64,000 nucleotides of DNA from an uncultured Gemmatimonadota bacterium (GTDB taxonomy: Bacteria > Gemmatimonadota > Gemmatimonadetes > Gemmatimonadales > Gemmatimonadaceae), in NCBI GenBank assembly GCA_903882745.1, contig CAIRYG010000011.1, positions 496,001-560,000 of the forward strand, read 5' to 3'. A program made the translations under genes and the position numbers. Shown here in pieces: positions 1 to 64,000 of this stretch. Position 1 is the first letter of the stretch, and the number at the start of each line of letters is the position of its first letter. The notes beneath the pieces are model-generated. The model did no database searches and had not been told where the DNA came from. It was given only the letters and a program-made list of their open reading frames with translations.

Positions 1-780
1 CAGCTGGTACGCCGTCACGTTGTTGATGGCGCCCTGCGAGAAGTTCTTGCCAAAGCCTGCGGGGACATTCGCGTTTGGCTGACGCGGCCGCGAGACGGCC
101 TGCGGCCAGTAGCCAACGGGGCGATTGGTCCAGACGTGCACTTCTTTCACGTCGCCGAGCACGCCGGCCTGCACCCACTCGACGATGCTCCGCGTGCCGT
201 CACGCGAATGGCCTTGGTTCCCCATCTGCGTGGCGAGTTTTGGGTTGTCCTTGGCGAGCTTGCCGAGCACGCGCGCCTCGTGCACCGAATAGGTGAGCGG
301 CTTCTGCACGTAGACATGCTTCCCCGCCTGCATGGCGGCCTTGGCGATGACTGCGTGATTGTGATCGGCGGTCGCGATGATCACGGCGTCGATGTCTTTC
401 GACTTGTCGAGCATCTCGCGGAAATCGGTGTACTTCTTGGCTTTATTGAACTGTTCGCGGAGCTTGACCCCGGGAGCGTTCGGCGAGCCGTCGCGGTTCT
501 TTTCTTTGCTGGCGACGTTGCTGTCGGCGAAGGCAAGGTCAACATCGCAGACGGCGACCATGTTCTCGACTTGCGCGAGCACGTTGGCGTTGCCGGAGCC
601 CATACCGCCAAAGCCGACGACCGCGAAGTTCAGCGTATCGCTCGGCGCTTGAAAGCCGGGGCCTCCGAGGACGTGTCGTGGAACGATGGACGGGAATTTC
701 GGAGCCACAAACGCCGCGGCGAGCGCGGCCCTGGTGGTGTTCTCAACGAAATCGCGGCGGGTGACTTTCTTGTCGGCCAT
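1..780 (-). CDS. Gfo/Idh/MocA-family oxidoreductase, Tat-exported, 3' end cut by the window
   Basis: Only the first 260 residues lie in the window. The frame opens at the ATG complementary to 778-780 and runs off the left edge without a stop. The N-terminus has a twin-arginine signal (VTRRDFVE at residues 6-13, then an Ala-rich stretch ending near VAPK), so the enzyme is probably exported folded. A Rossmann segment follows (VVGFGGMGSGN) with the family features ATADHNHAVIAKAA and VQKPLTYS, the conserved EKP-type lysine motif seen here as QKP. Members of this family are NAD(P)-dependent sugar or glycosidic-ketone oxidoreductases; the substrate cannot be told. Family and export are well supported; specific function is unknown. 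Confidence 0.88.
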   Translation of the reverse strand, partial: MADKKVTRRDFVENTTRAALAAAFVAPKFPSIVPRHVLGGPGFQAPSDTLNFAVVGFGGMGSGNANVLAQVENMVAVCDVDLAFADSNVASKEKNRDGSPNAPGVKLREQFNKAKKYTDFREMLDKSKDIDAVIIATADHNHAVIAKAAMQAGKHVYVQKPLTYSVHEARVLGKLAKDNPKLATQMGNQGHSRDGTRSIVEWVQAGVLGDVKEVHVWTNRPVGYWPQAVSRPRQPNANVPAGFGKNFSQGAINNVTAYQL

Positions 781-902
781 GGGGCGTCGGTCCACTTGAG
801 GTCAGGAGGTGCGACGATGCATCCGGTATGCGATACTATACGAAGTGTACGCCCTCCGCACGAGGGTCCCCCCCGTTGGCGGGTCCAACCCTGAGGTACG
901 CG
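781..902. promoter_or_regulatory. Divergent intergenic region between oxidoreductase and membrane-protein genes
   Basis: This 122-bp gap separates two divergently transcribed genes and should hold both promoters. The only AT-rich island is around 829-848. It contains TATAGT on the minus strand (840 down to 835), five of six matches to a sigma-70 -10 box, but no convincing -35 partner. A GAGG Shine-Dalgarno stretch precedes the ATG at 903. Promoter assignment is tentative. Confidence 0.3.
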
Positions 903-2069
903 ATGCCCAAAGTCATGCGGGTGGTGGTGCTCCTCACGTTCCTGATCGGAGCGGGGCTGACCTATCACCTCGGGGCATGGGGGTTCAACCGGCAGGTGTA
1001 TATCCACTTCGCCGAACTCCAGTTGGACGGATTCGACCCGTACCATCCTCCGGCAGACGCGGCGGCGATGGGCTACGAGCCGTCGCACGATCCGCAGTAT
1101 CTGGCCTACTCCGGACTCTCGCACGGGGTGTTCGTCACCGCGACCTGGCTCTGGCGGCGTACGGGGCTGAATGCGTTGGTGCTGTATTCACTGATGCTCT
1201 TGGGGCTGGTGCTGCTGGTCCTCGACCGGTTGCGGGAACAGGGGCAGATCAGTGACTCACAGTTCCGGTGGACTGCCCTGCTTGTGCTCTCGCCACCGAC
1301 GTGGGACTTTCTGTTCCGGTTGAGTTTTGAGGACAAGTTTCAGTGGCCACTCGCGGTGTTGCTCTTTGTGTTGTGGCGTGAGCGGCGCCCGCTTGCGGCA
1401 GCGGCAAGCGTTGGATTTTTCACGGCGTGGATTGGACTGCCGGCGCTCTTCGCACCGCTGCTGCTGATCGACGCCTGGCGGGTCGAGCGGGATCCCGTCG
1501 CGCGACGCAGCCGCGTCCTGCGCCTCGGCATCGTTGGCGGAGCCGCCTTCGCCGTGGCGATGCTCCCCTTCTTCCCGGCGAGTTTGCAGGGGTGGCACAT
1601 CCGTGCGGTGCTCGACGCAGGCCCGCCGCTGTGGGACTCGCCGTGGCGCGTCCTCGGGTCGCATTATGTGCCGGGGATGAACCGCGCCGCGTTGCTATTG
1701 ATCTCTGGACTCGCCTGGTGGCAGTACGCCGCTGATCGGTGGACGGCAACGGAAACCGCGCTGGCCCTCATGTGCGGATCATTCCTGACGTCAATTCTCG
1801 TTGGCACGCAGCACGTGGTGCCACTCGTCATGCTGACGCCTCTGGCCGTGCGATCCGCTCGTACGCGTGGCGCGGTGGCGCTGGCGATTTTATGCATCGA
1901 GCTCAGCTGGGACATCGGAGTTCGTCACTCCGGGGCGCTTGCGGTGATGCCACCCGCAGGACGGGGCGCAGCCCCAGAAGTCCTCTGGATCTGCGCCCCG
2001 TATTTCCTGCTCTTCGCTGTGCTGATCGCGCAGCGCACTACACCGCCGCCGAGTCTACACCGCGTCTGA
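903..2069 (+). CDS. Polytopic membrane protein, possible GT-C (GT87-like) glycosyltransferase
   Basis: A 388-residue, very hydrophobic protein with roughly nine to ten membrane segments. I chose the ATG at 903 (MPKVMRVVVLL) over an in-frame ATG 25 codons upstream, because it begins the first membrane helix and has GAGG just upstream. The first external loop holds GFDPYHPP followed by a Tyr-rich stretch, resembling the D-x-Y..P loop of polyprenyl-phosphate-sugar mannosyltransferases of the GT-C fold. That resemblance is the only functional hint, so the enzyme call is inference. The 3' end overlaps the convergent tldE-like gene by 15 bp. It could equally be an uncharacterised integral membrane protein. 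Confidence 0.6.
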   Translation: MPKVMRVVVLLTFLIGAGLTYHLGAWGFNRQVYIHFAELQLDGFDPYHPPADAAAMGYEPSHDPQYLAYSGLSHGVFVTATWLWRRTGLNALVLYSLMLLGLVLLVLDRLREQGQISDSQFRWTALLVLSPPTWDFLFRLSFEDKFQWPLAVLLFVLWRERRPLAAAASVGFFTAWIGLPALFAPLLLIDAWRVERDPVARRSRVLRLGIVGGAAFAVAMLPFFPASLQGWHIRAVLDAGPPLWDSPWRVLGSHYVPGMNRAALLLISGLAWWQYAADRWTATETALALMCGSFLTSILVGTQHVVPLVMLTPLAVRSARTRGAVALAILCIELSWDIGVRHSGALAVMPPAGRGAAPEVLWICAPYFLLFAVLIAQRTTPPPSLHRV

Positions 2070-3461
2070 GAGCGACGCGAAGTTGAAGTCCTTGACGCGG
2101 AGCGCGGGCATGACCATCCCCGCCGACACGCGCTCGGCGCGCCCGATTTCATCAATACGTGACAGCATCAGCAGCGGACTTTCGTTCCACCGGAAGTTCT
2201 TCAGTGGCCGTGTCACCTTGCCGTTCTCGATCAGGAAGGTGCCGTCGCGTGTCAGCCCGGTGAGCATCACCGTGCGCTGATCGAGCGAACGAATGTAGAA
2301 GAAATGGGTGACGAGAATCCCGCGCTCGGTTCCCGCAATGAGCTGCTCCGTGGTCTTGGTACCGCCGACCATCTTGAGCCCGGCGCCACCACCGCCTCCG
2401 CCTCCACCACCGCCACGTCCGCCCCCACCGCCGGTCGGGAGCTTTCCGGACTTCTGCGCCCAGAATCGCGTGTAGGAGAAGTTCTTGAGCATCCCATTCT
2501 CAATCCACACCGTCTTCCCGAGTGGCTGCCCCTCGGCGTCAAAGGGCTGGCCGAGGATTTCGGGATCGAACGGATCGGAGAAGAGCGTGACCCGCTCGTC
2601 GGCGATCTTCTCGCCGAGCTTGGTGCCGCCGCCGCGCTTGGAAAAGGTGCCGCGCCCCTCGTCGTTGTTGCGGGCGTTGAAACTGCCCACGAGTTGCGGA
2701 ATGAGTTGTGCGACAGCGCCCGGCTCGAGCACCACGGTGTAGAGCCCTGGCTCAACAGCCTGCGGCTTTCGGCTCGACACTGCTTTCTGCACCGCGCGAC
2801 GCGCGAGGTCCGTTGGGTCGATCGTACTCCAGTCGCGCACACCGGCCGATGACCAGCCGCTCCCCGTGCCATCTGGGGTCCGCGTGGTGGTGCTGAGCGT
2901 GACATCGGTGTTTCGATGGTACGCAAAGAGCCCCTTCGACGTCCCAACGGCAACGCAGCCCGCATTTGCATCGAGGAACCCGGCCACAAAGATTTCCCCC
3001 GCATCTTTGCCCAGCGACTGCGCCGTGTCGATCACTTTCTTGACCGCAGCCGCTCGAATTTCTGGTGTGAGATCTGCGGTTTTCTCAACGTACGCATTGA
3101 CCGGCCGAATGGTCTGCGGCCCCAACTCGGGCATCGACTCCGGATCCTCGGGCGACAACCGCGCCAGCGTTTCGGAGAGTGCGACGGTGCGCCGCAAGCT
3201 GGCGTCGTCGAGCACGTTGGTGCTTGCGCTGGCCTGGCGTTTGCCGATCGTACTCGTGATTGTCACCGTGGTGTCGATCGTTCCGCCGCTCGTGGTGATC
3301 TCACCACCGGCGAAGCGGGTATTCCCGCGCCATCCACTCGCAATGTTCACGCGCGTCGCATCGGACTTGGCCATCGCGTAAATGCGCGTCATGAGCGCGC
3401 GGCATTCTTCGGCGCTCAACGACGGTTCGTCCACCGCAGCGAATAGTGATTTCGGCTTCAT
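2055..3461 (-). CDS. TldE/PmbA-family metalloprotease subunit
   Basis: This 468-residue protein belongs to the TldD/PmbA family. It lacks the HExxxH motif, as TldE subunits do, while its partner just upstream carries it. In E. coli TldD and TldE form a heterodimeric peptidase acting on unfolded peptides such as microcin B17 precursor and CcdA. Its ATG overlaps the tldD stop by 4 bp (ATGA), indicating translational coupling. Unlike its partner it has no visible signal peptide. An unusual poly-glycine tract (encoded around 2382-2433) interrupts the region before KMVGGTKTTEQLIAGTE. No RiPP precursor gene is near, so a role in natural-product maturation is unsupported. Confidence 0.85.
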   Translation of the reverse strand: MKPKSLFAAVDEPSLSAEECRALMTRIYAMAKSDATRVNIASGWRGNTRFAGGEITTSGGTIDTTVTITSTIGKRQASASTNVLDDASLRRTVALSETLARLSPEDPESMPELGPQTIRPVNAYVEKTADLTPEIRAAAVKKVIDTAQSLGKDAGEIFVAGFLDANAGCVAVGTSKGLFAYHRNTDVTLSTTTRTPDGTGSGWSSAGVRDWSTIDPTDLARRAVQKAVSSRKPQAVEPGLYTVVLEPGAVAQLIPQLVGSFNARNNDEGRGTFSKRGGGTKLGEKIADERVTLFSDPFDPEILGQPFDAEGQPLGKTVWIENGMLKNFSYTRFWAQKSGKLPTGGGGGRGGGGGGGGGGAGLKMVGGTKTTEQLIAGTERGILVTHFFYIRSLDQRTVMLTGLTRDGTFLIENGKVTRPLKNFRWNESPLLMLSRIDEIGRAERVSAGMVMPALRVKDFNFASLSDAV

Positions 3462-5059
3462 GCTTCGCCCCTCCCGACATTCACGATGTTCACGTTTCGG
3501 AAGCGCGCCGGCACGCAGGTATGGCTCACGGAGTTGCTCTGACTCGGCTCACCCTTTCCATCGCTGAAGGAGCCGCCCATCCACGCGGACCGCTTACCGC
3601 CGATCATGTCCATGGAGTTCCAGAAGACCGGCGTGTTGCTCTGATACGCGACGTCCTTGAGCATCCCGGTGATCTTCCCGCCCTTCACTTCGTAAAAGAC
3701 CTGACCGCTGAACTGGAAGTTGTAGCGCTGGTGATCGATCGACCACGAACCACGATTCTTGACGACGATGCCGCGATCGGTCGCGGCGACGATGTCGCTC
3801 AGGACGTAATCCTTCTCCCCCGGGAGCAGCGAGATGTTGGGCATGCGCTGGAACTGCACGCTATCCCACGAGTCGGCAAAGGAACATCCATGCGACTTCT
3901 TCACGCCGGTCATGCCGGCAATCCAGGCGGACTGTTCGCGCGTGGTCTGGTAGTCCTTAAACATCCCCTTCTCAATAATCAGCCAGTTGTCGGGGGGGAC
4001 GCCCTCGTCATCCCAGCCAACACGCGCGAGCGATCCTTCCTGCGTGCGATCGCCCTGGATGTTCATGATGTCGGTGCCGTACTTGAGCTTGCCGATCATC
4101 TTGTCTGGGGGTGCGACAAAGCTTGTGCCGGCGTAGTTCGCTTCGTAGCCCATCGCACGGTCCAGTTCGGTCGGGTGACCAATCGATTCGTGGATGGTAA
4201 GCCAGAGATTAGTCGGATCGAGAATGAGATCGTAGCGGCCAGGCTCAACCGTCTTGGCACCAAGCTTTTCGACCGCGTAGCCCGCCCAGCGCTCGGCGTT
4301 GCCGGGCATGTCGAGCGACTCGACATACTCCCAGCCTTGCCCGCGCGGTGCGAGTTCTTCGTTGTAGCTCTCGAAGCCATTCGGCCCGATGGCGGTGGAG
4401 GTGAAGGTCGGACCGACGCGAATGAAGGTCTGCGTGGTCTGCGACCCCTCGCTGTTCCAGTATTGCTTGATCTCGCGGAGAAGCGACAGTCCACTGTTCG
4501 CGAATCGTGTGCCTTTGGCCTTCATCGCCGCTTCATTCGTGGCAATGAGCAGCGCGACTTTGTCCTCGAGCGGTACGTCGATCGGATCGCGCTTAACTGG
4601 CGTCGCCCAGGTCCCCTTCACCGCAGCGACCGGCGCCAGCTCAATGGGACGCCGTTGCGAGCTCCGCGCCGCACGCGCGATGCGAACCGCCTCACGGGCG
4701 GCTTTCGCAACGCCCTCGCGCGTCATCACACTCGTCGCGGCGAACCCCCACGATCCATTCACAATCGTGCGGACACCGATGCCATACGATTCGTTATCAC
4801 TCACCCCGGTGATCTGGCGTTCGCGGGCATTCACCGACTGGCGACGATACCGACCGATGCGCACATCCACATACGAGGCGCCGGCCCCTTTCGCCGCCTC
4901 CATCGCGTCAGCCGCGAGATCGTCCGCCATCGGCTCCGCCCACGAGCGAATGATCCGGCCCGGAGTAGGTGAGGGCTGCGCACCCACGCGCGCCCCCACG
5001 AGAGTGACCGCTGCAGCAGCGGCGCTGGTCTTCAGGAAATCGCGGCGTTTGGTGCCCAT
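3458..5059 (-). CDS. TldD-family metallopeptidase with Tat signal
   Basis: A 533-residue protein with the TldD zinc motif HESIGH (TIHESIGHPTELDR, about residue 280) and downstream family segments such as GCSFADSWDSVQ. The N-terminus is a clear twin-arginine signal: TKRRDFLKTS followed by an Ala/Val hydrophobic stretch and a processing-like site after GARVGAQ. E. coli TldD is cytoplasmic, so export is a departure from the classical enzyme. The gene is first of a two-gene unit with the TldE-like gene, overlapping it by 4 bp. Family assignment is secure; substrate is unknown, and a periplasmic peptide-processing role is inference. Confidence 0.9.
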   Translation of the reverse strand: MGTKRRDFLKTSAAAAAVTLVGARVGAQPSPTPGRIIRSWAEPMADDLAADAMEAAKGAGASYVDVRIGRYRRQSVNARERQITGVSDNESYGIGVRTIVNGSWGFAATSVMTREGVAKAAREAVRIARAARSSQRRPIELAPVAAVKGTWATPVKRDPIDVPLEDKVALLIATNEAAMKAKGTRFANSGLSLLREIKQYWNSEGSQTTQTFIRVGPTFTSTAIGPNGFESYNEELAPRGQGWEYVESLDMPGNAERWAGYAVEKLGAKTVEPGRYDLILDPTNLWLTIHESIGHPTELDRAMGYEANYAGTSFVAPPDKMIGKLKYGTDIMNIQGDRTQEGSLARVGWDDEGVPPDNWLIIEKGMFKDYQTTREQSAWIAGMTGVKKSHGCSFADSWDSVQFQRMPNISLLPGEKDYVLSDIVAATDRGIVVKNRGSWSIDHQRYNFQFSGQVFYEVKGGKITGMLKDVAYQSNTPVFWNSMDMIGGKRSAWMGGSFSDGKGEPSQSNSVSHTCVPARFRNVNIVNVGRGEA

Positions 5060-5127
5060 GAAACCGGTGGGGTGAGAGATTCGTGCGGAGCGCGTGTTGC
5101 GCTCCAGTCGTCAGGGTGTCATTGCGA

Positions 5128-8100
5128 CTACGGAATGAACGACGGCAACAGCTTGAGACGTCCCGGGAACTGCTTCTCGAACGCCGCCACATCGCCCTCC
5201 ATCAGCGACTTGTGCGCAGCCTTCGCGGTCGCGAGCGCCTTTTCCAGATCGCCGAGCCAGTTCATGCTCGCGTCCGTTGGCTTGTAATCGGCACCGCCGG
5301 CCACGTCGCCGGCACCGGTCCCGACTTCACCATTCAGCCAAATCAACCCCATATAGAGCCCGAACGGCTCGACGAAATACTTGTCGTCGCTCTCGAGGTC
5401 AGCCTTCGTGAGCACCTTGAGCTCGACGGCGAGCAACTTCTTTTCCATGTCAGCCAGTGCCGCCTTGGCTGACGCCGGCACGGTATCCGTCGCGAGCTGG
5501 TCCTCAATGCGCTTGCGCATCACTTCAATCTCGTTGGCAATCGCCGATGACTCGTTCATGGCATCGCGCACGCGAACCTGAGCGGCCAGGCTCGCGGCGA
5601 GATCCGCATCGCTGGACTCCATAATCGGATCTTTTAGCACTTTCAGCGGCTGCTGCAAACGCTGGCCCGCCGCGATCAACCGCACGGTGTAGTCGCCGGG
5701 AATGGCAAGTGGGCCCGCGGTCTGCGCGCCCTGAATGCCCCAGTGATCCACGGGACGGGTCTTCTTGCCCTTGAAGCGAGGGTCGTCCCAAATCTTGGGA
5801 TTACTGGGAGAAATCGTGCGCATCTCGACCTGCTTCGGCGAGTCGTAGCGCAGATCCCAAGTGGCCTGATTCAGGCCGGCGCGCGCCCACGTTCGAATGG
5901 TGCGTACCACCGCGCCCTTCGCATCAAGAATCTCGACCGTCAGGGAATCCTTCACGGAGTCCACCGGCGCGGCCTTGAGTTGGTAGCGAATGACCGCACT
6001 GCCGCCGCGCGGCTCACGGTACGCCGAATGCGGCGCAAACAGATGCACCGCAGCGTCGGCCGCCACGTTCGCCTTCTGCTCGAGCGTGGTGATGTCGCGC
6101 AACACGAAAATCCCGCGACCATACGTCGACACCACAACATCGTGTGCCTGCTTGGCTACCACAATCCACGACACAGGACTCGCGGGGAGCCCATCCTGCA
6201 ACTGCGTCCAGGTCAGGCCGTCATCCATCGAGTAATGGAACGCGTTGCCGGTGCCAGCGAACAGCATCCCCTTCTTGTTGGGATTTTCGGCGACGCTCAT
6301 GAGGTAGCCGAGTGGTCCCTTGTTCGGAAGGCCACCACTGATCTTGGTCCAGGTAGCACCGAAATCCGTGGTCTTGTAGAGGTACGGCGCGCGGTCGTCC
6401 ATCATGTGCAGATCGATGGCCGCGTAGGCGGTGCCTGGATCAAAGTGCGAGGGCTCGATCTTGCGCACGGTTCCGAGCGGCGGAAGTCCCGGCATGTTCT
6501 TGGACACGTTGGTCCACTTGCCGCCACCGTCGCGCGTGACCCAGAGCTGACCGTCGTTGGTGCCGGCCCAAATCAGATTGCGCTGGATTTCGCTCGGCGC
6601 GATCGCGAACACGAGCGAGCCATAGAACTGGCCGAGGTTATCACCGATCAGCCCTCCCGAGGGGACCACATAGCGTGGATCGTTGAGGGAGAGATCCGGG
6701 CTGATGACGCTCCAGCTCTGCCCCGCGGTTGTCGTCTTGAAGATCACCTGGCAGCCGTAGTACACGGTGTTGTGATCGAACGGATCAATGGCGAGCGGCG
6801 GGGTCCAGTGACAGCGATACTTGCTCGCGTTGGGCGGCGAGTCGAGCGTGTGCTGCCACGGGCTCACGGAGCGTGCGAGCTTGGTCTTGGCATCGTAGCG
6901 CGTGACGGTGTTGCCATAGCAGGTAGCCCAGACGATGTCCGGATTGGTGACGTCGGGCAGCACGAACCCCGACTCACAGCCACCGATGCCATGATCCCAC
7001 GTGGTGAATCCACCACCACGGCCGCCGCGGCCACCACCGGCGCCAAACACCGAGTTCGCCGCACGACCACCCGTGGCAGGCGGCGCCTCTGGCGCACTAC
7101 TCGGCCCGCGCATGGTCGTGTTGTCTTGGCGATTTCCGTAGACCCAATACGGCGCCTGCTGATCGATGGCGACGTGGTACATCTGCGCCACAGGAAGCGT
7201 GGCCTGAATCCAGCTGCGTCCGTGATCGCTGGTGAAGCGTGCGTCCAAGTCGTTGGTGAGTCCAAAGTGATCCGCATTCTTGGGATCCCACCAGATGTCG
7301 TGATTGTCGCCGCCCCAGTTCGTGGTCGCGAAGTTCGCGCCGCCATCGGTCGAGCGGAAGAAGCTGCTATTGGCAATCAAGACTTCATTGGGGTCGGTCG
7401 GCGACACCATGATTTTGATGTAGTAGCCGGCACGTCCGATCAGCGGGCGCGCCCAACTCACGACCTTCCACGCCAGTCCGCCGTCATCGGAACGCCAGAC
7501 GGATCCCTGACCGTCAGTCTGAATCAGCGCATAAATGCGCTTCGAATCGGAGGGGGCGATCGCCACGTCAATCTTGCCAACCGGCGACTTGGGGAGGCCG
7601 GTGTGCACGACTTTCGTCCAGTTAACGCCGGCATCGTGGGTGATATAAATCGCACTCGACGGGCCGCCACTGGTCATGGAGTACGTCTTCATCACGACCT
7701 GCCACATCCCGGCGACGAGCGTGCTCGGATCTTTTTGGTCGAGCGAGAGCCCCGAACAGCCGGTATCGTCGTTTACGTGCAGCGCGAGCTTCCAGGTCTT
7801 GCCGCCATCGTCGGTGCGGTACACGCCACGCTCCGCTTGCGGCCCCGTCGCGCGCCCGAGGGCGCAGACGTACACCACATTTGGGTTGGTCGGATGCACA
7901 ATCACGCGGCCAATACGCCCGACTTCGGCGAGCCCCATATTCGTCCAGGTGGCCCCCGCGTCGGTCGACTTGTAGATACCGTCGCCGACGACATCAGCGT
8001 CGCGAATCGCCCAGGCTTCACCAGTCCCCGCCCACACCTGGTTCGGGTCGCTCGGTGCCACGGCGAGGGCGCCGATCGCTTGGGCGCTCTGCTTATCAAA

Positions 8101-8364
8101 GATTGGCGTGAAGGTGTTGCCGTCGTCGGTGCTCTTCCACACACCACCCGATGCGCCCCCGACGTACCAGGTGCGCAGGTCCCCTGGCACGCCGGTGATA
8201 GCCGACACACGGCCACCGGCGGAGGGACCGAGCAGTTGGAACTGCATCGGAGCGGGCGGAGGCGCCTGGCCTCGGCCACCACGGCCCTGGGCAGTGAGCG
8301 AGGCGGTCGCGACAAGCGACCAGAGCAGGAAACGACGAGCGACGTTCAGGTGCATTCCGCGCAT
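5128..8364 (-). CDS. Secreted VPS10/sortilin-type BNR (Asp-box) repeat protein
   Basis: A large 1078-residue protein with an N-terminal signal peptide (RRFLLWSLVATASLTAQG). It contains a long series of Asp-box/BNR blades: STDDGNTF, STDAGATW, TDDGGKTW, THDAGVNW, SDDGGLAW, STDGGANF, TRDGGGKW, TTDFGATW and SMDDGLTW. Together these predict one or two beta-propellers like the VPS10/glycosyl-hydrolase-74-like exported proteins common in soil Bacteroidota, Acidobacteriota and Gemmatimonadota. A Gly-Arg-rich segment (GAGGGRGGRGGG, near 7010-7050) sits between propellers. The C-terminal third has beta-sandwich-like stretches (SLTVEILDAKGAVVRTI) and a helical tail. The start at 8364 has GAGG seven bases upstream. 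Enzymatic activity is not demonstrable; it may bind protein or glycan. Confidence 0.85.
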   Translation of the reverse strand: MRGMHLNVARRFLLWSLVATASLTAQGRGGRGQAPPPAPMQFQLLGPSAGGRVSAITGVPGDLRTWYVGGASGGVWKSTDDGNTFTPIFDKQSAQAIGALAVAPSDPNQVWAGTGEAWAIRDADVVGDGIYKSTDAGATWTNMGLAEVGRIGRVIVHPTNPNVVYVCALGRATGPQAERGVYRTDDGGKTWKLALHVNDDTGCSGLSLDQKDPSTLVAGMWQVVMKTYSMTSGGPSSAIYITHDAGVNWTKVVHTGLPKSPVGKIDVAIAPSDSKRIYALIQTDGQGSVWRSDDGGLAWKVVSWARPLIGRAGYYIKIMVSPTDPNEVLIANSSFFRSTDGGANFATTNWGGDNHDIWWDPKNADHFGLTNDLDARFTSDHGRSWIQATLPVAQMYHVAIDQQAPYWVYGNRQDNTTMRGPSSAPEAPPATGGRAANSVFGAGGGRGGRGGGFTTWDHGIGGCESGFVLPDVTNPDIVWATCYGNTVTRYDAKTKLARSVSPWQHTLDSPPNASKYRCHWTPPLAIDPFDHNTVYYGCQVIFKTTTAGQSWSVISPDLSLNDPRYVVPSGGLIGDNLGQFYGSLVFAIAPSEIQRNLIWAGTNDGQLWVTRDGGGKWTNVSKNMPGLPPLGTVRKIEPSHFDPGTAYAAIDLHMMDDRAPYLYKTTDFGATWTKISGGLPNKGPLGYLMSVAENPNKKGMLFAGTGNAFHYSMDDGLTWTQLQDGLPASPVSWIVVAKQAHDVVVSTYGRGIFVLRDITTLEQKANVAADAAVHLFAPHSAYREPRGGSAVIRYQLKAAPVDSVKDSLTVEILDAKGAVVRTIRTWARAGLNQATWDLRYDSPKQVEMRTISPSNPKIWDDPRFKGKKTRPVDHWGIQGAQTAGPLAIPGDYTVRLIAAGQRLQQPLKVLKDPIMESSDADLAASLAAQVRVRDAMNESSAIANEIEVMRKRIEDQLATDTVPASAKAALADMEKKLLAVELKVLTKADLESDDKYFVEPFGLYMGLIWLNGEVGTGAGDVAGGADYKPTDASMNWLGDLEKALATAKAAHKSLMEGDVAAFEKQFPGRLKLLPSFIP

Positions 8365-8467
8365 GCGAATGCCTCAGTTCGATGGAATGTCATGGTACTG
8401 CGGGGCGCGCCGAAGACATTCGACGACGCGCGCTTGTAGAAAAATTGCCACCGTGCATGGCCGAGGG

Positions 8468-10177
8468 CTAGGCGACGTGTGTCGGCTCCACGCGCTCGAA
8501 GGCCCGCCCGAGCGCAGCGCTGGCGAGCCATACCTCAGCACTCAGGACCACCGATCCGAGCACGAGCCCCGCGACGAGCGCCGCCGCGTGGTGGGCGCCG
8601 ATGCCAAAGTAGACACCCGCGCCGGCCGCGGCCGGGACGATCAGGAGGAGCAGGAGCGCGATGGCCACCGCGAGGAAGGTCAGGATCCCCAACCCCATGG
8701 TCTCCACCCCACCGGGCCCACCGGAGCCAAGGCGGATCCAGGCTGGGAACAGCACGGCGAGGCCGTTGTGGATCGCGAAATTGGCCGAGTTGAGCGCGAT
8801 GAGCACCACTGGGGACGCGACCGCTAATCCGGACATCAGCCAGAGCGGGACCGACGGCTCGGTTCCCGTGTTCCCATTGGTAATCACCGCGGCAACCACG
8901 AGGAGTGCTTGCCCGAGTGCCACGGGAAGGGCTCCACCCAGGATCTGCGCCAACACAATCTGGCGTCCACTGAGAGGCAGCGTCTTGAGCATCGGGAGAT
9001 GCAGAAGATCGGTGCGCAGATCGTTGCGCGTGAACATTGGCGCGAAGAACGCCAGCATGACCGCGAGGAACGGCACAAAGGCCACGATCATTTTCGCGGT
9101 GACCTCGGATCGTTCCGAAAAGCCAACTGCCACGCCGATGGCAATCACTCCCGGCAAGAGCACTGTCTGAAGCCCGCCGCTGCGCATGAGCGACATAAAG
9201 TTCTTCCAGACAATCGCGACCCAGGGACTGCCACGCGGTGCAAGCGGAATCGTGCGATTCGTCTTCACGTGGACAGCAGGAGTCACGCCGCCCGACCGGC
9301 GCGCGCGCAGCGCCGCGAGTTTCCGCGCCTGGAGCGCCGATGCTTCGGCCGCCGATTCCTCGAACGCGTGATCCGCACGGGCGACCCACACCAAGTTCAC
9401 CAGCAGAACGGCGAGCGCCGCCGGAAGTGCCGCCACCCATGCGGCGGCGGTATCGGCGAACGCGACGGCGATTGTCGCACGGATGGGCCACAACGCCACG
9501 CTGACGGGGCCGGTTTGCAGTGCCAGCGACACGAGCCGCAGTCCATCGCTCACTTCTCGCATCGCCCACGCCGCCGCAACTGCGTGCCACAGTCCCCATA
9601 TCGTGGTGGCGGCAATCGCGCCGAGCACCAGAATCGGCAGCGCTTGTCGCCGCGCGCCGCGCCAGCCATGCTCCGTTGACGACGCGTGCGCGAGTGCCAC
9701 GCCAAGCCGGTGCAGATTCAGCGTCGACAAGAAGATGACGAATCCCACGACGCGCAGAACCGGCGACAGCGTCTCCGCCCCTTTGTGAAACAGCGCCACC
9801 CACAGCGTTGCCGTGAGCAGAATCTGGACTTGCCCGCGTGCAAGTTTGAACCAGATCAACTGCCGTCGCGTGACTGGCGCGGGAAACAGAAACGAGACCT
9901 CGGCGGGGGTAAAGGCGAGCGCGGTTTTGTCGGCACCGAACACCCAGGCCCAAGCGAGATACAGCAGAATCAGCAACGGAACAAAGGCGCCTATCTCAGT
10001 GGAAAAGACGGGCGCTCCTGCGCGACCGCTCGCGTCGCGCCGGAAATACACAAACCAGAAATAGGCCAGCCCACACAGCGCGGCCAATGCGTACACGGGC
10101 TGGCGCAACCGACGCGCCTGACTGGCGAGTCGGTTCCGAGTGCTCGTGCGAATCAGATACGCGAAGGCCTGAATCAC
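8468..10177 (-). CDS. ABC transporter permease (ABC-2-like exporter)
   Basis: A 569-residue polytopic protein with clusters of hydrophobic helices at the N-terminus, in the middle (around the segment LRSGGLQTVLLPGVIAIG) and at the C-terminus. It resembles the large ABC-2-like permeases annotated as putative ABC exporters. It lies directly downstream of the ATP-binding protein gene, with a 4-bp ATGA overlap at 10174-10177, so the two almost certainly form one transporter. The cargo cannot be read from sequence; such two-gene systems export peptides, lipids or drugs. Confidence 0.8.
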   Translation of the reverse strand: MIQAFAYLIRTSTRNRLASQARRLRQPVYALAALCGLAYFWFVYFRRDASGRAGAPVFSTEIGAFVPLLILLYLAWAWVFGADKTALAFTPAEVSFLFPAPVTRRQLIWFKLARGQVQILLTATLWVALFHKGAETLSPVLRVVGFVIFLSTLNLHRLGVALAHASSTEHGWRGARRQALPILVLGAIAATTIWGLWHAVAAAWAMREVSDGLRLVSLALQTGPVSVALWPIRATIAVAFADTAAAWVAALPAALAVLLVNLVWVARADHAFEESAAEASALQARKLAALRARRSGGVTPAVHVKTNRTIPLAPRGSPWVAIVWKNFMSLMRSGGLQTVLLPGVIAIGVAVGFSERSEVTAKMIVAFVPFLAVMLAFFAPMFTRNDLRTDLLHLPMLKTLPLSGRQIVLAQILGGALPVALGQALLVVAAVITNGNTGTEPSVPLWLMSGLAVASPVVLIALNSANFAIHNGLAVLFPAWIRLGSGGPGGVETMGLGILTFLAVAIALLLLLIVPAAAGAGVYFGIGAHHAAALVAGLVLGSVVLSAEVWLASAALGRAFERVEPTHVA

Positions 10178-10917
10178 GTGCTCAGGTCACGGGGCTGGGC
10201 GTCGCCGGTGAGCGCGAGAAACACCTCTTCAAGGGACAGCCCCGAGAGCTCGGGATGCGCCTCGACAATCTGCGGCAACGGGCCATACGCCACACACTCC
10301 CCCCGTCGGATCACGAGCAGCTTGGTGCAGAGCTCCTCGACCAACGTGAGCAGGTGCGAACTGAGGATGACCGCGGTCCCTGCCGCAGCACGTGCAGCGA
10401 TGGTCGCGCGCATACGGCGCATCCCGAGGGGATCAAGGCCGGTGAGTGGCTCGTCGAGTACGAGCACTTTGGGGTCGTGCAACAACCCGCAGGCAATCGC
10501 GAGTTTCTGTCGCATACCGCGCGAGAGCTCCCCAGGAAGCGTGGTGCGTTTCTCTGAGAGCTCGAGTTCGCCGAGCAACGGCGCAATCCGCTGCTCGGCG
10601 TCGGTGACGCCGTAGAGCCGCGAAATGAAGCGCAGATGCTCCTCGACGGTCAGATAGTCAAAAAGGGCGGGCTCGTCTGGGATAAACGCGAGCCCGCGTT
10701 TGGCTTGGACACCATTGCGCTGAATGTCATGCCCACAAATCTCGACGCTCCCGCTCGACGGAGCGATGATGCCTGCGAGGCACCGCAGTGTCGTGGTCTT
10801 CCCCGCCCCGTTCGGACCAACAAGGCCAAGGACCTCGCCTGGCTGAACCTCGAAGTCGATTCCATTCACGGCGGTGAAGGTGCCGTAATGTTTTCGCAGC
10901 TGTCGGACGGCGATCAT
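10174..10917 (-). CDS. ABC transporter ATP-binding protein
   Basis: A 247-residue nucleotide-binding subunit. It shows Walker A GPNGAGKT, the signature ELSRGMRQK (a SRG variant of LSGGQ), Walker B VLVLDEPLTGLDP and the switch histidine in ILSSHLL. The start is set at the ATG complementary to 10915-10917 (MIAVRQLRKHYG), where the fold begins. Longer in-frame starts would add a Pro/Arg-rich tail unlike the family. It is first in a two-gene unit with the permease and is divergent from the membrane-fused spermidine-synthase-like gene. Confidence 0.93.
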   Translation of the reverse strand: MIAVRQLRKHYGTFTAVNGIDFEVQPGEVLGLVGPNGAGKTTTLRCLAGIIAPSSGSVEICGHDIQRNGVQAKRGLAFIPDEPALFDYLTVEEHLRFISRLYGVTDAEQRIAPLLGELELSEKRTTLPGELSRGMRQKLAIACGLLHDPKVLVLDEPLTGLDPLGMRRMRATIAARAAAGTAVILSSHLLTLVEELCTKLLVIRRGECVAYGPLPQIVEAHPELSGLSLEEVFLALTGDAQPRDLST

Positions 10918-10985
10918 CGGTGGTGGCGGAGTGCGCGCATATGATTGGGCCGGGGGTTGTTTGGAAGCTACGAACGGGAGCCAGA

Positions 10986-11017
10986 GGCGCCAATCCCTGC
11001 ACCCGTGGGTTGGCGCC
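10986..11017. repeat. GGCGCCAA inverted repeat in a divergent intergenic region
   Basis: An 8-bp perfect inverted repeat (GGCGCCAA at 10986-10993, TTGGCGCC at 11010-11017) is extended by CCC/GGG after a one-base bulge. It lies in the 242-bp gap between the divergent ABC-transporter and spermidine-synthase-like genes. It could be an operator or a transcribed hairpin; nothing in the sequence decides. Confidence 0.5.
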
Positions 11018-11159
11018 AGCGCCGCCAGTCGGCCACCTCGGCTTGCGAGGGGGCGCACCACCCTCCAGCTTCAACCCGCCTGCACCCTCCGGCTTACAAC
11101 ATCGGGAGGGGGCGCCGCGTCTATATGAAAGTGCTGCCGTTCACATCTTCCCTGGTGCC

Positions 11160-13625
11160 ATGAAGAGCAGAAAGCAGGGCTCCCCGCGCGACGCGGCCGC
11201 CGAGTCCCCCCGATTCCTCCCGCTGCTGATCCTCCTCTTTATTGGGAGCGGCTGCGCGGCCCTGATCTACGAAATTGTCTGGTACCAAGAACTCTCCCTG
11301 ATTGTCGGATCGTCGGCGATTTCCCTCGGCGCCGTGCTCGGCACCTTTATGGGCGGAATGTGCTTGGGCAGCCTGCTGCTCCCGCGATTCGTGAAATCCA
11401 ACGAGCACCCGCTCAAGGTCTATGCGAAACTTGAGGCGGGGATCGGGATCTCCGGACTGTTGATTCTCTTCATTCTGCCGCACGCAGGCGGACTCTACAC
11501 CTCGATTGGTGGCCCGGGCATCAGCGGGCTGCTCCTGCGCGGCCTGTTCTGCGCGCTGTTCCTCGCGGTTCCCACGATTCTCATGGGTGCCACCCTTCCC
11601 GCGGTCGCGCGCTGGGTCGAGACGACGCCGACCGGTGTGAGCTGGCTTGGCTTCTTCTACGGCGGCAACATCGCCGGCGCCGTCTTTGGCTGCCTGTTCA
11701 CCGGGTTCTATCTGCTGCGCGTATGCGACGGCGCCACGGCTACCTATGTCGCCGCGGCACTCAATGCCCTCGTGGCCTTTGTGGGCTGGGCAATCGCGAC
11801 CGCCAACCCACGCACGACGCCAGCATTCGACGCGGCCAGCGAAGCTGCGGCTCCGCTGATTCACCGCCCTGCCGGTAGCACCCCGGTCTACATCGCCATC
11901 GCACTGTCGGGCGCTACGGCACTCGCCGCCGAAGTCATCTGGACGCGCTTGCTCACGCTGCTCCTGGGTGGCACGACCTACACCTTCTCGATGATCCTCG
12001 CCGCGGTGCTCGTTGGCCTAGGCATCGGTAGCAGCCTCGGCGCCGTGGTTGCACGCAGCAGCTCGCGCCCACGGGTGATGCTCGCAGGAGTGCAGGCACT
12101 GATCGTGCTCGCCATCGGCTGGGCCGCCTACAGCGAGACGCAGACGCTGATGTACTGGCCGATCAATCCGCAGCTCGCGATCTCGCCCTGGTTCCAGTTC
12201 CCGGTCGACTTCCTGCGCTGCCTGTGGGCGGTGCTGCCGGCCGCGATCCTCTGGGGCGCCAGCTTTCCGCTCGCACTGGCGAGTGTCGCCGAGCGCGGGG
12301 ATGATCCGGCGCGTCTCGTGGGCACCGTGTACGCGGCGAATACTGTGGGCGCGATTATTGGCGCGCTCGTCGCCAGCCTGTGGATGATTGCCGCCATCGG
12401 CACGCAGCATTCGCAGCAAGTGTTGATGGGCATGGCGGCGCTCGCGTCGCTCGTACTTATCGCCACGATCCGCCGTGAGGGCGAAAGCGGTTTTGCACTC
12501 GCTCCCCGAAATCTCGTGAGTGCCGCTGGCGTTGTTGCCCTCGCGATCTACATCGGTCGCACCGTCATCCCGGTGCCCGCGCTGCTGGTTGGCTACGGTC
12601 GCTACAGCGCGACGTACGTGAACGCGCACGGCAACTGGCTGTTCGTGGGCGAGGGGATGAACTCCTCGATGGCCGTCTCCGAGCTGTCGAACGGCGTCCG
12701 CAATTATCATAACGCGGGCAAGGTGCAGGCCTCGAGCGAGCCGCAAGACATGCGACTCCAGCGCATGCTCGGACACCTGACCACGCTGCTCACGAAAGAT
12801 CCAAAGAGCGTGATGAACATCGGCTGCGGCGCCGGCGTGACCGCTGGCGCGGTCAGCATCAGCCCGATGGTCCAGAAACTCACCATCGCCGAGATTGAGC
12901 CGCTCGTGCCAAAGGTCGTGAGCGAGCTGTTCGGGGAGCATAACTACAATGTGGTGCGCAACCCGAAGACGCATGTACAGATCGACGATGCGCGCCACTT
13001 CCTGCTGACCACGCACGAGAAATTCGACGCGATCACCAGCGATCCGTTCGACCCGTGGGTGAAGGGTGCCGCGTCGCTCTACTCCAAGGAGTTCTGGGAG
13101 GAGGCCAAGCGCCATCTGAACCCCGGCGGCATCGTCACGGTGTTCGTGCAGCTCTACGAGAGTGGCACGCCCGCGGTGAAGAGCGAGATGGCCACCTTCT
13201 TTGAGGCCTTCCCCGATGCGATGGTGTTCGGCAACACCTACAACGGTCAGGGCTACGATATGGTGCTTGTGGGCCAGCTCAAGCCGGAGCCGATCAACGT
13301 TGACGACGTTCAGGCCCGCCTCGACCGCCCAGAGTTCGCCATCGTCAAGCAGTCGCTTCGCGAGATCGGGATGAACTCGGCCATCGACCTCCTCTCGACC
13401 TTCGCCGGTCGCGCGCAGGACATGCAGGGCTACCTCGCCAACGCCGAGGTCAACCGCGACAAGAATCTGCGCCTGCAGTATTTGGCCGGGCTCGGCGTCA
13501 ATGCCTACGAGCAGGCGTCGATCTACCGCGACGTACTGCGCAACGGGAAGTGGACGCCCGGTTTGTTCGTTGGTGCGGACTCCACCATCGCGAAGCTTCG
13601 CTCCGCTCGCGACGCCCGGCAGTAG
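11160..13625 (+). CDS. Membrane-fused spermidine synthase-like protein
   Basis: An 821-residue fusion. The N-terminal two thirds are polytopic with about a dozen helices (from LPLLILLFIGSGCAALIYE onward) in an MFS/SpeE-like membrane arrangement. The C-terminal part, from about residue 540, is a Rossmann methyltransferase-type spermidine-synthase domain: NIGCGAGVTAGA (SAM-binding glycine loop), IAEIEPLV, IDDARHFL, and ITSDPFDPW in place of the D(S/T)TDP gate motif. The start is the ATG at 11160; upstream codons are low-complexity Gly/Pro. Proteins of this architecture are common in environmental bacteria and mostly uncharacterised; aminopropyl transfer is not assured because the catalytic Asp region is altered. 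A strong hairpin follows the gene. Confidence 0.85.
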   Translation: MKSRKQGSPRDAAAESPRFLPLLILLFIGSGCAALIYEIVWYQELSLIVGSSAISLGAVLGTFMGGMCLGSLLLPRFVKSNEHPLKVYAKLEAGIGISGLLILFILPHAGGLYTSIGGPGISGLLLRGLFCALFLAVPTILMGATLPAVARWVETTPTGVSWLGFFYGGNIAGAVFGCLFTGFYLLRVCDGATATYVAAALNALVAFVGWAIATANPRTTPAFDAASEAAAPLIHRPAGSTPVYIAIALSGATALAAEVIWTRLLTLLLGGTTYTFSMILAAVLVGLGIGSSLGAVVARSSSRPRVMLAGVQALIVLAIGWAAYSETQTLMYWPINPQLAISPWFQFPVDFLRCLWAVLPAAILWGASFPLALASVAERGDDPARLVGTVYAANTVGAIIGALVASLWMIAAIGTQHSQQVLMGMAALASLVLIATIRREGESGFALAPRNLVSAAGVVALAIYIGRTVIPVPALLVGYGRYSATYVNAHGNWLFVGEGMNSSMAVSELSNGVRNYHNAGKVQASSEPQDMRLQRMLGHLTTLLTKDPKSVMNIGCGAGVTAGAVSISPMVQKLTIAEIEPLVPKVVSELFGEHNYNVVRNPKTHVQIDDARHFLLTTHEKFDAITSDPFDPWVKGAASLYSKEFWEEAKRHLNPGGIVTVFVQLYESGTPAVKSEMATFFEAFPDAMVFGNTYNGQGYDMVLVGQLKPEPINVDDVQARLDRPEFAIVKQSLREIGMNSAIDLLSTFAGRAQDMQGYLANAEVNRDKNLRLQYLAGLGVNAYEQASIYRDVLRNGKWTPGLFVGADSTIAKLRSARDARQ

Positions 13626-13652
13626 ACGCGAGTCGGTACGCTTGACGCAGAT

Positions 13653-13685
13653 GACGGGGGGCCCCACTTTTCTGGGGCCCCCGTC
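13653..13685 (+). terminator. G/C-rich hairpin after the spermidine-synthase-like gene
   Basis: GACGGGGGG-CCCCA pairs with TGGGGCCCCCGTC across a CTTTTC loop, a 13-bp stem with a single bulged G. It starts 27 bp after the stop codon. There is no U tract, so it is a terminator or 3'-end stabiliser by position and stem strength only. Confidence 0.65.
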
Positions 13686-13731
13686 CTCATGCTAAGGACG
13701 TCGTTCCCGCCTCGTCCCCTCGGAAGAATCC

Positions 13732-14292
13732 ATGACGGGCCTGCACGCGCTCTGGTTGCCAATGGTGTTGTCCTCGGTCGCGATCTTCTTGGCCAGTGCC
13801 GTGATCCACATGTTCAGTGGGTTGCACAAGAACGATCATCTCACACCGCCGAATCAGGATGGGCTCGCCGACGCGCTCCGGCCCTTCAACCTCGCGCCGG
13901 GTGACTACATGATCCCGCGGCCCGCGAGCATGAAGGACATGGGCTCGCCAGAGTTCAAAGCGAAGTCAGAGCGCGGTCCCAAGCTCGTGTTCACGGTCTT
14001 CCCCAACGGCATCACGCCCATGGGGCCGCTCCTCGCGAAATGGTTCGTCTACTCGCTCGTGATCTCACTCTGCTCGGGTTACGTCGCGAGCCGAGCACTC
14101 CCGGTGGGTGCCGACTACCTCCACGTCTTCCGGTTCGCTGGCATCGCCGCATTCCTCGGCTACGCTGGCGCCATCCCGCAGGCGTCGATCTGGTATGGCA
14201 AGTCGTGGGGCACCACCATGCGCAGCACCATCGACGGCCTCATCTACGCCGGGCTGACCGCTGGCATGTACGGCTGGCTCTGGCCGCGCTGA
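13732..14292 (+). CDS. Small integral membrane protein, unknown function
   Basis: A 186-residue protein with an N-terminal helix (LPMVLSSVAIFLASAVIHM), a soluble stretch of about 70 residues rich in Pro, Lys and Asp (GLADALRPFNLAPGDYMIPR), and three further helices to the C-terminus ending in YGWLWPR. GGAAG lies five bases before the ATG. It stands alone between two strong hairpins, so it is probably monocistronic. I do not recognise a functional family beyond conserved hypothetical membrane proteins. Confidence 0.75.
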   Translation: MTGLHALWLPMVLSSVAIFLASAVIHMFSGLHKNDHLTPPNQDGLADALRPFNLAPGDYMIPRPASMKDMGSPEFKAKSERGPKLVFTVFPNGITPMGPLLAKWFVYSLVISLCSGYVASRALPVGADYLHVFRFAGIAAFLGYAGAIPQASIWYGKSWGTTMRSTIDGLIYAGLTAGMYGWLWPR

Positions 14293-14311
14293 ACACGCGC
14301 CCTGGCAATAC

Positions 14312-14350
14312 GTGAGCGGCCCCCACCGGACATCGGTGGGGGCCGCTCAC
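14312..14350. terminator. Bidirectional terminator hairpin, 17-bp perfect stem
   Basis: GTGAGCGGCCCCCACCG (14312-14328) pairs perfectly with its complement at 14334-14350 around the loop GACAT. It lies between two convergent genes (stops at 14292 and 14370), so it can terminate both. There is no strong T run on either side. Confidence 0.8.
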
Positions 14351-14369
14351 ATTCCGGACGATTCCCCGA

Positions 14370-16922
14370 TCATTTCTTTGGGTCGAGCAGCTCCTTCACG
14401 CGTTCTGCGATGTCGGCCCAGTGCGCACGTTCCACCGCACCCTTCGCCGTGCCCGCCGCTGCCGCGGCCTCGCGCTGGATCTCGCGCAACTGCGCACGAG
14501 CCAAGGCCGGCACATCGCTGCGCTCCACGTTCTGCGCCGTGACGAACGGGAACACGCGCTGCTGCTGAGCCGCCGCACCGGCTCCTCCCGGGCCCGCCGC
14601 AGGCGCGGCCGGCGGGTTCACCAACGCGCCCAGTCGCTGCACGTACACGCGCTGTAGCTGGCGACGGTTCACGTCCGGCGCCGGGCCCGCATTCATGCTC
14701 CCCCACATCTCCCGCTTGATGTCGGACATGAACTCGGCCAACGGATATGCGTTGGTCGCATCGTACTTCTCCGACTCCCCAAGCCGCGCCAGACGCGCCG
14801 AACTCAACAGCGACGTCACCACCGCTGCCTGACGCGTCGCCAGCGTGTTCGACGGTCCGATGCGCGACGTAATCTCCTTGGGCTGCAGCCATTCCGGCGT
14901 CGTGAATACCGTCTGGCTCAGGAAGGTCAGCGCCGCCTTCTGCTTGGCCTTCGGCACGATCGAGTATACGGCGCCTGACATCTCTGAGGTCTTCAGGTCC
15001 ACGTTGACACCACCGATCACGGTCGTCACATGTCCCATCATCCCGAAGAATCGGCCGAGCGACTCGGTGTACAGCTCTTCAAGATCGCCGTAGTCCTCGC
15101 CGGCTGTGGCCGTCCACTTGGGCAGCTGCGGAATCATGCGCTTGTAGTTCGCCACGGCGTACGTGGTAGCCTTCACCGCGTCATCGCCGAGGTCTTCCGT
15201 CTGGTTGCGCGGATCCGCCCCGCCGACGCCTTGCGACACATACCGATACGGGAACGGCCCCGTCTGGTTGGTGAGCCAGCGGTTCAGTGTCGGCTTCTCG
15301 GCGTCGGTCGTCTTGGCATCGGCAATCACGCGGTAGCCCCAGTTGATCGCGAAATCGTCGAAGGGTCCGAGACGGCGAATGAAATCCACCGGCTTCAGGC
15401 CGTCGCCTGGCTGTGCGACATAGTTCTGACGCGCATAGTCCATGATTGTCGCGCTCACACCGTACTTGCTGGTGAAGCTCGGGCTACGAAGCGAATCGAC
15501 CGGGAAGGAACTCGACGCCATCATGTTGTGCTGCAAGCCGAGGGCGTGGCCGATCTCGTGCGTGATGACCTGACGCATGGTCTCACCCATGAGCTCGTCG
15601 GGAATGTCGAGCGAGCGTGCCAGTGGGTTCGCCGCGCCCGTCTCCATCATCAACCAGTTGCGATACGAGCGCATATGGTTGTGATACCAGGTGATCTCGG
15701 AGTTGATGATCTCGCCAGAGCGTGGATCGTGGGTGTGCGGTCCCGTGGCATTGCGCACGAGGCTCGCCGCCCAGCGCACCATCGACACACGCGCATCATC
15801 TGGATCCCAGTCGGGGTCCTGCGCTTTGGTGGGGGCCTCCTTGGCGAGGATCGCATTCTTGAATCCCGCCTTCTCGAACACCTTCTGCCAGTTCTCCACG
15901 CCTTCCTTCACGTAGCGCTTCCAGCGTGTCGGCGTGGCGGGATCGATGTAATACACGATTGGCTTGATTGGCTCCACCAGCTCGCCGCGTGCGTAGGCGG
16001 CGGGGTCCTTCGGCTCCAAGCGCCAGCGCGTAATAAACTCCTGCTCGCCGGCCTTCTGCACGTCGAGGCCGTAGTTCACCCGGCGCACGGTGAAGAATCC
16101 GACGCGTTCGTCAAAGTTGCGCGACTTCATGGGCTGCTTGGGCAGCAACACCATCGATTGGCGCATCTCGAGCGACAGCGTGCTCGACCCACGATCTCCT
16201 GGCGGATCCGACGCGTCAAAGGTCTGCGTGTGGCGCACCTCGACGTTGATCGGGAAGCTGCGCACGCTCGTGATGTAGCTGCGCGCGGCGTCGTACCGGC
16301 GCACCCCAAATGTGCGGCGCTCGGCGGCACTCACGCCCGACAACGCCGGGGTGTCGCCGGCAAAGAAATCCGTGACGTCGACCACATAGGCGTTGCTATC
16401 TTTGGCGAATGCTTGGATCGGAAAACTCGCGAGAATCGGCGCGTAGTTGTTCTGCGCCACACTCCGCGCGATCGGCAGTGAATCGTCGGCCACGGCCGCC
16501 GTACTGATGCTCCGGAGCATCACACGGTCGGTGACCCGCTCCCAGCGGACCATCCGTTCGCTCAGCGAGCTCCCCGCGGACTGGAAGCCACCGGCACCCG
16601 CCGGGACCCCAGCAATGCGACTCACCAGCAGGAAGTCGCGCCCCATCAACGAGTCCGGGACTTCAAACAGGTAGCGGTCGTCGACCTTGTGGACCGTGAT
16701 ACCGCCTCGCTCGCTGTGGGCGCGAGCCGGCACGACGGTCGCATAGGGGCGTGGGCCACTACGCGCTGCAGCGCCCCCTTGGCGCCCCGCGCCATCGGGA
16801 GCTACCGCTGCGGCCTGCGCGGCAGCTGGAGCGGCTGAGGAGGCCGCTGGAGGCTGTTGGGCGACGGCCTGTGCAGCCGTCAGGGCCAGGGCGCAGACAC
16901 TGGCGATGGTGCGAGTGAACAT
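14370..16922 (-). CDS. Secreted zinc metalloprotease (DUF5117/DUF4953-type metzincin)
   Basis: An 850-residue exported protein with a signal peptide (TIASVCALALTAAQAVAQQ) followed by an Ala/Pro/Gln-rich linker. The zinc site is the extended metzincin motif HEIGHALGLQH, preceded by a conserved EITWYHNHMRSYRNWL segment. Flanking regions match the DUF5117/DUF5118 architecture (GITVHKVDDRYLFEVPDSLM near the N-terminus). Such proteins are abundant in Bacteroidota, Acidobacteriota and Gemmatimonadota, and are probably scavenging or envelope proteases. The gene ends at the strong hairpin at 14312-14350. Fold and metal binding are secure; substrate unknown. Confidence 0.92.
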   Translation of the reverse strand: MFTRTIASVCALALTAAQAVAQQPPAASSAAPAAAQAAAVAPDGAGRQGGAAARSGPRPYATVVPARAHSERGGITVHKVDDRYLFEVPDSLMGRDFLLVSRIAGVPAGAGGFQSAGSSLSERMVRWERVTDRVMLRSISTAAVADDSLPIARSVAQNNYAPILASFPIQAFAKDSNAYVVDVTDFFAGDTPALSGVSAAERRTFGVRRYDAARSYITSVRSFPINVEVRHTQTFDASDPPGDRGSSTLSLEMRQSMVLLPKQPMKSRNFDERVGFFTVRRVNYGLDVQKAGEQEFITRWRLEPKDPAAYARGELVEPIKPIVYYIDPATPTRWKRYVKEGVENWQKVFEKAGFKNAILAKEAPTKAQDPDWDPDDARVSMVRWAASLVRNATGPHTHDPRSGEIINSEITWYHNHMRSYRNWLMMETGAANPLARSLDIPDELMGETMRQVITHEIGHALGLQHNMMASSSFPVDSLRSPSFTSKYGVSATIMDYARQNYVAQPGDGLKPVDFIRRLGPFDDFAINWGYRVIADAKTTDAEKPTLNRWLTNQTGPFPYRYVSQGVGGADPRNQTEDLGDDAVKATTYAVANYKRMIPQLPKWTATAGEDYGDLEELYTESLGRFFGMMGHVTTVIGGVNVDLKTSEMSGAVYSIVPKAKQKAALTFLSQTVFTTPEWLQPKEITSRIGPSNTLATRQAAVVTSLLSSARLARLGESEKYDATNAYPLAEFMSDIKREMWGSMNAGPAPDVNRRQLQRVYVQRLGALVNPPAAPAAGPGGAGAAAQQQRVFPFVTAQNVERSDVPALARAQLREIQREAAAAAGTAKGAVERAHWADIAERVKELLDPKK

Positions 16923-17016
16923 CGGGACTCCGAGTCAGGTGGTGCGCGAGAAGCTACGGAGCGCTCGCACGCCTCACAAGACGCAGGATCCTATTATGTG
17001 ACGTCCCCTCGGCCCT

Positions 17017-17454
17017 TTAGGCGACAGCCACCAACGGGTGCCGCCACCGGAGCCTCGGGAACCGTGCGAAATCTCGATCCGTGGTCACCAGCACACTCCC
17101 CTGCTCGAGGGCGATCGCGGCTAACCGCGCGTCCGCCACCAGGTTGCCACGGGCATCGCCATCACGGCACATCGCACGAAACAACTCCCAGTGCCCAGCG
17201 CCAGCCTCCACGACAACCGACGCAGGCGCGGCGCGCACCGCCTCGCAGAAGTTCAGCGCGTCGACAATCCGCAACGGCTCGTGCCACACTTTGCGGTTGG
17301 TCACAATCCGGACGACCGACGCAAGCGTCTCCGACGCTACGCCAACCGGCTCTCCACCAACCAGCACGCGCGACAACCAACGTTTGTATTCCGCGTGCTG
17401 CGGAACATCACGCCGACAGGCATACACCAGCACGTTCACATCGAGGAGAATCAT
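17017..17454 (-). CDS. VapC-type PIN-domain toxin (ribonuclease)
   Basis: A 145-residue PIN-domain protein with the expected acidic cluster: D5 in MILLDVNVLVY, E42 in SETLASV, D108 in NLVADARLA and D126/D128 in TTDRDF. PIN toxins of the VapC family are Mg-dependent RNases cutting tRNA or rRNA. It follows the ribbon-helix-helix antitoxin gene with a 4-bp overlap, the standard vapBC order. All catalytic residues are present, so the toxin looks intact. Confidence 0.9.
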   Translation of the reverse strand: MILLDVNVLVYACRRDVPQHAEYKRWLSRVLVGGEPVGVASETLASVVRIVTNRKVWHEPLRIVDALNFCEAVRAAPASVVVEAGAGHWELFRAMCRDGDARGNLVADARLAAIALEQGSVLVTTDRDFARFPRLRWRHPLVAVA

Positions 17455-17696
17455 TCCTCCCCCATCAGGTCGAGCAACTCGGCGGTGCTGTCGAGATTGA
17501 CCCCCTCCCGCACTCCACCACTCCCAAAACTCGGCAGCACCACCCGTGCGCGCACCTGCCCCGCACTCGGCTCGGCTAAGTACGCGGCAAGCGCGGCTTC
17601 CATGACGGCCGTAAGCGTGGTTCCGTGATCACGCGCGTGCACTTTCGCGCGCGTCATGAGCGTGTCGGGGAGGCGAAGGGTCGTGTGGCGATGCAT
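17451..17696 (-). CDS. VapB-type ribbon-helix-helix antitoxin
   Basis: An 81-residue protein with an N-terminal RHH DNA-binding segment (HRHTTLRLPDTLMTRAKVHA) and a C-terminal acidic tail (LDSTAELLDLMGEE) that would bind the PIN toxin downstream. It overlaps vapC by 4 bp. Its start codon abuts a perfect inverted repeat likely to be the autoregulatory operator. RHH antitoxins typically repress their own operon, more strongly in complex with toxin. Confidence 0.88.
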   Translation of the reverse strand: MHRHTTLRLPDTLMTRAKVHARDHGTTLTAVMEAALAAYLAEPSAGQVRARVVLPSFGSGGVREGVNLDSTAELLDLMGEE

Positions 17697-17725
17697 ATGT
17701 CATACAATATGTGACTATGACATAT
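17695..17725 (-). promoter_or_regulatory. VapBC operator: ATATGTCATA inverted repeat
   Basis: A perfect 10-bp inverted repeat (17695-17704 and 17716-17725) overlaps the vapB start codon. A third related half-site, ATATGTGA at 17707-17714, sits between the arms. The spacing and AT-rich character contrast with the surrounding GC-rich DNA and fit an RHH dimer-of-dimers operator. Binding by this VapB is inference. Confidence 0.7.
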
Positions 17726-17896
17726 TTCTGTCAATACTGGCGACATAAGGGCGTTCCAGAGGCAAGGGCCCGCGATGTGGAGACCAACGGCGCTCGCAGT
17801 CGACGCCGTCACACCCTCGCACTTTGCCACCAAACACGGCACACAGCACCACCGTTTTATTGCGGCGTGTTCAGAAATCGCGCGTTTTCGTTGCGC

Positions 17897-18430
17897 CTAG
17901 AGAGCGGTCGTCGGACGCACGGCGCGGTAGATCGTGACCACCGTCTCGTCGAAGCTCTGCGTTTGGCTTCCCTTGGGGAGCACGTGGGTGCTCGCGTGCT
18001 CCGCTACTAAAATCCGCGCGAAGGGCACCGCGAGCCATCGCGCGATCACTCGGTCGAGCATCTTGGATTCGTACGGGGGATCCACGAAGGCGATATCATA
18101 GGAGTTCGCGGGCAGATTCTCGGCGTAGGGCAACGCATCGCGCTTGAAGACCCTCGTCCGATCGCTCATTCGCAGGAGGCCAATATTGGCCTTGAGCGCA
18201 TGCAGCGACGACGGCCGCGTCTCCACGAAATCCGCAGCCTTCGCGCCGCGACTAATCGCTTCGAGCCCGAGCGCCCCAGTCCCCGCGAACAAATCCAGCA
18301 CGCGCGCGTCCTTGAACTCGCCGACCATCCCCATGATGCCGGCGCGCACATGCTCTGCCGTGGGTCGTACCCGAAAATCCTTGGGCGACGTCAAATCGCG
18401 GCCCGCATGCTTGCCGCCGACGATTCTCAC
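17897..18430 (-). CDS. rsmD: 16S rRNA (guanine(966)-N2)-methyltransferase
   Basis: A 177-residue Rossmann methyltransferase with family motifs VRIVGGKHAGR at the start, RPTAEHVRAGI, LDLFAGTGALGLEA (SAM loop) and the catalytic FVDPPYES. RsmD methylates the base N2 of G966 in 16S rRNA during 30S assembly. I chose the GTG at 18430 because GAGG lies eight bases upstream and the protein then starts at the conserved RIxGG motif. An in-frame GTG at 18460 would add ten residues. It lies downstream of nrdJ with a hairpin between them. Confidence 0.93.
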   Translation of the reverse strand: MRIVGGKHAGRDLTSPKDFRVRPTAEHVRAGIMGMVGEFKDARVLDLFAGTGALGLEAISRGAKAADFVETRPSSLHALKANIGLLRMSDRTRVFKRDALPYAENLPANSYDIAFVDPPYESKMLDRVIARWLAVPFARILVAEHASTHVLPKGSQTQSFDETVVTIYRAVRPTTAL

Positions 18431-18462
18431 AGGCGCATCCTCGTGAACAGTGGAAAGCACAA

Positions 18463-18490
18463 AGCGGATGTCGCATCCGCGACATCCGCT
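18463..18490 (-). terminator. Inverted repeat between nrdJ and rsmD
   Basis: AGCGGATGTCG (18463-18473) and its exact complement (18480-18490) form an 11-bp stem with a 6-base loop, 36 bp after the nrdJ stop. On the minus strand the stem is followed by TTTG. It may be a terminator or partial attenuator before rsmD. Confidence 0.55.
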
Positions 18491-18526
18491 CTATGCAAAA
18501 CTACAGGCTGACTCAACCCAAAGGGC

Positions 18527-21058
18527 TCAGCCGCACTCGCTGAACCCACAGACGTGGCACTTGACGCATCCTTCTGCGTACTCGAGCTGCGATCCGCAAT
18601 CCGGGCAGGTGCCGATGAACGACTCGGCATTGTTGTCGCCGGTGTTGAACATGGCGACCTGCTCCATGCCGCCGGTGCTCGTGCGAACGACCGCTTCGAT
18701 CGGACGCGCGGCACTGCTCGGGGACTGCGCCTGCGTGGTCTGCGAGAGGGAGAGCAGCTCCTGCTGCACGCCCTGCTTCATCCGCATCCAGTCTTCGAGC
18801 GCCAAGCCGATCGCGTCCGGGACCGAGAGGACCTTGTTCGGTCCGAGGCCAACGGCCTTGTCGGAGCTGATACCGCGCAGCTGGCGGTGGATCTCATTGA
18901 GCGAGATCCCCGAGCGCAGCGACAGCGAGATCATGCGGCCCATCGCCTCGGCGTCGGCCATAGCGGAACCGCCCGCCTTGCCGAGGTTGATGAACACTTC
19001 GAACGGCTGCCCCTTGTCGTCTTCGGTGATGTGGGCGAAGAGCACGCCGAGGGGGGTGTCCTTCTTGATGCTGGTGGAGCGCAGCGGGGTGTCCGGGCGT
19101 GCGCGCTTCTGACGGCGCTGGAGGTTCTCGGCCTCGGCGTCGAACAGCATCTTCTTGAGACGCTCGTTCTCGGCGCGGGACTCGGCCATCAGGCCGCTGA
19201 GCTCTGCGATTTCACGCTTGGCTTCGGCACTCGGGGCAGCGGCGCCTTCACCCTTGCGCTCCGCCTTGGCTGTCTCGGTGGCGCCGGTGCTGAGCACCTG
19301 GCCATCGCGGGAGCCGTCGCGATACACGGTGACGCCCTTGCAGTTCATCTTCCACGCGAGCGTGTAGATGTCGCGGACATCGTCCTTGGTCGCGGTATGC
19401 GCGAAGTTCGTGGTCTTGGAGATGGCGGAATCGCAGTGCTCCTGGAAGGCCGCCTGCATCTTCACGTGCCATTCCGGCGCGATCAGATTGGCCGTCACGA
19501 ACACCTTCTGCCACTTGGCCGGCACTTCGGCGTGCGCCACCGTGCCCGTCTTGGCAATGCGCTCCATGAGCGCCTCGCTGTACCACCCTTCCGCCTTCGC
19601 AATCGCCACGAAATCTTCGTTCACATCCGGCATCATCACGCCGGCCTGATTGCGCATGAACGCCACCGCGAAGAGCGGCTCGAGACCCGACGAGCAACCC
19701 GCGATGATCGAGATCGTGCCGGTCGGCGCGACCGTTGTGACGTTGCAGTTGCGCAGCATCTGCATCTCACGGACACGACCACCCGACGCGTCACGCGCGC
19801 AGGTCTCGTCCGGTCCAAAGATGCTCTGGCTCCACTCCGGGAAGGCGCCGCGCTGCTTGGCCAAGCGCTCGCTCTCCTTCTTTCCTTCGACGTCGAGGAA
19901 CTCCATCACGCGCTTACCGAACGCCACACCCTCTGGGGTGTCATAGGCAATGCCAAGGCGAATGAGCGCATCGGCAAAGCCCATCACGCCAAGACCAATA
20001 CGACGAATCCGCTTGGACAGCGCGTCGATCTCGGGGAGCGGGTACTTGTTGACGTCGATGATGTTGTCGAGGAAGTGCGTGCTGTGATGAATGTCGGCGG
20101 CGAACGCCGTCCAGTTCATCTCCCCATTCTCGACATAGTAGCCAACGTTGACCGAACCCAGGTTGCACACGTCGTATGGGAGCAACGGCTGCTCACCGCA
20201 CGGGTTGGTGGCCTCGTACGCCCCAAGGTGCGGCACCGGGTTGTAACGGTTCGCTTCGTCGATGAAGAACACGCCCGGCTCACCCGTGCGCCAAGCGCCG
20301 GTGATCATCTTGTCCCACACATCCGTCGACTTGAGCTGACCCGTGACCTGCTTGCTGACCGGATCGATCAGGTCATACTCAGCGTTGGCTTCCAATGCCT
20401 TCATGAAGGCGTCGGTGATGCCAACGGAGATGTTGAAGTTCACGACCTTCGTAAGGTCTTCCTTGCACGCGATGAAATCCAGAATGTCCGGATGATCCAC
20501 GCGCAGGATGCCCATGTTCGCGCCACGACGCGTGCCACCCTGCTTCACCGCATCGGTGCTGGCGTCGTACAGATTCATGAAGCTGATCGGGCCGCTGGCG
20601 ACACCCGTCGTCGAGCGCACCATCGAGCCCTTGGCGCGAATACGGCTGAACGAGAAGCCCGTGCCGCCGCCGCTCTGATGGATGAGCGCCATCGAACGCA
20701 ACGTGTCGTAGATGCCCGCGTGGCCATTCGACAGCGCATCGTCGACCGGCAACACGAAACAGGCCGACAGCTGCCCCAACGGGCGACCGGCGTTCATCAA
20801 CGTCGGCGAGTTCGGCTCGAACCGGCGCTGCGTCATCAGCTCATAGAACGTGTTCGCCGTGGCCTGAATTTCGGCGTCGCTGTGGCCGTAGCGGCGATCC
20901 GCCTCGGCAACCACAGTGGCAACACGCCAAAACATCTCCTCTGGCGTTTCCGTCGGCTTCCCCGACTTGTCCTTCACCAAATACCGCTTCTCGAGCACGG
21001 TACGGGCATTCTGCGACAGCGAAGCGGGAGAAGCGGGGGGGGTGACGGGCAAAGGCAT
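18527..21058 (-). CDS. nrdJ: Vitamin B12-dependent (class II) ribonucleotide reductase
   Basis: An 843-residue class II reductase making deoxyribonucleotides with adenosylcobalamin as radical source, so independent of oxygen. Visible features are [10 protein letters not shown] (redox cysteine), [15 protein letters not shown] (radical cysteine and catalytic Glu), [13 protein letters not shown], and a C-terminal zinc ribbon ([21 protein letters not shown]). The start is the ATG at 21058, because GGGAG lies nine bases upstream; an in-frame GTG at 21091 lacks this. No nrdAB or nrdDG gene is in the window. A long leader precedes it. Confidence 0.95.
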
Positions 21059-21603
21059 TATCTCAAACTCCCAAGGTGATGATTGGATCACTGCTTATGA
21101 ACGTATGCACTGCAACTGTGAGCGGGGCGGACCCCACTCCAACAGATGACTTCAGTTTTTCAAGGACCAACACCCTTCGGCCAATCTTGTCCTACCAAAC
21201 CACCAGTTTTTCAACACTTTTACGGCGGGAGAGCAAGCTACGAGCGTTCGTGTTTCCGCGCCACAACGACACAAACTGTTGGTATCAAACGACTTGCAAA
21301 ACGTACGTCACAGATTGGCGACTTAAGGCTGGATGAACATTACTTCCACCCCATCGATCGGACTGTCGCGTTTCCGAACATAAAGCCGCCAGTCCTACGA
21401 CACCCGAACGCACGCCGACTCCCAGAGACAAAATCCCACAGTCGCCCGGACCGGATTCCACGCATTTTTGCAATTCTTGGCGGGGAAGCATCATAGACAA
21501 TCGCGGACCGCGGCGGAAGGGACTTGCTCGCTCGCACGTGACCAATTAGCGGCCGCTTCCTCGTCAGATTGTCCGGCAACCGCGCCGCCCATCCCTCACG
21601 GCG
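21059..21603. promoter_or_regulatory. 545-bp gene-free leader upstream of nrdJ
   Basis: This is the only gap above 300 bp. It is noticeably less GC-rich than its surroundings, and the small open frames in it have no coding character. It holds an 11-bp direct repeat CAGTTTTTCAA at 21153-21163 and 21204-21214, 51 bp apart (TTGAAAAACTG on the nrdJ sense strand). I looked for a cobalamin-riboswitch B12 box and for NrdR boxes and saw neither. It most likely carries the nrdJ promoter and possibly a structured leader. Confidence 0.5.
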
Positions 21604-22107
21604 TTACCGATGGCGCGGAAACGCCCCCGCCCGGTGCTGTTCCTTTACCTGCACATATCCCTGATAGCCAGAGAGTCGCTCACGCTGGTCGTCCCGTAGG
21701 GGCCGCACCTTCGCGGGAACACCCAACGCGAGGCTCCCTGGGGGAACAATCATCCCCTCAGGCACGAGCGCCCCTGCGCCAACAATCGATCCCGCACCGA
21801 TGACGGCGTGATTGAGCACGATGGCGCCAATCCCAATGAGACTGTCGTCCTCCACGCGCGCGCCGTGCACGACGGCACGATGCCCAACCGTCACGCGCGC
21901 GCCAATCCAACACGGTACGCCGGGATCACAATGCAGCACCGCGCCGTCCTGCACATTGCTGCCGTCACCAATGCTGATCCGATCGGAATCCCCACGCACC
22001 ACCGCGGTCGGCCAGATGCTGACATCCGCACCAAGCACAACATCGCCGAGCACAACGGCCGACTCATGGATGAAACAGCGTAATCCGCGTTCAGGCGCAG
22101 TCGACAT
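21604..22107 (-). CDS. Gamma-class carbonic anhydrase family protein
   Basis: A 167-residue left-handed beta-helix protein of hexapeptide repeats (VVLGDVVLGADVSIWPTAV and onward). The three putative zinc ligands are present: H59 in AVLHCD, H76 and H81 in VGHRAVVHG. Relatives such as YrdA and CaiE-type proteins often show weak or no carbonic anhydrase activity, so metal binding is better supported than CO2 hydration. Its ATG lies immediately after the stop of the preceding peptidase/barrel gene, making it last in a three-gene operon. Confidence 0.88.
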   Translation of the reverse strand: MSTAPERGLRCFIHESAVVLGDVVLGADVSIWPTAVVRGDSDRISIGDGSNVQDGAVLHCDPGVPCWIGARVTVGHRAVVHGARVEDDSLIGIGAIVLNHAVIGAGSIVGAGALVPEGMIVPPGSLALGVPAKVRPLRDDQRERLSGYQGYVQVKEQHRAGAFPRHR

Positions 22108-25062
22108 TTAGAACGAAGCTCCGACAGAGAAGTAGGCAGCGACGCGGCGGCCGCTCGAGTACACGGTGTTTAGCACGGGTGCGGCAACACCGAGCCGGAA
22201 TCGATAGGGGACATCGTATTGCAGCGCGGTGTCGAACTGAAGCTCGGCTCCTGCACTCTGCATCCACGCGCTCGCCGTTCCCTTCCCTCCGCACACAGTG
22301 GTGTTGGTGGTTCCCGCCGGGCACCACGCCGATGCGCCATCGGTGAACAGGGTGACATTCACCTTCTGCACAAAGAGCGGAAGGAGCAACCACCCGCGGT
22401 TCGGCTGCGCGAGCGGAATCCGCAACTCGGCGCTCGCACCGACGGCACTCGTCCCTACCTGCGCCCCCGCCGGAAAACCGCGCACAAAAAACGTGCGGCG
22501 CCCTTCCCCAATGGTGATGCCGGGAATGACGGACAGGATGCCTCCACTCACACCACCGGCCTCCAACGCACTCGCGGTCTTGTCGTCTTCCCACCCCGCG
22601 GCGACGCGCCCCGCGAGCACCGCATGCGCCGGACCACCAAAATCGAGCGCTTTGAAAAACTGCGCATAGCCGATGAGGCTGGTCGAGCGCGTGCTCGATG
22701 CGGCATCGGAACGCCAACGCTGGCGTGCTGTGCCTGCAATCTGCCACCCGTCTTCTGGTGAGATGCCGAGCGCCGTCGTGCGGGCATTCCCGAACCCGGC
22801 ATTCAAATAGAACGTTGGGTAGCTGTAGCTTCGCGCATAGCTACTGCCGAGTCGCGCGAGCAACGTCGACGGATTGGTGTCGAAGTCACGGAACTCCATG
22901 TTGAAGCCAAGCCCGCCATAGGCGTTACTGCGATATCGGGCCCGCACCGCGGTGACCGATCCACCGACGAAGCGCTTCCGACGCGAGAGTGTGCCGAGAA
23001 ACCGATGGAGCGAATCGGCAATCGCGAAATGGTCCCACTCGGCGTTGCTCGCGAGCCCGAGGACCGGATTCCCAACACCAGCGTAGGCGTAGGAGAGATC
23101 CCAGGTGGTCTCCGCCCGACCGAGATCGCGCGTGACCGTCGCATCGTAGCCGTGCCGGCCGATGGCGTCGGTACCACTGGTGAGGAATCCCCAACTGGTG
23201 CGCTGATCGTCGCTCATCGTGACGGTCGGGAGCCAGTAGGTTGGGAGGAGGGTGCGCCACGGGGAATACGTGGAGGCTTGTGCCTGCAACGCGCTGATCA
23301 CGATGGCGGTGTCACCGCGCGACGGGGCGAAGACGGTGGTGCTGTCCACGGTGACGCGCGGCGCGCTACTGGGAAACGTGGCCACGTGGTAGCCATCGCC
23401 ACGGTATTCACGTGTGGCGATCTGTGCGCCGTCGGGACTCACTTCGCTCTCGAATAATCCGGTCGGACTCTCGGCGATGCGCTCTGTGCCCCCCGTGGCG
23501 AGCTCCACGCGATACAGCGCCGCGCGACCGGTGCGGTCACTTGTAAAGTAGAGCGCCTCGTCGTGCGGCCCCCAACTCGGCGCGACCGTCACACCACGCG
23601 CGCGCGCATAGGCGCGCAACACGGTGCCGGGGGCGTCGAGGACGACGAGATCACTAACCCCGCCGCGCACGCGACGCGCCGCCACGATCCGGGAGCCGTC
23701 GTGCGACCAGCGCGGCTCGGCCCAGATGGTATCGAGCGCACTCGACGTGATGGGTGTGACCGTATCGCCCGAGACGAGCACGAGCCGACTGCTCCCAGGC
23801 GTCAGTTGCACCGCCACCGTTCGTGCGACGCACGCGCCCGTCGGCGACGCGCAGCGAGCGTCGGGCTGCACGAGTCGCGCGCCGGTGGTCAGACGCGTGG
23901 TGGTAGCAACGGTGCCGTCAATGCCGGGGGCCTCTCGGTAGAGGTCACTGCGCACCGTGTATGGATCGGTGAGATCATCCTGCGCAAAGACACGGCTCCC
24001 GTCGCGCAACGGCGACGTCGTGCCCGCGGTCGTGCGGTCGGCCAGCGCGCGGGTGGCGCCCGTGGCTGTGTTCACCACGTGCAGCGCGGGGAGGTCGCGC
24101 CCCGTATTCGCCGCGTAAATGAGTTCATTGTTGCTCGTCCAGCGAATGGCCTCGGCGGCCCAGCCGCGCGTGGTCAGCAAGGTCGGACGCGTCAGCTGCG
24201 TCGGTGCGCCGGCACTCCGGCGGGCGGTCCGCGCGACGGAATCGGACCAGGCGTGATACGCGCTGTCGAAGCTGATGCCGAACGACGCGGAGGCGTTTTC
24301 GTTCAGCAGGAACGGTACGGTGCGTGACGCCGTGGCTTCAATAAAGTCCCGAACTTTTGGTGCACCCTGCACGCGCGCGAGATAGTCGATCAGCAGCGAT
24401 CCATACGCATAGGGCACTTGTCCCAGCGGGAACTGCGTGGTGCTCGCCGACCAGGCATTGAGCGCGGGCGTCGTCCCGGCCAGCGCATTCGCCGACACGA
24501 TCATCGCGTGCTCGGAGCCGAGGATGCGTCCCGCGCCGGTGAGGCGCGATTCGTAGTACACCGCGATCCCCTCATCCATCCAGCTTGGCGTGAAAATGCC
24601 TGGGAACAGGAGCGGATTCCGGCCGAAGACACGCTGCGCGAGCCCCCACCAGCCGGCGGAGCGGTCGAGATGAAAGACATGCGTCAGTTCGTGCGTGAGC
24701 ACGAGGTCGAACCAATCGTCGAGGAACTTGAGTGCGGTGCCGTCGACCGGTGGACGGGCGTACACCACGATCCGATTACTCGGAAAAAGTGTCGCGTAGC
24801 CGTTGCTGTAGTCGACGTTGTCGGCAATGACTAACTCCACCGGGCCGCGTGGTGCTACCAGTTCGGCAGCGAGACGTCCCCACGCCCGCTCGGCGCTTCC
24901 GGCGGCGCGGCGCGCGACCGTCTCTAATCCGGTGGCGTAGTGCACGCGGAAGTGCGTGGTCTGGATCGATTCCCAATGCAGGTTGGGGGCCACCTGTGCG
25001 GCGAGCGGGTGCGGCCGTATCGTCGCGCACGCGATGAGCAGCACGCCGAGGAGTCGACGCAT
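22108..25062 (-). CDS. Peptidase-MA-like / TolB-like / outer-membrane beta-barrel protein
   Basis: A 984-residue exported protein in three parts. After a signal peptide (LLGVLLIACATIRPHPLAAQ) comes a gluzincin-like domain with HELTH near residue 124 and the downstream WMDEGIAVYYE element. The middle, about residues 280-560, holds TolB-like propeller blades (WSHDGSRIVAARR, FTSDRTGRAALYRV, VSPDGAQIATREY). The last third is rich in alternating aromatic strands and ends in YFSVGASF, typical of an outer-membrane barrel inserted by Bam. It overlaps the amidase stop by one base (TAATG) and abuts the carbonic-anhydrase-family gene. It may be a surface peptidase; activity is untested inference. Confidence 0.82.
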   Translation of the reverse strand: MRRLLGVLLIACATIRPHPLAAQVAPNLHWESIQTTHFRVHYATGLETVARRAAGSAERAWGRLAAELVAPRGPVELVIADNVDYSNGYATLFPSNRIVVYARPPVDGTALKFLDDWFDLVLTHELTHVFHLDRSAGWWGLAQRVFGRNPLLFPGIFTPSWMDEGIAVYYESRLTGAGRILGSEHAMIVSANALAGTTPALNAWSASTTQFPLGQVPYAYGSLLIDYLARVQGAPKVRDFIEATASRTVPFLLNENASASFGISFDSAYHAWSDSVARTARRSAGAPTQLTRPTLLTTRGWAAEAIRWTSNNELIYAANTGRDLPALHVVNTATGATRALADRTTAGTTSPLRDGSRVFAQDDLTDPYTVRSDLYREAPGIDGTVATTTRLTTGARLVQPDARCASPTGACVARTVAVQLTPGSSRLVLVSGDTVTPITSSALDTIWAEPRWSHDGSRIVAARRVRGGVSDLVVLDAPGTVLRAYARARGVTVAPSWGPHDEALYFTSDRTGRAALYRVELATGGTERIAESPTGLFESEVSPDGAQIATREYRGDGYHVATFPSSAPRVTVDSTTVFAPSRGDTAIVISALQAQASTYSPWRTLLPTYWLPTVTMSDDQRTSWGFLTSGTDAIGRHGYDATVTRDLGRAETTWDLSYAYAGVGNPVLGLASNAEWDHFAIADSLHRFLGTLSRRKRFVGGSVTAVRARYRSNAYGGLGFNMEFRDFDTNPSTLLARLGSSYARSYSYPTFYLNAGFGNARTTALGISPEDGWQIAGTARQRWRSDAASSTRSTSLIGYAQFFKALDFGGPAHAVLAGRVAAGWEDDKTASALEAGGVSGGILSVIPGITIGEGRRTFFVRGFPAGAQVGTSAVGASAELRIPLAQPNRGWLLLPLFVQKVNVTLFTDGASAWCPAGTTNTTVCGGKGTASAWMQSAGAELQFDTALQYDVPYRFRLGVAAPVLNTVYSSGRRVAAYFSVGASF

Positions 25063-27020
25063 TATCGCTCGTCGCGAAGGTCGCGGAAATATCTGAGGAG
25101 CCCGTCGGCAATGCCCATCGCATAGCGCTGTTGAAACTCGGGCGTGCGCAACGCCGCCTCCTGCTCGGGAATGATGACGAACGCGCCTTCGCAGAGCACG
25201 GCCGGCATCCAGGTGAGGCGTGCAACCGCGAGGTTGTCGTAGTTGATCCCCTGGTCGCGAAGTCCCATGCGATCGACCAGCCCCTGCTGAACAAGGCGGG
25301 CGAGCGGTTCGGAGTGATCCAGAAAGAAGTAGGTGCCGGAGCCGTTCGCGCCTTTGGTTGGGTTCACCCCATCCGGCCAGGCATTGAGATGAATACTCAC
25401 GAAGGCGTCGCCGTCGGCACGACGTGCGATACTCGGGCGTGCGGCGAGGGCCACCGCGGCCCGGGTGGTGCGCGTCATCACGACGGTCGCACCGCGCTCC
25501 TCGAGCAGTGCTTTGAGTTTCTCCCCGACGCCGAGTGTCACATCACCCTCGTAGAGCCCTGTTGGTCCGGTTGAGCCAATCGGGGGATGTCCGGGGTCAA
25601 CAACAATCGTGCGCCCCGCAAGCGGGCGGAGCGGATCGATCACCGGCGCATGCCGCACGCGTAGCACGAGCGCGCTGCGATCCCACAGCACACCGTAGCC
25701 CGCGCTCGGATGGCGCAGGTGAATCGTGTAGCGCACACGGTTGGTGGCGAGTGTTTCCCACGTGACATCGCGCACCATCGGATCGGTGGTGGCAAAGTTG
25801 ATAAGATCGGTATTGGCGGTCACGCCGTAGAGCGTGAGCATGATGGCATCGCGCGTTTGCGTGACGAGGTAGGGCGCCCGGTCGCTCATGCTGAGCCGGA
25901 CATCGCTCCAGTGTCCGTTCACCGACACGCGCCCGGTGGTGACGGTCCGCCGCGGCACATTCATCTCGGGGCGATCGCGCGTGGACTTGGTCTCCACCCA
26001 GGCTTCGAGTTGATCGTCGAGCCGGACGCGCGACCACTCACCGCGGATCCCGGTGAGTTCCACCGTGGTGCCGGGGAAGAGCGCCCACTTGTATGTCCCG
26101 TCTGGTGCAGGACGCAGGTTGACGACTTTGTCGGTGTCGGACGGTGCGTCGTTGTTCGCGAGGAGCTCGACGAACCGCGGCACCGTGGTGTCCATCTGCT
26201 GCACCGCCCCGGTGGCCACACTCACCTTGTCGGTCCCGCGTGTGACCTCGATGGTCCCCGGCTGGGCGAAGTCGCGCGCCGCGACCTCCGTGCTCCACGA
26301 CACCCCGCTGGTGTGTCGCAGGGGGAGCGTCTCCCCCGCCGCGGTGCGCAGGACGACGGAGGCGTTTGCAGGCGCACGGAGTGCGACGCGCACCCGCTCA
26401 TCGCTCCGGAGCATCAGCTTGCCGGCCGGCGCCACCGATCCGCGGTCCACCAGGAGCGCCCCGTTGTCGGGCAGCGGTGTCGCGAGGGGGCGGAGCGCCA
26501 CCGTGAGGAGCGTGGCGACGCTATCGGCGTCGCGCCGCGCGACGAGTTCATATCGCGGCTTCTCGCCCCGAGGGACGGCCAGCCAGGCCATGAATGCGCC
26601 ATTCGGCTGCACCGTGACCGCGGTGCCGTTGATGGTCAGCGTCGCGCGGCCGGACCCCACGGAGCCGAACATAAAGTTCGAGTCTCGCGCCGTCAGCGTC
26701 TGCCCGGACGACGGGTACACGACCTTGATGGCCAATCGGCCGTCGACCAACGGGATTGGCGGCAGCGGCGGCGCAGGAGTGTTCGCCCGGTCGTTCCCCG
26801 TCAACTCCACGGAACCGGCGGGCCGCCGGGATGCCGTATCGGCCCGCGAGGGGGACGAGGCGAGCGGCGGCGCTGCCGACACGGGAGCGGGCGCGGGCGC
26901 CGGAGCGGGGGGGGGCGCGCATGCCGCCACAGCCACACTGATCGCGAGCGGGATCGCGAGCGGGGTCGCGACCGGGAGCTGCGCCCAACGGAGGGCCGGA
27001 ATACGGATAGACGTTGCCAT
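25062..27020 (-). CDS. N-acetylmuramoyl-L-alanine amidase, lipoprotein
   Basis: A 652-residue cell-wall amidase. The N-terminus has a hydrophobic signal with lipobox VAAC (C34), then a Pro/Ala linker. Central beta-rich regions include an SH3-like segment (KWALFPGTTVELTGIRGEW) and an AMIN-like segment. The C-terminal Amidase_3 domain carries zinc ligands in VVDPGHPP, LYEGDV and SIHLNA, and the catalytic Glu in VLCEGAF. It hydrolyses the amide between MurNAc and the stem peptide. It is the first gene of an operon with the peptidase/barrel and carbonic-anhydrase-family genes. Confidence 0.93.
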   Translation of the reverse strand: MATSIRIPALRWAQLPVATPLAIPLAISVAVAACAPPPAPAPAPAPVSAAPPLASSPSRADTASRRPAGSVELTGNDRANTPAPPLPPIPLVDGRLAIKVVYPSSGQTLTARDSNFMFGSVGSGRATLTINGTAVTVQPNGAFMAWLAVPRGEKPRYELVARRDADSVATLLTVALRPLATPLPDNGALLVDRGSVAPAGKLMLRSDERVRVALRAPANASVVLRTAAGETLPLRHTSGVSWSTEVAARDFAQPGTIEVTRGTDKVSVATGAVQQMDTTVPRFVELLANNDAPSDTDKVVNLRPAPDGTYKWALFPGTTVELTGIRGEWSRVRLDDQLEAWVETKSTRDRPEMNVPRRTVTTGRVSVNGHWSDVRLSMSDRAPYLVTQTRDAIMLTLYGVTANTDLINFATTDPMVRDVTWETLATNRVRYTIHLRHPSAGYGVLWDRSALVLRVRHAPVIDPLRPLAGRTIVVDPGHPPIGSTGPTGLYEGDVTLGVGEKLKALLEERGATVVMTRTTRAAVALAARPSIARRADGDAFVSIHLNAWPDGVNPTKGANGSGTYFFLDHSEPLARLVQQGLVDRMGLRDQGINYDNLAVARLTWMPAVLCEGAFVIIPEQEAALRTPEFQQRYAMGIADGLLRYFRDLRDER

Positions 27021-27150
27021 TGCGCACTACCATAATGCGCGGCCCTGCCTAGCCGCTACCCATGGACCTGCCTATATTCGCCCAACGGTCATTTAAGACG
27101 CTGAATTCCGGACCGGCTCGGCTCATCACTTGCAGGGAGACAGGACCACC
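27021..27150. promoter_or_regulatory. Divergent promoter region, amidase operon versus FHA/kinase operon
   Basis: A 130-bp gap between divergent operons. TATATT at 27073-27078 on the plus strand is a five-of-six match to a -10 box, but the -35 position at the right spacing (TAGCCG) is poor. AGGGA (27134-27138) could serve as the ribosome binding site for the GTG at 27151. Confidence 0.3.
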
Positions 27151-27903
27151 GTGACGCGTTGCAGTGGGTGCGGATGTGAAAGCGTCAATGACGCGCGATT
27201 CTGTCGCGCGTGCGGCACGCCCATCACCAATGGCGGCGCGGGGCTGCCCATGTCGGACGGCCCTGTTCGCCTGTCCCGACTCAGTGCGACGCGCGCTGTG
27301 CTCGAGGAGTTCACCCTCACCGGCCAGCACATCGCCATTGGGCGCGAGGACGGTGACCTGACCTTCGCCCATGACGCCTACGTGAGCCCGGTGCATGCCG
27401 TGCTCTCGCGACGTGCCGGCGAACTCTTTCTCCGCGACCTTGGCGCACGGAACGGCACCTGGCTGTTCCTCGATGCCCCCTACCGCCTGCAGGACGGCGA
27501 CACGATTCTGGTGGGATCGCAGATGATCGGGTTTCGTCGACTGGGCTACCCCGCACCGCACCCCCCTGAGGCCGATCAGACCCGACGGTTGGGCTCGCGC
27601 GTGCCGGGCGCCGACATTGCTGTGCTCGAGCAACTACGTTCCGATGGCAGCGCGCGCGACACCATGTTCCTGTCACCCGGACGCAGCGTGAAGATTGGCC
27701 GTGAGTCGGGCGATTGGACGTTCCCGTACGACAAGACCATGAGTGGGAAACACGCCGAGATTCGCAATGAAGACCTCGAGTTCATTGCCCTCGATGATGG
27801 CAGCAGGAACGGTGTCGCCGTCGCCGTGCGCGGCGAACGCCAGGTGAAGGTGGGACAGCGTATCTTGATTGGAGACCAGACCTTGCGCGTGGAGAGCTTG
27901 TGA
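27151..27903 (+). CDS. Zinc-ribbon protein with two FHA domains
   Basis: A 250-residue cytoplasmic protein. The N-terminus is a zinc ribbon (CSGCGCESVNDARFCRACG). Two FHA phosphothreonine-binding domains follow: IAIGREDGDL..SPVHA..RNGT (about residues 45-120) and VKIGRESGDW..SGKHAE..SRNGV (about 165-245), both with the Gly-Arg, Ser-x-x-His and Asn-Gly core. I chose the GTG at 27151, which begins right at the ribbon, rather than a TTG seven codons upstream. It overlaps the kinase gene by 4 bp (GTGA), so it is probably a substrate or adaptor of that kinase. Confidence 0.87.
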   Translation: MTRCSGCGCESVNDARFCRACGTPITNGGAGLPMSDGPVRLSRLSATRAVLEEFTLTGQHIAIGREDGDLTFAHDAYVSPVHAVLSRRAGELFLRDLGARNGTWLFLDAPYRLQDGDTILVGSQMIGFRRLGYPAPHPPEADQTRRLGSRVPGADIAVLEQLRSDGSARDTMFLSPGRSVKIGRESGDWTFPYDKTMSGKHAEIRNEDLEFIALDDGSRNGVAVAVRGERQVKVGQRILIGDQTLRVESL

Positions 27904-29645
27904 ACAACCTGAAAATCTGCCCCACCTGCGGCACCGAATATCCACTGTCCGAGCGCTTTTGTCCGCGCGACGGCTCGGCGCTCCGTACGGCAGGGGGCGA
28001 GGCGAATGATCTCGTCGGCCAGATTGTTGCGCAGTTCCACATCATCAAAAAGCTCGGCGAAGGCGGCATGGGCCAGGTGTACCTCGCCGAGCATGTGAAG
28101 ATGCAGCGGAAGGCCGCGCTGAAGGTGATGAACCCGGGGATGACACAGGACCCCGACGCCATTGCCCGATTCAATCGCGAAGCCAACAACGCGAGCAAGA
28201 TCAACCACCCGAACGTCTGTCAGATTTTCGACTTCGGAGAAACGCCGGAAGGGCTGATTTTCCTCGCGATGGAGTTCATCGAGGGGATGTCGCTCACGGC
28301 GTTGATTGAGAAGAACGGCTCGCTACCAGCACCGCGTTCCGCGTCGATCATTCATCAAGCCGCTGACGCGTTAGGGGTGGCCCACGATTACGGCATCGTG
28401 CATCGCGACCTCAAGCCCGACAACATCATGATCGCCCGGAATCGCGACGGGAGCGACATGGTGAAGGTCGTGGACTTCGGCATCGCAAAGGCGAGCACGA
28501 GTGACGCGCAGAAGGTGACCAAGACCGGACTGGTCGTGGGCACCCCGGAGTACATGAGTCCTGAGCAGCTCGCGGGTGACCAACTCGACGGGCGGAGCGA
28601 CATCTACTCGCTGGGTCTCGTGGCATTCAACTGCCTCACCGGCAAACTGCCGTTCCCGAGCAACTCGGCGCAGGAAGCCATGATCATGCGGCTTACCGAC
28701 CAGCCCAAGAAGCTGGCGGATATGAAGCCCGACGTGCAGTGGTCCGCGGAGTTGCAGGGTGTGATGGACAAGGCCCTCGCGCGCGACGCCAATGAGCGGT
28801 ACCAGACCGCGCCGGAATTTGGGCGCGACATGGCGCGGGCGGTCGAGAAAATGCCCGCGACCGTTGTGGCCGATATGGGCACGATGGTGATCAGCGCCAA
28901 CGCGGCTTCGGTACCCGCGACCCGTGTGGCGGCCCCTGCTGAAAAGGCGCTGTCCGCCGCGCCCGCGGCCGGCGCGACGCCGACGGCACCGGCTGCACCC
29001 ACCAAGAGTGGCCTGAACCCCGCCGTCATTGGCGGTGGCGTCCTGGCCGTCGCTGGCATCGCGTTCTTTGCGATGCGCGGCGGCGGTGCGAAACCGGAGC
29101 CTGCGGTGTCGGCACCGACGGCAGCGGTGGAAACCGCGACCGTGGTGAGCGCCTCCACCAGCCCAGCCCCGACACCCGCCATCACCAAGGGCGGCGACAG
29201 CAAGAAGCCTCCCGTTGGCGCGACGCAGAACATGTCCAAGGATCTCAAAACCAGCACCTCGAAGGCTGCGGAGAGTAAGGCGCCAGCCAACGGCGGAGCT
29301 TCGACGAGTGCACCAGCACCGTCGGCCCAACCGTCGGCCCAACCGTCGGCACCGCCTGCGGCGGCTGCCGTCACCACCGCAAGTCCAGAGGCGCTCTACG
29401 ATCGGGTGTACGCCAAGAGCGCATCGAAGGACGACGCGCGCGCGGTGGTCGGCCTCCTGAGTGCCTCGTACATGGAGAACTTGAAGGGGCCGAGCTTGGG
29501 CACCGCCTACACGGCGCAGGCACTCGCCTTCTCGCTCCTTGGCCGCGATGGCGAAGCGTGCACGGCTGCCAAGCGGGCGCAGGCCGCCGGTGCGACGAGC
29601 AAGACCAAGAATGTGATTGAGACCTTCACGGGAGCCTGCCCGTGA
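27900..29645 (+). CDS. Transmembrane Ser/Thr protein kinase with N-terminal zinc ribbon
   Basis: A 581-residue Hanks-type kinase. Residues 1-29 form a ribbon-like motif (CPTCGTEYPLSERFCPRDG; C7, C10, C21). The kinase domain spans about 47-310 with GEGGMGQVY, Lys75, HRDLKPDN (from H168), DFG at 192 and GTPEYMSPEQL. A Pro/Ala linker, one membrane helix (GGGVLAVAGIAFFAM, about 375-390) and a 190-residue extracytoplasmic tail follow. The tail has a short PSAQ repeat and an all-helical end. It starts with GTG overlapping the FHA gene. All catalytic residues are intact. Confidence 0.95.
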   Translation: MNNLKICPTCGTEYPLSERFCPRDGSALRTAGGEANDLVGQIVAQFHIIKKLGEGGMGQVYLAEHVKMQRKAALKVMNPGMTQDPDAIARFNREANNASKINHPNVCQIFDFGETPEGLIFLAMEFIEGMSLTALIEKNGSLPAPRSASIIHQAADALGVAHDYGIVHRDLKPDNIMIARNRDGSDMVKVVDFGIAKASTSDAQKVTKTGLVVGTPEYMSPEQLAGDQLDGRSDIYSLGLVAFNCLTGKLPFPSNSAQEAMIMRLTDQPKKLADMKPDVQWSAELQGVMDKALARDANERYQTAPEFGRDMARAVEKMPATVVADMGTMVISANAASVPATRVAAPAEKALSAAPAAGATPTAPAAPTKSGLNPAVIGGGVLAVAGIAFFAMRGGGAKPEPAVSAPTAAVETATVVSASTSPAPTPAITKGGDSKKPPVGATQNMSKDLKTSTSKAAESKAPANGGASTSAPAPSAQPSAQPSAPPAAAAVTTASPEALYDRVYAKSASKDDARAVVGLLSASYMENLKGPSLGTAYTAQALAFSLLGRDGEACTAAKRAQAAGATSKTKNVIETFTGACP

Positions 29646-29763
29646 GTCTTGCCCACGGTGACCTGCATCACCGCCGGAACCTTTGCGGCGGAGCCATCGT
29701 ACGTTCCCGTAGCACGACGACGAGCCTTCTCTCGCGTCGTCGCTGCGTTGGCCACCACTTCAC
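29646..29763 (+). other. Intergenic hairpins between kinase and phosphatase genes
   Basis: The 118-bp gap contains two stems: CCGCCG/CGGCGG (29671-29676 and 29686-29691), and CGACGACG (29715-29722) with its complement CGTCGTCG (29735-29742). They may attenuate readthrough from the kinase into the phosphatase gene or protect transcript ends. No U tract is present. Confidence 0.45.
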
Positions 29764-30957
29764 GTGCTCCCTGTGACTGAGAACCCACTGCACGGCGGCG
29801 GCTTAGTCCGCGTCCACGTCTTCGGCAAGACGGACGTCGGTCGAACACGCGAACACAATGAGGACGCGTTCCTCGTCGCTGACCTCACGACGATGGACAA
29901 TTCGCTCGGTCCGCAGGTGCAAAACCATGCGCTCGGCGATCGCGGCACCTTGTTCATGGTCGCGGACGGCATGGGTGGAGCCGCCGCCGGCGAGATTGCC
30001 AGCGCGATCGCTACGGAAGTGGTCCTGAGCGAGCTCGACTCCAAGTGGTGCCGGTCAGGAATCAGCGATCCCGAGACATTTGCGGTCGCCATCAAGGCGG
30101 CCACCGAGGCTGCCAACTCGCGCATTCATCGGTACGCCGCGGAGCATCCTGAAAACCGGGGCATGGGGACGACGGCGACGATCGCCGGTATGCTCGGCGA
30201 CACGCTCTACTTGGCGCAGGTGGGCGATAGCCGCGGGTATTTCATCCGCGATGGCGTCGCGCAGCAGATCACCAAAGATCAGTCGTTGATGCAGAAACTG
30301 ATCGAAGCGGGTGAGCTGACCCCTGAAGAGGCCGAGGTCAGCGACCGCCGCAATATCATTCTGCAAGCCCTCGGTCCGGAGTCGACCGTACGGGTGGATC
30401 TCACCCATCAGCAGGTGCGCCGCGGCGACATTTTGGTTCTGTGCAGCGACGGCCTGTCGGGGCAGATGCACACGCCGGACATTGCCCGCATTGTCACCGC
30501 CCGGCTTCCTGACCTTGAGGGTGCCTGCACCGACTTGATTGCGCTGGCCAATGAGAACGGCGGCCCAGACAACATCACGGTGATTGTGGCGCAGTTTGAC
30601 GGTGAGGGGCTGTCGCACTCCGACGGCATCGCACTGGTCGGGCATCGCGTGTACACCGGTGAGATGGATGCGCGCCCGACGATCCGCGTGTCGGCGTCGG
30701 ACCTTCCGCCAGAGACGGACGAAGAGCGTCGGGCCTCGGGCGGTGCGGCAGTGTCATCGACCTCGCCGTCTGGGGTGCCGGCAACGGCGGGTGGACGATC
30801 GGATATTCCGATCACGCGTGAAGGCGCGAGTCAGCCGCGCCCCGCTGCGACGCCCGCCGGTCAAGAGGCGCGCGTCTCCGTTGGGGTGCTCCGACTGCTG
30901 TTCGGCGTCATCGCCGCCGCAGTTGTCCTCTGGATCTTCTTTCGCAATCGCAGCTAA
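29764..30957 (+). CDS. PP2C-family Ser/Thr protein phosphatase, membrane-anchored
   Basis: A 397-residue PPM/PP2C phosphatase. Metal-binding and catalytic motifs are intact: RTREHNEDAF, VADGMGG, GTTATI, QVGDSRGY, LCSDGLSG and GGPDNITV. The catalytic domain is about residues 15-290, then a Ser/Pro/Ala linker and a C-terminal membrane helix (LLFGVIAAAVVLWIFF). It would reverse phosphorylation by the upstream kinase. The start is a GTG at 29764; another GTG three codons later is equally possible because neither has a clear ribosome binding site. Its stop overlaps the next ATG (TAATG). Confidence 0.93.
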   Translation: MLPVTENPLHGGGLVRVHVFGKTDVGRTREHNEDAFLVADLTTMDNSLGPQVQNHALGDRGTLFMVADGMGGAAAGEIASAIATEVVLSELDSKWCRSGISDPETFAVAIKAATEAANSRIHRYAAEHPENRGMGTTATIAGMLGDTLYLAQVGDSRGYFIRDGVAQQITKDQSLMQKLIEAGELTPEEAEVSDRRNIILQALGPESTVRVDLTHQQVRRGDILVLCSDGLSGQMHTPDIARIVTARLPDLEGACTDLIALANENGGPDNITVIVAQFDGEGLSHSDGIALVGHRVYTGEMDARPTIRVSASDLPPETDEERRASGGAAVSSTSPSGVPATAGGRSDIPITREGASQPRPAATPAGQEARVSVGVLRLLFGVIAAAVVLWIFFRNRS

Positions 30958-32381
30958 TGCGCGTTGAACTTGCCATTACGTCTGGCGCTCGCGCCGGACA
31001 GAAAGAACTGCTCGAGATGCCGCTCATTCGCATTGGGCGGCATCCGGCCAATGACGTGCGCTTTCATCCGGAGCTCGACACCGACGTCTCCGGCATGCAT
31101 TGCGAGATCAAGGTGATTGGCGCGCGGTTGATGATTCACGACAGCAACAGCACAAACGGCACGTTCGTCAACGGCGAGCGGGTGCGCGAAGACCGCCCCA
31201 TTTACGACGGCGATGTGATCGGCCTCGGCGCGCATGGCCCGCAACTCACGCTCGGTGCGGCGGCAGCACGTCCGCCAGAGGCGACGCGTGTGGCCAGCAG
31301 CCGGGATGCGGCCGTTGCCGCCAATGCCAGCGCGCGCGCAAGTGTTGCGGCACCAGCGAGCGCTGGGCGGCTCGACACGCAGGCCCGCGTTGCCATTGCC
31401 GTCAAGGAGCAGACGAACTCGCTCCGCACGATGGTCATCGGACTCGCGGTCGTCGTCGTGCTCGTTGTAATCGGCGTGGTCGCCTACGGGAAACGCTCCG
31501 GCGACAAAGCCGAACAAGACCTAAAGGCAGCGCTCGCGCGCAATGATTCGCTCAGCGCGCTGGTGACGAAGACGGTTGGCGCGATGAAGGGCAAGGTCGG
31601 AGGCCTCGACTCCGCGCTCGCGTTGAGCAAGGCGGAAGGGGACAAACTCCGCAGCGAGCTCGCCAATGGCAGCAAGAGCGGAGACCTCACGCAGCGATTG
31701 CTCGCGGCCGAAAGTCGGCAGCGCCAGATTGTGTCGGCGGCACAACTCGATTACGAAGCAATCGCCGCCAAGAGCTCGCCCGCGGTCGTGTTTATCGCCG
31801 TGCAGTTGCCCAGCGGGAAGAAAGTCTCCGGCTCGGGATTTAATGTCCTTCCCTCCGGACTCATTGTCACGAACAAGCACGTCGTACAAGACGAAAACGG
31901 CGGAGCCGCCGTTCGGATTGCTGTGGAGTTCGACAAAACCAAGGCGGCGTGGATGCCTGGTCATGTGGTGAAGGTCAGCGAGACGGACGACTTGGCCTGG
32001 ATCAAGCTCGACCGCGAAGGTCCGTTCCCGACGGTCGCTGGTGTGTCGCGGACGCCCGACATTCGCGTGGGTGTGCCGGCAGCCATCATCGGCTACCCGC
32101 TTGGCACTTCCACGGCGGGGATGGAAGGCGACATCTCCAGCCTCCTCGCCGTGTCGACGCTCGGCGTGGCGACCGTGAGCAAGGTGCTCGAGAACGTGAT
32201 CCAGTTCGATGCGTTCGCTGCCGAGGGATCGAGCGGAAGCCCGATCTTTGACTCCCGTGGCTATGTGATCGGGGTGCTGTACGGCGGGGCTGCCGAGAGC
32301 GGTGGTCGCATTATCTACGCGGTGCCGGCACGCAAACTCGCCGAACAGATGCCCGCCGACGCGCAGGGAATCGTTCGCTAG
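30957..32381 (+). CDS. FHA domain, transmembrane helix and HtrA-like serine protease fusion
   Basis: A 474-residue protein. An N-terminal FHA domain (IRIGRHPANDV, SGMHCE, NSTNGTF; about 5-95) is followed by an Ala-rich linker, one membrane helix (about 157-178) and a coiled-coil-like stretch (about 185-260). The S1C trypsin-like domain has H308 in TNKHVV, D344/D345 in TDDLAW and Ser426 in GSSGSP. There is no PDZ domain. The predicted topology puts the FHA domain inside and the protease outside, so phosphothreonine binding could control envelope proteolysis. The fourth gene of the kinase operon. It ends tail-to-tail with nagZ, both stop codons sharing the palindrome CTAG at 32378-32381. Confidence 0.92.
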   Translation: MRVELAITSGARAGQKELLEMPLIRIGRHPANDVRFHPELDTDVSGMHCEIKVIGARLMIHDSNSTNGTFVNGERVREDRPIYDGDVIGLGAHGPQLTLGAAAARPPEATRVASSRDAAVAANASARASVAAPASAGRLDTQARVAIAVKEQTNSLRTMVIGLAVVVVLVVIGVVAYGKRSGDKAEQDLKAALARNDSLSALVTKTVGAMKGKVGGLDSALALSKAEGDKLRSELANGSKSGDLTQRLLAAESRQRQIVSAAQLDYEAIAAKSSPAVVFIAVQLPSGKKVSGSGFNVLPSGLIVTNKHVVQDENGGAAVRIAVEFDKTKAAWMPGHVVKVSETDDLAWIKLDREGPFPTVAGVSRTPDIRVGVPAAIIGYPLGTSTAGMEGDISSLLAVSTLGVATVSKVLENVIQFDAFAAEGSSGSPIFDSRGYVIGVLYGGAAESGGRIIYAVPARKLAEQMPADAQGIVR

Positions 32382-33859
32382 CGGGCGTTGTGCAGCAGGC
32401 CGCGTGCCAACACGCGCGCGGCCGACGTTTGCATGAGTGACGATCCATCCCACGCGCACACGATGCGTGGCGCGTCCGAGAGCGCCGCAGCATGACGCGG
32501 GTGCCCAAACAAAACCACCGTGGCGTCCCGCGATTGCGCGGCCGCCACAGCAACCGCACGGGAGACTGCCGCCCGCGCCTGCTCTGACGGACCATCGTAG
32601 CCCTTCCAGGCGATCACGTCGCAGTACACGGCAATAAGCACCGGGACCTTGGTGTGCCGCGTGGGTTCCTGCACAACAGGAGCGTCGACGTCGAGGGTGC
32701 GCAACGTGGATTCGAACGCTCCACGCACCGGCGCGGGCCATGGCCCCACGGCGTCCTCGTCGACGACGACGACTTCAACAGCCTGCGCAAAGTGCGGCGC
32801 TGCCCCCCGTATGACGTGGACCGCGCGGTCGGCGGCTTGCCGGACCCACATCCGATCGTCCAAGGAGATGTCGCGCGTTGTGCCCGACGACGCCCATCCG
32901 GCCCAACGCGTACGACGCGCGATGGCCTCGCGCACCCGTTCGGGGTCGAGCTCGCCATCGTGGATGGCGTTGGTGATTGCCGCCACCGCCTCGTACGGGT
33001 CGGCCACGCCAAGGAGCACATCACAGCCGGCAGCGAGCGCGCTCACGCAAACTGCCGCCTCCGTGCCGAGCGCGCGCACGGCACGCATGTCCACGGAGTC
33101 GCTCACAATGAGCCCGTCGAATTCCATCGACTCCCGCAGCAACTCGGTGGCAATGGGCACCGAGAGCGAGGCTGGCAGATCACGCGGGTCGAGTGTGGGA
33201 TAGCGCACGTGCGAGATCATAATGCTGCCGACGCCGCTGTCGATCACCGCGCGAAACGGCGCGAGATCGTCGCGCCACAGTTCCTCCGGCCTGGTAGCAA
33301 CGACAGGCGCCTCGAGGTGCGAATCTCCATGCGCGCGCCCATGCCCAGGAAAGTGCTTGGCGCACGCGAGCACGCCCTCGGCTTGGCAGGCATCGATCCA
33401 CTCGCTCACGAAGGCCGCCACGCGGTGGGGATCGGCGCCTGCGGAGCGCACGCTAATGACGGGCGACCCCGGCGGCAGGTCGAGATCGCAGACGGGGCCG
33501 AGCACCCAGTTGAGACCGAGCGCCCGGAGTTCGCGCGCGGTGATGCGCGCGGCGCGGCGCGCGATCCCTGAGTCGTCATGCAGCGCGAGCGCGCCGAGTG
33601 CGCCGAGTGGGGGAAGCTCCGTGCAGCCCTGGTACTGCTCCCCTGCCCCGCGTTCGGCGTCGGAGGCGAGCAAGAGCGGCTCGCGGGAGGCTGCCTGCAG
33701 GGCTGCGGCCAGTGCGGCCACTTGGTCGTGCGGACCGCCGCGGAGAATGAACCCACCCACGCCCAGTTCGAGCGCGTCTTCAATTCCCTCGCTCAGATAC
33801 GCAAAGCCATTCGACGCGTCCCAGGGGAGCGCCGGCACGAGGAGCGAGGCGACGTTCAC
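32378..33859 (-). CDS. nagZ: Beta-N-acetylhexosaminidase (GH3)
   Basis: A 493-residue GH3 enzyme releasing GlcNAc from GlcNAc-anhydroMurNAc in peptidoglycan recycling. It shows KHFPGHGRAHGDSH (substrate-binding Lys-His and the acid/base His-Asp dyad) and the nucleophile Asp in LIVSDSVDM. After the TIM barrel there is a C-terminal alpha/beta domain of about 150 residues, as in two-domain Gram-positive NagZ proteins. I chose the GTG at 33859, seven bases after the anmK stop; the longer open frame has no family homology. No signal peptide is seen, so it is probably cytoplasmic. Confidence 0.9.
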   Translation of the reverse strand: MNVASLLVPALPWDASNGFAYLSEGIEDALELGVGGFILRGGPHDQVAALAAALQAASREPLLLASDAERGAGEQYQGCTELPPLGALGALALHDDSGIARRAARITARELRALGLNWVLGPVCDLDLPPGSPVISVRSAGADPHRVAAFVSEWIDACQAEGVLACAKHFPGHGRAHGDSHLEAPVVATRPEELWRDDLAPFRAVIDSGVGSIMISHVRYPTLDPRDLPASLSVPIATELLRESMEFDGLIVSDSVDMRAVRALGTEAAVCVSALAAGCDVLLGVADPYEAVAAITNAIHDGELDPERVREAIARRTRWAGWASSGTTRDISLDDRMWVRQAADRAVHVIRGAAPHFAQAVEVVVVDEDAVGPWPAPVRGAFESTLRTLDVDAPVVQEPTRHTKVPVLIAVYCDVIAWKGYDGPSEQARAAVSRAVAVAAAQSRDATVVLFGHPRHAAALSDAPRIVCAWDGSSLMQTSAARVLARGLLHNAR

Positions 33860-33866
33860 GCGGCGT

Positions 33867-35033
33867 TCACGCTGGGGTGAAGCTCCCGAGCACCCGCGCG
33901 CCGCGCGCGCCCGTCGCCGAGGGGACGTTGCCGGGGACGCCGTCCAGATGCAGCGCGCCGAGGAGTGCGAAGGCGACCGCTTCCTTGGCTTCGCCGTCAA
34001 AGAAGAGATCGTCGAAGGGCACAACGCGCCGGGTCAGAAAGCCTGGCGCCGCCGGAACGGTAGCAAGCGCCCGCTCGATCGCAGCGACGAGCGCGGGATT
34101 CCGCGCACCGCCGCCCGAGAGGACGATCTCCGCCACCGGCTCGGGGGTGAACCGTGCGAAGGCGAGCGCGATGCTGTGCGCGGTGAACGCTGTTGCTGTG
34201 GCGACGATGTCGGGAACCGAGCAGTCGGGACGCGCGTGCAGGCAGCGTGCGATGAAGGCATCGACGAAATCGGGCGTGAACAACTCGCGGCCGGTGCTCT
34301 TGGGTGGTTCGGCGTGAAAGAAGGGCAGGTCGAGGAGGTCGTTGACGATGTCGTCGAGTGGCGTGCCCGCGAGCGCCAGGGCACCGTCGGTGTCAAAGAG
34401 CATCCCGGGTACGAGGGCCCGCACCACCGCATCGATGACGCACACGCCAGGACCCGTGTCGAACGCGCGTACGGCGCTCAGTTCTGGACGAGGTCCGGGC
34501 GGCACGATGGTGATGTTGCCGATTCCGCCAATATTCTGCAGCGCGCGCCAGTGCGTGGGGGCACAAAAGAGGAGCGCGTCCGCGATGGGAACGAGCGGCG
34601 CACCCTGTCCACCCGCAGCAACATCGCGCACGCGGAAATCACTGATCACCGCAATGCCCGTGCGCTCGGCGATGACCGCCGGCTGCCCGAACTGCCAGGT
34701 GGCGTAGGGCGGCTCGTGCCACACCGTGTGACCGTGAGAGGCAATTGCGGAGATGTCGCTCCGCGGTACGCCGCTGTCGGCGATGGCTTGCACGGCCGCG
34801 TCGGCGAGCCAGCCGCCGAGCGCGAAGTCGAGACGTGTGGTCTCGGCGGGATTCGTTCCCACCATCACATCCGCGAGTCGTGCGCGTTGCACGCTGGAGT
34901 ACGGGCGCGACACGAACGAGAGCAACTCGACACTGCGCAGCCCGTCGTCCGCCGTGCGAAAGCGTGCGACCGCCGCGGAGATTCCGTCGAGCGAGGTGCC
35001 CGACATGAGTCCGACCAGGATCCGTTCGTTCAT
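33867..35033 (-). CDS. anmK: Anhydro-N-acetylmuramic acid kinase
   Basis: A 388-residue sugar kinase that opens the 1,6-anhydro ring of anhydroMurNAc and phosphorylates it to MurNAc-6-phosphate. It begins with the family signature MSGTSLDGI and carries QNIGGIGN, FDTGPG and LSGGGARNPALVAAI. It overlaps murQ by one base (TAATG) and is followed by nagZ, so three consecutive steps of muropeptide recycling are encoded together. Confidence 0.96.
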   Translation of the reverse strand: MNERILVGLMSGTSLDGISAAVARFRTADDGLRSVELLSFVSRPYSSVQRARLADVMVGTNPAETTRLDFALGGWLADAAVQAIADSGVPRSDISAIASHGHTVWHEPPYATWQFGQPAVIAERTGIAVISDFRVRDVAAGGQGAPLVPIADALLFCAPTHWRALQNIGGIGNITIVPPGPRPELSAVRAFDTGPGVCVIDAVVRALVPGMLFDTDGALALAGTPLDDIVNDLLDLPFFHAEPPKSTGRELFTPDFVDAFIARCLHARPDCSVPDIVATATAFTAHSIALAFARFTPEPVAEIVLSGGGARNPALVAAIERALATVPAAPGFLTRRVVPFDDLFFDGEAKEAVAFALLGALHLDGVPGNVPSATGARGARVLGSFTPA

Positions 35034-35944
35034 TAGATTGGCACCGGGATGGGGCCGATAATTTCGCGCACGAAGCCCGCCTTGATGTCGAGCAGCGTGA
35101 GTGCGCGTTCGCGGGTCACCTGCTTCTCGTGCATCACGATGGCGACTTTCACGCTGCCGCCCGCATTGTCGATTGCATCGCGCGCAGTGGCCCGATCGGT
35201 CTTGCAGACTTCCATGAAAATCCGTTCTGAACGGTCGACAAGCTTCGTGTTCGTGGCCATGAGATCGACCATCAAGTTGCGGTAGGTCTTCCCCATGCGG
35301 ACCATCGCGCCCGTGGAGATCATGTTGAGCACGAGCTTCGTCGCGGTACCGGCTTTCATGCGCGTGGATCCCGTGAGCACCTCAGGGCCTGTGTCCACGT
35401 GGATGAGGATGTCGGTGGCCTTCCGCATTTCCGGAAGCGGCGTCGCGCAGCAGATCAGGGCGGTGGGACACCCCAGACCACGCGCAAATTCCAGCGCTGC
35501 TCGGACATAGGGCGTGTTGCCGCTGGCGGCCACGCCAATCACGAAGTCACCCACCACGAGCTGAATCTCGACCAAATCCTGTCGTCCGCCATCCGGACGG
35601 TCCTCGGCACCTTCGATAGGGTTTCTGAGCGCCCGCTCGCCGCCCGCGATCAACCCTACAAAGCGCCCCGGCTTCTCCCCAAAGGTTGGAGGGATCTCGC
35701 TCGCATCGAGCACGCCCAGTCGTCCGGAGGTGCCCGCACCGATGTAGACGATCCGACGTCCGTGGCGGAGGGCGTTTTCCGCCGTCGCGATCGCGGTCGC
35801 GATCGGGACGCGTTGGGCGTGGACGGAGTCGGCGACCGTCTGGTCCTCGGCGTTTATCAGGTCGGCGATCTGAAGTGGCGTGGCCAGATCCAGGTCGACA
35901 GTCCGGGGGTTCGGGAGTTCGGTTTCGCGAAGCGGATGAGACAC
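35033..35944 (-). CDS. murQ: N-acetylmuramic acid 6-phosphate etherase
   Basis: A 303-residue SIS-domain etherase that removes lactate from MurNAc-6-phosphate to give GlcNAc-6-phosphate. It shows IVYIGAGTSGRLGVLDASEIPPTF, GVAASGNTPYV and the conserved STRMKAGTATKLVLNMIST. Length and motifs match the family. First gene of the murQ-anmK-nagZ unit, divergent from the gamma-glutamyltransferase gene. Confidence 0.97.
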   Translation of the reverse strand: MSHPLRETELPNPRTVDLDLATPLQIADLINAEDQTVADSVHAQRVPIATAIATAENALRHGRRIVYIGAGTSGRLGVLDASEIPPTFGEKPGRFVGLIAGGERALRNPIEGAEDRPDGGRQDLVEIQLVVGDFVIGVAASGNTPYVRAALEFARGLGCPTALICCATPLPEMRKATDILIHVDTGPEVLTGSTRMKAGTATKLVLNMISTGAMVRMGKTYRNLMVDLMATNTKLVDRSERIFMEVCKTDRATARDAIDNAGGSVKVAIVMHEKQVTRERALTLLDIKAGFVREIIGPIPVPI

Positions 35945-36046
35945 GGGGGTCGGTCCGGGGATGCGGGAGGAAGCGGCTCATTGCTAAGTTAGAGGACAAT
36001 CCGCGGTCGGCCAACTGTGACCGCGCCACTGGTGAGGGAGAATCCC

Positions 36047-37801
36047 GTGACTGCACGCTCCACGATCGTTCGTACGCTTGTTGCCGCCGGCTGTGCCGGA
36101 CTGGCGGTTGCCGCCTGCCGCGCCTCAACCGGCGGCTCTGCCACGGCGGCGGAAAACACCACCCAGGCGGCCTTCCCCGGCGGCTGGCGCTTCCCAACGG
36201 GCACGCAGGCGACCGAGTCGGAGCACGCCATGGTCGTGAGCAACTCGCGGCTGGCGAGCGAAGCGGGGATTGAGATCCTCAAGGCGGGCGGGAACGCGGT
36301 GGATGCCGCGGTCGCGACCGGGTTCGCGATGGCGGTCACCTATCCGTCGGCGGGGAATATCGGCGGCGGCGGGTTTATGAATATCCGCATGGCCGACGGA
36401 CGTTCGGCGGCGATCGATTATCGCGAGGTGGCACCGCTCGCGGCAACGCGCGATATGTACCTCGACGCCAGCGGCAAGCTCACGAACAAGAGTGTGGTGG
36501 GCCCACTCGCGGTTGGCGTGCCGGGCGCCGTGGCGGGGATGAATGAGGCCCTCTCCACGTACGGATCGATGACGCTGGCGCAGGTGATGGCTCCCGCCAT
36601 CCGGTTGGCCGAACAGGGGTTCGTTGCCGACAGCGCCTTCTCGCGCGGCCTCACCGGGGCAAAGACGCTCCTCGGACAGTTTGAAGGGAAGGCCGTCTTT
36701 TACCCAGGCGGCGAGGCCCCGAAGCCCGGCTCGACATTCAAGCAGCCGGACTTGGCGCGTTCGCTCAAGCTGATCGCAGCGCAGGGCGTGAAGGCCTTCT
36801 ACGACGGCGAGGTGGGCGATTCGCTGGTCGCGGAAATGAAGCGCAGCGGCGGGATCATCACCAAGGAAGACTTGCGCCGCTACAAGCCCGAATGGCGCAC
36901 GCCGATCAAGAGCACGTACCGCGGCTATACGCTCTTCACGATGCCCCCCGCGAGCTCCGGCGGCATCACGATGACGGAGACGCTCAATATTCTCGAAAAC
37001 TTCGCGCCGCTCCCGCCGTTCGGCAGTGTGCAGTACACGCACCTGCTGACCGAAGCGTATCGCCGGAGCTTCACTGACCGCAATGAGAAACTCGGCGACC
37101 CCGCCTTCGTGAAGGTCCCGCTCGAGCAGCTCACGAGCAAGGACTACGCCAAAACGTTGGCGCAGCAGGTGAACCGTGACAAGGCGAGCAAGACGCCGAC
37201 CTTCAACATCAACGGCGACGGGACGAACACCACGCATTACTCGGTGGTAGACGCCAAGGGAAATGCGGTCGCCACCACGACGACGCTCAACAACTCGTAC
37301 GGCTCAGGCGTCTGGGTGCGCGGCGGTGGCTTTCTCCTGAATGACGAGATGGATGATTTTGCCGCCAAGCCGGGCGCACCGAACATGTTCGGGCTCGTGC
37401 AGGGCGAGGCGAACGCAATCAAGCCGGGCAAGCGGATGCTCTCGGCGATGGCGCCGACCATCGTGCTCGATGCACAGGGACAGGTGCTGCTCGTGACGGG
37501 TGCCGCTGGCGGCCCGACGATTATTACCGCGACAATGGAAGTGATCCTCAACGTGATTGAGCATCACATGTCGCTCGCCGACGCTATGCGCGCCCCGCGT
37601 CTGCACCATCAGGCCCTGCCGGACACCATTCGCTATGAGCGCAATGGACTCACGGGCCCCGTGGTTGACTCTCTCACCAAAATGGGCCACACGCTGCAGG
37701 CGAGCACGGGCATCGCAAACGTGAACTCGATCATGCGGGTCAAGGGTGGCTGGCACGGCGTGTTCGAGCCGCGCTCCGTGGGAGGGGCCGTCGGCTACTG
37801 A
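36047..37801 (+). CDS. ggt: Gamma-glutamyltransferase, lipoprotein
   Basis: A 584-residue autoprocessing N-terminal-nucleophile hydrolase acting on gamma-glutamyl compounds such as glutathione. The start is the GTG at 36047, with GAGGGAG eight bases upstream; a GTG ten codons earlier is less likely. The signal ends in lipobox VAAC (C24), so it is probably membrane-anchored in the periplasm. The processing site and nucleophile T395 lie in NTTHYSVVD, with NNSYGSGVW, a later AAGGPTI motif, and a large-subunit segment AGGNAVDAAVATGFA. It ends 10 bp before the convergent glycine-zipper gene. Confidence 0.95.
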   Translation: MTARSTIVRTLVAAGCAGLAVAACRASTGGSATAAENTTQAAFPGGWRFPTGTQATESEHAMVVSNSRLASEAGIEILKAGGNAVDAAVATGFAMAVTYPSAGNIGGGGFMNIRMADGRSAAIDYREVAPLAATRDMYLDASGKLTNKSVVGPLAVGVPGAVAGMNEALSTYGSMTLAQVMAPAIRLAEQGFVADSAFSRGLTGAKTLLGQFEGKAVFYPGGEAPKPGSTFKQPDLARSLKLIAAQGVKAFYDGEVGDSLVAEMKRSGGIITKEDLRRYKPEWRTPIKSTYRGYTLFTMPPASSGGITMTETLNILENFAPLPPFGSVQYTHLLTEAYRRSFTDRNEKLGDPAFVKVPLEQLTSKDYAKTLAQQVNRDKASKTPTFNINGDGTNTTHYSVVDAKGNAVATTTTLNNSYGSGVWVRGGGFLLNDEMDDFAAKPGAPNMFGLVQGEANAIKPGKRMLSAMAPTIVLDAQGQVLLVTGAAGGPTIITATMEVILNVIEHHMSLADAMRAPRLHHQALPDTIRYERNGLTGPVVDSLTKMGHTLQASTGIANVNSIMRVKGGWHGVFEPRSVGGAVGY

Positions 37802-37810
37802 GGCACCCGC

Positions 37811-38698
37811 TTAGGGCTTTGTCGGCACCTTGATCGTGAGCGGCTTGTCGAGCGCAATGGTCAGGGTGCCGTCTGCTTTCAGGCAGCCCTCGTACTGATT
37901 GGTTCCTGAAGCCGTCATGGCACCCGCGACACCGCCGATCACGGCACCGAGCACGGTGGACTTGGTGTTCTTCCCGAGTACCTGCCCGGCAATGGCGCCA
38001 ATGGCCGCGCCCTTGGCTGTTGTCTTGGCTTGATCGCTCAGACTCTCGGTGCCAACGCGCTCCAGTGGCGCCGTTGGCGTGACCTTGCCATCCACCGGGT
38101 AGCTGTCGTTGCCGATGCGCACCGCGATGACATCAAACGCGAGCGTGGATTCAGCCTTGGCGTTGGTGGTGCTCGCGGATTCCACCACCCGAAGTACCAC
38201 GAGGCTCCCAGCAGGAATCACGACGCCATTACTCCCCTGCACTGCCTCGCCAAGCGCGGCGGTGAAGCGATCGCCGGCTTTGTGCGTAGTGGTGCAGATC
38301 CGCGCAGCCGGCTTCACCGCAAAGTGCACCCCTGCCTCGACAGTGCCCGTTGGGGCCGCTGTGGCGACGGCAGGCTGTGGGGCAGCCTGTGGGGGCCCCT
38401 GCGGCGCTGGCTGTGGCATAGCGGGCGCTGCGGCGGCCACAGGGGCGGTTCCCTGCGGAGCGGGTGATGTCGCCCTCGGGGCCTGCAGTGGCGCCCGTTC
38501 GGGTGAGCGGGCCGGAGCCTTGGGCGCTGGGGTCGGTGCCGCCGCGGGGACTGGTGCCACGTCATTGAGCTGCGGCTGCCCCTGCATGGCGGGGGCGAGT
38601 TCGATATTCCGCCGTTTCGCCGTGTCGGCATCCTTGCCCCCACAGGCCGCACCTGCGACGAACAGAAAAACGACCGCGAGGGTGTAGATTGCACGCAT
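37811..38698 (-). CDS. Exported glycine-zipper protein
   Basis: A 295-residue secreted protein. The start at 38698 has AGGAG six bases upstream. The signal (YTLAVVFLFVAGAACGG) ends in a possible lipobox cysteine. About 90 residues of Pro/Ala/Gln linker follow, then a beta-rich region (GVHFAVKPAARICTTTHKAGD, IPAGSLVVLRVVESA). The C-terminal part contains a glycine zipper (KGAAIGAIAGQVLGKN, GAVIGGVAGAMTASG), as in Pcp/SlyB-type outer-membrane lipoproteins. No precise function is known. Confidence 0.78.
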   Translation of the reverse strand: MRAIYTLAVVFLFVAGAACGGKDADTAKRRNIELAPAMQGQPQLNDVAPVPAAAPTPAPKAPARSPERAPLQAPRATSPAPQGTAPVAAAAPAMPQPAPQGPPQAAPQPAVATAAPTGTVEAGVHFAVKPAARICTTTHKAGDRFTAALGEAVQGSNGVVIPAGSLVVLRVVESASTTNAKAESTLAFDVIAVRIGNDSYPVDGKVTPTAPLERVGTESLSDQAKTTAKGAAIGAIAGQVLGKNTKSTVLGAVIGGVAGAMTASGTNQYEGCLKADGTLTIALDKPLTIKVPTKP

Positions 38699-38773
38699 GG
38701 GAATCTCCTGGAAAGATCGCGAACGGAGGCCCCTGCAAGTTAGTCGCTCCCGTACCCCGACCAGACAAATCGC

Positions 38774-40537
38774 GTGAAGGCACTCCGACGCCTCCTCCCC
38801 TATTACCGCCCGTATCGTGCACAAGTTGCATGGGGACTCTTTGCGGTGGTGGTGTCGAGCACGCTGGTCAATGGCGTTCCCACCCTGCTGCGCCGCGCGA
38901 TTGACGCGCTTGGCAGTGGCGCCGACGCGTCCGTGGTCTGGAAGCTCGCCGGCGCGATGGTGGCGCTCATCCTGTTCAACGGGGTGTTCCGCTTCTGGAT
39001 GCGCGAAATCCTCAATGGCGTGAGCCGGCGGATTGAGAACGACCTGCGCGACGATCTCTTCGTGCACCTCGCGACGCTCGATGCCCGCTGGTACAACCGC
39101 ACCCGGACGGGCGAAATCATGGCCCGACTCACCAACGACCTCGGCGCAGTCCGCATGGCGGCTGGGCCGGCCATCATGTATCTCACCAACACCGTGTTTG
39201 GCGGCGTGGTGGCCTTGGTCTTTATGGCGCGCATCAGCGGGCGACTCACAGTGCTCGCCCTGCTCCCGATGGTGTTTCTGCCGATCGTTATGCTCAAACT
39301 CGGGCGCGCCGTGCACGACCGATTCGAGTCGGTGCAATCACACTTCGGCACGCTCACGACGCTCGTCCAAGAGAATCTGAGCGGCGTACGGATTGTGCGT
39401 GCGTATCGGCAAGAAGCCGCGGAAAGCGCGCGCTTCGACGCCTCGAGCGCAGAATACGTCCGACGCAACGTGCAGCTTGCCAATCTGTACGGCATTATGA
39501 GCCCCTCGCTGACGACGCTCGCGGGACTCGGCGCCGCGGCAGTCCTGGGCATCGGTGGCGCTCAGGTGATCGCCGGGAAGATGTCGGTCGGCGCATTCGT
39601 GGCCTTCGGACTCTATCTCTCCAACCTGACCTGGCCGCTCATCGCGCTTGGGTGGGTCACGAACCTGTTCCAGCGCGGCGAAGCCTCGATGGCACGACTC
39701 AACGAGATTTTCGATGCGCAACCGTCGGTCACGACGCCCGTCACTCCCGCCACCTTACCCGTAACTACGGGCGGGCGGGCCATCGAGTTTCGCAACGTGT
39801 CGTTCTCGTACACCGAGCGTGAGGTGTTGCACGACATCTCGTTCACGATTCCCGCGGGTGGAACGCTTGGCGTTGTCGGCGCCACCGGGAGTGGCAAGAG
39901 CGCGCTGCTCGAACTGATGGCACGACTGTACGATCCGACCGCTGGCACCGTACTGATGGACGGGGTACCGTTGCCGACACTCTCGCTCGACACGCTGCGC
40001 GCCGAGATCGGGTTCGTGCCGCAGGAAAGCCTCCTGTTCAGCGACACGATCGGATCGAACCTCGCCTACGGGCTTCGCCACGCGCACGACACCCCCGCCG
40101 CGACCACGGCGGAGCAGACGGCTTGGGCTGCCGCGATCGCTCAGCTGGCAGAAACGATCGATGGGCTCCCTTCGGGGTATCAGACCATGCTCGGCGAACG
40201 GGGGATCAACCTGAGCGGCGGGCAGAAGCAGCGCGCAGCGATGGCACGCGCGCTGGCGCGGCGCCCATCGATTGTCGTGCTCGACGATGCACTCTCGGCG
40301 GTGGATACCCAGACGGAGGCCGCGATTTTGCGGGGACTGCGTGAAGCGCTATCTGGGCGCACGGCGGTCATCGCGTCGCATCGGATCACGGCGATCCGTG
40401 ACGCGTCGCATATCATCGTGCTCGACGACGGGCGGATTGTGGAACGGGGAACGCACGACGATCTGATGGCGCTGCAAGGGCGCTATTGGGCGTTGCTGCG
40501 GCGCCAACAACTTGAGGAGGCCGTCGAGGCCGCCTGA
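38774..40537 (+). CDS. ABC exporter half-transporter with non-canonical ATPase site
   Basis: A 587-residue MsbA-type exporter: six membrane helices (about 15-310) fused to a nucleotide-binding domain. Walker A is GATGSGKS, the Q-loop is VPQESLLFSD, the signature LSGGQKQR, and Walker B is IVVLDDALSAVD. The catalytic Glu after Walker B is replaced by Asp, as in the degenerate half of heterodimeric exporters (TM287 or BmrC type). No second half-transporter lies next to it. The start is a GTG at 38774. A small outer-membrane protein gene follows 15 bp downstream. Confidence 0.92.
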   Translation: MKALRRLLPYYRPYRAQVAWGLFAVVVSSTLVNGVPTLLRRAIDALGSGADASVVWKLAGAMVALILFNGVFRFWMREILNGVSRRIENDLRDDLFVHLATLDARWYNRTRTGEIMARLTNDLGAVRMAAGPAIMYLTNTVFGGVVALVFMARISGRLTVLALLPMVFLPIVMLKLGRAVHDRFESVQSHFGTLTTLVQENLSGVRIVRAYRQEAAESARFDASSAEYVRRNVQLANLYGIMSPSLTTLAGLGAAAVLGIGGAQVIAGKMSVGAFVAFGLYLSNLTWPLIALGWVTNLFQRGEASMARLNEIFDAQPSVTTPVTPATLPVTTGGRAIEFRNVSFSYTEREVLHDISFTIPAGGTLGVVGATGSGKSALLELMARLYDPTAGTVLMDGVPLPTLSLDTLRAEIGFVPQESLLFSDTIGSNLAYGLRHAHDTPAATTAEQTAWAAAIAQLAETIDGLPSGYQTMLGERGINLSGGQKQRAAMARALARRPSIVVLDDALSAVDTQTEAAILRGLREALSGRTAVIASHRITAIRDASHIIVLDDGRIVERGTHDDLMALQGRYWALLRRQQLEEAVEAA

Positions 40538-40552
40538 CCAGGAGGGAACGCC

Positions 40553-41098
40553 ATGCGACAGCTTCTACGTGCACTCACCGCGGCAGCGCTCAGCGCAGCA
40601 GCGCTCAGCGTCGCACTGCCAACCGCCACGCGCGCACAGGGCATGGGCTTCACGCTCATGGGTGGCGCGAATGTCGCGATTGGCGACCTGGGCACCAGCT
40701 CCGACCTCGGTATCGGGATATCGCTGCGCCGCGAAGCGGGCGGCCAGTCAGCGGGCTGGGGATATCGGACAGACTTTAGCTTCGACCGATTCGCCACGAA
40801 GGGGACCGTCGACAACTACCAGTACATTGGCGTTACCACCAACCTGGTGCACAACACCAATCGCGAGCTGTATCAGTACGCTGGAGTCGGCATTTTCCAA
40901 GCAAAGACCGTCCCGAGCAGCACGGGAATCGGCGCCGTGAACAGCTACACCGAGTCGGCGTTCGGCCTGCAGGGCGGCGTCGGGCTCGCGCTACCGATCA
41001 TCAGCGACAAAGCATTCCTCGACGTGGGCGTGGTGACAGTGCTCACGAGCGGACGCACCAGCAGCTGGTTCCCAATTCGCTTTGGCTTCAGGATCTAA
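40553..41098 (+). CDS. Small outer-membrane beta-barrel protein
   Basis: A 181-residue protein with a signal peptide (LLRALTAAALSAAALSVALPTATRAQG) and short amphipathic strands (GFTLMGGANVAI, GIGISLRREAG, YRTDFSFDRF) ending in FPIRFGFRI, typical of an eight-stranded barrel. AGGAGGG lies seven bases before the ATG. It sits 15 bp after the ABC exporter, so the two are probably co-transcribed. The signal region contains a duplicated 12-bp GCAGCGCTCAGC unit. Function unknown. Confidence 0.8.
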   Translation: MRQLLRALTAAALSAAALSVALPTATRAQGMGFTLMGGANVAIGDLGTSSDLGIGISLRREAGGQSAGWGYRTDFSFDRFATKGTVDNYQYIGVTTNLVHNTNRELYQYAGVGIFQAKTVPSSTGIGAVNSYTESAFGLQGGVGLALPIISDKAFLDVGVVTVLTSGRTSSWFPIRFGFRI

Positions 41099-41110
41099 CT
41101 GGACGCGATG

Positions 41111-41842
41111 TTATAACCGGCTCTTGATGAAGGCCGGAGTGAAGGCCGACATCCAGTTGGAGAGAATCGACAGATAGTTGGTGACCATCAGCAAGCCGAC
41201 GCCAATCAACAGCACGCCGGCGATGCGCTGGACCCACACCATCTGCGACCGCATCTTGGCGAAGACCGCGAGAAAGCGTTCCACTGCCAGCGCCGCCACA
41301 AGAAACGGAATGGCGAGCCCCATCGAGTAGGCCAGCAACAACATGAGGCCGCGGGTGAGATCCGCTTGGCTCGCCGTGTAGGTGAGGATCGCCCCGAGGA
41401 TAGGACCGATGCAGGGACTCCACCCCGCCCCAAACGCGACGCCGACCATCACCGTGCCGAGGTAGCCGAGCGGCTTATCGTGCAGGTGCACGCGCCGCTC
41501 CTGTCCCAAGAATCCGATGTTCAGCACGCCGAGCAGGTAGAGACCGAACACAATCACCAACGAGCCGCCGATCCGCGACAGCCAGAACCGGTTGGCGAGC
41601 AACATCCGCCCAAAGCCGGTCGCCACCGCGCCGAGTGCAAGAAAAATCAGGGTGAAGCCGAGGATGAAGAGCAGCGAGTGCACGAGCGCGGTGCGCCGTG
41701 ACTTCGTGACGTCCTCGAACGAGAGCCCGGTAATGAACGTGACGTAACTCGGAATCAGCGGGAGCACGCACGGGGAGAGAAAGCTCAGCAGTCCCGCACT
41801 GAACGCGATAGCGAGCCCCACGCTGGCAGATTCTTGTTGCAT
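41111..41842 (-). CDS. ccdA: Cytochrome c biogenesis / thiol transport protein
   Basis: A 243-residue polytopic protein of the CcdA/DsbD-beta family that carries reducing equivalents from cytoplasmic thioredoxin across the membrane. Its two redox cysteines lie in LSPCVLPLIPSYVTF and WSPCIGPILGA, in helices 1 and 4. It follows fur by 6 bp and is the last gene of the long minus-strand run. It converges with the outer-membrane protein gene (12-bp gap). Confidence 0.93.
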   Translation of the reverse strand: MQQESASVGLAIAFSAGLLSFLSPCVLPLIPSYVTFITGLSFEDVTKSRRTALVHSLLFILGFTLIFLALGAVATGFGRMLLANRFWLSRIGGSLVIVFGLYLLGVLNIGFLGQERRVHLHDKPLGYLGTVMVGVAFGAGWSPCIGPILGAILTYTASQADLTRGLMLLLAYSMGLAIPFLVAALAVERFLAVFAKMRSQMVWVQRIAGVLLIGVGLLMVTNYLSILSNWMSAFTPAFIKSRL

Positions 41843-41848
41843 GCGTCC

Positions 41849-42298
41849 TCAGGAGTTGGCGGCAGCGCGGCAGGAGCGGCAGAGGCCGTAGATCACCAAG
41901 CGGTGTCGCTCGCGCGTAAAGCCGCGCGATGCAGCGAGTTCTCCGGCGATCCGATCAATACGGTCGTCGCGAAACTCTTCGACGCGTCCGCAGCCGGTGC
42001 AAATCAGATGCTCGTGCTGGGGTACATCGCGCGCCGTCTCAAAACGGCGGAACCCTTCCCCGAAGTCACGCTCCACGACGAGCCCGCTCTCGAGCAGCAC
42101 GTCGATGGTCCGATAGACGGTCGCCGTCCCAACCTTATTCCCACGTCCGTTGAGTTCGGCCGCCACCTCTTCTGCCGACAAGTGCCGGTCGGCATTGAAC
42201 AGGACCTCGGCGATGGCGACCCGCTGCGCAGTCACGGGAAGCCCGCGGTCGCGCAGCCACGAGGTAAAGCGGTCGACTACGGCGTCGTCCGCTGCCAC
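41849..42298 (-). CDS. Fur/PerR-family metal-dependent repressor
   Basis: A 149-residue Fur-family regulator with a winged-helix domain (LPVTAQRVAIAEVL, GTATVYRTIDVLLESGLV). Metal-binding elements are HEHLICTGCG and LCRSC, two CxxC pairs of the structural zinc site. The start is a GTG at 42298, inside the 3' end of the preceding gene (22-bp overlap). Placement before ccdA and after priA hints at iron or redox control, but whether it is Fur, Zur or PerR cannot be told. Confidence 0.92.
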   Translation of the reverse strand: MAADDAVVDRFTSWLRDRGLPVTAQRVAIAEVLFNADRHLSAEEVAAELNGRGNKVGTATVYRTIDVLLESGLVVERDFGEGFRRFETARDVPQHEHLICTGCGRVEEFRDDRIDRIAGELAASRGFTRERHRLVIYGLCRSCRAAANS

Positions 42299-42801
42299 GC
42301 CGAGGTTTCCAGCAGAGCGTGCAGCTCATCAGCATCCATGCGCAGGGCGCCAAGTTCGTCGCCGGAACGCTGCTCAACGCCGCGCACGACCGTTCCAACG
42401 ATCGGCAGCGACGCATCGCCTTCGGTCTTGAAGTCGAACTCCCACTTCCCGCGCTCTGGTCCCTTGCGGGTCCAGCGGTAAATGGCCGTGCAGACTTCGA
42501 GCCGAGAGGCAACGGCCATCACAGGGGCAGTGGGCTCTTCGACCAGCTCGATGGGTTCGAGGGGTTCGACGACCTCGGCCGCCACGTCCTCCTCAACACT
42601 CTCGAGCGTCTCGACCACCTCGGCGGCGTCAGCAACGGGTTCCGTCACCGTAATGGGCGCTGATTCGAGCGCCACGACCGCGACGCCAGACTCCAGCTGC
42701 CCCTGCCGGATAGGCGGGAAGAAGTGAATCTCGACGATGCGCTCAGGGCTCACGCGCTCCAGGATCCCCCGGAGGAAGCGTTCGCGGGTCTCGTTCATCA
42801 T
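42277..42801 (-). CDS. Glu/Val-rich hypothetical protein
   Basis: A 174-residue protein. The N-terminus (MMNETRERFLRGILERVSPERI, shown in part) is helical and is followed by an acidic Val/Glu/Pro stretch (VADAAEVVETLESVEEDVAAE) of low complexity. A compact C-terminal region contains CTAIYRWTRKGPERGKWEFD and ALRMDADELHALLE. I chose the double-ATG at 42801 rather than 42837. It lies between priA (86-bp gap) and fur (22-bp overlap). I do not recognise its family. Confidence 0.65.
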   Translation of the reverse strand: MMNETRERFLRGILERVSPERIVEIHFFPPIRQGQLESGVAVVALESAPITVTEPVADAAEVVETLESVEEDVAAEVVEPLEPIELVEEPTAPVMAVASRLEVCTAIYRWTRKGPERGKWEFDFKTEGDASLPIVGTVVRGVEQRSGDELGALRMDADELHALLETSAWQRTTP

Positions 42802-42887
42802 AGACGAAAGATAACGACTGGGCCGCAGGCTACCCACCTCCTCAGGGGTGGAAACCGGCCCCGGGTGGGCGTTCGGGACCGCTCGGA

Positions 42888-45242
42888 TCAGAGCAGCGAG
42901 ACGGGATCCCGGTCGAACGCCACGCGCAGCTCATGCCGCGCCGGCACGTCAAAGGTCGAGAGGAAGCGACGGGCCAGTCGCGTGAGCGCGCCAGCATGCC
43001 CGGTGCGGAGGAGCAGGTGCCAGCGCCACCGTTGCTTGATGCGCTCAATGGCGCACGGCGCGGGCCCAATCATCTCGATCGTTCCCTCGGGGAGCTGCGC
43101 GATGGCTTGGATCATCCACTCGCCCGCGGCCTCAGCGAGGGCAAATGTCGCCTGCTCGTCCTCGCCACTGAACACAAAGTTCGCCACGCGCACCGTCGGC
43201 GGGTACGCCGGTGAGAGCCGCGCAGGGAGCTCCTCGGCGACGAACCCCAAATAGTCATGCGTGAGCGCACAGCGGAGGGCGTGGTGCGAGGGGACCCGGG
43301 TTTGGATAATCACCGCGCCGCCCTTGGGACCGCGCCCAGCCCGCCCCGCCACCTGACTTAGCAGCTGGAAGGCACGCTCCGATGCACGGAAATCGGGAAG
43401 ATTGATCCCCGTGTCCGCATCGATCACCCCGACCAGCGTCACGTTCGCAAAGTCGAGCCCCTTCGCGATCATCTGCGTGCCGAGCAGGATGTCCACCTCC
43501 CCACTCGCGACGCGATCGAGAATTTCGGTATGCGCCCACTTTCCGCTCGTTGTGTCCACGTCCATTCGTGCCACGCGAGCACCGGGGAACTGCTCGCCCA
43601 GCAGTCGCTCCACCTGCTGCGTGCCCAGTCCTCGCTGCCGCAGCGTGGCATCGCCGCACTGCGGACAGGCGGCGCCCGGCGTTTCCTGCCGTCGGCAGTA
43701 GTGGCAGATCAGCCGCTCAGGATGATGGTGCAGCGTGAGCGAGATGGAGCAATCGGGGCAGCTTGCGACCCACTCACAGGAACTGCACTGCACAAACGAA
43801 GCGTATCCGCGCCGATTCAGCAGGAGAATACTCTGCTCCCGCTTGGCAATCCGATCGCGCAGTGCGATTTCCAATGGCTCGCTCAACACGCTCCGAATCG
43901 CGCGCTGCGCAACGGTCATGCCCGCGCCCTTCGTCGTGGTGCGAAGGTCCACGACCTCGACGTGCGGAAGCGCGCCGCCGCCGACACGATCCGGCAGCGA
44001 AAGCAACTGATATTTTCCCGACTGCGCATTGACCCAGCTTTCCAAACTTGGCGTGGCGCTCCCGAGGACGCAGAGCGCCCCCGATTCCCGAGCGCGCACG
44101 ATCGCCACCTCCCGCGCATGATAGCGCGGCGACTCGGCCTGTTTGTAGCTCGACTCGTGTTCTTCGTCCACGATAATCGCACCGAGATTCTCGAGCGGCG
44201 CGAACACCGCGGACCGCGCGCCAACGGCGATTCGGCGTTCACCACGCTTGAGCGCCAGCCACGCGTCATACCGTTCGCCATCGCTCAGCGCCGAGTGGAG
44301 CACGGCGACTTGGTCGCCAAACACGGCGCGAAAGCGATCGACCGTCTGCGGCGTCAGGGCGATTTCCGGCACGAGGACAATCGCCGACTTCCCCTGCTCA
44401 ATCACCACGTGCCGGAGCAGCTCGAGATACACCAACGTCTTTCCCGAGCCGGTGATCCCGTGCAGGAGTGACACGCTTCCGGGCGCGGAGGCGACCAGCG
44501 TATCGATCGCCTGCTGTTGCGCCGACGTTGGCTGATGCGGTGCAGCCGTCGAACGCTTGCGATTCGCGAACGGATCGCGCGCGACCGTTTCGGACCCCAT
44601 CTCAGCGAGTCCGCGCTTGGCGAGCGCCGAGATCACAGCGCTCGTGCACTGCAGCTGATCCATCACATGCGCGACGGTGGCATGCCCGCCGAGTGACTCG
44701 AGGAGTTCGAAGACCGCGCGCTGCTGCGGCGACCGCTTGAACAGCCGGTCTCGCTCCATCAGCGACGGGAGTTCGGCGGTGACGCGCACCGTCCGCCGCG
44801 CCTTGACCGCCGGCTCCGGGCGGGCAACGGCGCCGAGCACTGCGGGAAGCGCCGTGCGAAGGACCATCCCTGGCGGCGCGACGTAGTAGCCCGAAATCCA
44901 TTTCGAGACGGCAAGCAAATCCGCGCGCATGCAGGGCGTCGCATCTGGGGCATCGAGAATCGGCTTGGCGAGCGCCCCCTTCAGGGCGGCCCCGTCGCTC
45001 TCACCGAGGCAGAACCCGATCACGCGCCGCCCGCGCACGTTCACGATAACGCGCGACCCAGCAACGACCGGATGGCGCAGTCCCTCGGGCACCGCGTAGG
45101 TGTAGGTCCCGAAGAGCGGGAGCGGGAGCGCGACCTCGATAAGTCGTAGGGCGACAGACGCCGCGACAGGCGCCACGACCGGAGCCGCAAGCGCGAGCCC
45201 GAGCGACGGAGTCCCATCGGCCGACGACTCGGCGGTCGTCAT
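42888..45242 (-). CDS. priA: Primosomal protein N', replication-restart helicase
   Basis: A 784-residue superfamily 2 helicase that reloads replisomes at collapsed forks. The N-terminal DNA-binding domain includes LFGTYTYAVP and GSRVIVNVRGRR. The helicase core has Walker A GITGSGKT and the DEEH box (IVDEEHESSYKQ). Zinc-binding cysteines follow (CSSCEWVASCPDC, CHYCRR, CPQCG), then LGTQMIAKGLDF and VAGRAGRG. The ATG at 45242 overlaps the preceding stop by one base (TGATG). Confidence 0.96.
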   Translation of the reverse strand: MTTAESSADGTPSLGLALAAPVVAPVAASVALRLIEVALPLPLFGTYTYAVPEGLRHPVVAGSRVIVNVRGRRVIGFCLGESDGAALKGALAKPILDAPDATPCMRADLLAVSKWISGYYVAPPGMVLRTALPAVLGAVARPEPAVKARRTVRVTAELPSLMERDRLFKRSPQQRAVFELLESLGGHATVAHVMDQLQCTSAVISALAKRGLAEMGSETVARDPFANRKRSTAAPHQPTSAQQQAIDTLVASAPGSVSLLHGITGSGKTLVYLELLRHVVIEQGKSAIVLVPEIALTPQTVDRFRAVFGDQVAVLHSALSDGERYDAWLALKRGERRIAVGARSAVFAPLENLGAIIVDEEHESSYKQAESPRYHAREVAIVRARESGALCVLGSATPSLESWVNAQSGKYQLLSLPDRVGGGALPHVEVVDLRTTTKGAGMTVAQRAIRSVLSEPLEIALRDRIAKREQSILLLNRRGYASFVQCSSCEWVASCPDCSISLTLHHHPERLICHYCRRQETPGAACPQCGDATLRQRGLGTQQVERLLGEQFPGARVARMDVDTTSGKWAHTEILDRVASGEVDILLGTQMIAKGLDFANVTLVGVIDADTGINLPDFRASERAFQLLSQVAGRAGRGPKGGAVIIQTRVPSHHALRCALTHDYLGFVAEELPARLSPAYPPTVRVANFVFSGEDEQATFALAEAAGEWMIQAIAQLPEGTIEMIGPAPCAIERIKQRWRWHLLLRTGHAGALTRLARRFLSTFDVPARHELRVAFDRDPVSLL

Positions 45243-46180
45243 CAAACAGTGATCCCTGCGAGCGCCTTGAGGTGCGTCACCGCTGCTTCGCCGAGTCGAT
45301 CGGGTGCATAGCCCCCTTCCAGCGCGCTGACGAGGCGTCCGCCGCACCAATGATCGGCTCGAGCGGTCATTTCACGGGTCAAGCGGTCGACGTCCTCCAA
45401 CTCCATCGTGAATCCCCCGAGAGGGTCACCATTCAGCGAGTCGAAACCGGCGGAAATCATCACCAAGTCGGGGGTGAAGTCCTCCGTGGCCGCGTCCACC
45501 GCCCGCAACAGCTCCGACACATATGCCTCCGCGGGGAGGGCACCGGGCATCGGCAGGTTCCAGACACTCTTGTGCGGCCCGCGATCGTCACGGGCGCCCG
45601 TACCAGGATACCACGGCCACTGGTGCATCGAGATGAAGCGAATGTCTGCCTCGTCTTCGACAAGCGCCTGCGTTCCATTTCCGTGATGGACGTCCCAGTC
45701 CACAATCAGCACCCGCTCGGCGCTATGCACCTTCCTCGCGTAGCGCGCCCCAATCGCGACATTGCCGAACAGACAAAACCCCATCGCCGAGGCGCGGAGC
45801 GCGTGATGCCCGGGCGGGCGAACGGCGCAAAAACTCCGGAGGTGCTGACCGGTCATCGCAAAGTCCACCGCGTCGAGCACACTGCCCGCCCCTGCTGTGG
45901 CTGCGTCCCACGACCCTTCGCTTGCCACGGTGTCGGCGTCAAAACGCCCACCGCCACGCTGCGCGAGATCTCGCACCGACGTGACATAGGCCGCGTCGTG
46001 GGCAAGGATCACTTCGTCCTCTGTCGCGTGGCGTCCTTCCAGATGGGCGAGAGCTTGAAACAGGTCAAAGTGATAGCGCAACGCGCGCGGTATCGCGCGC
46101 AGTCGCCCGACATGTTCGGGGTGTCCCCATCCCGTGTCGTGACGGCCACAATCGGCATGACTGATAAAGGCGACGCTCAT
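45242..46180 (-). CDS. Histone deacetylase / acetoin-utilisation family amidohydrolase
   Basis: A 312-residue arginase/deacetylase-fold enzyme. The zinc and catalytic motifs are complete: RPPGHHA, VDWDVHHGNGTQ, ISAGFDSLNGDPLGG and LEGGYAPDRLG. Bacterial members deacetylate lysines, polyamines or small amides; the substrate is unknown. The ATG at 46180 overlaps the preceding stop by 4 bp (ATGA), and its own stop overlaps priA. The context is the tail of the MoxR operon. Confidence 0.93.
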   Translation of the reverse strand: MSVAFISHADCGRHDTGWGHPEHVGRLRAIPRALRYHFDLFQALAHLEGRHATEDEVILAHDAAYVTSVRDLAQRGGGRFDADTVASEGSWDAATAGAGSVLDAVDFAMTGQHLRSFCAVRPPGHHALRASAMGFCLFGNVAIGARYARKVHSAERVLIVDWDVHHGNGTQALVEDEADIRFISMHQWPWYPGTGARDDRGPHKSVWNLPMPGALPAEAYVSELLRAVDAATEDFTPDLVMISAGFDSLNGDPLGGFTMELEDVDRLTREMTARADHWCGGRLVSALEGGYAPDRLGEAAVTHLKALAGITV

Positions 46181-47427
46181 CGTGCTCCGCGAGTTCGACG
46201 TGATCCCCACTCCGCGAGCAAGATGATACACAGCACAGGCAGGAGCCACTGGGGGAGCGGCACCGACGGGGCGCCACTCGGCGCACGGGCGACGGAGCCG
46301 CCGAGTGCATCGATCCATCGGGCAACAGGTGCGCCCTCGGATGCGTTCGTGGCGGGGCCGGCACCGGCGGCCACCGCCCCCACCGTCCGCGACCACCAGC
46401 GACGGTGTGCCACCACGGCGTCGTCGCCCCCTTCGAGTCGCCACCGCCAGAGTTCGTCGTAGCCCACCACTACTACACGCCCCGCGCGCTCACGCCGTGC
46501 CGCCACGGTGACGGCGGTTCCGCTCGAATCGAGTGAGACGGCGTCGTCGCGAAGTGTCAGCGGCGTCCTGTTGAGCGAGGCCAATGGCGCCGTCGCATCG
46601 AAACTCCGCTTCGCCGACGACTGCCGAGCGCCGACGTTCGCCGGCGTCACTGCGGTAAAGGCACTGAGTCGGGCCGCGTCCGCCAGAAGAACAAGGCCCC
46701 CGCCCGAGCGCACAAATGGGACAATCGCAGCCGCGAGCTCCGCCGCAGCGCTATCGATGGCAACAACGGCTGCGTAATGCGCGGTATCCAGCGGCTGGCG
46801 AGCACCGGTTGTCACCGCGGCACCCGGCGCGACCGGTACGCGCGATTCGACGGTCCATCCCTGCTCCTCGAGTGCCGCGACCGTAAACTTCGTTTCCCAG
46901 GACGCGCGACCCAGCACAAGGATGGTGCGCAGTCGCATGGCGGCGGGCTGTGGCACCGAGGCCGTCGCCGAACTGCCGACGGCACGAAGCATCCCTTGGG
47001 GTCCAGCACTCACGACGGTGATTCCGCCGGATGCGTCGGTCGCACTGTCGAGCATGGACGCGGCGTCGCGCACCACTACCCGCCCTGTACCGGCCACACG
47101 CATAAGTAACGACTGATCCGGTTCACGCACCCGTTCGACGGACAACGCCAAAGGCGACACCGACGGACCGGACCAGGTCATCCGGACGCCCGCGTGAGCA
47201 AAGGCGGCGAGGACATCTCGCGTTGAATCCGCGGGCAACCCGTGCGCGATGGTCAGGTGCGCCGCATCGTGCGAGCTGCTGAGCAGGCGAGGCCACGACG
47301 CGTCTACGGTGGCACCGTCGAGCGACACCGCACGGCCCACCGAGTTCGCCGCCGCCACGCGCCACATTGCCCACGCCAGCAGTGCAAAGGCTGAACCGCG
47401 CAGCGCACGCTCCGCCCACACGCGCAT
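46177..47427 (-). CDS. DUF4350-like membrane protein of the MoxR/BatA cluster
   Basis: A 416-residue protein with one N-terminal helix (ALRGSAFALLAWAMWRVAAA) and one near the C-terminus (LPQWLLPVLCIILLAEWG). The middle has a Rossmann/GATase-like stretch (ILVLGRASWETKFTVAALEEQGW, FVRSGGGLVLLADAARL). This resembles the periplasmic GATase-like domains found next to BatA-type proteins. The ATG at 47427 lies 4 bp after the DUF4159 stop. The family assignment is tentative. Confidence 0.65.
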   Translation of the reverse strand: MRVWAERALRGSAFALLAWAMWRVAAANSVGRAVSLDGATVDASWPRLLSSSHDAAHLTIAHGLPADSTRDVLAAFAHAGVRMTWSGPSVSPLALSVERVREPDQSLLMRVAGTGRVVVRDAASMLDSATDASGGITVVSAGPQGMLRAVGSSATASVPQPAAMRLRTILVLGRASWETKFTVAALEEQGWTVESRVPVAPGAAVTTGARQPLDTAHYAAVVAIDSAAAELAAAIVPFVRSGGGLVLLADAARLSAFTAVTPANVGARQSSAKRSFDATAPLASLNRTPLTLRDDAVSLDSSGTAVTVAARRERAGRVVVVGYDELWRWRLEGGDDAVVAHRRWWSRTVGAVAAGAGPATNASEGAPVARWIDALGGSVARAPSGAPSVPLPQWLLPVLCIILLAEWGSRRTRGAR

Positions 47428-47431
47428 CGGA

Positions 47432-48046
47432 TTACCGCGTAAGCGCATACACCACCACATTCACGCCGAACTTCGTATTGTCCACCGACATGAAACGCTT
47501 ATTGTCGGGATGGTAGCCCCACTCGGAGCTGTAGTCCTTGTTCGAGTAGAGGACCGCAATCCGGTCGCCGTGCAACACGGCCTGTAAATGTTTGTGAATG
47601 AGGTTGTCTCCCCATCCATTCAGCTCGTGCGACGTCGCGGGGGGGCCATCCTCAAACGTGAAGAACGAGTTGAACAGCGGGTGCGCGTTCGACAGTTCTT
47701 TCATCGGGCCAACCGCTCGCGCGATCTCGTCGGTGCATGTCTTGTGGAAGACGCCATCGACGTCGTGATTGTGGTCGTCCACAAAAAGCAAACCGCCACG
47801 GTCGCAGTACTCCCGCAATGTGCGGCGCTCGAGATCGGTGAATCGCACGGGGAGATGCCCCGTCAGATAGGCGAGCGGATATCGGAAGATGTCGCGCGAT
47901 CCGAGCGGTACCGACACGCCCGTCGGCGCCACGCGAATGCTCGTGTAGCGCGCCACAGAGTCAATCAGGTTCGCCGGGACCAGGGGCGCCGAGTCCCAGT
48001 CGCCGCTGTCGTACTGCACGGTGCAGAAGGTGAAATCCGCGCTCAC
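47432..48046 (-). CDS. DUF4159 family protein
   Basis: A 204-residue soluble protein with the DUF4159 features FTFCTVQYDSGDWDS, LRYPL-like FRYPLAYLTGH, and LREYCDRGGLLFVDDHN, ending in KFGVNVVVYALTR. DUF4159 proteins are routinely encoded with MoxR, DUF58 and BatA-type genes; biochemical role unknown. The GTG at 48046 overlaps the preceding stop by 4 bp (GTGA). Confidence 0.88.
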   Translation of the reverse strand: MSADFTFCTVQYDSGDWDSAPLVPANLIDSVARYTSIRVAPTGVSVPLGSRDIFRYPLAYLTGHLPVRFTDLERRTLREYCDRGGLLFVDDHNHDVDGVFHKTCTDEIARAVGPMKELSNAHPLFNSFFTFEDGPPATSHELNGWGDNLIHKHLQAVLHGDRIAVLYSNKDYSSEWGYHPDNKRFMSVDNTKFGVNVVVYALTR

Positions 48047-50121
48047 GGTGCCCCCCAGAGCGAAATGCCCGCGTGCCGTTCGACGTCACCAGCCAGTGCG
48101 CGCCGCGCCGCGACGAAGGCCGCCGTCACGTCGCCACCGCGGCGCACCGCTGCAGCGGCCGCCTCAAGTTTCTGCGCAGCGTCACGATCTGGTGCCAACA
48201 CCTCCAGACGGAGCAGCACCAGTGAATCAGCCGCCGCCGATGGCAGACGCGCCGCGAGTTCAACCATTGCGTCGAATCGCGTGAGTCGCAGCGCGCGTCC
48301 CGGGTCGGCCGCAGGACGCGATGCGCGAACACTGGCGATGCCCTTGTCCTTTCCCGAGAGGCGCACCTTCGCAATATCCACAATCACGGCCCGCACTTTC
48401 CCCCGCAGGTAGATCCGCTCCGCCGAACGCGCCGCCTGCAATCGATCCAGCGCCTTCTGCATCCAGGGAATGGCCCGCCCCGGCTCGCCAAGCTCTAACT
48501 CGGTGCTGGCGCTCCACATAAAGTTGTACGCTTCGAGCAGCGGGCGATTCACCGCGACCACGGGCGTCTCGTCCGCATTCCCCTCGAGCGCGGTTCCCGA
48601 GTTCGCACCGGTCGCCCGATCCGCGGCGGCGAGCACGGAGTCTGGGTTCGTGGGGCGGTCGAGTCGCCGGTCGAGCGCGTCACCTTCCTCACCACCGCTC
48701 TCACCGAGCCGTTGAAATACAATTTCCCCGACGCGCTTCCTCAGTCGGGTCTGATCAAGCGCGATCGCACGCGACTCGGCCACAAACGCTCCTTTGGCCA
48801 AAGCCCGGCGCTTCTTGTCTAACGCTTGCGACATCAGCAAGAGCATCCGCTGGCTCAACGCATTCTTCTCCGGCTCCGGCGGCGGCGCGGCGTCCACGGC
48901 GACCGAGTCGTATTCATCGGCGCGCGCAATGCGGATGGTCCGCGTCTCGGAAACACCCAGCGTCGGCCCCGAGACGCTATTCCGGTCACGCGCAACAGCC
49001 CGCACATGCACGAGGTCCCCTGGGCGCATCTCAAGGGCGTCAATCGAGAGGCGCGCAGAGAGCGTGCCGTGCCCCTTCCGCTCGCCTGGGAACTCGGTCG
49101 CGCCGACGGTTCCGGACTTGAAGGTGAAACTTTCCCCTGAGCCGGAACTCACGATGTATTCGAACGCGCCCGATGCAAGCCCATGATCGTCCGACAGCTC
49201 GGCGTTCAGCACGAGACTACCATTCGGACGCCGGAGGATCGAGTCGCGAGCCGGCGCAATCAACACCACAACGGGCGCGGAATCCGCGACCGGCTCGAGC
49301 GAGAGCAGTCGTCGATGCGCACCCGCCGCGAGGGTCAGCACTGAGGATGCGCCGGGCATCGTCATGGTGAGTTGCCACCGGCCGTCGCCGTCCTGCGCGG
49401 CAACTCGCGTGGTGTCAAATGTCGCGTACACCGCATCGCTCCCACGCCGACCACGAATGGTCACTCGACTCCCGACGAGCGCCCGCACCGAAGACGGATC
49501 CTCGCTCGTTGTACGGGGCATTCCCGCGTACGCAGGGGGCTCCACCACCACGACCAGTGTCGCGAGCGGATCGCGCGACACAGCCGGCACCTCGCGACGC
49601 AGCGTGTCACCCGGCGAAGGGCGTGCAACGCGCGCCACACTCCCCCGCGGCAGCAGCAGCAACGCAACCACAGCACCACAAATCACAAATACTGGCCGGC
49701 GAACGACACCCCACAGCACACCGCGCAGCACACTGCGCACGGCGTCATCGTACCGATGCGTATTGACGTGCGCGTCGAGCTCCGGCACGCGGCCTGCGTA
49801 GCGCGGATCGACAGCGGTCACAAGCGCATAGCGGAGCGACGGCGTCCGCTCCTCAATCCACAGCGCCGCGCGCTCGACCGTCACGGCGTGGAACTGCGCG
49901 CGTCCAACCCAGAGCATGAGGGAGGCGGCGACCGCAGCACCGGGCAACACGCACTGTCGCACCGCGGCGGAGAGTTCAACAAACGTGTCGAGAGCTGTAG
50001 CAGCCGCCCACACGCTCACGAAACAGGCCAGCGCACTCAGCAGCAGCCGACTGACCCGTGCCACTCGGAGCGACTCCGCGGCCTGCTGCACCCGTGCTTG
50101 GATGTCGAGGCGTGCTGTCAT
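48043..50121 (-). CDS. DUF4175-like large membrane protein
   Basis: A 692-residue protein. Two or three membrane helices lie in the first 170 residues (LLLSALACFVSVWAAATAL, VFVICGAVVALLLLPRG). A beta-sandwich region follows (PPAYAGMPRTTSEDPSSVRALVGSRVTIRG, shown in part), and then a long helical part containing SQRMLLLMSQALDKKRRALA. This layout matches DUF4175-type proteins of MoxR clusters in outline only. The start is the ATG at 50121, eight bases after the BatA-like stop. Probably periplasmic and membrane-anchored. Confidence 0.65.
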   Translation of the reverse strand: MTARLDIQARVQQAAESLRVARVSRLLLSALACFVSVWAAATALDTFVELSAAVRQCVLPGAAVAASLMLWVGRAQFHAVTVERAALWIEERTPSLRYALVTAVDPRYAGRVPELDAHVNTHRYDDAVRSVLRGVLWGVVRRPVFVICGAVVALLLLPRGSVARVARPSPGDTLRREVPAVSRDPLATLVVVVEPPAYAGMPRTTSEDPSSVRALVGSRVTIRGRRGSDAVYATFDTTRVAAQDGDGRWQLTMTMPGASSVLTLAAGAHRRLLSLEPVADSAPVVVLIAPARDSILRRPNGSLVLNAELSDDHGLASGAFEYIVSSGSGESFTFKSGTVGATEFPGERKGHGTLSARLSIDALEMRPGDLVHVRAVARDRNSVSGPTLGVSETRTIRIARADEYDSVAVDAAPPPEPEKNALSQRMLLLMSQALDKKRRALAKGAFVAESRAIALDQTRLRKRVGEIVFQRLGESGGEEGDALDRRLDRPTNPDSVLAAADRATGANSGTALEGNADETPVVAVNRPLLEAYNFMWSASTELELGEPGRAIPWMQKALDRLQAARSAERIYLRGKVRAVIVDIAKVRLSGKDKGIASVRASRPAADPGRALRLTRFDAMVELAARLPSAAADSLVLLRLEVLAPDRDAAQKLEAAAAAVRRGGDVTAAFVAARRALAGDVERHAGISLWGAP

Positions 50122-50129
50122 CGGCGCGC

Positions 50130-51287
50130 TCACTGCTCCACTCCAGCCTGACGACGCACAAACAACTCCAGCAGGAGGGCGCATGCCGCTAGAGCAAGCA
50201 GCCAGAGCGTGGTCGTGGAACTCGGAGGTACGTGGAGGCGAGCGCCGAGTCGAACATCGGGCCGCGGCCAATCACGGACGAGGCCGCGGAGCTGAGCATC
50301 CGTTGCCGACTCTCCGACACCTCCGCACGGCATCTCCAGCACCTGTTTGAGGGCCACGAACGACGGCTGCAGCTCGGTATCTCCCGCTCGTGGAACCCCA
50401 ATCGACACTCGCCGCACGCATCCTGCACCCACCGGTTGCTCACTGGCAGCGGGCTCGCCGTCGCTCCACCGCGCCACGATGCGTCCGCTATGGGCAATTG
50501 GCAATCGCGTGAGTTGTCTGACTACCGTCGCATCGCCCGCCCACACAGCGTCGGGGTGAGCGGCCGGACCTTTTGCATCTCGAGCCGCTGGCCACCACAC
50601 GACGGCCGCCCCAGCGCGCGCGGAGGCGCTATCGGCAGGTGTCGGCTCCACGGTGATAGTCTTCTGCGGCAATGCGGCACGCGCCGCGGGGGCATGACTC
50701 CGCACGACACGCACACGCCCCACCCATCGCGCCGCAAGCGGAACAACGGCCGCGTCTATCTCCTCGCGCAACAGGGGGGAGACAATCACAAGTTCGAGCG
50801 AATCGGAGCGCTGCGAAAGCTCCGGCACGCGCTGATGCGCTCGGACGAGCCCTGCGGACAATCGCCCGTTCACGGCGCGGCTCGCGCGACGCCCTCCGGA
50901 GTCCACCGCCACATCAGCCGACGAATCGAACCACACCACACGATCCCCTGCCCGCCAGAGCGCAGCAACCGAATCGCCAACATCCGACTGTGCCGCACGA
51001 GACGCATCGGCGACAATCACTCGCACCATCCCCACGCGCGACGACCCAAGTCGCGGCCCCGCAAAGGCCGCGCCCAACAGTAGGAGCGCGAGCAGGCGTA
51101 ACGCGAGCAACAGCAGATCCGTCGGGCGCACGGTCCGTGAGATCGCCTGCGCTTCACCCGCGGGCACGAATCGGGCTGTCGGCAACAGCGCACGTTCCGG
51201 CCGCTGCGTCGAAATCAAATGCCAGAGCACCGTCGCGATCGACGCCGCCACCGCAATGCCGAACGCCCACGGCGCCGCGAACGTCAT
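50130..51287 (-). CDS. BatA/aerotolerance N-terminal domain membrane protein
   Basis: A 385-residue protein opening with the BatA-type double helix (PWAFGIAVAASIATVLWHLI; TDLLLLALRLLALLLLGAAFAGP), separated by RPERALLPTARFVP. A degenerate von Willebrand-like middle (VRVIVADASRAAQSDVGD) lacks an intact metal-binding DxSxS site, and the C-terminus has one helix (TTTLWLLALAACALLLELFV). It overlaps the DUF58 gene by 4 bp, and works presumably with MoxR and DUF58 as in Bat clusters. Confidence 0.83.
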   Translation of the reverse strand: MTFAAPWAFGIAVAASIATVLWHLISTQRPERALLPTARFVPAGEAQAISRTVRPTDLLLLALRLLALLLLGAAFAGPRLGSSRVGMVRVIVADASRAAQSDVGDSVAALWRAGDRVVWFDSSADVAVDSGGRRASRAVNGRLSAGLVRAHQRVPELSQRSDSLELVIVSPLLREEIDAAVVPLAARWVGRVRVVRSHAPAARAALPQKTITVEPTPADSASARAGAAVVWWPAARDAKGPAAHPDAVWAGDATVVRQLTRLPIAHSGRIVARWSDGEPAASEQPVGAGCVRRVSIGVPRAGDTELQPSFVALKQVLEMPCGGVGESATDAQLRGLVRDWPRPDVRLGARLHVPPSSTTTLWLLALAACALLLELFVRRQAGVEQ

Positions 51288-52183
51288 GCGACGGGGGCCA
51301 CAATGTGTCGGATCGCGACGTCCATCGGCTCGTCGTCACAAATCTCAGCATACCCCACGCCCGCATCACGCCAGCGCCGTGCCGTGTCCTGTCGCCAGGC
51401 TGCGAACGCCGCCGTGTACGCTGAGCGCGTCTCCTTGGTGAGCGGACGCTGCATCATCGGATCCTCGGGATCGACCGCGAGCTGCGCGCCCGCCGCTGGG
51501 TCGAGCTCCCCGCGCGACACCACATGCGCCACGAATACCTCACCGCCGCCCGCCACATGCGCCCGCGCCGTGTTCACCAGCAGATCCAGGTCACCAAGGC
51601 AATCCGTCACCACCAGCACCCGTGCCGGCGCGCCGACAAATCCCTGCTCAAGCGCCGCCGTCCCCGACGGTGTCAACGCATCAATCGTACGCGCAGCCTC
51701 CGCCACGACACCGCGTCGCGTGCGCGGCGTGAGTCGTGCCACACCGCCGCCACCGACCACCGCAAGCCCGACAGGGTCCGCTCCCGCATGTGCGATCGCC
51801 ACACAGCCAACGGCAATCTCGCGCGCGCAACGCCACTTGGAACGCGCATTCGTGGAGCGCGCACTCGTGGAGCGCGCACTCGACGCATGCGCAACGCGCG
51901 GAAAATCCATGGACGCCGACGCATCCACAAGCACTAGGGTGCCAAGCACCGCTCGGTCGGGCGCCAGTCGGATAAAGGCTCGATCACTGCGTGCGAGCAA
52001 CTTCCAGTCAATCCGCTTGGGATCATCCCCCTGTCGGTACGGTCGGTACTCGACAAATTCCGTCGCCACACCGCGACTACGCGCCGCATGCGCGCCGGGC
52101 GCGCCTCCTGCAACCGAATGTCGCGCGGGCCAGCGAACACCACGCACGGACTCAAGCAGCGCGCCGTACGGGCCGACCGCCAT
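51284..52183 (-). CDS. DUF58 / von Willebrand-type protein
   Basis: A 299-residue DUF58 protein. It has EYRPYRQGDDPKRIDWKLLAR, the family's hallmark, and a MIDAS-like DASASM. Directly after it comes an Arg/Ser/Ala-rich insertion (ARSTSARSTNARSK) encoded by a 15-bp tandem repeat at 51845-51889. DUF58 proteins are partners of MoxR AAA+ ATPases. The gene lies 3 bp after moxR and overlaps the BatA-like gene. Confidence 0.92.
   Translation of the reverse strand: MAVGPYGALLESVRGVRWPARHSVAGGAPGAHAARSRGVATEFVEYRPYRQGDDPKRIDWKLLARSDRAFIRLAPDRAVLGTLVLVDASASMDFPRVAHASSARSTSARSTNARSKWRCAREIAVGCVAIAHAGADPVGLAVVGGGGVARLTPRTRRGVVAEAARTIDALTPSGTAALEQGFVGAPARVLVVTDCLGDLDLLVNTARAHVAGGGEVFVAHVVSRGELDPAAGAQLAVDPEDPMMQRPLTKETRSAYTAAFAAWRQDTARRWRDAGVGYAEICDDEPMDVAIRHIVAPVA
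51845..51889. repeat. Three 15-bp tandem repeats within the DUF58 gene
   Basis: Units GCGCATTCGTGGAGC (51845-51859), GCGCACTCGTGGAGC (51860-51874) and a diverged third copy (51875-51889). The period is a multiple of three, so copy number could vary without breaking the frame. Confidence 0.8.
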
Positions 52184-52186
52184 GCG

Positions 52187-53203
52187 CTACACCGACAGTT
52201 CGCTGCGCGGCGGCGACACGCGGTCCAGCAAATCCTCCACCACACGCTCCGAGGTCACCCCCTCGGCCTCCGCGGCGAAGTTCGGCAGCACGCGATGCCG
52301 AAGCACCGGACGCGCCACACGCCGGATGTCCTCGGGCGCGACGGCGAGGCGTCCCGCCAACAATGCCGCCGCCTTCGCACCCAGAATCAGCGCCTGTCCC
52401 GCACGCGGTCCCGCACCCCAGCGGACATACCGCTTGACCAGATCGGTCGCGGTGGGGTCGTCAGGGCGCGTCGCGCGCGCGAGCGACGCCGCGTACCGCA
52501 ACGCGGCATCAGACGCCGCGACATCGCGCGTCATCTGCTGGAGCGCGCGCGTTTCGTCGCCCGTCAGCACCGGCGTCAGCGGCACACGCTCACGCCCCGT
52601 GGTCGCGCGCAGAATCGCGACCTCTTCGTCAGCGCCAGGATACCCAATGCGCACGTCGAACAGGAAACGGTCCAGCTGCGCCTCCGGCAACGGATACGTC
52701 CCTTCCTGCTCAATGGGATTCTGTGTCGCGAGCACGAAGAAGGGCTCGGGCAGCTGCATGGTCTGCCCAGCGGCGGTCACGCGATGCTCCTGCATGGCCT
52801 CAAGCAAGGCCGCCTGTGTGCGCGGTGGCGCGCGGTTGATTTCGTCAGCAAGCACGATGTTCGCAAACACCGGCCCCTGCACGAATCGAAAACTGCGCTG
52901 CCCAGTCTTTGCGTCTTCTTCCAGCAGTTCCGTCCCCGTGATATCGCTCGGCACGAGATCCGGCGTGAACTGAATCCGACGGAAGTCGAGCTGCATGGCC
53001 TCGGCGACCGCTCGAATCATCATCGTTTTTGCGAGGCCCGGCACGCCCACGAGCAAAACATGCCCGCCAGCGACGAGCCCCATCAGGATCTCGTCGAGAA
53101 CGTCGTGCTGCCCCACGATCGCCTTGGCCACCTCGGCGCGAAGCCGACCCGCGGCAGCCAAGAGCGCCTCGCGCTCAGCCGGAGTACGCGAGGGGCGCTC
53201 CAT
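52187..53203 (-). CDS. MoxR-family AAA+ ATPase
   Basis: A 338-residue AAA+ chaperone-like ATPase. Walker A is GVPGLAKT, Walker B NIVLADEINRAPP, sensor 1 ATQNPIEQEGTYPLPEAQLDRF, given here only as the start ATQNPIEQEG. A C-terminal lid follows (RYVRWGAGPRAGQALILG). MoxR proteins remodel partner complexes, typically with the VWA/DUF58 protein encoded next. It lies 5 bp after the ubiquitin-like gene. Confidence 0.95.
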   Translation of the reverse strand: MERPSRTPAEREALLAAAGRLRAEVAKAIVGQHDVLDEILMGLVAGGHVLLVGVPGLAKTMMIRAVAEAMQLDFRRIQFTPDLVPSDITGTELLEEDAKTGQRSFRFVQGPVFANIVLADEINRAPPRTQAALLEAMQEHRVTAAGQTMQLPEPFFVLATQNPIEQEGTYPLPEAQLDRFLFDVRIGYPGADEEVAILRATTGRERVPLTPVLTGDETRALQQMTRDVAASDAALRYAASLARATRPDDPTATDLVKRYVRWGAGPRAGQALILGAKAAALLAGRLAVAPEDIRRVARPVLRHRVLPNFAAEAEGVTSERVVEDLLDRVSPPRSELSV

Positions 53204-53208
53204 CCCAG

Positions 53209-53547
53209 TCAGCGAACCGGACGCCGACGGCGGAACGCGAGCAGAAACGTCGATCCGTCGCGCGCCGTAGCCGCGATCAGCGACTCCTGCTCGTCGAGAA
53301 TCTCAACGCCGCGCAGCTTCAGCACAAAATCCTCAGCCGGCACCTCCGCCTGACCAAAGCGCGCAAGCGCGGCGTGCTTCAGCGCGAGCACGGGCGCCTC
53401 GGAGGCAGCGTCGAACGCCACCGTCTCCCAACGCTCCTCTAGCTGGACACGCACGGTCATCCGCTGGGCGCCCTCGCCAACACGCACGATCCCAGGACGA
53501 CTCCGCAGCGCCGTCACGAAGGGACGTTTCACCTCGACGGCGCTCAT
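53209..53547 (-). CDS. Small protein with ubiquitin-like beta-grasp fold
   Basis: A 112-residue protein whose residues 28-108 read like a ubiquitin fold. The order is a first hairpin (RMTVRVQLEERWETVAF), a helix (PVLALKHAALARFG), then EDFVLKLRGVEILDE matching the QRLIFAGKQLED strand-turn of ubiquitin, and DGSTFLLAFRRRR matching KESTLHLVLRLRGG. It ends in RRRRPVR with no C-terminal Gly-Gly, so conjugation is not expected; YukD/EsaB-type proteins are similar. It overlaps the 99-residue gene by 4 bp and precedes moxR by 5 bp. The fold is my reading from pattern, not a computed match. Confidence 0.72.
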   Translation of the reverse strand: MSAVEVKRPFVTALRSRPGIVRVGEGAQRMTVRVQLEERWETVAFDAASEAPVLALKHAALARFGQAEVPAEDFVLKLRGVEILDEQESLIAATARDGSTFLLAFRRRRPVR

Positions 53548-53843
53548 GCGGTCACCGCAGCGACGGTCGGCGGTAGCGACGCCAAGAAGCGCGCGACCTG
53601 CTGATCGAACATGTAGGACGACGCCGTCACCGCGGTGCCCCCCGGCGCGTCGCTCACGCCCACGACAATCTCCTCGCCACCCAAGCCGCGAAGATTGACG
53701 AAGGTTGGCCCTTCCTTCTCGAGGAAGGCGGAATAAATCCCTGACTCGCGCGAAAAGAACTCACGCGCGGAGGCGAGGACTTCGGCACCACGGAGCGTGG
53801 TGCGCGTCTGCTGCAAAGTGCGATTGCGCTGTTGATTGGCCAC
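53544..53843 (-). CDS. Small protein of unknown function upstream of the ubiquitin-like gene
   Basis: A 99-residue protein. A helical N-terminus (LRGAEVLASAREFFSRESG) is followed by strands (PTFVNLRGLGGEEIVVGVSD) and a final helix (MFDQQVARFLASLPP). I do not recognise the family. Tight coupling to the ubiquitin-like and MoxR genes (4-bp overlap downstream) suggests that it works with them. Confidence 0.68.
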   Translation of the reverse strand: MANQQRNRTLQQTRTTLRGAEVLASAREFFSRESGIYSAFLEKEGPTFVNLRGLGGEEIVVGVSDAPGGTAVTASSYMFDQQVARFLASLPPTVAAVTA

Positions 53844-53879
53844 GACGCGTTCTCGTCGAAAAGTTCGGATCGCTGATGG

Positions 53880-55103
53880 TCAGACACCATCCGGAACCGA
53901 TGGGGTTCCACCCACCGGGCACTGCATCGGAAGCTCCAACCGGAAGCCGCCGTGTGTATCACTGAGAATCCGTCCACCCAACGCGCGGGCAGTCGACCGC
54001 GCTACCGCTAAACCGAACGCGCTCGGAGCAGTGTCCCCGCCCGATACGCGATACACGGCCCAATCACTCGCGACCTGGACTGCCGCCCGTACTTCCGTGA
54101 CGCCGGGTGACCGATAGGCCGCCTCAAGAAAGGTAACTAGCGTGCGCGCGATTTTCTCTCGGTCACTCCGCATCGGGGGCTGCGCCAGCACCGGCTCCTC
54201 GGTCATCAGTCCGACGCCCTCGGGAAGCCCGGTCGCCTGCTTCATGGCATCGCGCAGCGGCACCCGCGGATCAAACTCCTCGACCGCGGCCGTCAGCGTC
54301 CCACGGTGCGCCGCAGCCAGATCCACCAGCGCCTCAACCGTGACCCCGACTCCGGTGTTCGCCGCATGCGACTCCGCCACCGCGTCGGCAATCGCCAACA
54401 CCAGCGCCTCGCTCGCTCGACGCTCATCCAGCACCGCCACATCCGCGAGCGCGAGTTCGGCGCTGGTCTCGTTCACCGCCGCTTGCGCACGCCGGAGGTC
54501 ATCGAGGAGCTGCGTCTTATCCGCCGCCGCCGCTAACAGCTCCGCCACGGTGCGCAGGAACTGCCGGACCGACAGCGCCATGCTCCCCGAGTCGAGAAAA
54601 TAAAAAGCCACCGTCCCGAGCACCCGATTTCCCGACTGCAGCGGTAGCGCGACAATCGCACGGAATCCGAGCTCGCGCGCCACCTCATGCCAGTCCTCAA
54701 GCTCAGGGTCCGCGAACACATCGGGAATCTCAATCGCACGGCGCTCGCTCGCCGCCTCTCCGCTCGGACCGAACCCGACCCGCACACGTGCCGTCCCCAG
54801 CCACGGCCGCATGGCGTCGGGCCAGTTGCACGCCGCCACGAGCCGCATCAACTCGGACGCCCCGTCGACGAGATACACCGAGGCGAATGACGCCCCTGCC
54901 AATGGGGTGACCCGGTCCAGAGCGTGCTGAAACACCTCCTCCGGATGATCCGCCCGCAGCATGGCATGCAACAGCTCCCGCACCGCCGCCAGTTCACGAT
55001 CAGCGGGGGTGGGTGCCGGGGGAGGCACGGGAACGTCTCGGGTGGCATATCGACGACGAGGCACCCCGAAATCTACGCCCCGAACGAGTCCCCGACGAGC
55101 CAT
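53880..55103 (-). CDS. GAF sensor with degenerate histidine-kinase-like ATPase domain
   Basis: A 407-residue soluble protein. A GAF domain spans about residues 50-195 (ASVYLVDGASELMRLVAAC, ALPLQSGNRVLGTVAFYF). A helical linker with AVLDERRASEALVLAIADAV follows. The C-terminal part ends with FGLAVARSTARALGGRILSD, matching the G2 box region of HATPase domains (GLGLAIxRxIxxxHGGxI). The phospho-acceptor H box (HELRTPL type) is not seen. It may be a phosphorylation-independent sensor. First gene of the MoxR run, with its ATG only 19 bp from the divergent phosphoesterase ATG. Confidence 0.75.
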   Translation of the reverse strand: MARRGLVRGVDFGVPRRRYATRDVPVPPPAPTPADRELAAVRELLHAMLRADHPEEVFQHALDRVTPLAGASFASVYLVDGASELMRLVAACNWPDAMRPWLGTARVRVGFGPSGEAASERRAIEIPDVFADPELEDWHEVARELGFRAIVALPLQSGNRVLGTVAFYFLDSGSMALSVRQFLRTVAELLAAAADKTQLLDDLRRAQAAVNETSAELALADVAVLDERRASEALVLAIADAVAESHAANTGVGVTVEALVDLAAAHRGTLTAAVEEFDPRVPLRDAMKQATGLPEGVGLMTEEPVLAQPPMRSDREKIARTLVTFLEAAYRSPGVTEVRAAVQVASDWAVYRVSGGDTAPSAFGLAVARSTARALGGRILSDTHGGFRLELPMQCPVGGTPSVPDGV

Positions 55104-55122
55104 TTCGGTGGTACTTTCGTGT

Positions 55123-56124
55123 ATGACTGCGATTCTGCCCTCCGCCCGAGCCGGCCACCACTCCCGCCTCGCCGCTCGGCTCCTGCTGCGGTGCGCCCTC
55201 GCCGGCGCCCTCGCCGGCGCCCTGGCCGCCCCTTTTGGCTGTGCCCCGGCCGCTGTCCGTCAGCCGGTGCCACTCGCCGCCCCCCAGGGGGCGGTCTCCT
55301 TCCTGGTCCTCGGCGATTGGGGGCGAGGCGGGAACTTCGGCCAACGCGAGGTCGCCAAGGCCATGGCCTCGACCGCCAGCAGCTTGCACGCGGCGTTCGT
55401 CATCACGACCGGCGACAATTTCTATCCCGACGGTGTCAAAACCGGCGACGACGCACAGTTCAGGAAATCCTTTGAATCCGTCTACGATGCCCCGTCACTG
55501 GGCGTCACCTGGTATCCGGCGCTCGGGAACCATGACTACCACCAGAACCCAGACGCCGAAGTCGCGTACGGCGCGCGCACGCCGCGCTGGCACATGCCGT
55601 CACGCTACTACAGCTTCACGCGCGACGTTGCCCCTGGAGTACGGGCCGAGTTCTTGGTGATGGACAGCAATCCGTTCAATCTGAAGGATGGCGAAGAGGA
55701 GGCCTCGCAGCTCAAGGGCGCCGACACGGTCGCCCAACGTCGCTGGCTCGACAGCACACTGGCGGCATCCACCGCGCAGTGGAAGTTCGTGGTCACGCAT
55801 CACCACCTCTACAGCGCGGGACCCCGAGGCACCAACACTGCCTTCGAACAGTTCCTCGCGCCCCGCCTCAAACAGTATCACGTCACCGCACTGCTCAGCG
55901 GGCACGAGCATCACCTCGAGCACGTCGCCCCCGACAGCACCGGCCCACAGCTCTTCATCTCCGGCGCCGGCTCCGAAACGCGAGGCACGAGCGCAACACC
56001 GGTGACGCGCTACGTGGAGAGCGTCACCGGCTTCATGGCCTTTAGCATGACCGCCGACTCAGTGCTCGTGCAGATTATCGGCGCCAACGGCGACGTGCGC
56101 TACCGCACCATCCTCCGGCGGTAG
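55123..56124 (+). CDS. Calcineurin-like metallophosphoesterase lipoprotein
   Basis: A 333-residue exported phosphoesterase similar to purple acid phosphatases. The signal ends in PFGC (C40), a plausible lipobox. Metal-binding motifs are in order: LGDWGRGG, TTGDNFYPDG, LGNHDYHQ, VTHHHLYS and SGHEHHLEH. It could hydrolyse phosphate monoesters or nucleotides outside the inner membrane. The ATG at 55123 was chosen because it opens the signal peptide. Almost no leader separates it from the divergent GAF gene. Confidence 0.9.
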   Translation: MTAILPSARAGHHSRLAARLLLRCALAGALAGALAAPFGCAPAAVRQPVPLAAPQGAVSFLVLGDWGRGGNFGQREVAKAMASTASSLHAAFVITTGDNFYPDGVKTGDDAQFRKSFESVYDAPSLGVTWYPALGNHDYHQNPDAEVAYGARTPRWHMPSRYYSFTRDVAPGVRAEFLVMDSNPFNLKDGEEEASQLKGADTVAQRRWLDSTLAASTAQWKFVVTHHHLYSAGPRGTNTAFEQFLAPRLKQYHVTALLSGHEHHLEHVAPDSTGPQLFISGAGSETRGTSATPVTRYVESVTGFMAFSMTADSVLVQIIGANGDVRYRTILRR

Positions 56125-56142
56125 CAACACCCCCGGAAGTGC

Positions 56143-57009
56143 TCAGCGGGTCGCGGACGCCAGCGCGTACAGCCGCGCCTCGAATGCCGTGCGCAACTGC
56201 GTCGTCACCGGCCCCGGCGCTCCACTCCCGACCGTCGCGCCATCGATAGACACCACCGGCGTCACATCGGTCGTCGAGCCGCAGAGAAACACTTCCGACG
56301 CACGCGACAGTTCATCGAGCGTGAACGCGATCTCGCGACACGGAATCCCGAGCTCCTCCACCAGCGACATGACCACAATCCGTGTGACGCCGGGCAAAAT
56401 CCGCGGGGTCAGCGGATGGGTGCGCAACACCCCATCGATCACCGCCAGCACATTTGTCGCCGCGCCCTCGGTTACCACGCCGTCCCGATGGAGAATGGCC
56501 TCGTACGCCCCAACCTCCTGCGCCGACTCGCGCGCCAGCACCGAGCCGAGAAGATTCACGGTCTTCCAGTCGCACCGCGACCACCGCATGTCCTCGTGGG
56601 TGATCGCCGAGCAACCGTTGTCGCGCATAGCACGCGGCACCACAAATCGCGTCGCCGACACGAACACCGTTGGCGTGGTGCTCGCCGGCGGAAAATAGTG
56701 CGTGCGCGGCGCAGCCCCGCGCGTCACCTGTAAATACAGGAAAGCTTCGGCATCCTCCAACCCGTTCTCGCGCACCAAGCGTTCGCAGACGCCGCGCAGC
56801 TCCTCAACCTCGGCCACGCCGAACTTAATCCGCAGCCCCGCCAGCCCGCGCACCATCCGCTCGGCGTGCAAATCCCATTCGTAGAGCCGGCCCTCAACGG
56901 CGCGCACCCCTTCGTAGATGCCGTCGCCAAAAATGAACCCGCGGTCCTCCACGGGAATGAGCGCCTGCTCACGCGGCACGTAGTCGCCATTCAGGTAGAA
57001 CGTCGGCAT
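56143..57009 (-). CDS. D-amino acid (class IV) aminotransferase
   Basis: A 288-residue fold-type IV PLP enzyme. The PLP lysine is K149 (CDWKTVNLLG), with E181 in VVTEGAATNV and TPRILPGVTR, spacing nearly identical to D-alanine transaminase. It interconverts D-Ala, D-Glu and 2-oxo acids to feed peptidoglycan, or it may be a branched-chain variant. The start at 57009 has GGAGG seven bases upstream. Last gene of the purA operon, 14 bp after the M3 gene. Confidence 0.9.
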   Translation of the reverse strand: MPTFYLNGDYVPREQALIPVEDRGFIFGDGIYEGVRAVEGRLYEWDLHAERMVRGLAGLRIKFGVAEVEELRGVCERLVRENGLEDAEAFLYLQVTRGAAPRTHYFPPASTTPTVFVSATRFVVPRAMRDNGCSAITHEDMRWSRCDWKTVNLLGSVLARESAQEVGAYEAILHRDGVVTEGAATNVLAVIDGVLRTHPLTPRILPGVTRIVVMSLVEELGIPCREIAFTLDELSRASEVFLCGSTTDVTPVVSIDGATVGSGAPGPVTTQLRTAFEARLYALASATR

Positions 57010-57023
57010 CGTCACTCCTCCAA

Positions 57024-58541
57024 TCAGGTCAACATCCGTTCGATCGCCCGCACAAGCGGCGCGAACGACAACTGCTTCCCACTGACACGCGTCGCCTGCT
57101 CCTGTGCCGACTCCCGCTGTCCACGGGCGAAGAGTTCTTGCACAAGGAACGGCCCGGCCTTCGGGTTCCGCCACCAATCGTCGTTGAACCGCTCCACCAA
57201 CGATTCGGCGAGCACCGACTGTAGCTGCCACGCCCGCAAATATCGCACGGCATAGTAGCGCGGGTCCACATCGACGAAGGCATCCGCAGTTTGGTACCGG
57301 AAGCCGGTCGCCGTCGTCAGCGTCTCCACATACAGATCCGGAAGTGAGCTCCACGTCGCCCCCTCCGAGTGCAACTGCACCTCGTAGATCAGCTTGGCCG
57401 AATAGCGACGCAGGAACTGCAACTCCTCAAACCCCGCCGCGCGCAGAAAGCGCGGAAGCTCGCTCTTCCCAAGTCCCGAGTATCGCGCCAGCCAGCCCGC
57501 ATCCTGCATGCGATGATCAAAGAGCATCGCGTAGCCTTCCGTGATCGAGTTGTCGCCCAACCAGCGGAACTCAAACGGAAGCGACGAATCCATATTCGCA
57601 AAGTGCAGCGCGTGCCCCAGCTCGTGGAGCAAGGTCTGCCAATCCGTCTGCCCGCCGTGCGGCCGCAATACGAGGTGCACCAGATCGGGAATCCGCACCG
57701 GCGCACAGAACGCGCGCGAGCGCTTCCCTTCCCGTTCGCCGGTGTCGTAGCGCACACGTCCATCCGCGTCCGGACTGATCCCCATCTCCGTGACCTGGCG
57801 ACGCACCGCCCATTCCATCTCGCTCGCCTGGAAGGCGCCGTCAAACTCCGGCACACGCATCAGCGCGAGTGCATCGGCGCGCGTCGCCTCGTCGGGACGA
57901 ATCCCGAGTCCTGCCTTCAGCCGCTCGGGGAGAATGTCGTCCCACATCGACTGTGTGTCGCGCAGAAAGGCTTCGCACTCCGTGCGGAGCCCCTCCAGGG
58001 AAATCCCAGAGAGCGCCTCAAACGTCGCGTTATAGGTCGGAGCAACCCCAATCGCCGCGACGATCTCATGCTCCCGCTCGAGCTTTTCCTGCCGCATCGG
58101 TGCGAGTTCGGCCTGCACCAGCGCGGCACGGGCGTCGTCCAGTCGGCGACGTTCGCTGGCATCGCGTGTATTGCCGATCGTGATCGACGCACGCTGATAC
58201 GGCTCAACGTTACCGTCCGACAAACGAATGATGGCGCTATTCTCCCACGCCATCTCGCGCTCGTCGAGCGGCGCGAGGACCTGACCACTCCGCGACTCGA
58301 TCAGCCAGTCGAGAAGCATGCGCGCCGAGCGATTGTCCTCGCTGTCCGGCGCCGCCGAGCGATACAGCGAGAGCGCGGTGTCGAACGCCTCGTCACCAAA
58401 CGCCTCGCGATGCTTGGCATAAATCGGCTGCAGCACGGCGTCGGGCTTATGCCCCGCCGACGCCGCGTGATACTCGGTGGAAATCTCCTCGAGAAAGCGC
58501 TCGCCGCGCTCCCGGACCCGCCCCAACACCGATTCGTCCAC
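57024..58541 (-). CDS. M3-like zinc metallopeptidase
   Basis: A 505-residue, mostly helical cytoplasmic gluzincin with HELGHALHF (about residue 308) and the third ligand Glu in SITEGYAMLFDH. It lacks a signal peptide. Overall it looks like an M3/M32-type oligopeptidase or carboxypeptidase, shorter than classical M3 enzymes of about 600-680 residues. It lies 3 bp after glyQS and 14 bp before the transaminase. Confidence 0.82.
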   Translation of the reverse strand: MDESVLGRVRERGERFLEEISTEYHAASAGHKPDAVLQPIYAKHREAFGDEAFDTALSLYRSAAPDSEDNRSARMLLDWLIESRSGQVLAPLDEREMAWENSAIIRLSDGNVEPYQRASITIGNTRDASERRRLDDARAALVQAELAPMRQEKLEREHEIVAAIGVAPTYNATFEALSGISLEGLRTECEAFLRDTQSMWDDILPERLKAGLGIRPDEATRADALALMRVPEFDGAFQASEMEWAVRRQVTEMGISPDADGRVRYDTGEREGKRSRAFCAPVRIPDLVHLVLRPHGGQTDWQTLLHELGHALHFANMDSSLPFEFRWLGDNSITEGYAMLFDHRMQDAGWLARYSGLGKSELPRFLRAAGFEELQFLRRYSAKLIYEVQLHSEGATWSSLPDLYVETLTTATGFRYQTADAFVDVDPRYYAVRYLRAWQLQSVLAESLVERFNDDWWRNPKAGPFLVQELFARGQRESAQEQATRVSGKQLSFAPLVRAIERMLT

Positions 58542-58544
58542 CGG

Positions 58545-59927
58545 CTACACGCCCGCCTTCGACGCCTCGGCGGTCGCGTGGTCCGCGGCCAAATAGTCGC
58601 CGATCACCTGCGCCACCTTGGAGGTCGAGACACGAATCTGCCCCATGTCGTCGCGAAAGCGGATCGTCACATCGTCATTGGCCGTCGACGCGGGATCAAT
58701 CGTAATGCCAAAGGGAGTGCCTGCTTCATCCTGACGGCGATACCGACGCCCAATGGCACCGGCTTCGTCGTAGAACACGGGGAATTTCTTACGCAGCGCC
58801 GCCGCAAGCTTCTCCGCCATCTCGGGCTGTCCGTCCTTCTTCGTCAACGGAAACACACCCGCCTTGATCGGCGCAATCGCCGGATGGAGCGCGAGCAGCG
58901 TGCGCCCCTCGGTCTCGCCAGGCACCACTTCTTCGCGCAGCGCATTCACCAGCGTCGCGAGTGTCACACGATCGGCACCGACCGACGTCTCGATCACGTA
59001 CGGCAAGTAGCGCTTGTTCGCCGCTTGATCCACATACTCGAGGCGCTTGCCGCTGTGCTCCTGGTGCTGCTTGAGGTCGAAGTCTGAACGATTGTGCACG
59101 CCTTCGATTTCTTGGAAGCCAAGGGTGCCGCCGAAATCGAAGTTGATGTCGAACGCCGCACGCGCATAGTGCGCCAGTTCGTTCGGCTCATGCTGATGGA
59201 ACTCGAGGCGGTCACGCGAGAGACCGAGCCCCAAGTGCCACTCCAACCGCGCCGCCTTCCAGCGCTCAAACCACTCCATATCCGTACCGGGCTCGACGAA
59301 GAACTGCATCTCCATCTGCTCGAACTCGCGCGTCCGAAAGGTGAAGTTCCCAGGCGTGATCTCGTTGCGGAACGCTTTCCCGATCTGCGCAATACCAAAG
59401 GGCACCTTCTGCCGCGTGGCCTGCTGCACGTTCAAGAAGTTCACAAAAATCCCCTGCGCCGTCTCCGGACGCAGATACACCACGGCCGCCGATTCCTCGA
59501 CGGGGCCCATGAACGTCTTGAACATCAGATTGAACATGCGCGGCTCCGTCAGCTGACAGTCGCCATGCTCACCGGGCTTCTTGCTCGGCTTCCGCGGACA
59601 GACGGCTTCACCAATTTTGTCGGCACGGAACCGAGCCTTGCACGCCTTGCAGTCCACGAGCGGATCGCTGAAGCCGCTCACGTGACCGCTCGCCTCCCAT
59701 ACCTTGGGATGCATGAGGATGGCCGCATCGAGCCCTTCGACGTCATCACGCTCGCGCACCATCGTCTGCCACCAACGCGTCTTCACGTTGTTCTTGAGCT
59801 CGACGCCCAGCGGGCCGTAATCCCACACGGATCCGGTGCCGCCGTAAATCTCGCTCGACTGGAAAATGAAGCCGCGTCGCTTGGCCAGCGACACGAGGGT
59901 GTCCATCACGTCAGGGTATGCGCTCAT
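58545..59927 (-). CDS. glyQS: Glycyl-tRNA synthetase, single-chain type
   Basis: A 460-residue class II aminoacyl-tRNA synthetase. It shows [30 protein letters not shown] with zinc-type cysteines, [25 protein letters not shown] (motif 2) and [13 protein letters not shown] (motif 3 region), followed by the C-terminal anticodon-binding domain with [14 protein letters not shown]. It is the eukaryote/Firmicute-like homodimer type, not the GlyQ plus GlyS tetramer. It overlaps the ypdA-like gene by 4 bp (ATGA). Confidence 0.95.
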
Positions 59928-60931
59928 ACAGTGAAATCTCGCCGCTCCAATAGGGCCCGCGCAATCAGCGGACCGTGGTCTCGTCCATTCTCAATGAAAA
60001 TTTTGTTGGCATCGAGGCCGCTCGCCAACACCCCAGCAATGAAAACTCCCGTGGTCGGCGTCTCCATGGTCGCGGGGTCGTGCGGTGGCACCCCGGTCAC
60101 TGGGTCGAGCGCCACACCGACTGACGCCAACAGCTCCGGGCGCGGCGTGTAGCCGGTCATCAGGTAGACGTGCTGCGCGGCAAGTCGCTCCGACACACCA
60201 TTCCGCTCCACCGTCACGACATCCGGCTCGATAGCCGTCACACGTGTATTCCAGTGCAGCGTGATCTGGCCATCCTTGACCCGCCCTTCGAAATCCGGAC
60301 GCACCCACGGCTTGATGTTCTTGTCGAATGTCGGTCCGAAGTGCACGACCGTGACATGCGCGCCAGCACGATACAAGTCGAGCGCCGCCTCCACCGCCGA
60401 GTTGCCACCGCCCACCACGAGCGCGGTACGCTGAAAGGCTTCGTGCCCCTCGCGGTACTCGTGCGTCACGTGAGGGAGATCCTCCCCAGGAACCGACAGC
60501 CGATTCGGCGTTCCGAAGTACCCCGTCGCGACAACCACCGCACGCGCCGCGGTCGCACGCGGCGGCAACCCGCGCGGTGCACTGTGCACCACAAACCGGG
60601 TGCCCGCCGACTCGATGCGTGTCACCGGCTCATACTGCCGAACATCCAGCGCAAAATGCTGAACGACCGCGCGATAGTACGCCATGGCGTCACGGCGCGT
60701 CGGCTTCTCGGTGGACACCACGAACGGCATGCCGATCGCCAACTTCTCCGCGGTGGAGAAAAAGCTGATGTACGTCGGATAGCTCGCAATCGAGTTGACC
60801 ACACAGCCCGCTTCGAGCACGACCACAGGGATCCCCGCTTGCCGCAGAGACACAGCGGCGGCGAGCCCACAGGGCCCGCCGCCGATGATGACAACCGGCA
60901 GCACGTCGGCCGCTGCGGTCGCTGCGCTCAT
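59924..60931 (-). CDS. ypdA: YpdA-family FAD/NAD(P) reductase, putative bacillithiol disulfide reductase
   Basis: A 335-residue flavoprotein closely matching YpdA (Bdr). Shared motifs are IIGGGPCGL with the active-site Cys, [50 protein letters not shown] and [12 protein letters not shown] with [10 protein letters not shown]. In Firmicutes YpdA reduces oxidised bacillithiol with NADPH. The start at 60931 overlaps the purA stop by 4 bp (ATGA). The family call is strong; presence of bacillithiol or an analogue here is inference. Confidence 0.9.
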
Positions 60932-62223
60932 CCGCCCACAATCCCTGTCTCGAGAATCTGGTCGCGACGCGTCCCCACGGACACGTACTTGATCGGGCAC
61001 TCCACCAACGCCTCGATCCGGTCGAGATACGCGCGCGCCGCCGCCGGCAGATCCGACAGCTGCCGCGCGCCCGCCGTGGAGCACATCCAGCCATCAAACC
61101 ACTCGTAGCGCGGAACCACGCCTTCCAAATCCGCGATATCCCCAGGGAACTCTTCCACGAACTCGCCACCAATCTCATAGCCGGTGCAAAGTCCGATCTT
61201 CTCAATCGTGTCGAGTACGTCGAGCTTCGTCACGGCAAGCGACGTGAGTCCGTTCACCCGCACCGCGTAGCGCACCACGACCGCGTCAAACCAGCCGCAG
61301 CGGCGCGGACGTCCAGTGGTCGCGCCGAACTCATTGCCCAGGGCTCGCACACGCTCGCCCATGGCCTCGTCATACTCGGTTGGCAGCGGCCCCGAGCCGA
61401 CGCGCGTCGTATAGGCCTTCACCACGCCGAGCGCGGCGTCAATCGAGCGCGGCCCAATGCCCACGCCAATGCTCGCGCCGCCAGCCGTCGTGCTGCTCGA
61501 CGTCACAAACGGATACGTGCCGTGATCCACGTCGAGCAGCGAGCCCTGCGCGCCCTCGAGCAACACCGCGGCCCCACTCTTCTGCGCGCGGTGCACCGTC
61601 AGCCCGACATCCTCGGCGATAGCCAACAGCCGCGGCGCCAGCTTCGCGAGCTCGGTGAGCGTGAACTCCGCATCGGCGCGCTTGGTGCTGCCAAATCCCG
61701 CGAGGAGTTGATTCGCGTGCGCCGTCCCTTTCTCAACCAGCGCGCGCAAGCGCTCCGGATGGCGCAGGTCGAGCACGCGGATGCCGCGCCGCGCGACCTT
61801 ATCCTCATACGCCGGGCCAATACCACGCCCCGTCGTTCCAATGGCCTTGCTCGCGGCGCTTTCCTTGTCCACCAGCTTGTGATACGGCATCACCAGATGC
61901 GCGCGGTCACTCAGGTACAAGCGCCCCTCGACGTCTACGCCGTCGCGCACGAGCTCGTCGATTTCAACGAACACCGTTTCTGGATCCAGCACCACGCCGT
62001 TGCCAATGGCACAGCGCACACCGGGATGCAGAATCCCGCTCGGAATCTGGTGCAGCACCGTCGAGCGATCGCCGATGTGCACGGTGTGCCCAGCGTTCGC
62101 CCCGCCCTGATAGCGCACCACCCAGTCGGCGCGTTCGGCTAAGACATCCACCAACTTCCCTTTTCCTTCATCACCCCACTGGGCGCCAACGACAACGAGC
62201 GTGCGAATATTGGTATCGAACAT
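60928..62223 (-). CDS. purA: Adenylosuccinate synthetase
   Basis: A 431-residue GTP-dependent enzyme joining IMP and aspartate in AMP synthesis. It shows GAQWGDEGKGKLVD, the IMP loop GGANAGHTV, GTTGRGIGPAY, EGAQGSLLDVDHGTYPFVTS and CPIKYVSVGTRRD at the C-terminus. The ATG at 62223 matches the family N-terminus; upstream codons do not. First gene of a five-gene operon, downstream of a terminator. Confidence 0.97.
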   Translation of the reverse strand: MFDTNIRTLVVVGAQWGDEGKGKLVDVLAERADWVVRYQGGANAGHTVHIGDRSTVLHQIPSGILHPGVRCAIGNGVVLDPETVFVEIDELVRDGVDVEGRLYLSDRAHLVMPYHKLVDKESAASKAIGTTGRGIGPAYEDKVARRGIRVLDLRHPERLRALVEKGTAHANQLLAGFGSTKRADAEFTLTELAKLAPRLLAIAEDVGLTVHRAQKSGAAVLLEGAQGSLLDVDHGTYPFVTSSSTTAGGASIGVGIGPRSIDAALGVVKAYTTRVGSGPLPTEYDEAMGERVRALGNEFGATTGRPRRCGWFDAVVVRYAVRVNGLTSLAVTKLDVLDTIEKIGLCTGYEIGGEFVEEFPGDIADLEGVVPRYEWFDGWMCSTAGARQLSDLPAAARAYLDRIEALVECPIKYVSVGTRRDQILETGIVGG

Positions 62224-62263
62224 GGGGGCGGCGATCCGTGTGGAGGCCCAATTCTCGGGCAAC

Positions 62264-62295
62264 AAAAAACGCCCCGGCGGATGCCTTGGGGCGTT
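62264..62295 (-). terminator. Rho-independent terminator downstream of the aldolase gene
   Basis: On the minus strand, AACGCCCC pairs with GGGGCGTT across a 12-base loop (stem arms 62268-62275 and 62288-62295), followed at once by TTTTTTG. It separates the aldolase transcript from purA. Confidence 0.88.
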
Positions 62296-62337
62296 GACGA
62301 AATCTAGGCTCTGCGTCACTGAACGCAACAACGCGGG

Positions 62338-62364
62338 CGGCGACGCCCGAATCGGGCGCCGCCG
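62338..62364. repeat. Near-perfect 27-bp palindrome after the aldolase stop codon
   Basis: CGGCGACGCCCGA (62338-62350) and TCGGGCGCCGCCG (62352-62364) form arms with one mismatch, centred at 62351, 10 bp past the stop codon. It likely forms a hairpin upstream of the true terminator and may block 3' exonucleases. Confidence 0.7.
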
Positions 62365-62373
62365 GACTCTGAC

Positions 62374-63276
62374 CTAAGCGGCTACGGGAATCCCACCAGC
62401 CACCAGCAACTCCCGAACCCGAGTGCGTCCCGCGGCATCCAGGTCCGTCAGGGGGCCCCGAACGACCCCTCCCGCGAGCCCCACAAGCTCCGCGGCGGCC
62501 TTGACCCCCGCCACCCCCAGCTCCCCCACAATCGCCACCGCCATGGGCTTCATGCGCTCCTGAAGTTCGGTCGCGGCGGCATCGTCGCCGCGGACGACCG
62601 CGTCATGAATCGCCACCGCCAGGGCCCCACCAAAGATCGAGACCGCCACGATCCCACCCCCCGCCCCACCCTTCATGGCCGGCACAATCTGCCCGCCATT
62701 GCCGGTCAGGACGGTGAACTGCGGACCGCGCGAGCCCAGGTAACCTCCAAGCAACTCCAAATCGCCGGAGCTGTCCTTGATCCCGATAATATTCTCGTGC
62801 TGCGACAACTCAGCCACCAGCGCGGGCGAGAGCTTGAAGTGCATGTACTTCGGGATGTTGTAGAGCACCACCGGCAACGGACTCGCATCGGCCACGCGCG
62901 TGTAGTGCGTCCGCAACGCGGTGTCGTGCATCGCGTTGGAGTAGTAGTGCGGTGCAACGACGAGCGCGGCATCAGCCCCAGCGGTCTTCGCGTCTTTCGC
63001 GCGCTGAATGGTCTGACGGGTGGACTCGCCACCGCAGCCCATGAGAATCGTGCTCCCGACCTTCGCCGACTTGCGCGCCTGCTCAAGCACGGCCACGCGC
63101 TCGTACTCGGAGAGCAACGCCGCTTCACCGGTGGAGCCGCAAATCACGAGCCCACCCACGCCGGCGGCGCCGTGTGCTGCCGCGTTCCGTCCGAAGGACT
63201 CCAGATCGAGATCCTCGCTTCCCCGATGGAAGTTCGTGATCATCGGCGCAAAGATTCCCGCAAGCTTCACAGTCAT
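62374..63276 (-). CDS. Dihydrodipicolinate synthase-family aldolase
   Basis: A 300-residue TIM-barrel aldolase with the family motifs GSTGEAALLSEYER, the Tyr in VVLYNIPKYMHF and the Schiff-base Lys in IIGIKDSSGDL. These enzymes cleave or form pyruvate-containing keto acids; DapA, N-acetylneuraminate lyase and 4-hydroxy-2-oxoglutarate aldolase are all possible. The YNIPKY context is unlike standard DapA (YNVPGRT), so a non-lysine function is favoured. It lies 24 bp after the dehydrogenase gene. Confidence 0.87.
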   Translation of the reverse strand: MTVKLAGIFAPMITNFHRGSEDLDLESFGRNAAAHGAAGVGGLVICGSTGEAALLSEYERVAVLEQARKSAKVGSTILMGCGGESTRQTIQRAKDAKTAGADAALVVAPHYYSNAMHDTALRTHYTRVADASPLPVVLYNIPKYMHFKLSPALVAELSQHENIIGIKDSSGDLELLGGYLGSRGPQFTVLTGNGGQIVPAMKGGAGGGIVAVSIFGGALAVAIHDAVVRGDDAAATELQERMKPMAVAIVGELGVAGVKAAAELVGLAGGVVRGPLTDLDAAGRTRVRELLVAGGIPVAA

Positions 63277-63300
63277 GACGTCATCCGTGTGAGAAGAAGA

Positions 63301-64000
63301 TCAATACCCGGTGGCGCGATCCACGACGTTGCGCATCGGCCGTCCTTCGCGATACTCCGCCCAGTTCTCGAGAAACAGAGCGCTCAGGCGATCCCAAAAC
63401 TTCCGCGTGCTCACCCCAGAAATGTGCGGCGTGATCACCACCTGCGGTAACGCCCAGAGGGGACTGTCGCGCTCGAGCGGCTCCTGCGCAAACACGTCGA
63501 GCACCGCGCCGCGCAAATGCCCCGACCGCAACGCCCCAATCAGCGCCGGCTCCTCCACCAACGCCCCGCGCGACACATTGCACACAATCGCCCCGCGCGG
63601 TAACAGCGCCAACCGCGCCGCCGTCAGCAGTTGACGCGTCTCCGGCGTCAACGGCGCCGCCAACACCACAATGTCGGCGTGCGGAAGTTCGGCGTCGATC
63701 TCCGAAATCGGAAAGAGACGAGAGAATCCGGCCGGCGCACCGGCCCCCAAGCGCCGCCGCGATCCCACCACCGTCGCACCGAGCGCGGCGAATCGCGACG
63801 CGACCTCCGCACCGATCCCGCCCGCCCCCACCACCAGCACCCGACACTCACACAACTCGCGCAACATCGTCTCGTCGGTCGCAAACGGCGCCGCATCCCA
63901 CACCCCGCGACGCTGCAACGCCCCCGCAACATCCAACCCGCGTAGCAGCTGCATCACCCCAGCTAACACATGCTCGGCGATCGTCGGCCCATAGATCAAC
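63301..64000 (-). CDS. D-2-hydroxyacid dehydrogenase, 5' end beyond the window
   Basis: About 232 C-terminal residues of a D-isomer-specific 2-hydroxyacid dehydrogenase; the open frame continues past base 64000. It has PTIAEHVL, VVGAGGIGAEVASRF (NAD-binding loop), APLTPETRQLL, NVSRGALVEEPAL and TPHISG with the catalytic His. The third residue after VVGSRRRLG suggests a basic cofactor pocket, perhaps NADP. It precedes the aldolase by 24 bp and may share its pathway. Confidence 0.92.
   Translation of the reverse strand, partial: LIYGPTIAEHVLAGVMQLLRGLDVAGALQRRGVWDAAPFATDETMLRELCECRVLVVGAGGIGAEVASRFAALGATVVGSRRRLGAGAPAGFSRLFPISEIDAELPHADIVVLAAPLTPETRQLLTAARLALLPRGAIVCNVSRGALVEEPALIGALRSGHLRGAVLDVFAQEPLERDSPLWALPQVVITPHISGVSTRKFWDRLSALFLENWAEYREGRPMRNVVDRATGY

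Follow-up and report, generated by a model that had tools for sequence, protein, structure and literature searches.

How bacterial Ser/Thr kinases alter events outside the membrane is, in our judgement, mostly unknown. The locus described here raises this question in a compact form. In the window, which is the whole 64,000-nucleotide stretch of Gemmatimonadota DNA that was analysed, a double-FHA protein, a Ser/Thr kinase, a PP2C phosphatase, and an FHA-protease are encoded in this order in one operon (Table 1), and the last of these four proteins is a candidate for uniting reader, membrane helix, and effector in a single chain. An earlier note, made from the sequence alone, had proposed that phosphothreonine binding to the FHA domain inside the cell could gate proteolysis outside of it. 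The question is therefore whether this protease works with the kinase of its own operon, and in what manner.

Table 1. Features of the FHA-protease, its operon, and the neighbouring genes (positions in the window)
Feature	Position	Strand	Evidence
Amidase_3 (N-acetylmuramoyl-L-alanine amidase), divergent neighbour	25062..27020	-	Pfam E 3.1e-35
Double-FHA protein	27130..27903	+	Two FHA stretches in Pfam; no TM helix, best 19-mer hydropathy 0.61
Ser/Thr (Hanks) kinase, one predicted TM helix at about 374-392	27900..29645	+	Pkinase E 5.9e-51; hydropathy 2.04
PP2C phosphatase (Stp1-like), predicted C-terminal TM helix	29764..30957	+	PP2C_2 E 1.2e-12; hydropathy 2.58
FHA-TM-spacer-S1C protease gene, ATG start, 474 aa	30957..32381	+	ORF and Pfam
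FHA domain, residues 24-91; GR (27-28), SxxH (45-48), NG (67-68)	31026..31229	+	Pfam FHA PF00498 E 1.1e-17
Predicted TM helix, residues 158-176	31428..31484	+	Mean Kyte-Doolittle 3.07
Spacer, residues 177-268, putatively helical/coiled-coil	31485..31760	+	By eye from sequence
Trypsin_2/S1C protease domain, residues 292-440	31830..32276	+	Pfam Trypsin_2 PF13365 E 6.3e-21
Triad codons H308, D345, S426	31878-31880, 31989-31991, 32232-32234	+	
GH3 family glycosidase (putatively NagZ-like), convergent neighbour	32378..34024	-	Glyco_hydro_3 E 2.9e-65
AnmK anhydromuramic acid kinase	33867..35033	-	Pfam AnmK E 1.2e-88
SIS domain protein (putatively MurQ-like)	35033..35944	-	GKRP_SIS_N E 1.6e-18

Architecture and predicted topology of the FHA-protease

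The reading frame, the Pfam matches, and the hydropathy profile confirm the basic description given in the earlier note, namely a single protein with an FHA domain, one transmembrane helix, and a trypsin-like domain. Its start codon overlaps the stop codon of the PP2C gene by one base (TAATG). The FHA match scored 64.7 bits against a Pfam cut-off of 20.7, and the GR, SxxH, and NG motifs, by which the domain is defined in the available part of the source (PMC1262709), are all present. FHA, the FHA-like Yop-YscD_cpl, and trypsin families were the only families matched in the Pfam scan; a PDZ model gave no match at E<=0.001, and 34 residues lie C-terminal to the protease match, so that the claimed lack of the PDZ domain is borne out. 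A second, marginal hydrophobic segment (residues 393-411, hydropathy 1.64) is located within the protease domain of the window protein, and the distance from the end of the transmembrane helix to residue 270 has a median of 95 aa and a range of 35 to 118 in 80 copies. A structure model generated from two sequences, that of the window and that of locus L001, had a pLDDT of 34 and a pTM of 0.23 and was discarded as unusable.

The term HtrA-like, as applied to this protein, is appropriate for the protease domain but not for the protein as a whole. Sequence relatives of the protease domain in the PDB are HTRA1, HhoA, and MarP, and the domain shares its sequence features and a His-Asp-Ser triad with the S1C members HtrA, DegP, DegQ, and DegS. 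In contrast to this family, the window protein has an FHA domain and a transmembrane helix and no PDZ domain, and its scores are far below the family cut-offs, with 66.9 bits for HtrA/DegP (TIGR02037, cut-off 416.2) and 62.5 bits for MarP (NF033740, cut-off 250). Two other proteins encoded in the 3.06-Mb genome matched the FHA-protease at E<=0.001, and both are Trypsin_2 proteases with a PDZ domain and without FHA; the window protein is therefore the sole FHA-protease found in this genome.

A search of 298 Gemmatimonadota genomes, with five candidates scored per genome, retrieved homologues matching over nearly the full length, with identities as low as about 29%, from many members of the family and order of the window and from some of its class. 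These homologues and the conserved gene order argue that neither the reading frame nor its architecture is due to chance, and the FHA-TM-S1C arrangement is not rare in this phylum. The closest named relative, from a Gemmatimonadetes MAG (L001), shares 89% identity; a contig search returned, besides L001, five matches to the protease part only, and no site in a plasmid collection covered 80% of the query.

Among 49 aligned proteins, H308 and S426 were each conserved in 48, both failures being in one and the same protein, and the D345 position was occupied by Asp in 44 and by Glu in 5. The statement that H308, D344/D345, and S426 are intact hence stands for the H308-D345-S426 triad but not for D344, the position of which was most often Ala (22/49). 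On the FHA side, G27, R28, S45, and H48 were invariant and N67 was present in 48 of the 49. An alignment of 95 rows, two of which repeat the genome of another row (L151 = L001, L028 = L046), contained the triad as HDS in 71 and as HES in 18 rows, the remaining six comprising two RDA rows and one each with SDA, RGP, no triad, and a triad truncated at a contig end. GRSHNGN, the string of FHA residues, was kept in 90 rows. All 18 rows with Glu at the catalytic Asp belong to the genus of the window or to one other genus of its family, and activity is doubtful in these cases due to this replacement.

A segment with a hydropathy of at least 1.6 was present between the FHA and protease domains in 43 of the 49 aligned proteins and was below this value in 6. 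In the larger set of 80 intact copies, 70 had a segment of at least 1.6 and 77 of at least 1.2, with a minimum of 0.82. In 69 of these 80 copies, the window included, the FHA side carries a higher net charge than the opposite side of the helix; the charge there is lower in 3 and equal in 8, and by the positive-inside rule this bias favours a cytoplasmic location of the FHA domain. The FHA domain is predicted to reside inside and the protease outside a single membrane helix, and the placement of the two domains on opposite sides, as put forward in the earlier note, is supported as a prediction by hydropathy and charge.

Retention of the kinase and protease genes across loci

The operon kinase has zinc-ribbon-like Cys pairs at its N-terminus, with Zn_Ribbon_1 below its Pfam cut-off. 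No PASTA repeats were found in it by the Pfam scan, and its score with the PASTA-kinase model NF033483 was 303.6 bits at a cut-off of 450. Its activation loop contains a TxT doublet (VTKTGLVVGT in the window), which was found in 65 of the 75 loci that have the kinase (a sequence pattern detected 44, and 21 were added by eye); nine of the others had no loop by pattern and one lacked the doublet. The PP2C phosphatase scored 225.4 bits with the NCBIfam model Stp1_PP2C_phos, for which the cut-off is 230. Cys pairs in the double-FHA protein, as read from its sequence and with no Pfam match, also suggest a zinc ribbon. A cell-wall role, considered because of the Amidase_3, GH3, AnmK, and MurQ-like neighbours, was set aside as weak: these neighbours persist without the kinase and the protease, and five neighbour queries had no match within the flanks of a few kb of the nine class-level loci bearing the kinase-protease pair (L077, L078, L080-L085, and L206).

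A total of 137 loci were fetched and scored for a kinase gene beside the PP2C gene and for the intactness of the protease. Forty of these (L159-L198) were chosen for a PP2C match without a protease match and most of the remaining loci because they matched the protease, the kinase being a selection criterion for neither group. The scoring did not include thirteen loci (L086-L098) that encode FHA- or S1-type proteins of other kinds, and G195 was left out of the count since its flank was too short. The state was unresolved in 18 loci, of which 14, including G167, concerned the kinase, and four were kinase-bearing loci in which a contig end or gap cut the protease (G298, G130, G303, and G225).

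An intact protease gene was present in 67 of 71 kinase-bearing loci versus 2 of 48 kinase-less loci. The four kinase-bearing loci without it either lack the gene (G110 and G232, of one genus) or have it in a frame-split form (G076 and G261, which were scored alike as not intact). Of the 46 kinase-less loci without an intact protease, 40 had no recognisable copy and six had a decayed one: triad residues were lost in G284, G237, and G193, which belong to one genus, as well as in G108 and G041, and a 111-aa FHA stub was left in G263. G263 and G041, for which the protease state was listed as a gap, were judged on visual inspection not to be intact. The two kinase-less loci with an intact triad are G132, in which a 231-aa kinase remnant (80 bits) without N-lobe was scored as absent, and G213, in which N67 of the FHA domain is replaced by Ala. 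G195 fits this pattern: the kinase is missing between the double-FHA gene and the PP2C gene, and the protease gene ends after the helix.

Graded states were encountered within a single genus, where both genes are intact in G037, a kinase remnant accompanies an intact triad in G132, the kinase is gone and the triad dead in G108 and G041, and the triad is intact in G167, where the kinase position lies beyond the contig. This series suggests that the kinase was lost first and that the protease decayed afterwards.

Whole-genome searches for the kinase were conducted in 28 genomes that lack it at the locus or were suspected to do so, namely 26 of the 48 as well as G091 and G195. In 19 of them no kinase match was better than E 1e-75, and in the other nine, all of the window's family, matches of E 1e-103 to 1e-115 were obtained; kinase-bearing genomes searched alongside gave E 1e-99 to 1e-188. 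G176 has the locus kinase (1.3e-160) as well as another kinase at 2.3e-113. In a quick kinase tree, in which six long end branches were flagged, a single branch divides the 28 locus kinases belonging to the family of the window from the rest, including 11 non-locus kinases, ten of which came from eight of the nine genomes and one from G176. Within the limits of draft genomes, the locus kinase seems to have been truly lost and not moved elsewhere.

Shared ancestry was taken into account with a PP2C tree of 117 loci, on which at least 11 changes of the kinase state and at least 14 of the protease state are counted. This was a quick tree with 41 open branches of 114, and pairs were taken on supported branches. 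In nine independent pairs differing in the kinase, the protease differed in the same way in 8.7 on average and in the opposite way in none (median p 0.0039, range 0.0039-0.0156); the figure was 8.6 with G261 scored as broken and 8.7 with G261 and G076 dropped. The loss of FHA residues in homologues had been named as an observation that would speak against the proposal. N67 was kept in all 69 readable kinase-bearing copies and in four of eight kinase-less copies, so that it was lost only where the kinase is missing, in at most two independent events, one in a genus with three genomes and one in G213. Given the co-retention, the pair test, and the confinement of N67 loss to kinase-less copies, the protease probably works with the kinase of its operon, and these data suggest that the two form one signalling unit.

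Possible modes of action

We give about an even chance to a reading in which the membrane-tethered protease is the extracytoplasmic arm of the operon kinase and is gated by FHA docking, with topology, binding, and gating as we infer them. The predicted cytoplasmic FHA domain would dock on a phosphothreonine made by the operon kinase, and candidate docking sites are the TxT activation loop of the kinase, the juxtamembrane residues T141 and T153 of the FHA-protease itself (present in 30 and 33 of 49 aligned proteins, respectively), or a third protein. Docking would cluster or re-orient the single-helix FHA-protease, and helix and spacer would relay this event to the outer S1C domain, which may then cut a cell-envelope protein; the PP2C phosphatase would reset the signal. 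Weighing against this reading are the two kinase-less loci with an intact triad, the four kinase-bearing loci without an intact protease gene, the Glu at the catalytic Asp position in some copies, and the helix segment below 1.6 in 10 of the 80 intact copies. The wider claim, that phosphothreonine on the inner FHA domain switches on the outer S1C protease in a module that is widespread in the Gemmatimonadota and has FHA-TM-trypsin relatives, is put forward tentatively. If true, bacterial Ser/Thr kinases would have a new kind of output in proteolysis outside the cell, and this little-studied phylum would gain a defined signalling module, for which the natural kinase-loss lineages are built-in negative controls.

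Co-loss of the two genes would be equally expected if the protease cut the outer part of the kinase, and the direction between the partners is therefore not given by co-loss. In this case, the FHA domain would dock on the phosphorylated kinase and the protease would trim its outer domain, amounting to a feedback from outside. The operon kinase does have a predicted transmembrane helix and an outer segment, and a kinase and an S1-like domain occur in one chain in four genomes, where Trypsin_2 weakly matches other kinases in the part that follows their helix (G139, E 2.2e-7; G029, 2.7e-5; G089, 7.9e-5; G155, 0.0049), the match of G139 alone passing the Pfam cut-off, and where no catalytic triad was recognisable in the three inspected. 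However, a kinase that is the target should often outlive the protease, and a kinase without an intact protease was seen in 4 of 71 loci only. We consider this explanation, the principal alternative, rather unlikely.

Envelope quality control is an established task of S1C relatives, and the protease might perform it constitutively, with the FHA domain merely placing it at kinase-active sites and no gating. The retention of the triad in G213, despite the missing kinase and the changed FHA residue, is what would be anticipated for such a function, but constitutive action is difficult to reconcile with the absence or decay of the protease in 46 of 48 kinase-less loci, and the two Trypsin_2 proteases with a PDZ domain in the same genome would be available for this work. 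Constitutive quality control is thus regarded as improbable. Least probable of all, and very unlikely, is a block decay of the locus without functional coupling, which would be in line with the shared operon and with the upstream double-FHA gene, which also tends to follow the kinase, albeit more loosely than the protease (5.7 of 9 pairs the same way, 0 opposite), but which is at odds with the PP2C gene, sited between the two and present in 48 of 48 kinase-less loci, with the several copies that stay in place yet lose catalytic residues, and with the GH3 gene, which was not associated with the kinase (1.1 pairs the same way vs 1.0 opposite) in a control of little power, as GH3 differs in about two pairs only.

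Known systems and relatives within the phylum

The preferred reading, a protease gated by FHA docking as the outer arm of the operon kinase, has counterparts for its individual parts. The activation loop of the operon kinase presumably resembles that of PknB, and GarA is a soluble FHA protein. According to the available parts of the literature, GarA is recruited by PknB via the kinase activation loop, and FHA genes are sited with kinases and phosphatases in mycobacteria, an example being the PknQ-MupFHA pair (PMC4238996). The docking of an FHA protein on a kinase activation loop, as described there, is shared with our proposal, whereas the PknB-GarA and PknQ-MupFHA pairs differ from the window system in that no protease is involved.

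Control of a periplasmic protease by a cytoplasmic signal across the inner membrane, termed 'inside-out', is reported for LapD-LapG in the accessible text of PMC3032545; there, in contrast to the window protein, the signal is c-di-GMP, the receptor is a separate protein from the cysteine protease, and no FHA domain is named. The Pfam scan of the window protein revealed no c-di-GMP-binding domain of the LapD type. MarP (Rv3671c) is described (PMC6628586) as a membrane-anchored periplasmic chymotrypsin-like protease with four transmembrane helices that cleaves RipA. The window protein, which matched PDB entry 3k6y, is likewise predicted to be a membrane-anchored protease outside, but has one transmembrane helix before the protease versus four in MarP. 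To our knowledge, MarP has neither a PDZ nor an FHA domain.

The available part of a 2008 survey lists an FHA-FHA-Tryp protein of Bacteroides thetaiotaomicron, NP_811686.1, with no known function (PMC2605481). As described in that paper, it resembles the window protein in that FHA precedes a trypsin-family domain within a single chain, but it has two FHA domains and is one protein in one species of the survey, the available part of which mentions neither its topology nor an operon nor a tested function; in domain count it is nearer to the two-FHA family mentioned below. An FHA-trypsin chain, inside-out control of a protease, and an anchored periplasmic protease are hence already known from the 2008 survey, LapD-LapG, and MarP, respectively. 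Searches of the openly licensed literature, judged mostly by titles and the beginnings of abstracts, yielded PMC2605481 as prior art, and neither this operon nor a kinase-protease co-loss was recognised; as far as these searches show, the kinase-PP2C-FHA-protease operon with its conservation and the joint loss of its kinase and protease genes are new.

Other combinations of FHA and trypsin domains occur within the Gemmatimonadota. Loci L086-L092 encode a two-FHA trypsin family (L086 and L089 were scanned), and L094-L096 encode single-FHA trypsin forms with insertions; in both groups a hydrophobic segment, as judged by eye, separates the FHA and trypsin domains. In line with the preferred reading, the FHA-trypsin gene of L095 and L096, from genomes G019 and G155, is located beside a kinase and a PP2C gene.

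PP2C genes without kinase and protease

In most of the loci without kinase and protease (among L159-L198, chosen for a PP2C match and no protease match), the PP2C gene still lies between Amidase_3 and the GH3/AnmK/MurQ-like murein genes. This retention after loss of the kinase and protease hints at a cell-wall role of the phosphatase that is separate from both. The upstream double-FHA gene is kept in five loci without kinase or protease (L165, L176, L178, L180, and L185). Locus L076 encodes, a short distance upstream of PP2C, a protein similar to the 854-aa protein encoded at window 18527-21091; judged by its sequence, this 854-aa protein resembles a B12-type ribonucleotide reductase.

Catalytic Asp and a two-FHA family

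An HES triad, with Glu replacing the catalytic Asp, was found in 18 of the 95 aligned FHA-protease rows (L039-L043, L152, L153, L155, L158, L012, L016, L018-L022, L024, and L025), all belonging to the window's genus or to one other genus of the same family; the window protein itself has Asp. L086-L092 form a second FHA-protease family, featuring two FHA domains, a hydrophobic segment, a long, helical-looking spacer, and a trypsin domain that looks intact. In most of these loci, the gene is not directly adjacent to matches of the operon-gene queries.

Kinases with a possible trypsin-like segment

Four kinases of some 870-930 aa carry, C-terminal of a TM helix, a weak Trypsin_2 match that looks degenerate and is perhaps a pseudoprotease sensor; only that of L219 reached the Pfam cut-off.

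Coordinates of features in the window and in Gemmatimonadota loci (L)
Feature	Location	Strand	Basis
Ser/Thr kinase, weak Trypsin_2 match	L219:2522-5224	-	Pfam
Ser/Thr kinase, weak Trypsin_2 match	L220:2546-5257	-	Pfam
Ser/Thr kinase, weak Trypsin_2 match	L225:1450-4065	+	Pfam
Ser/Thr kinase, weak Trypsin_2 match	L227:91-2892	-	Pfam
Murein-gene flanks of PP2C	window 25062-27020 and 32378-35944	-	
854-aa protein	window 18527-21091	-	Reading of the sequence
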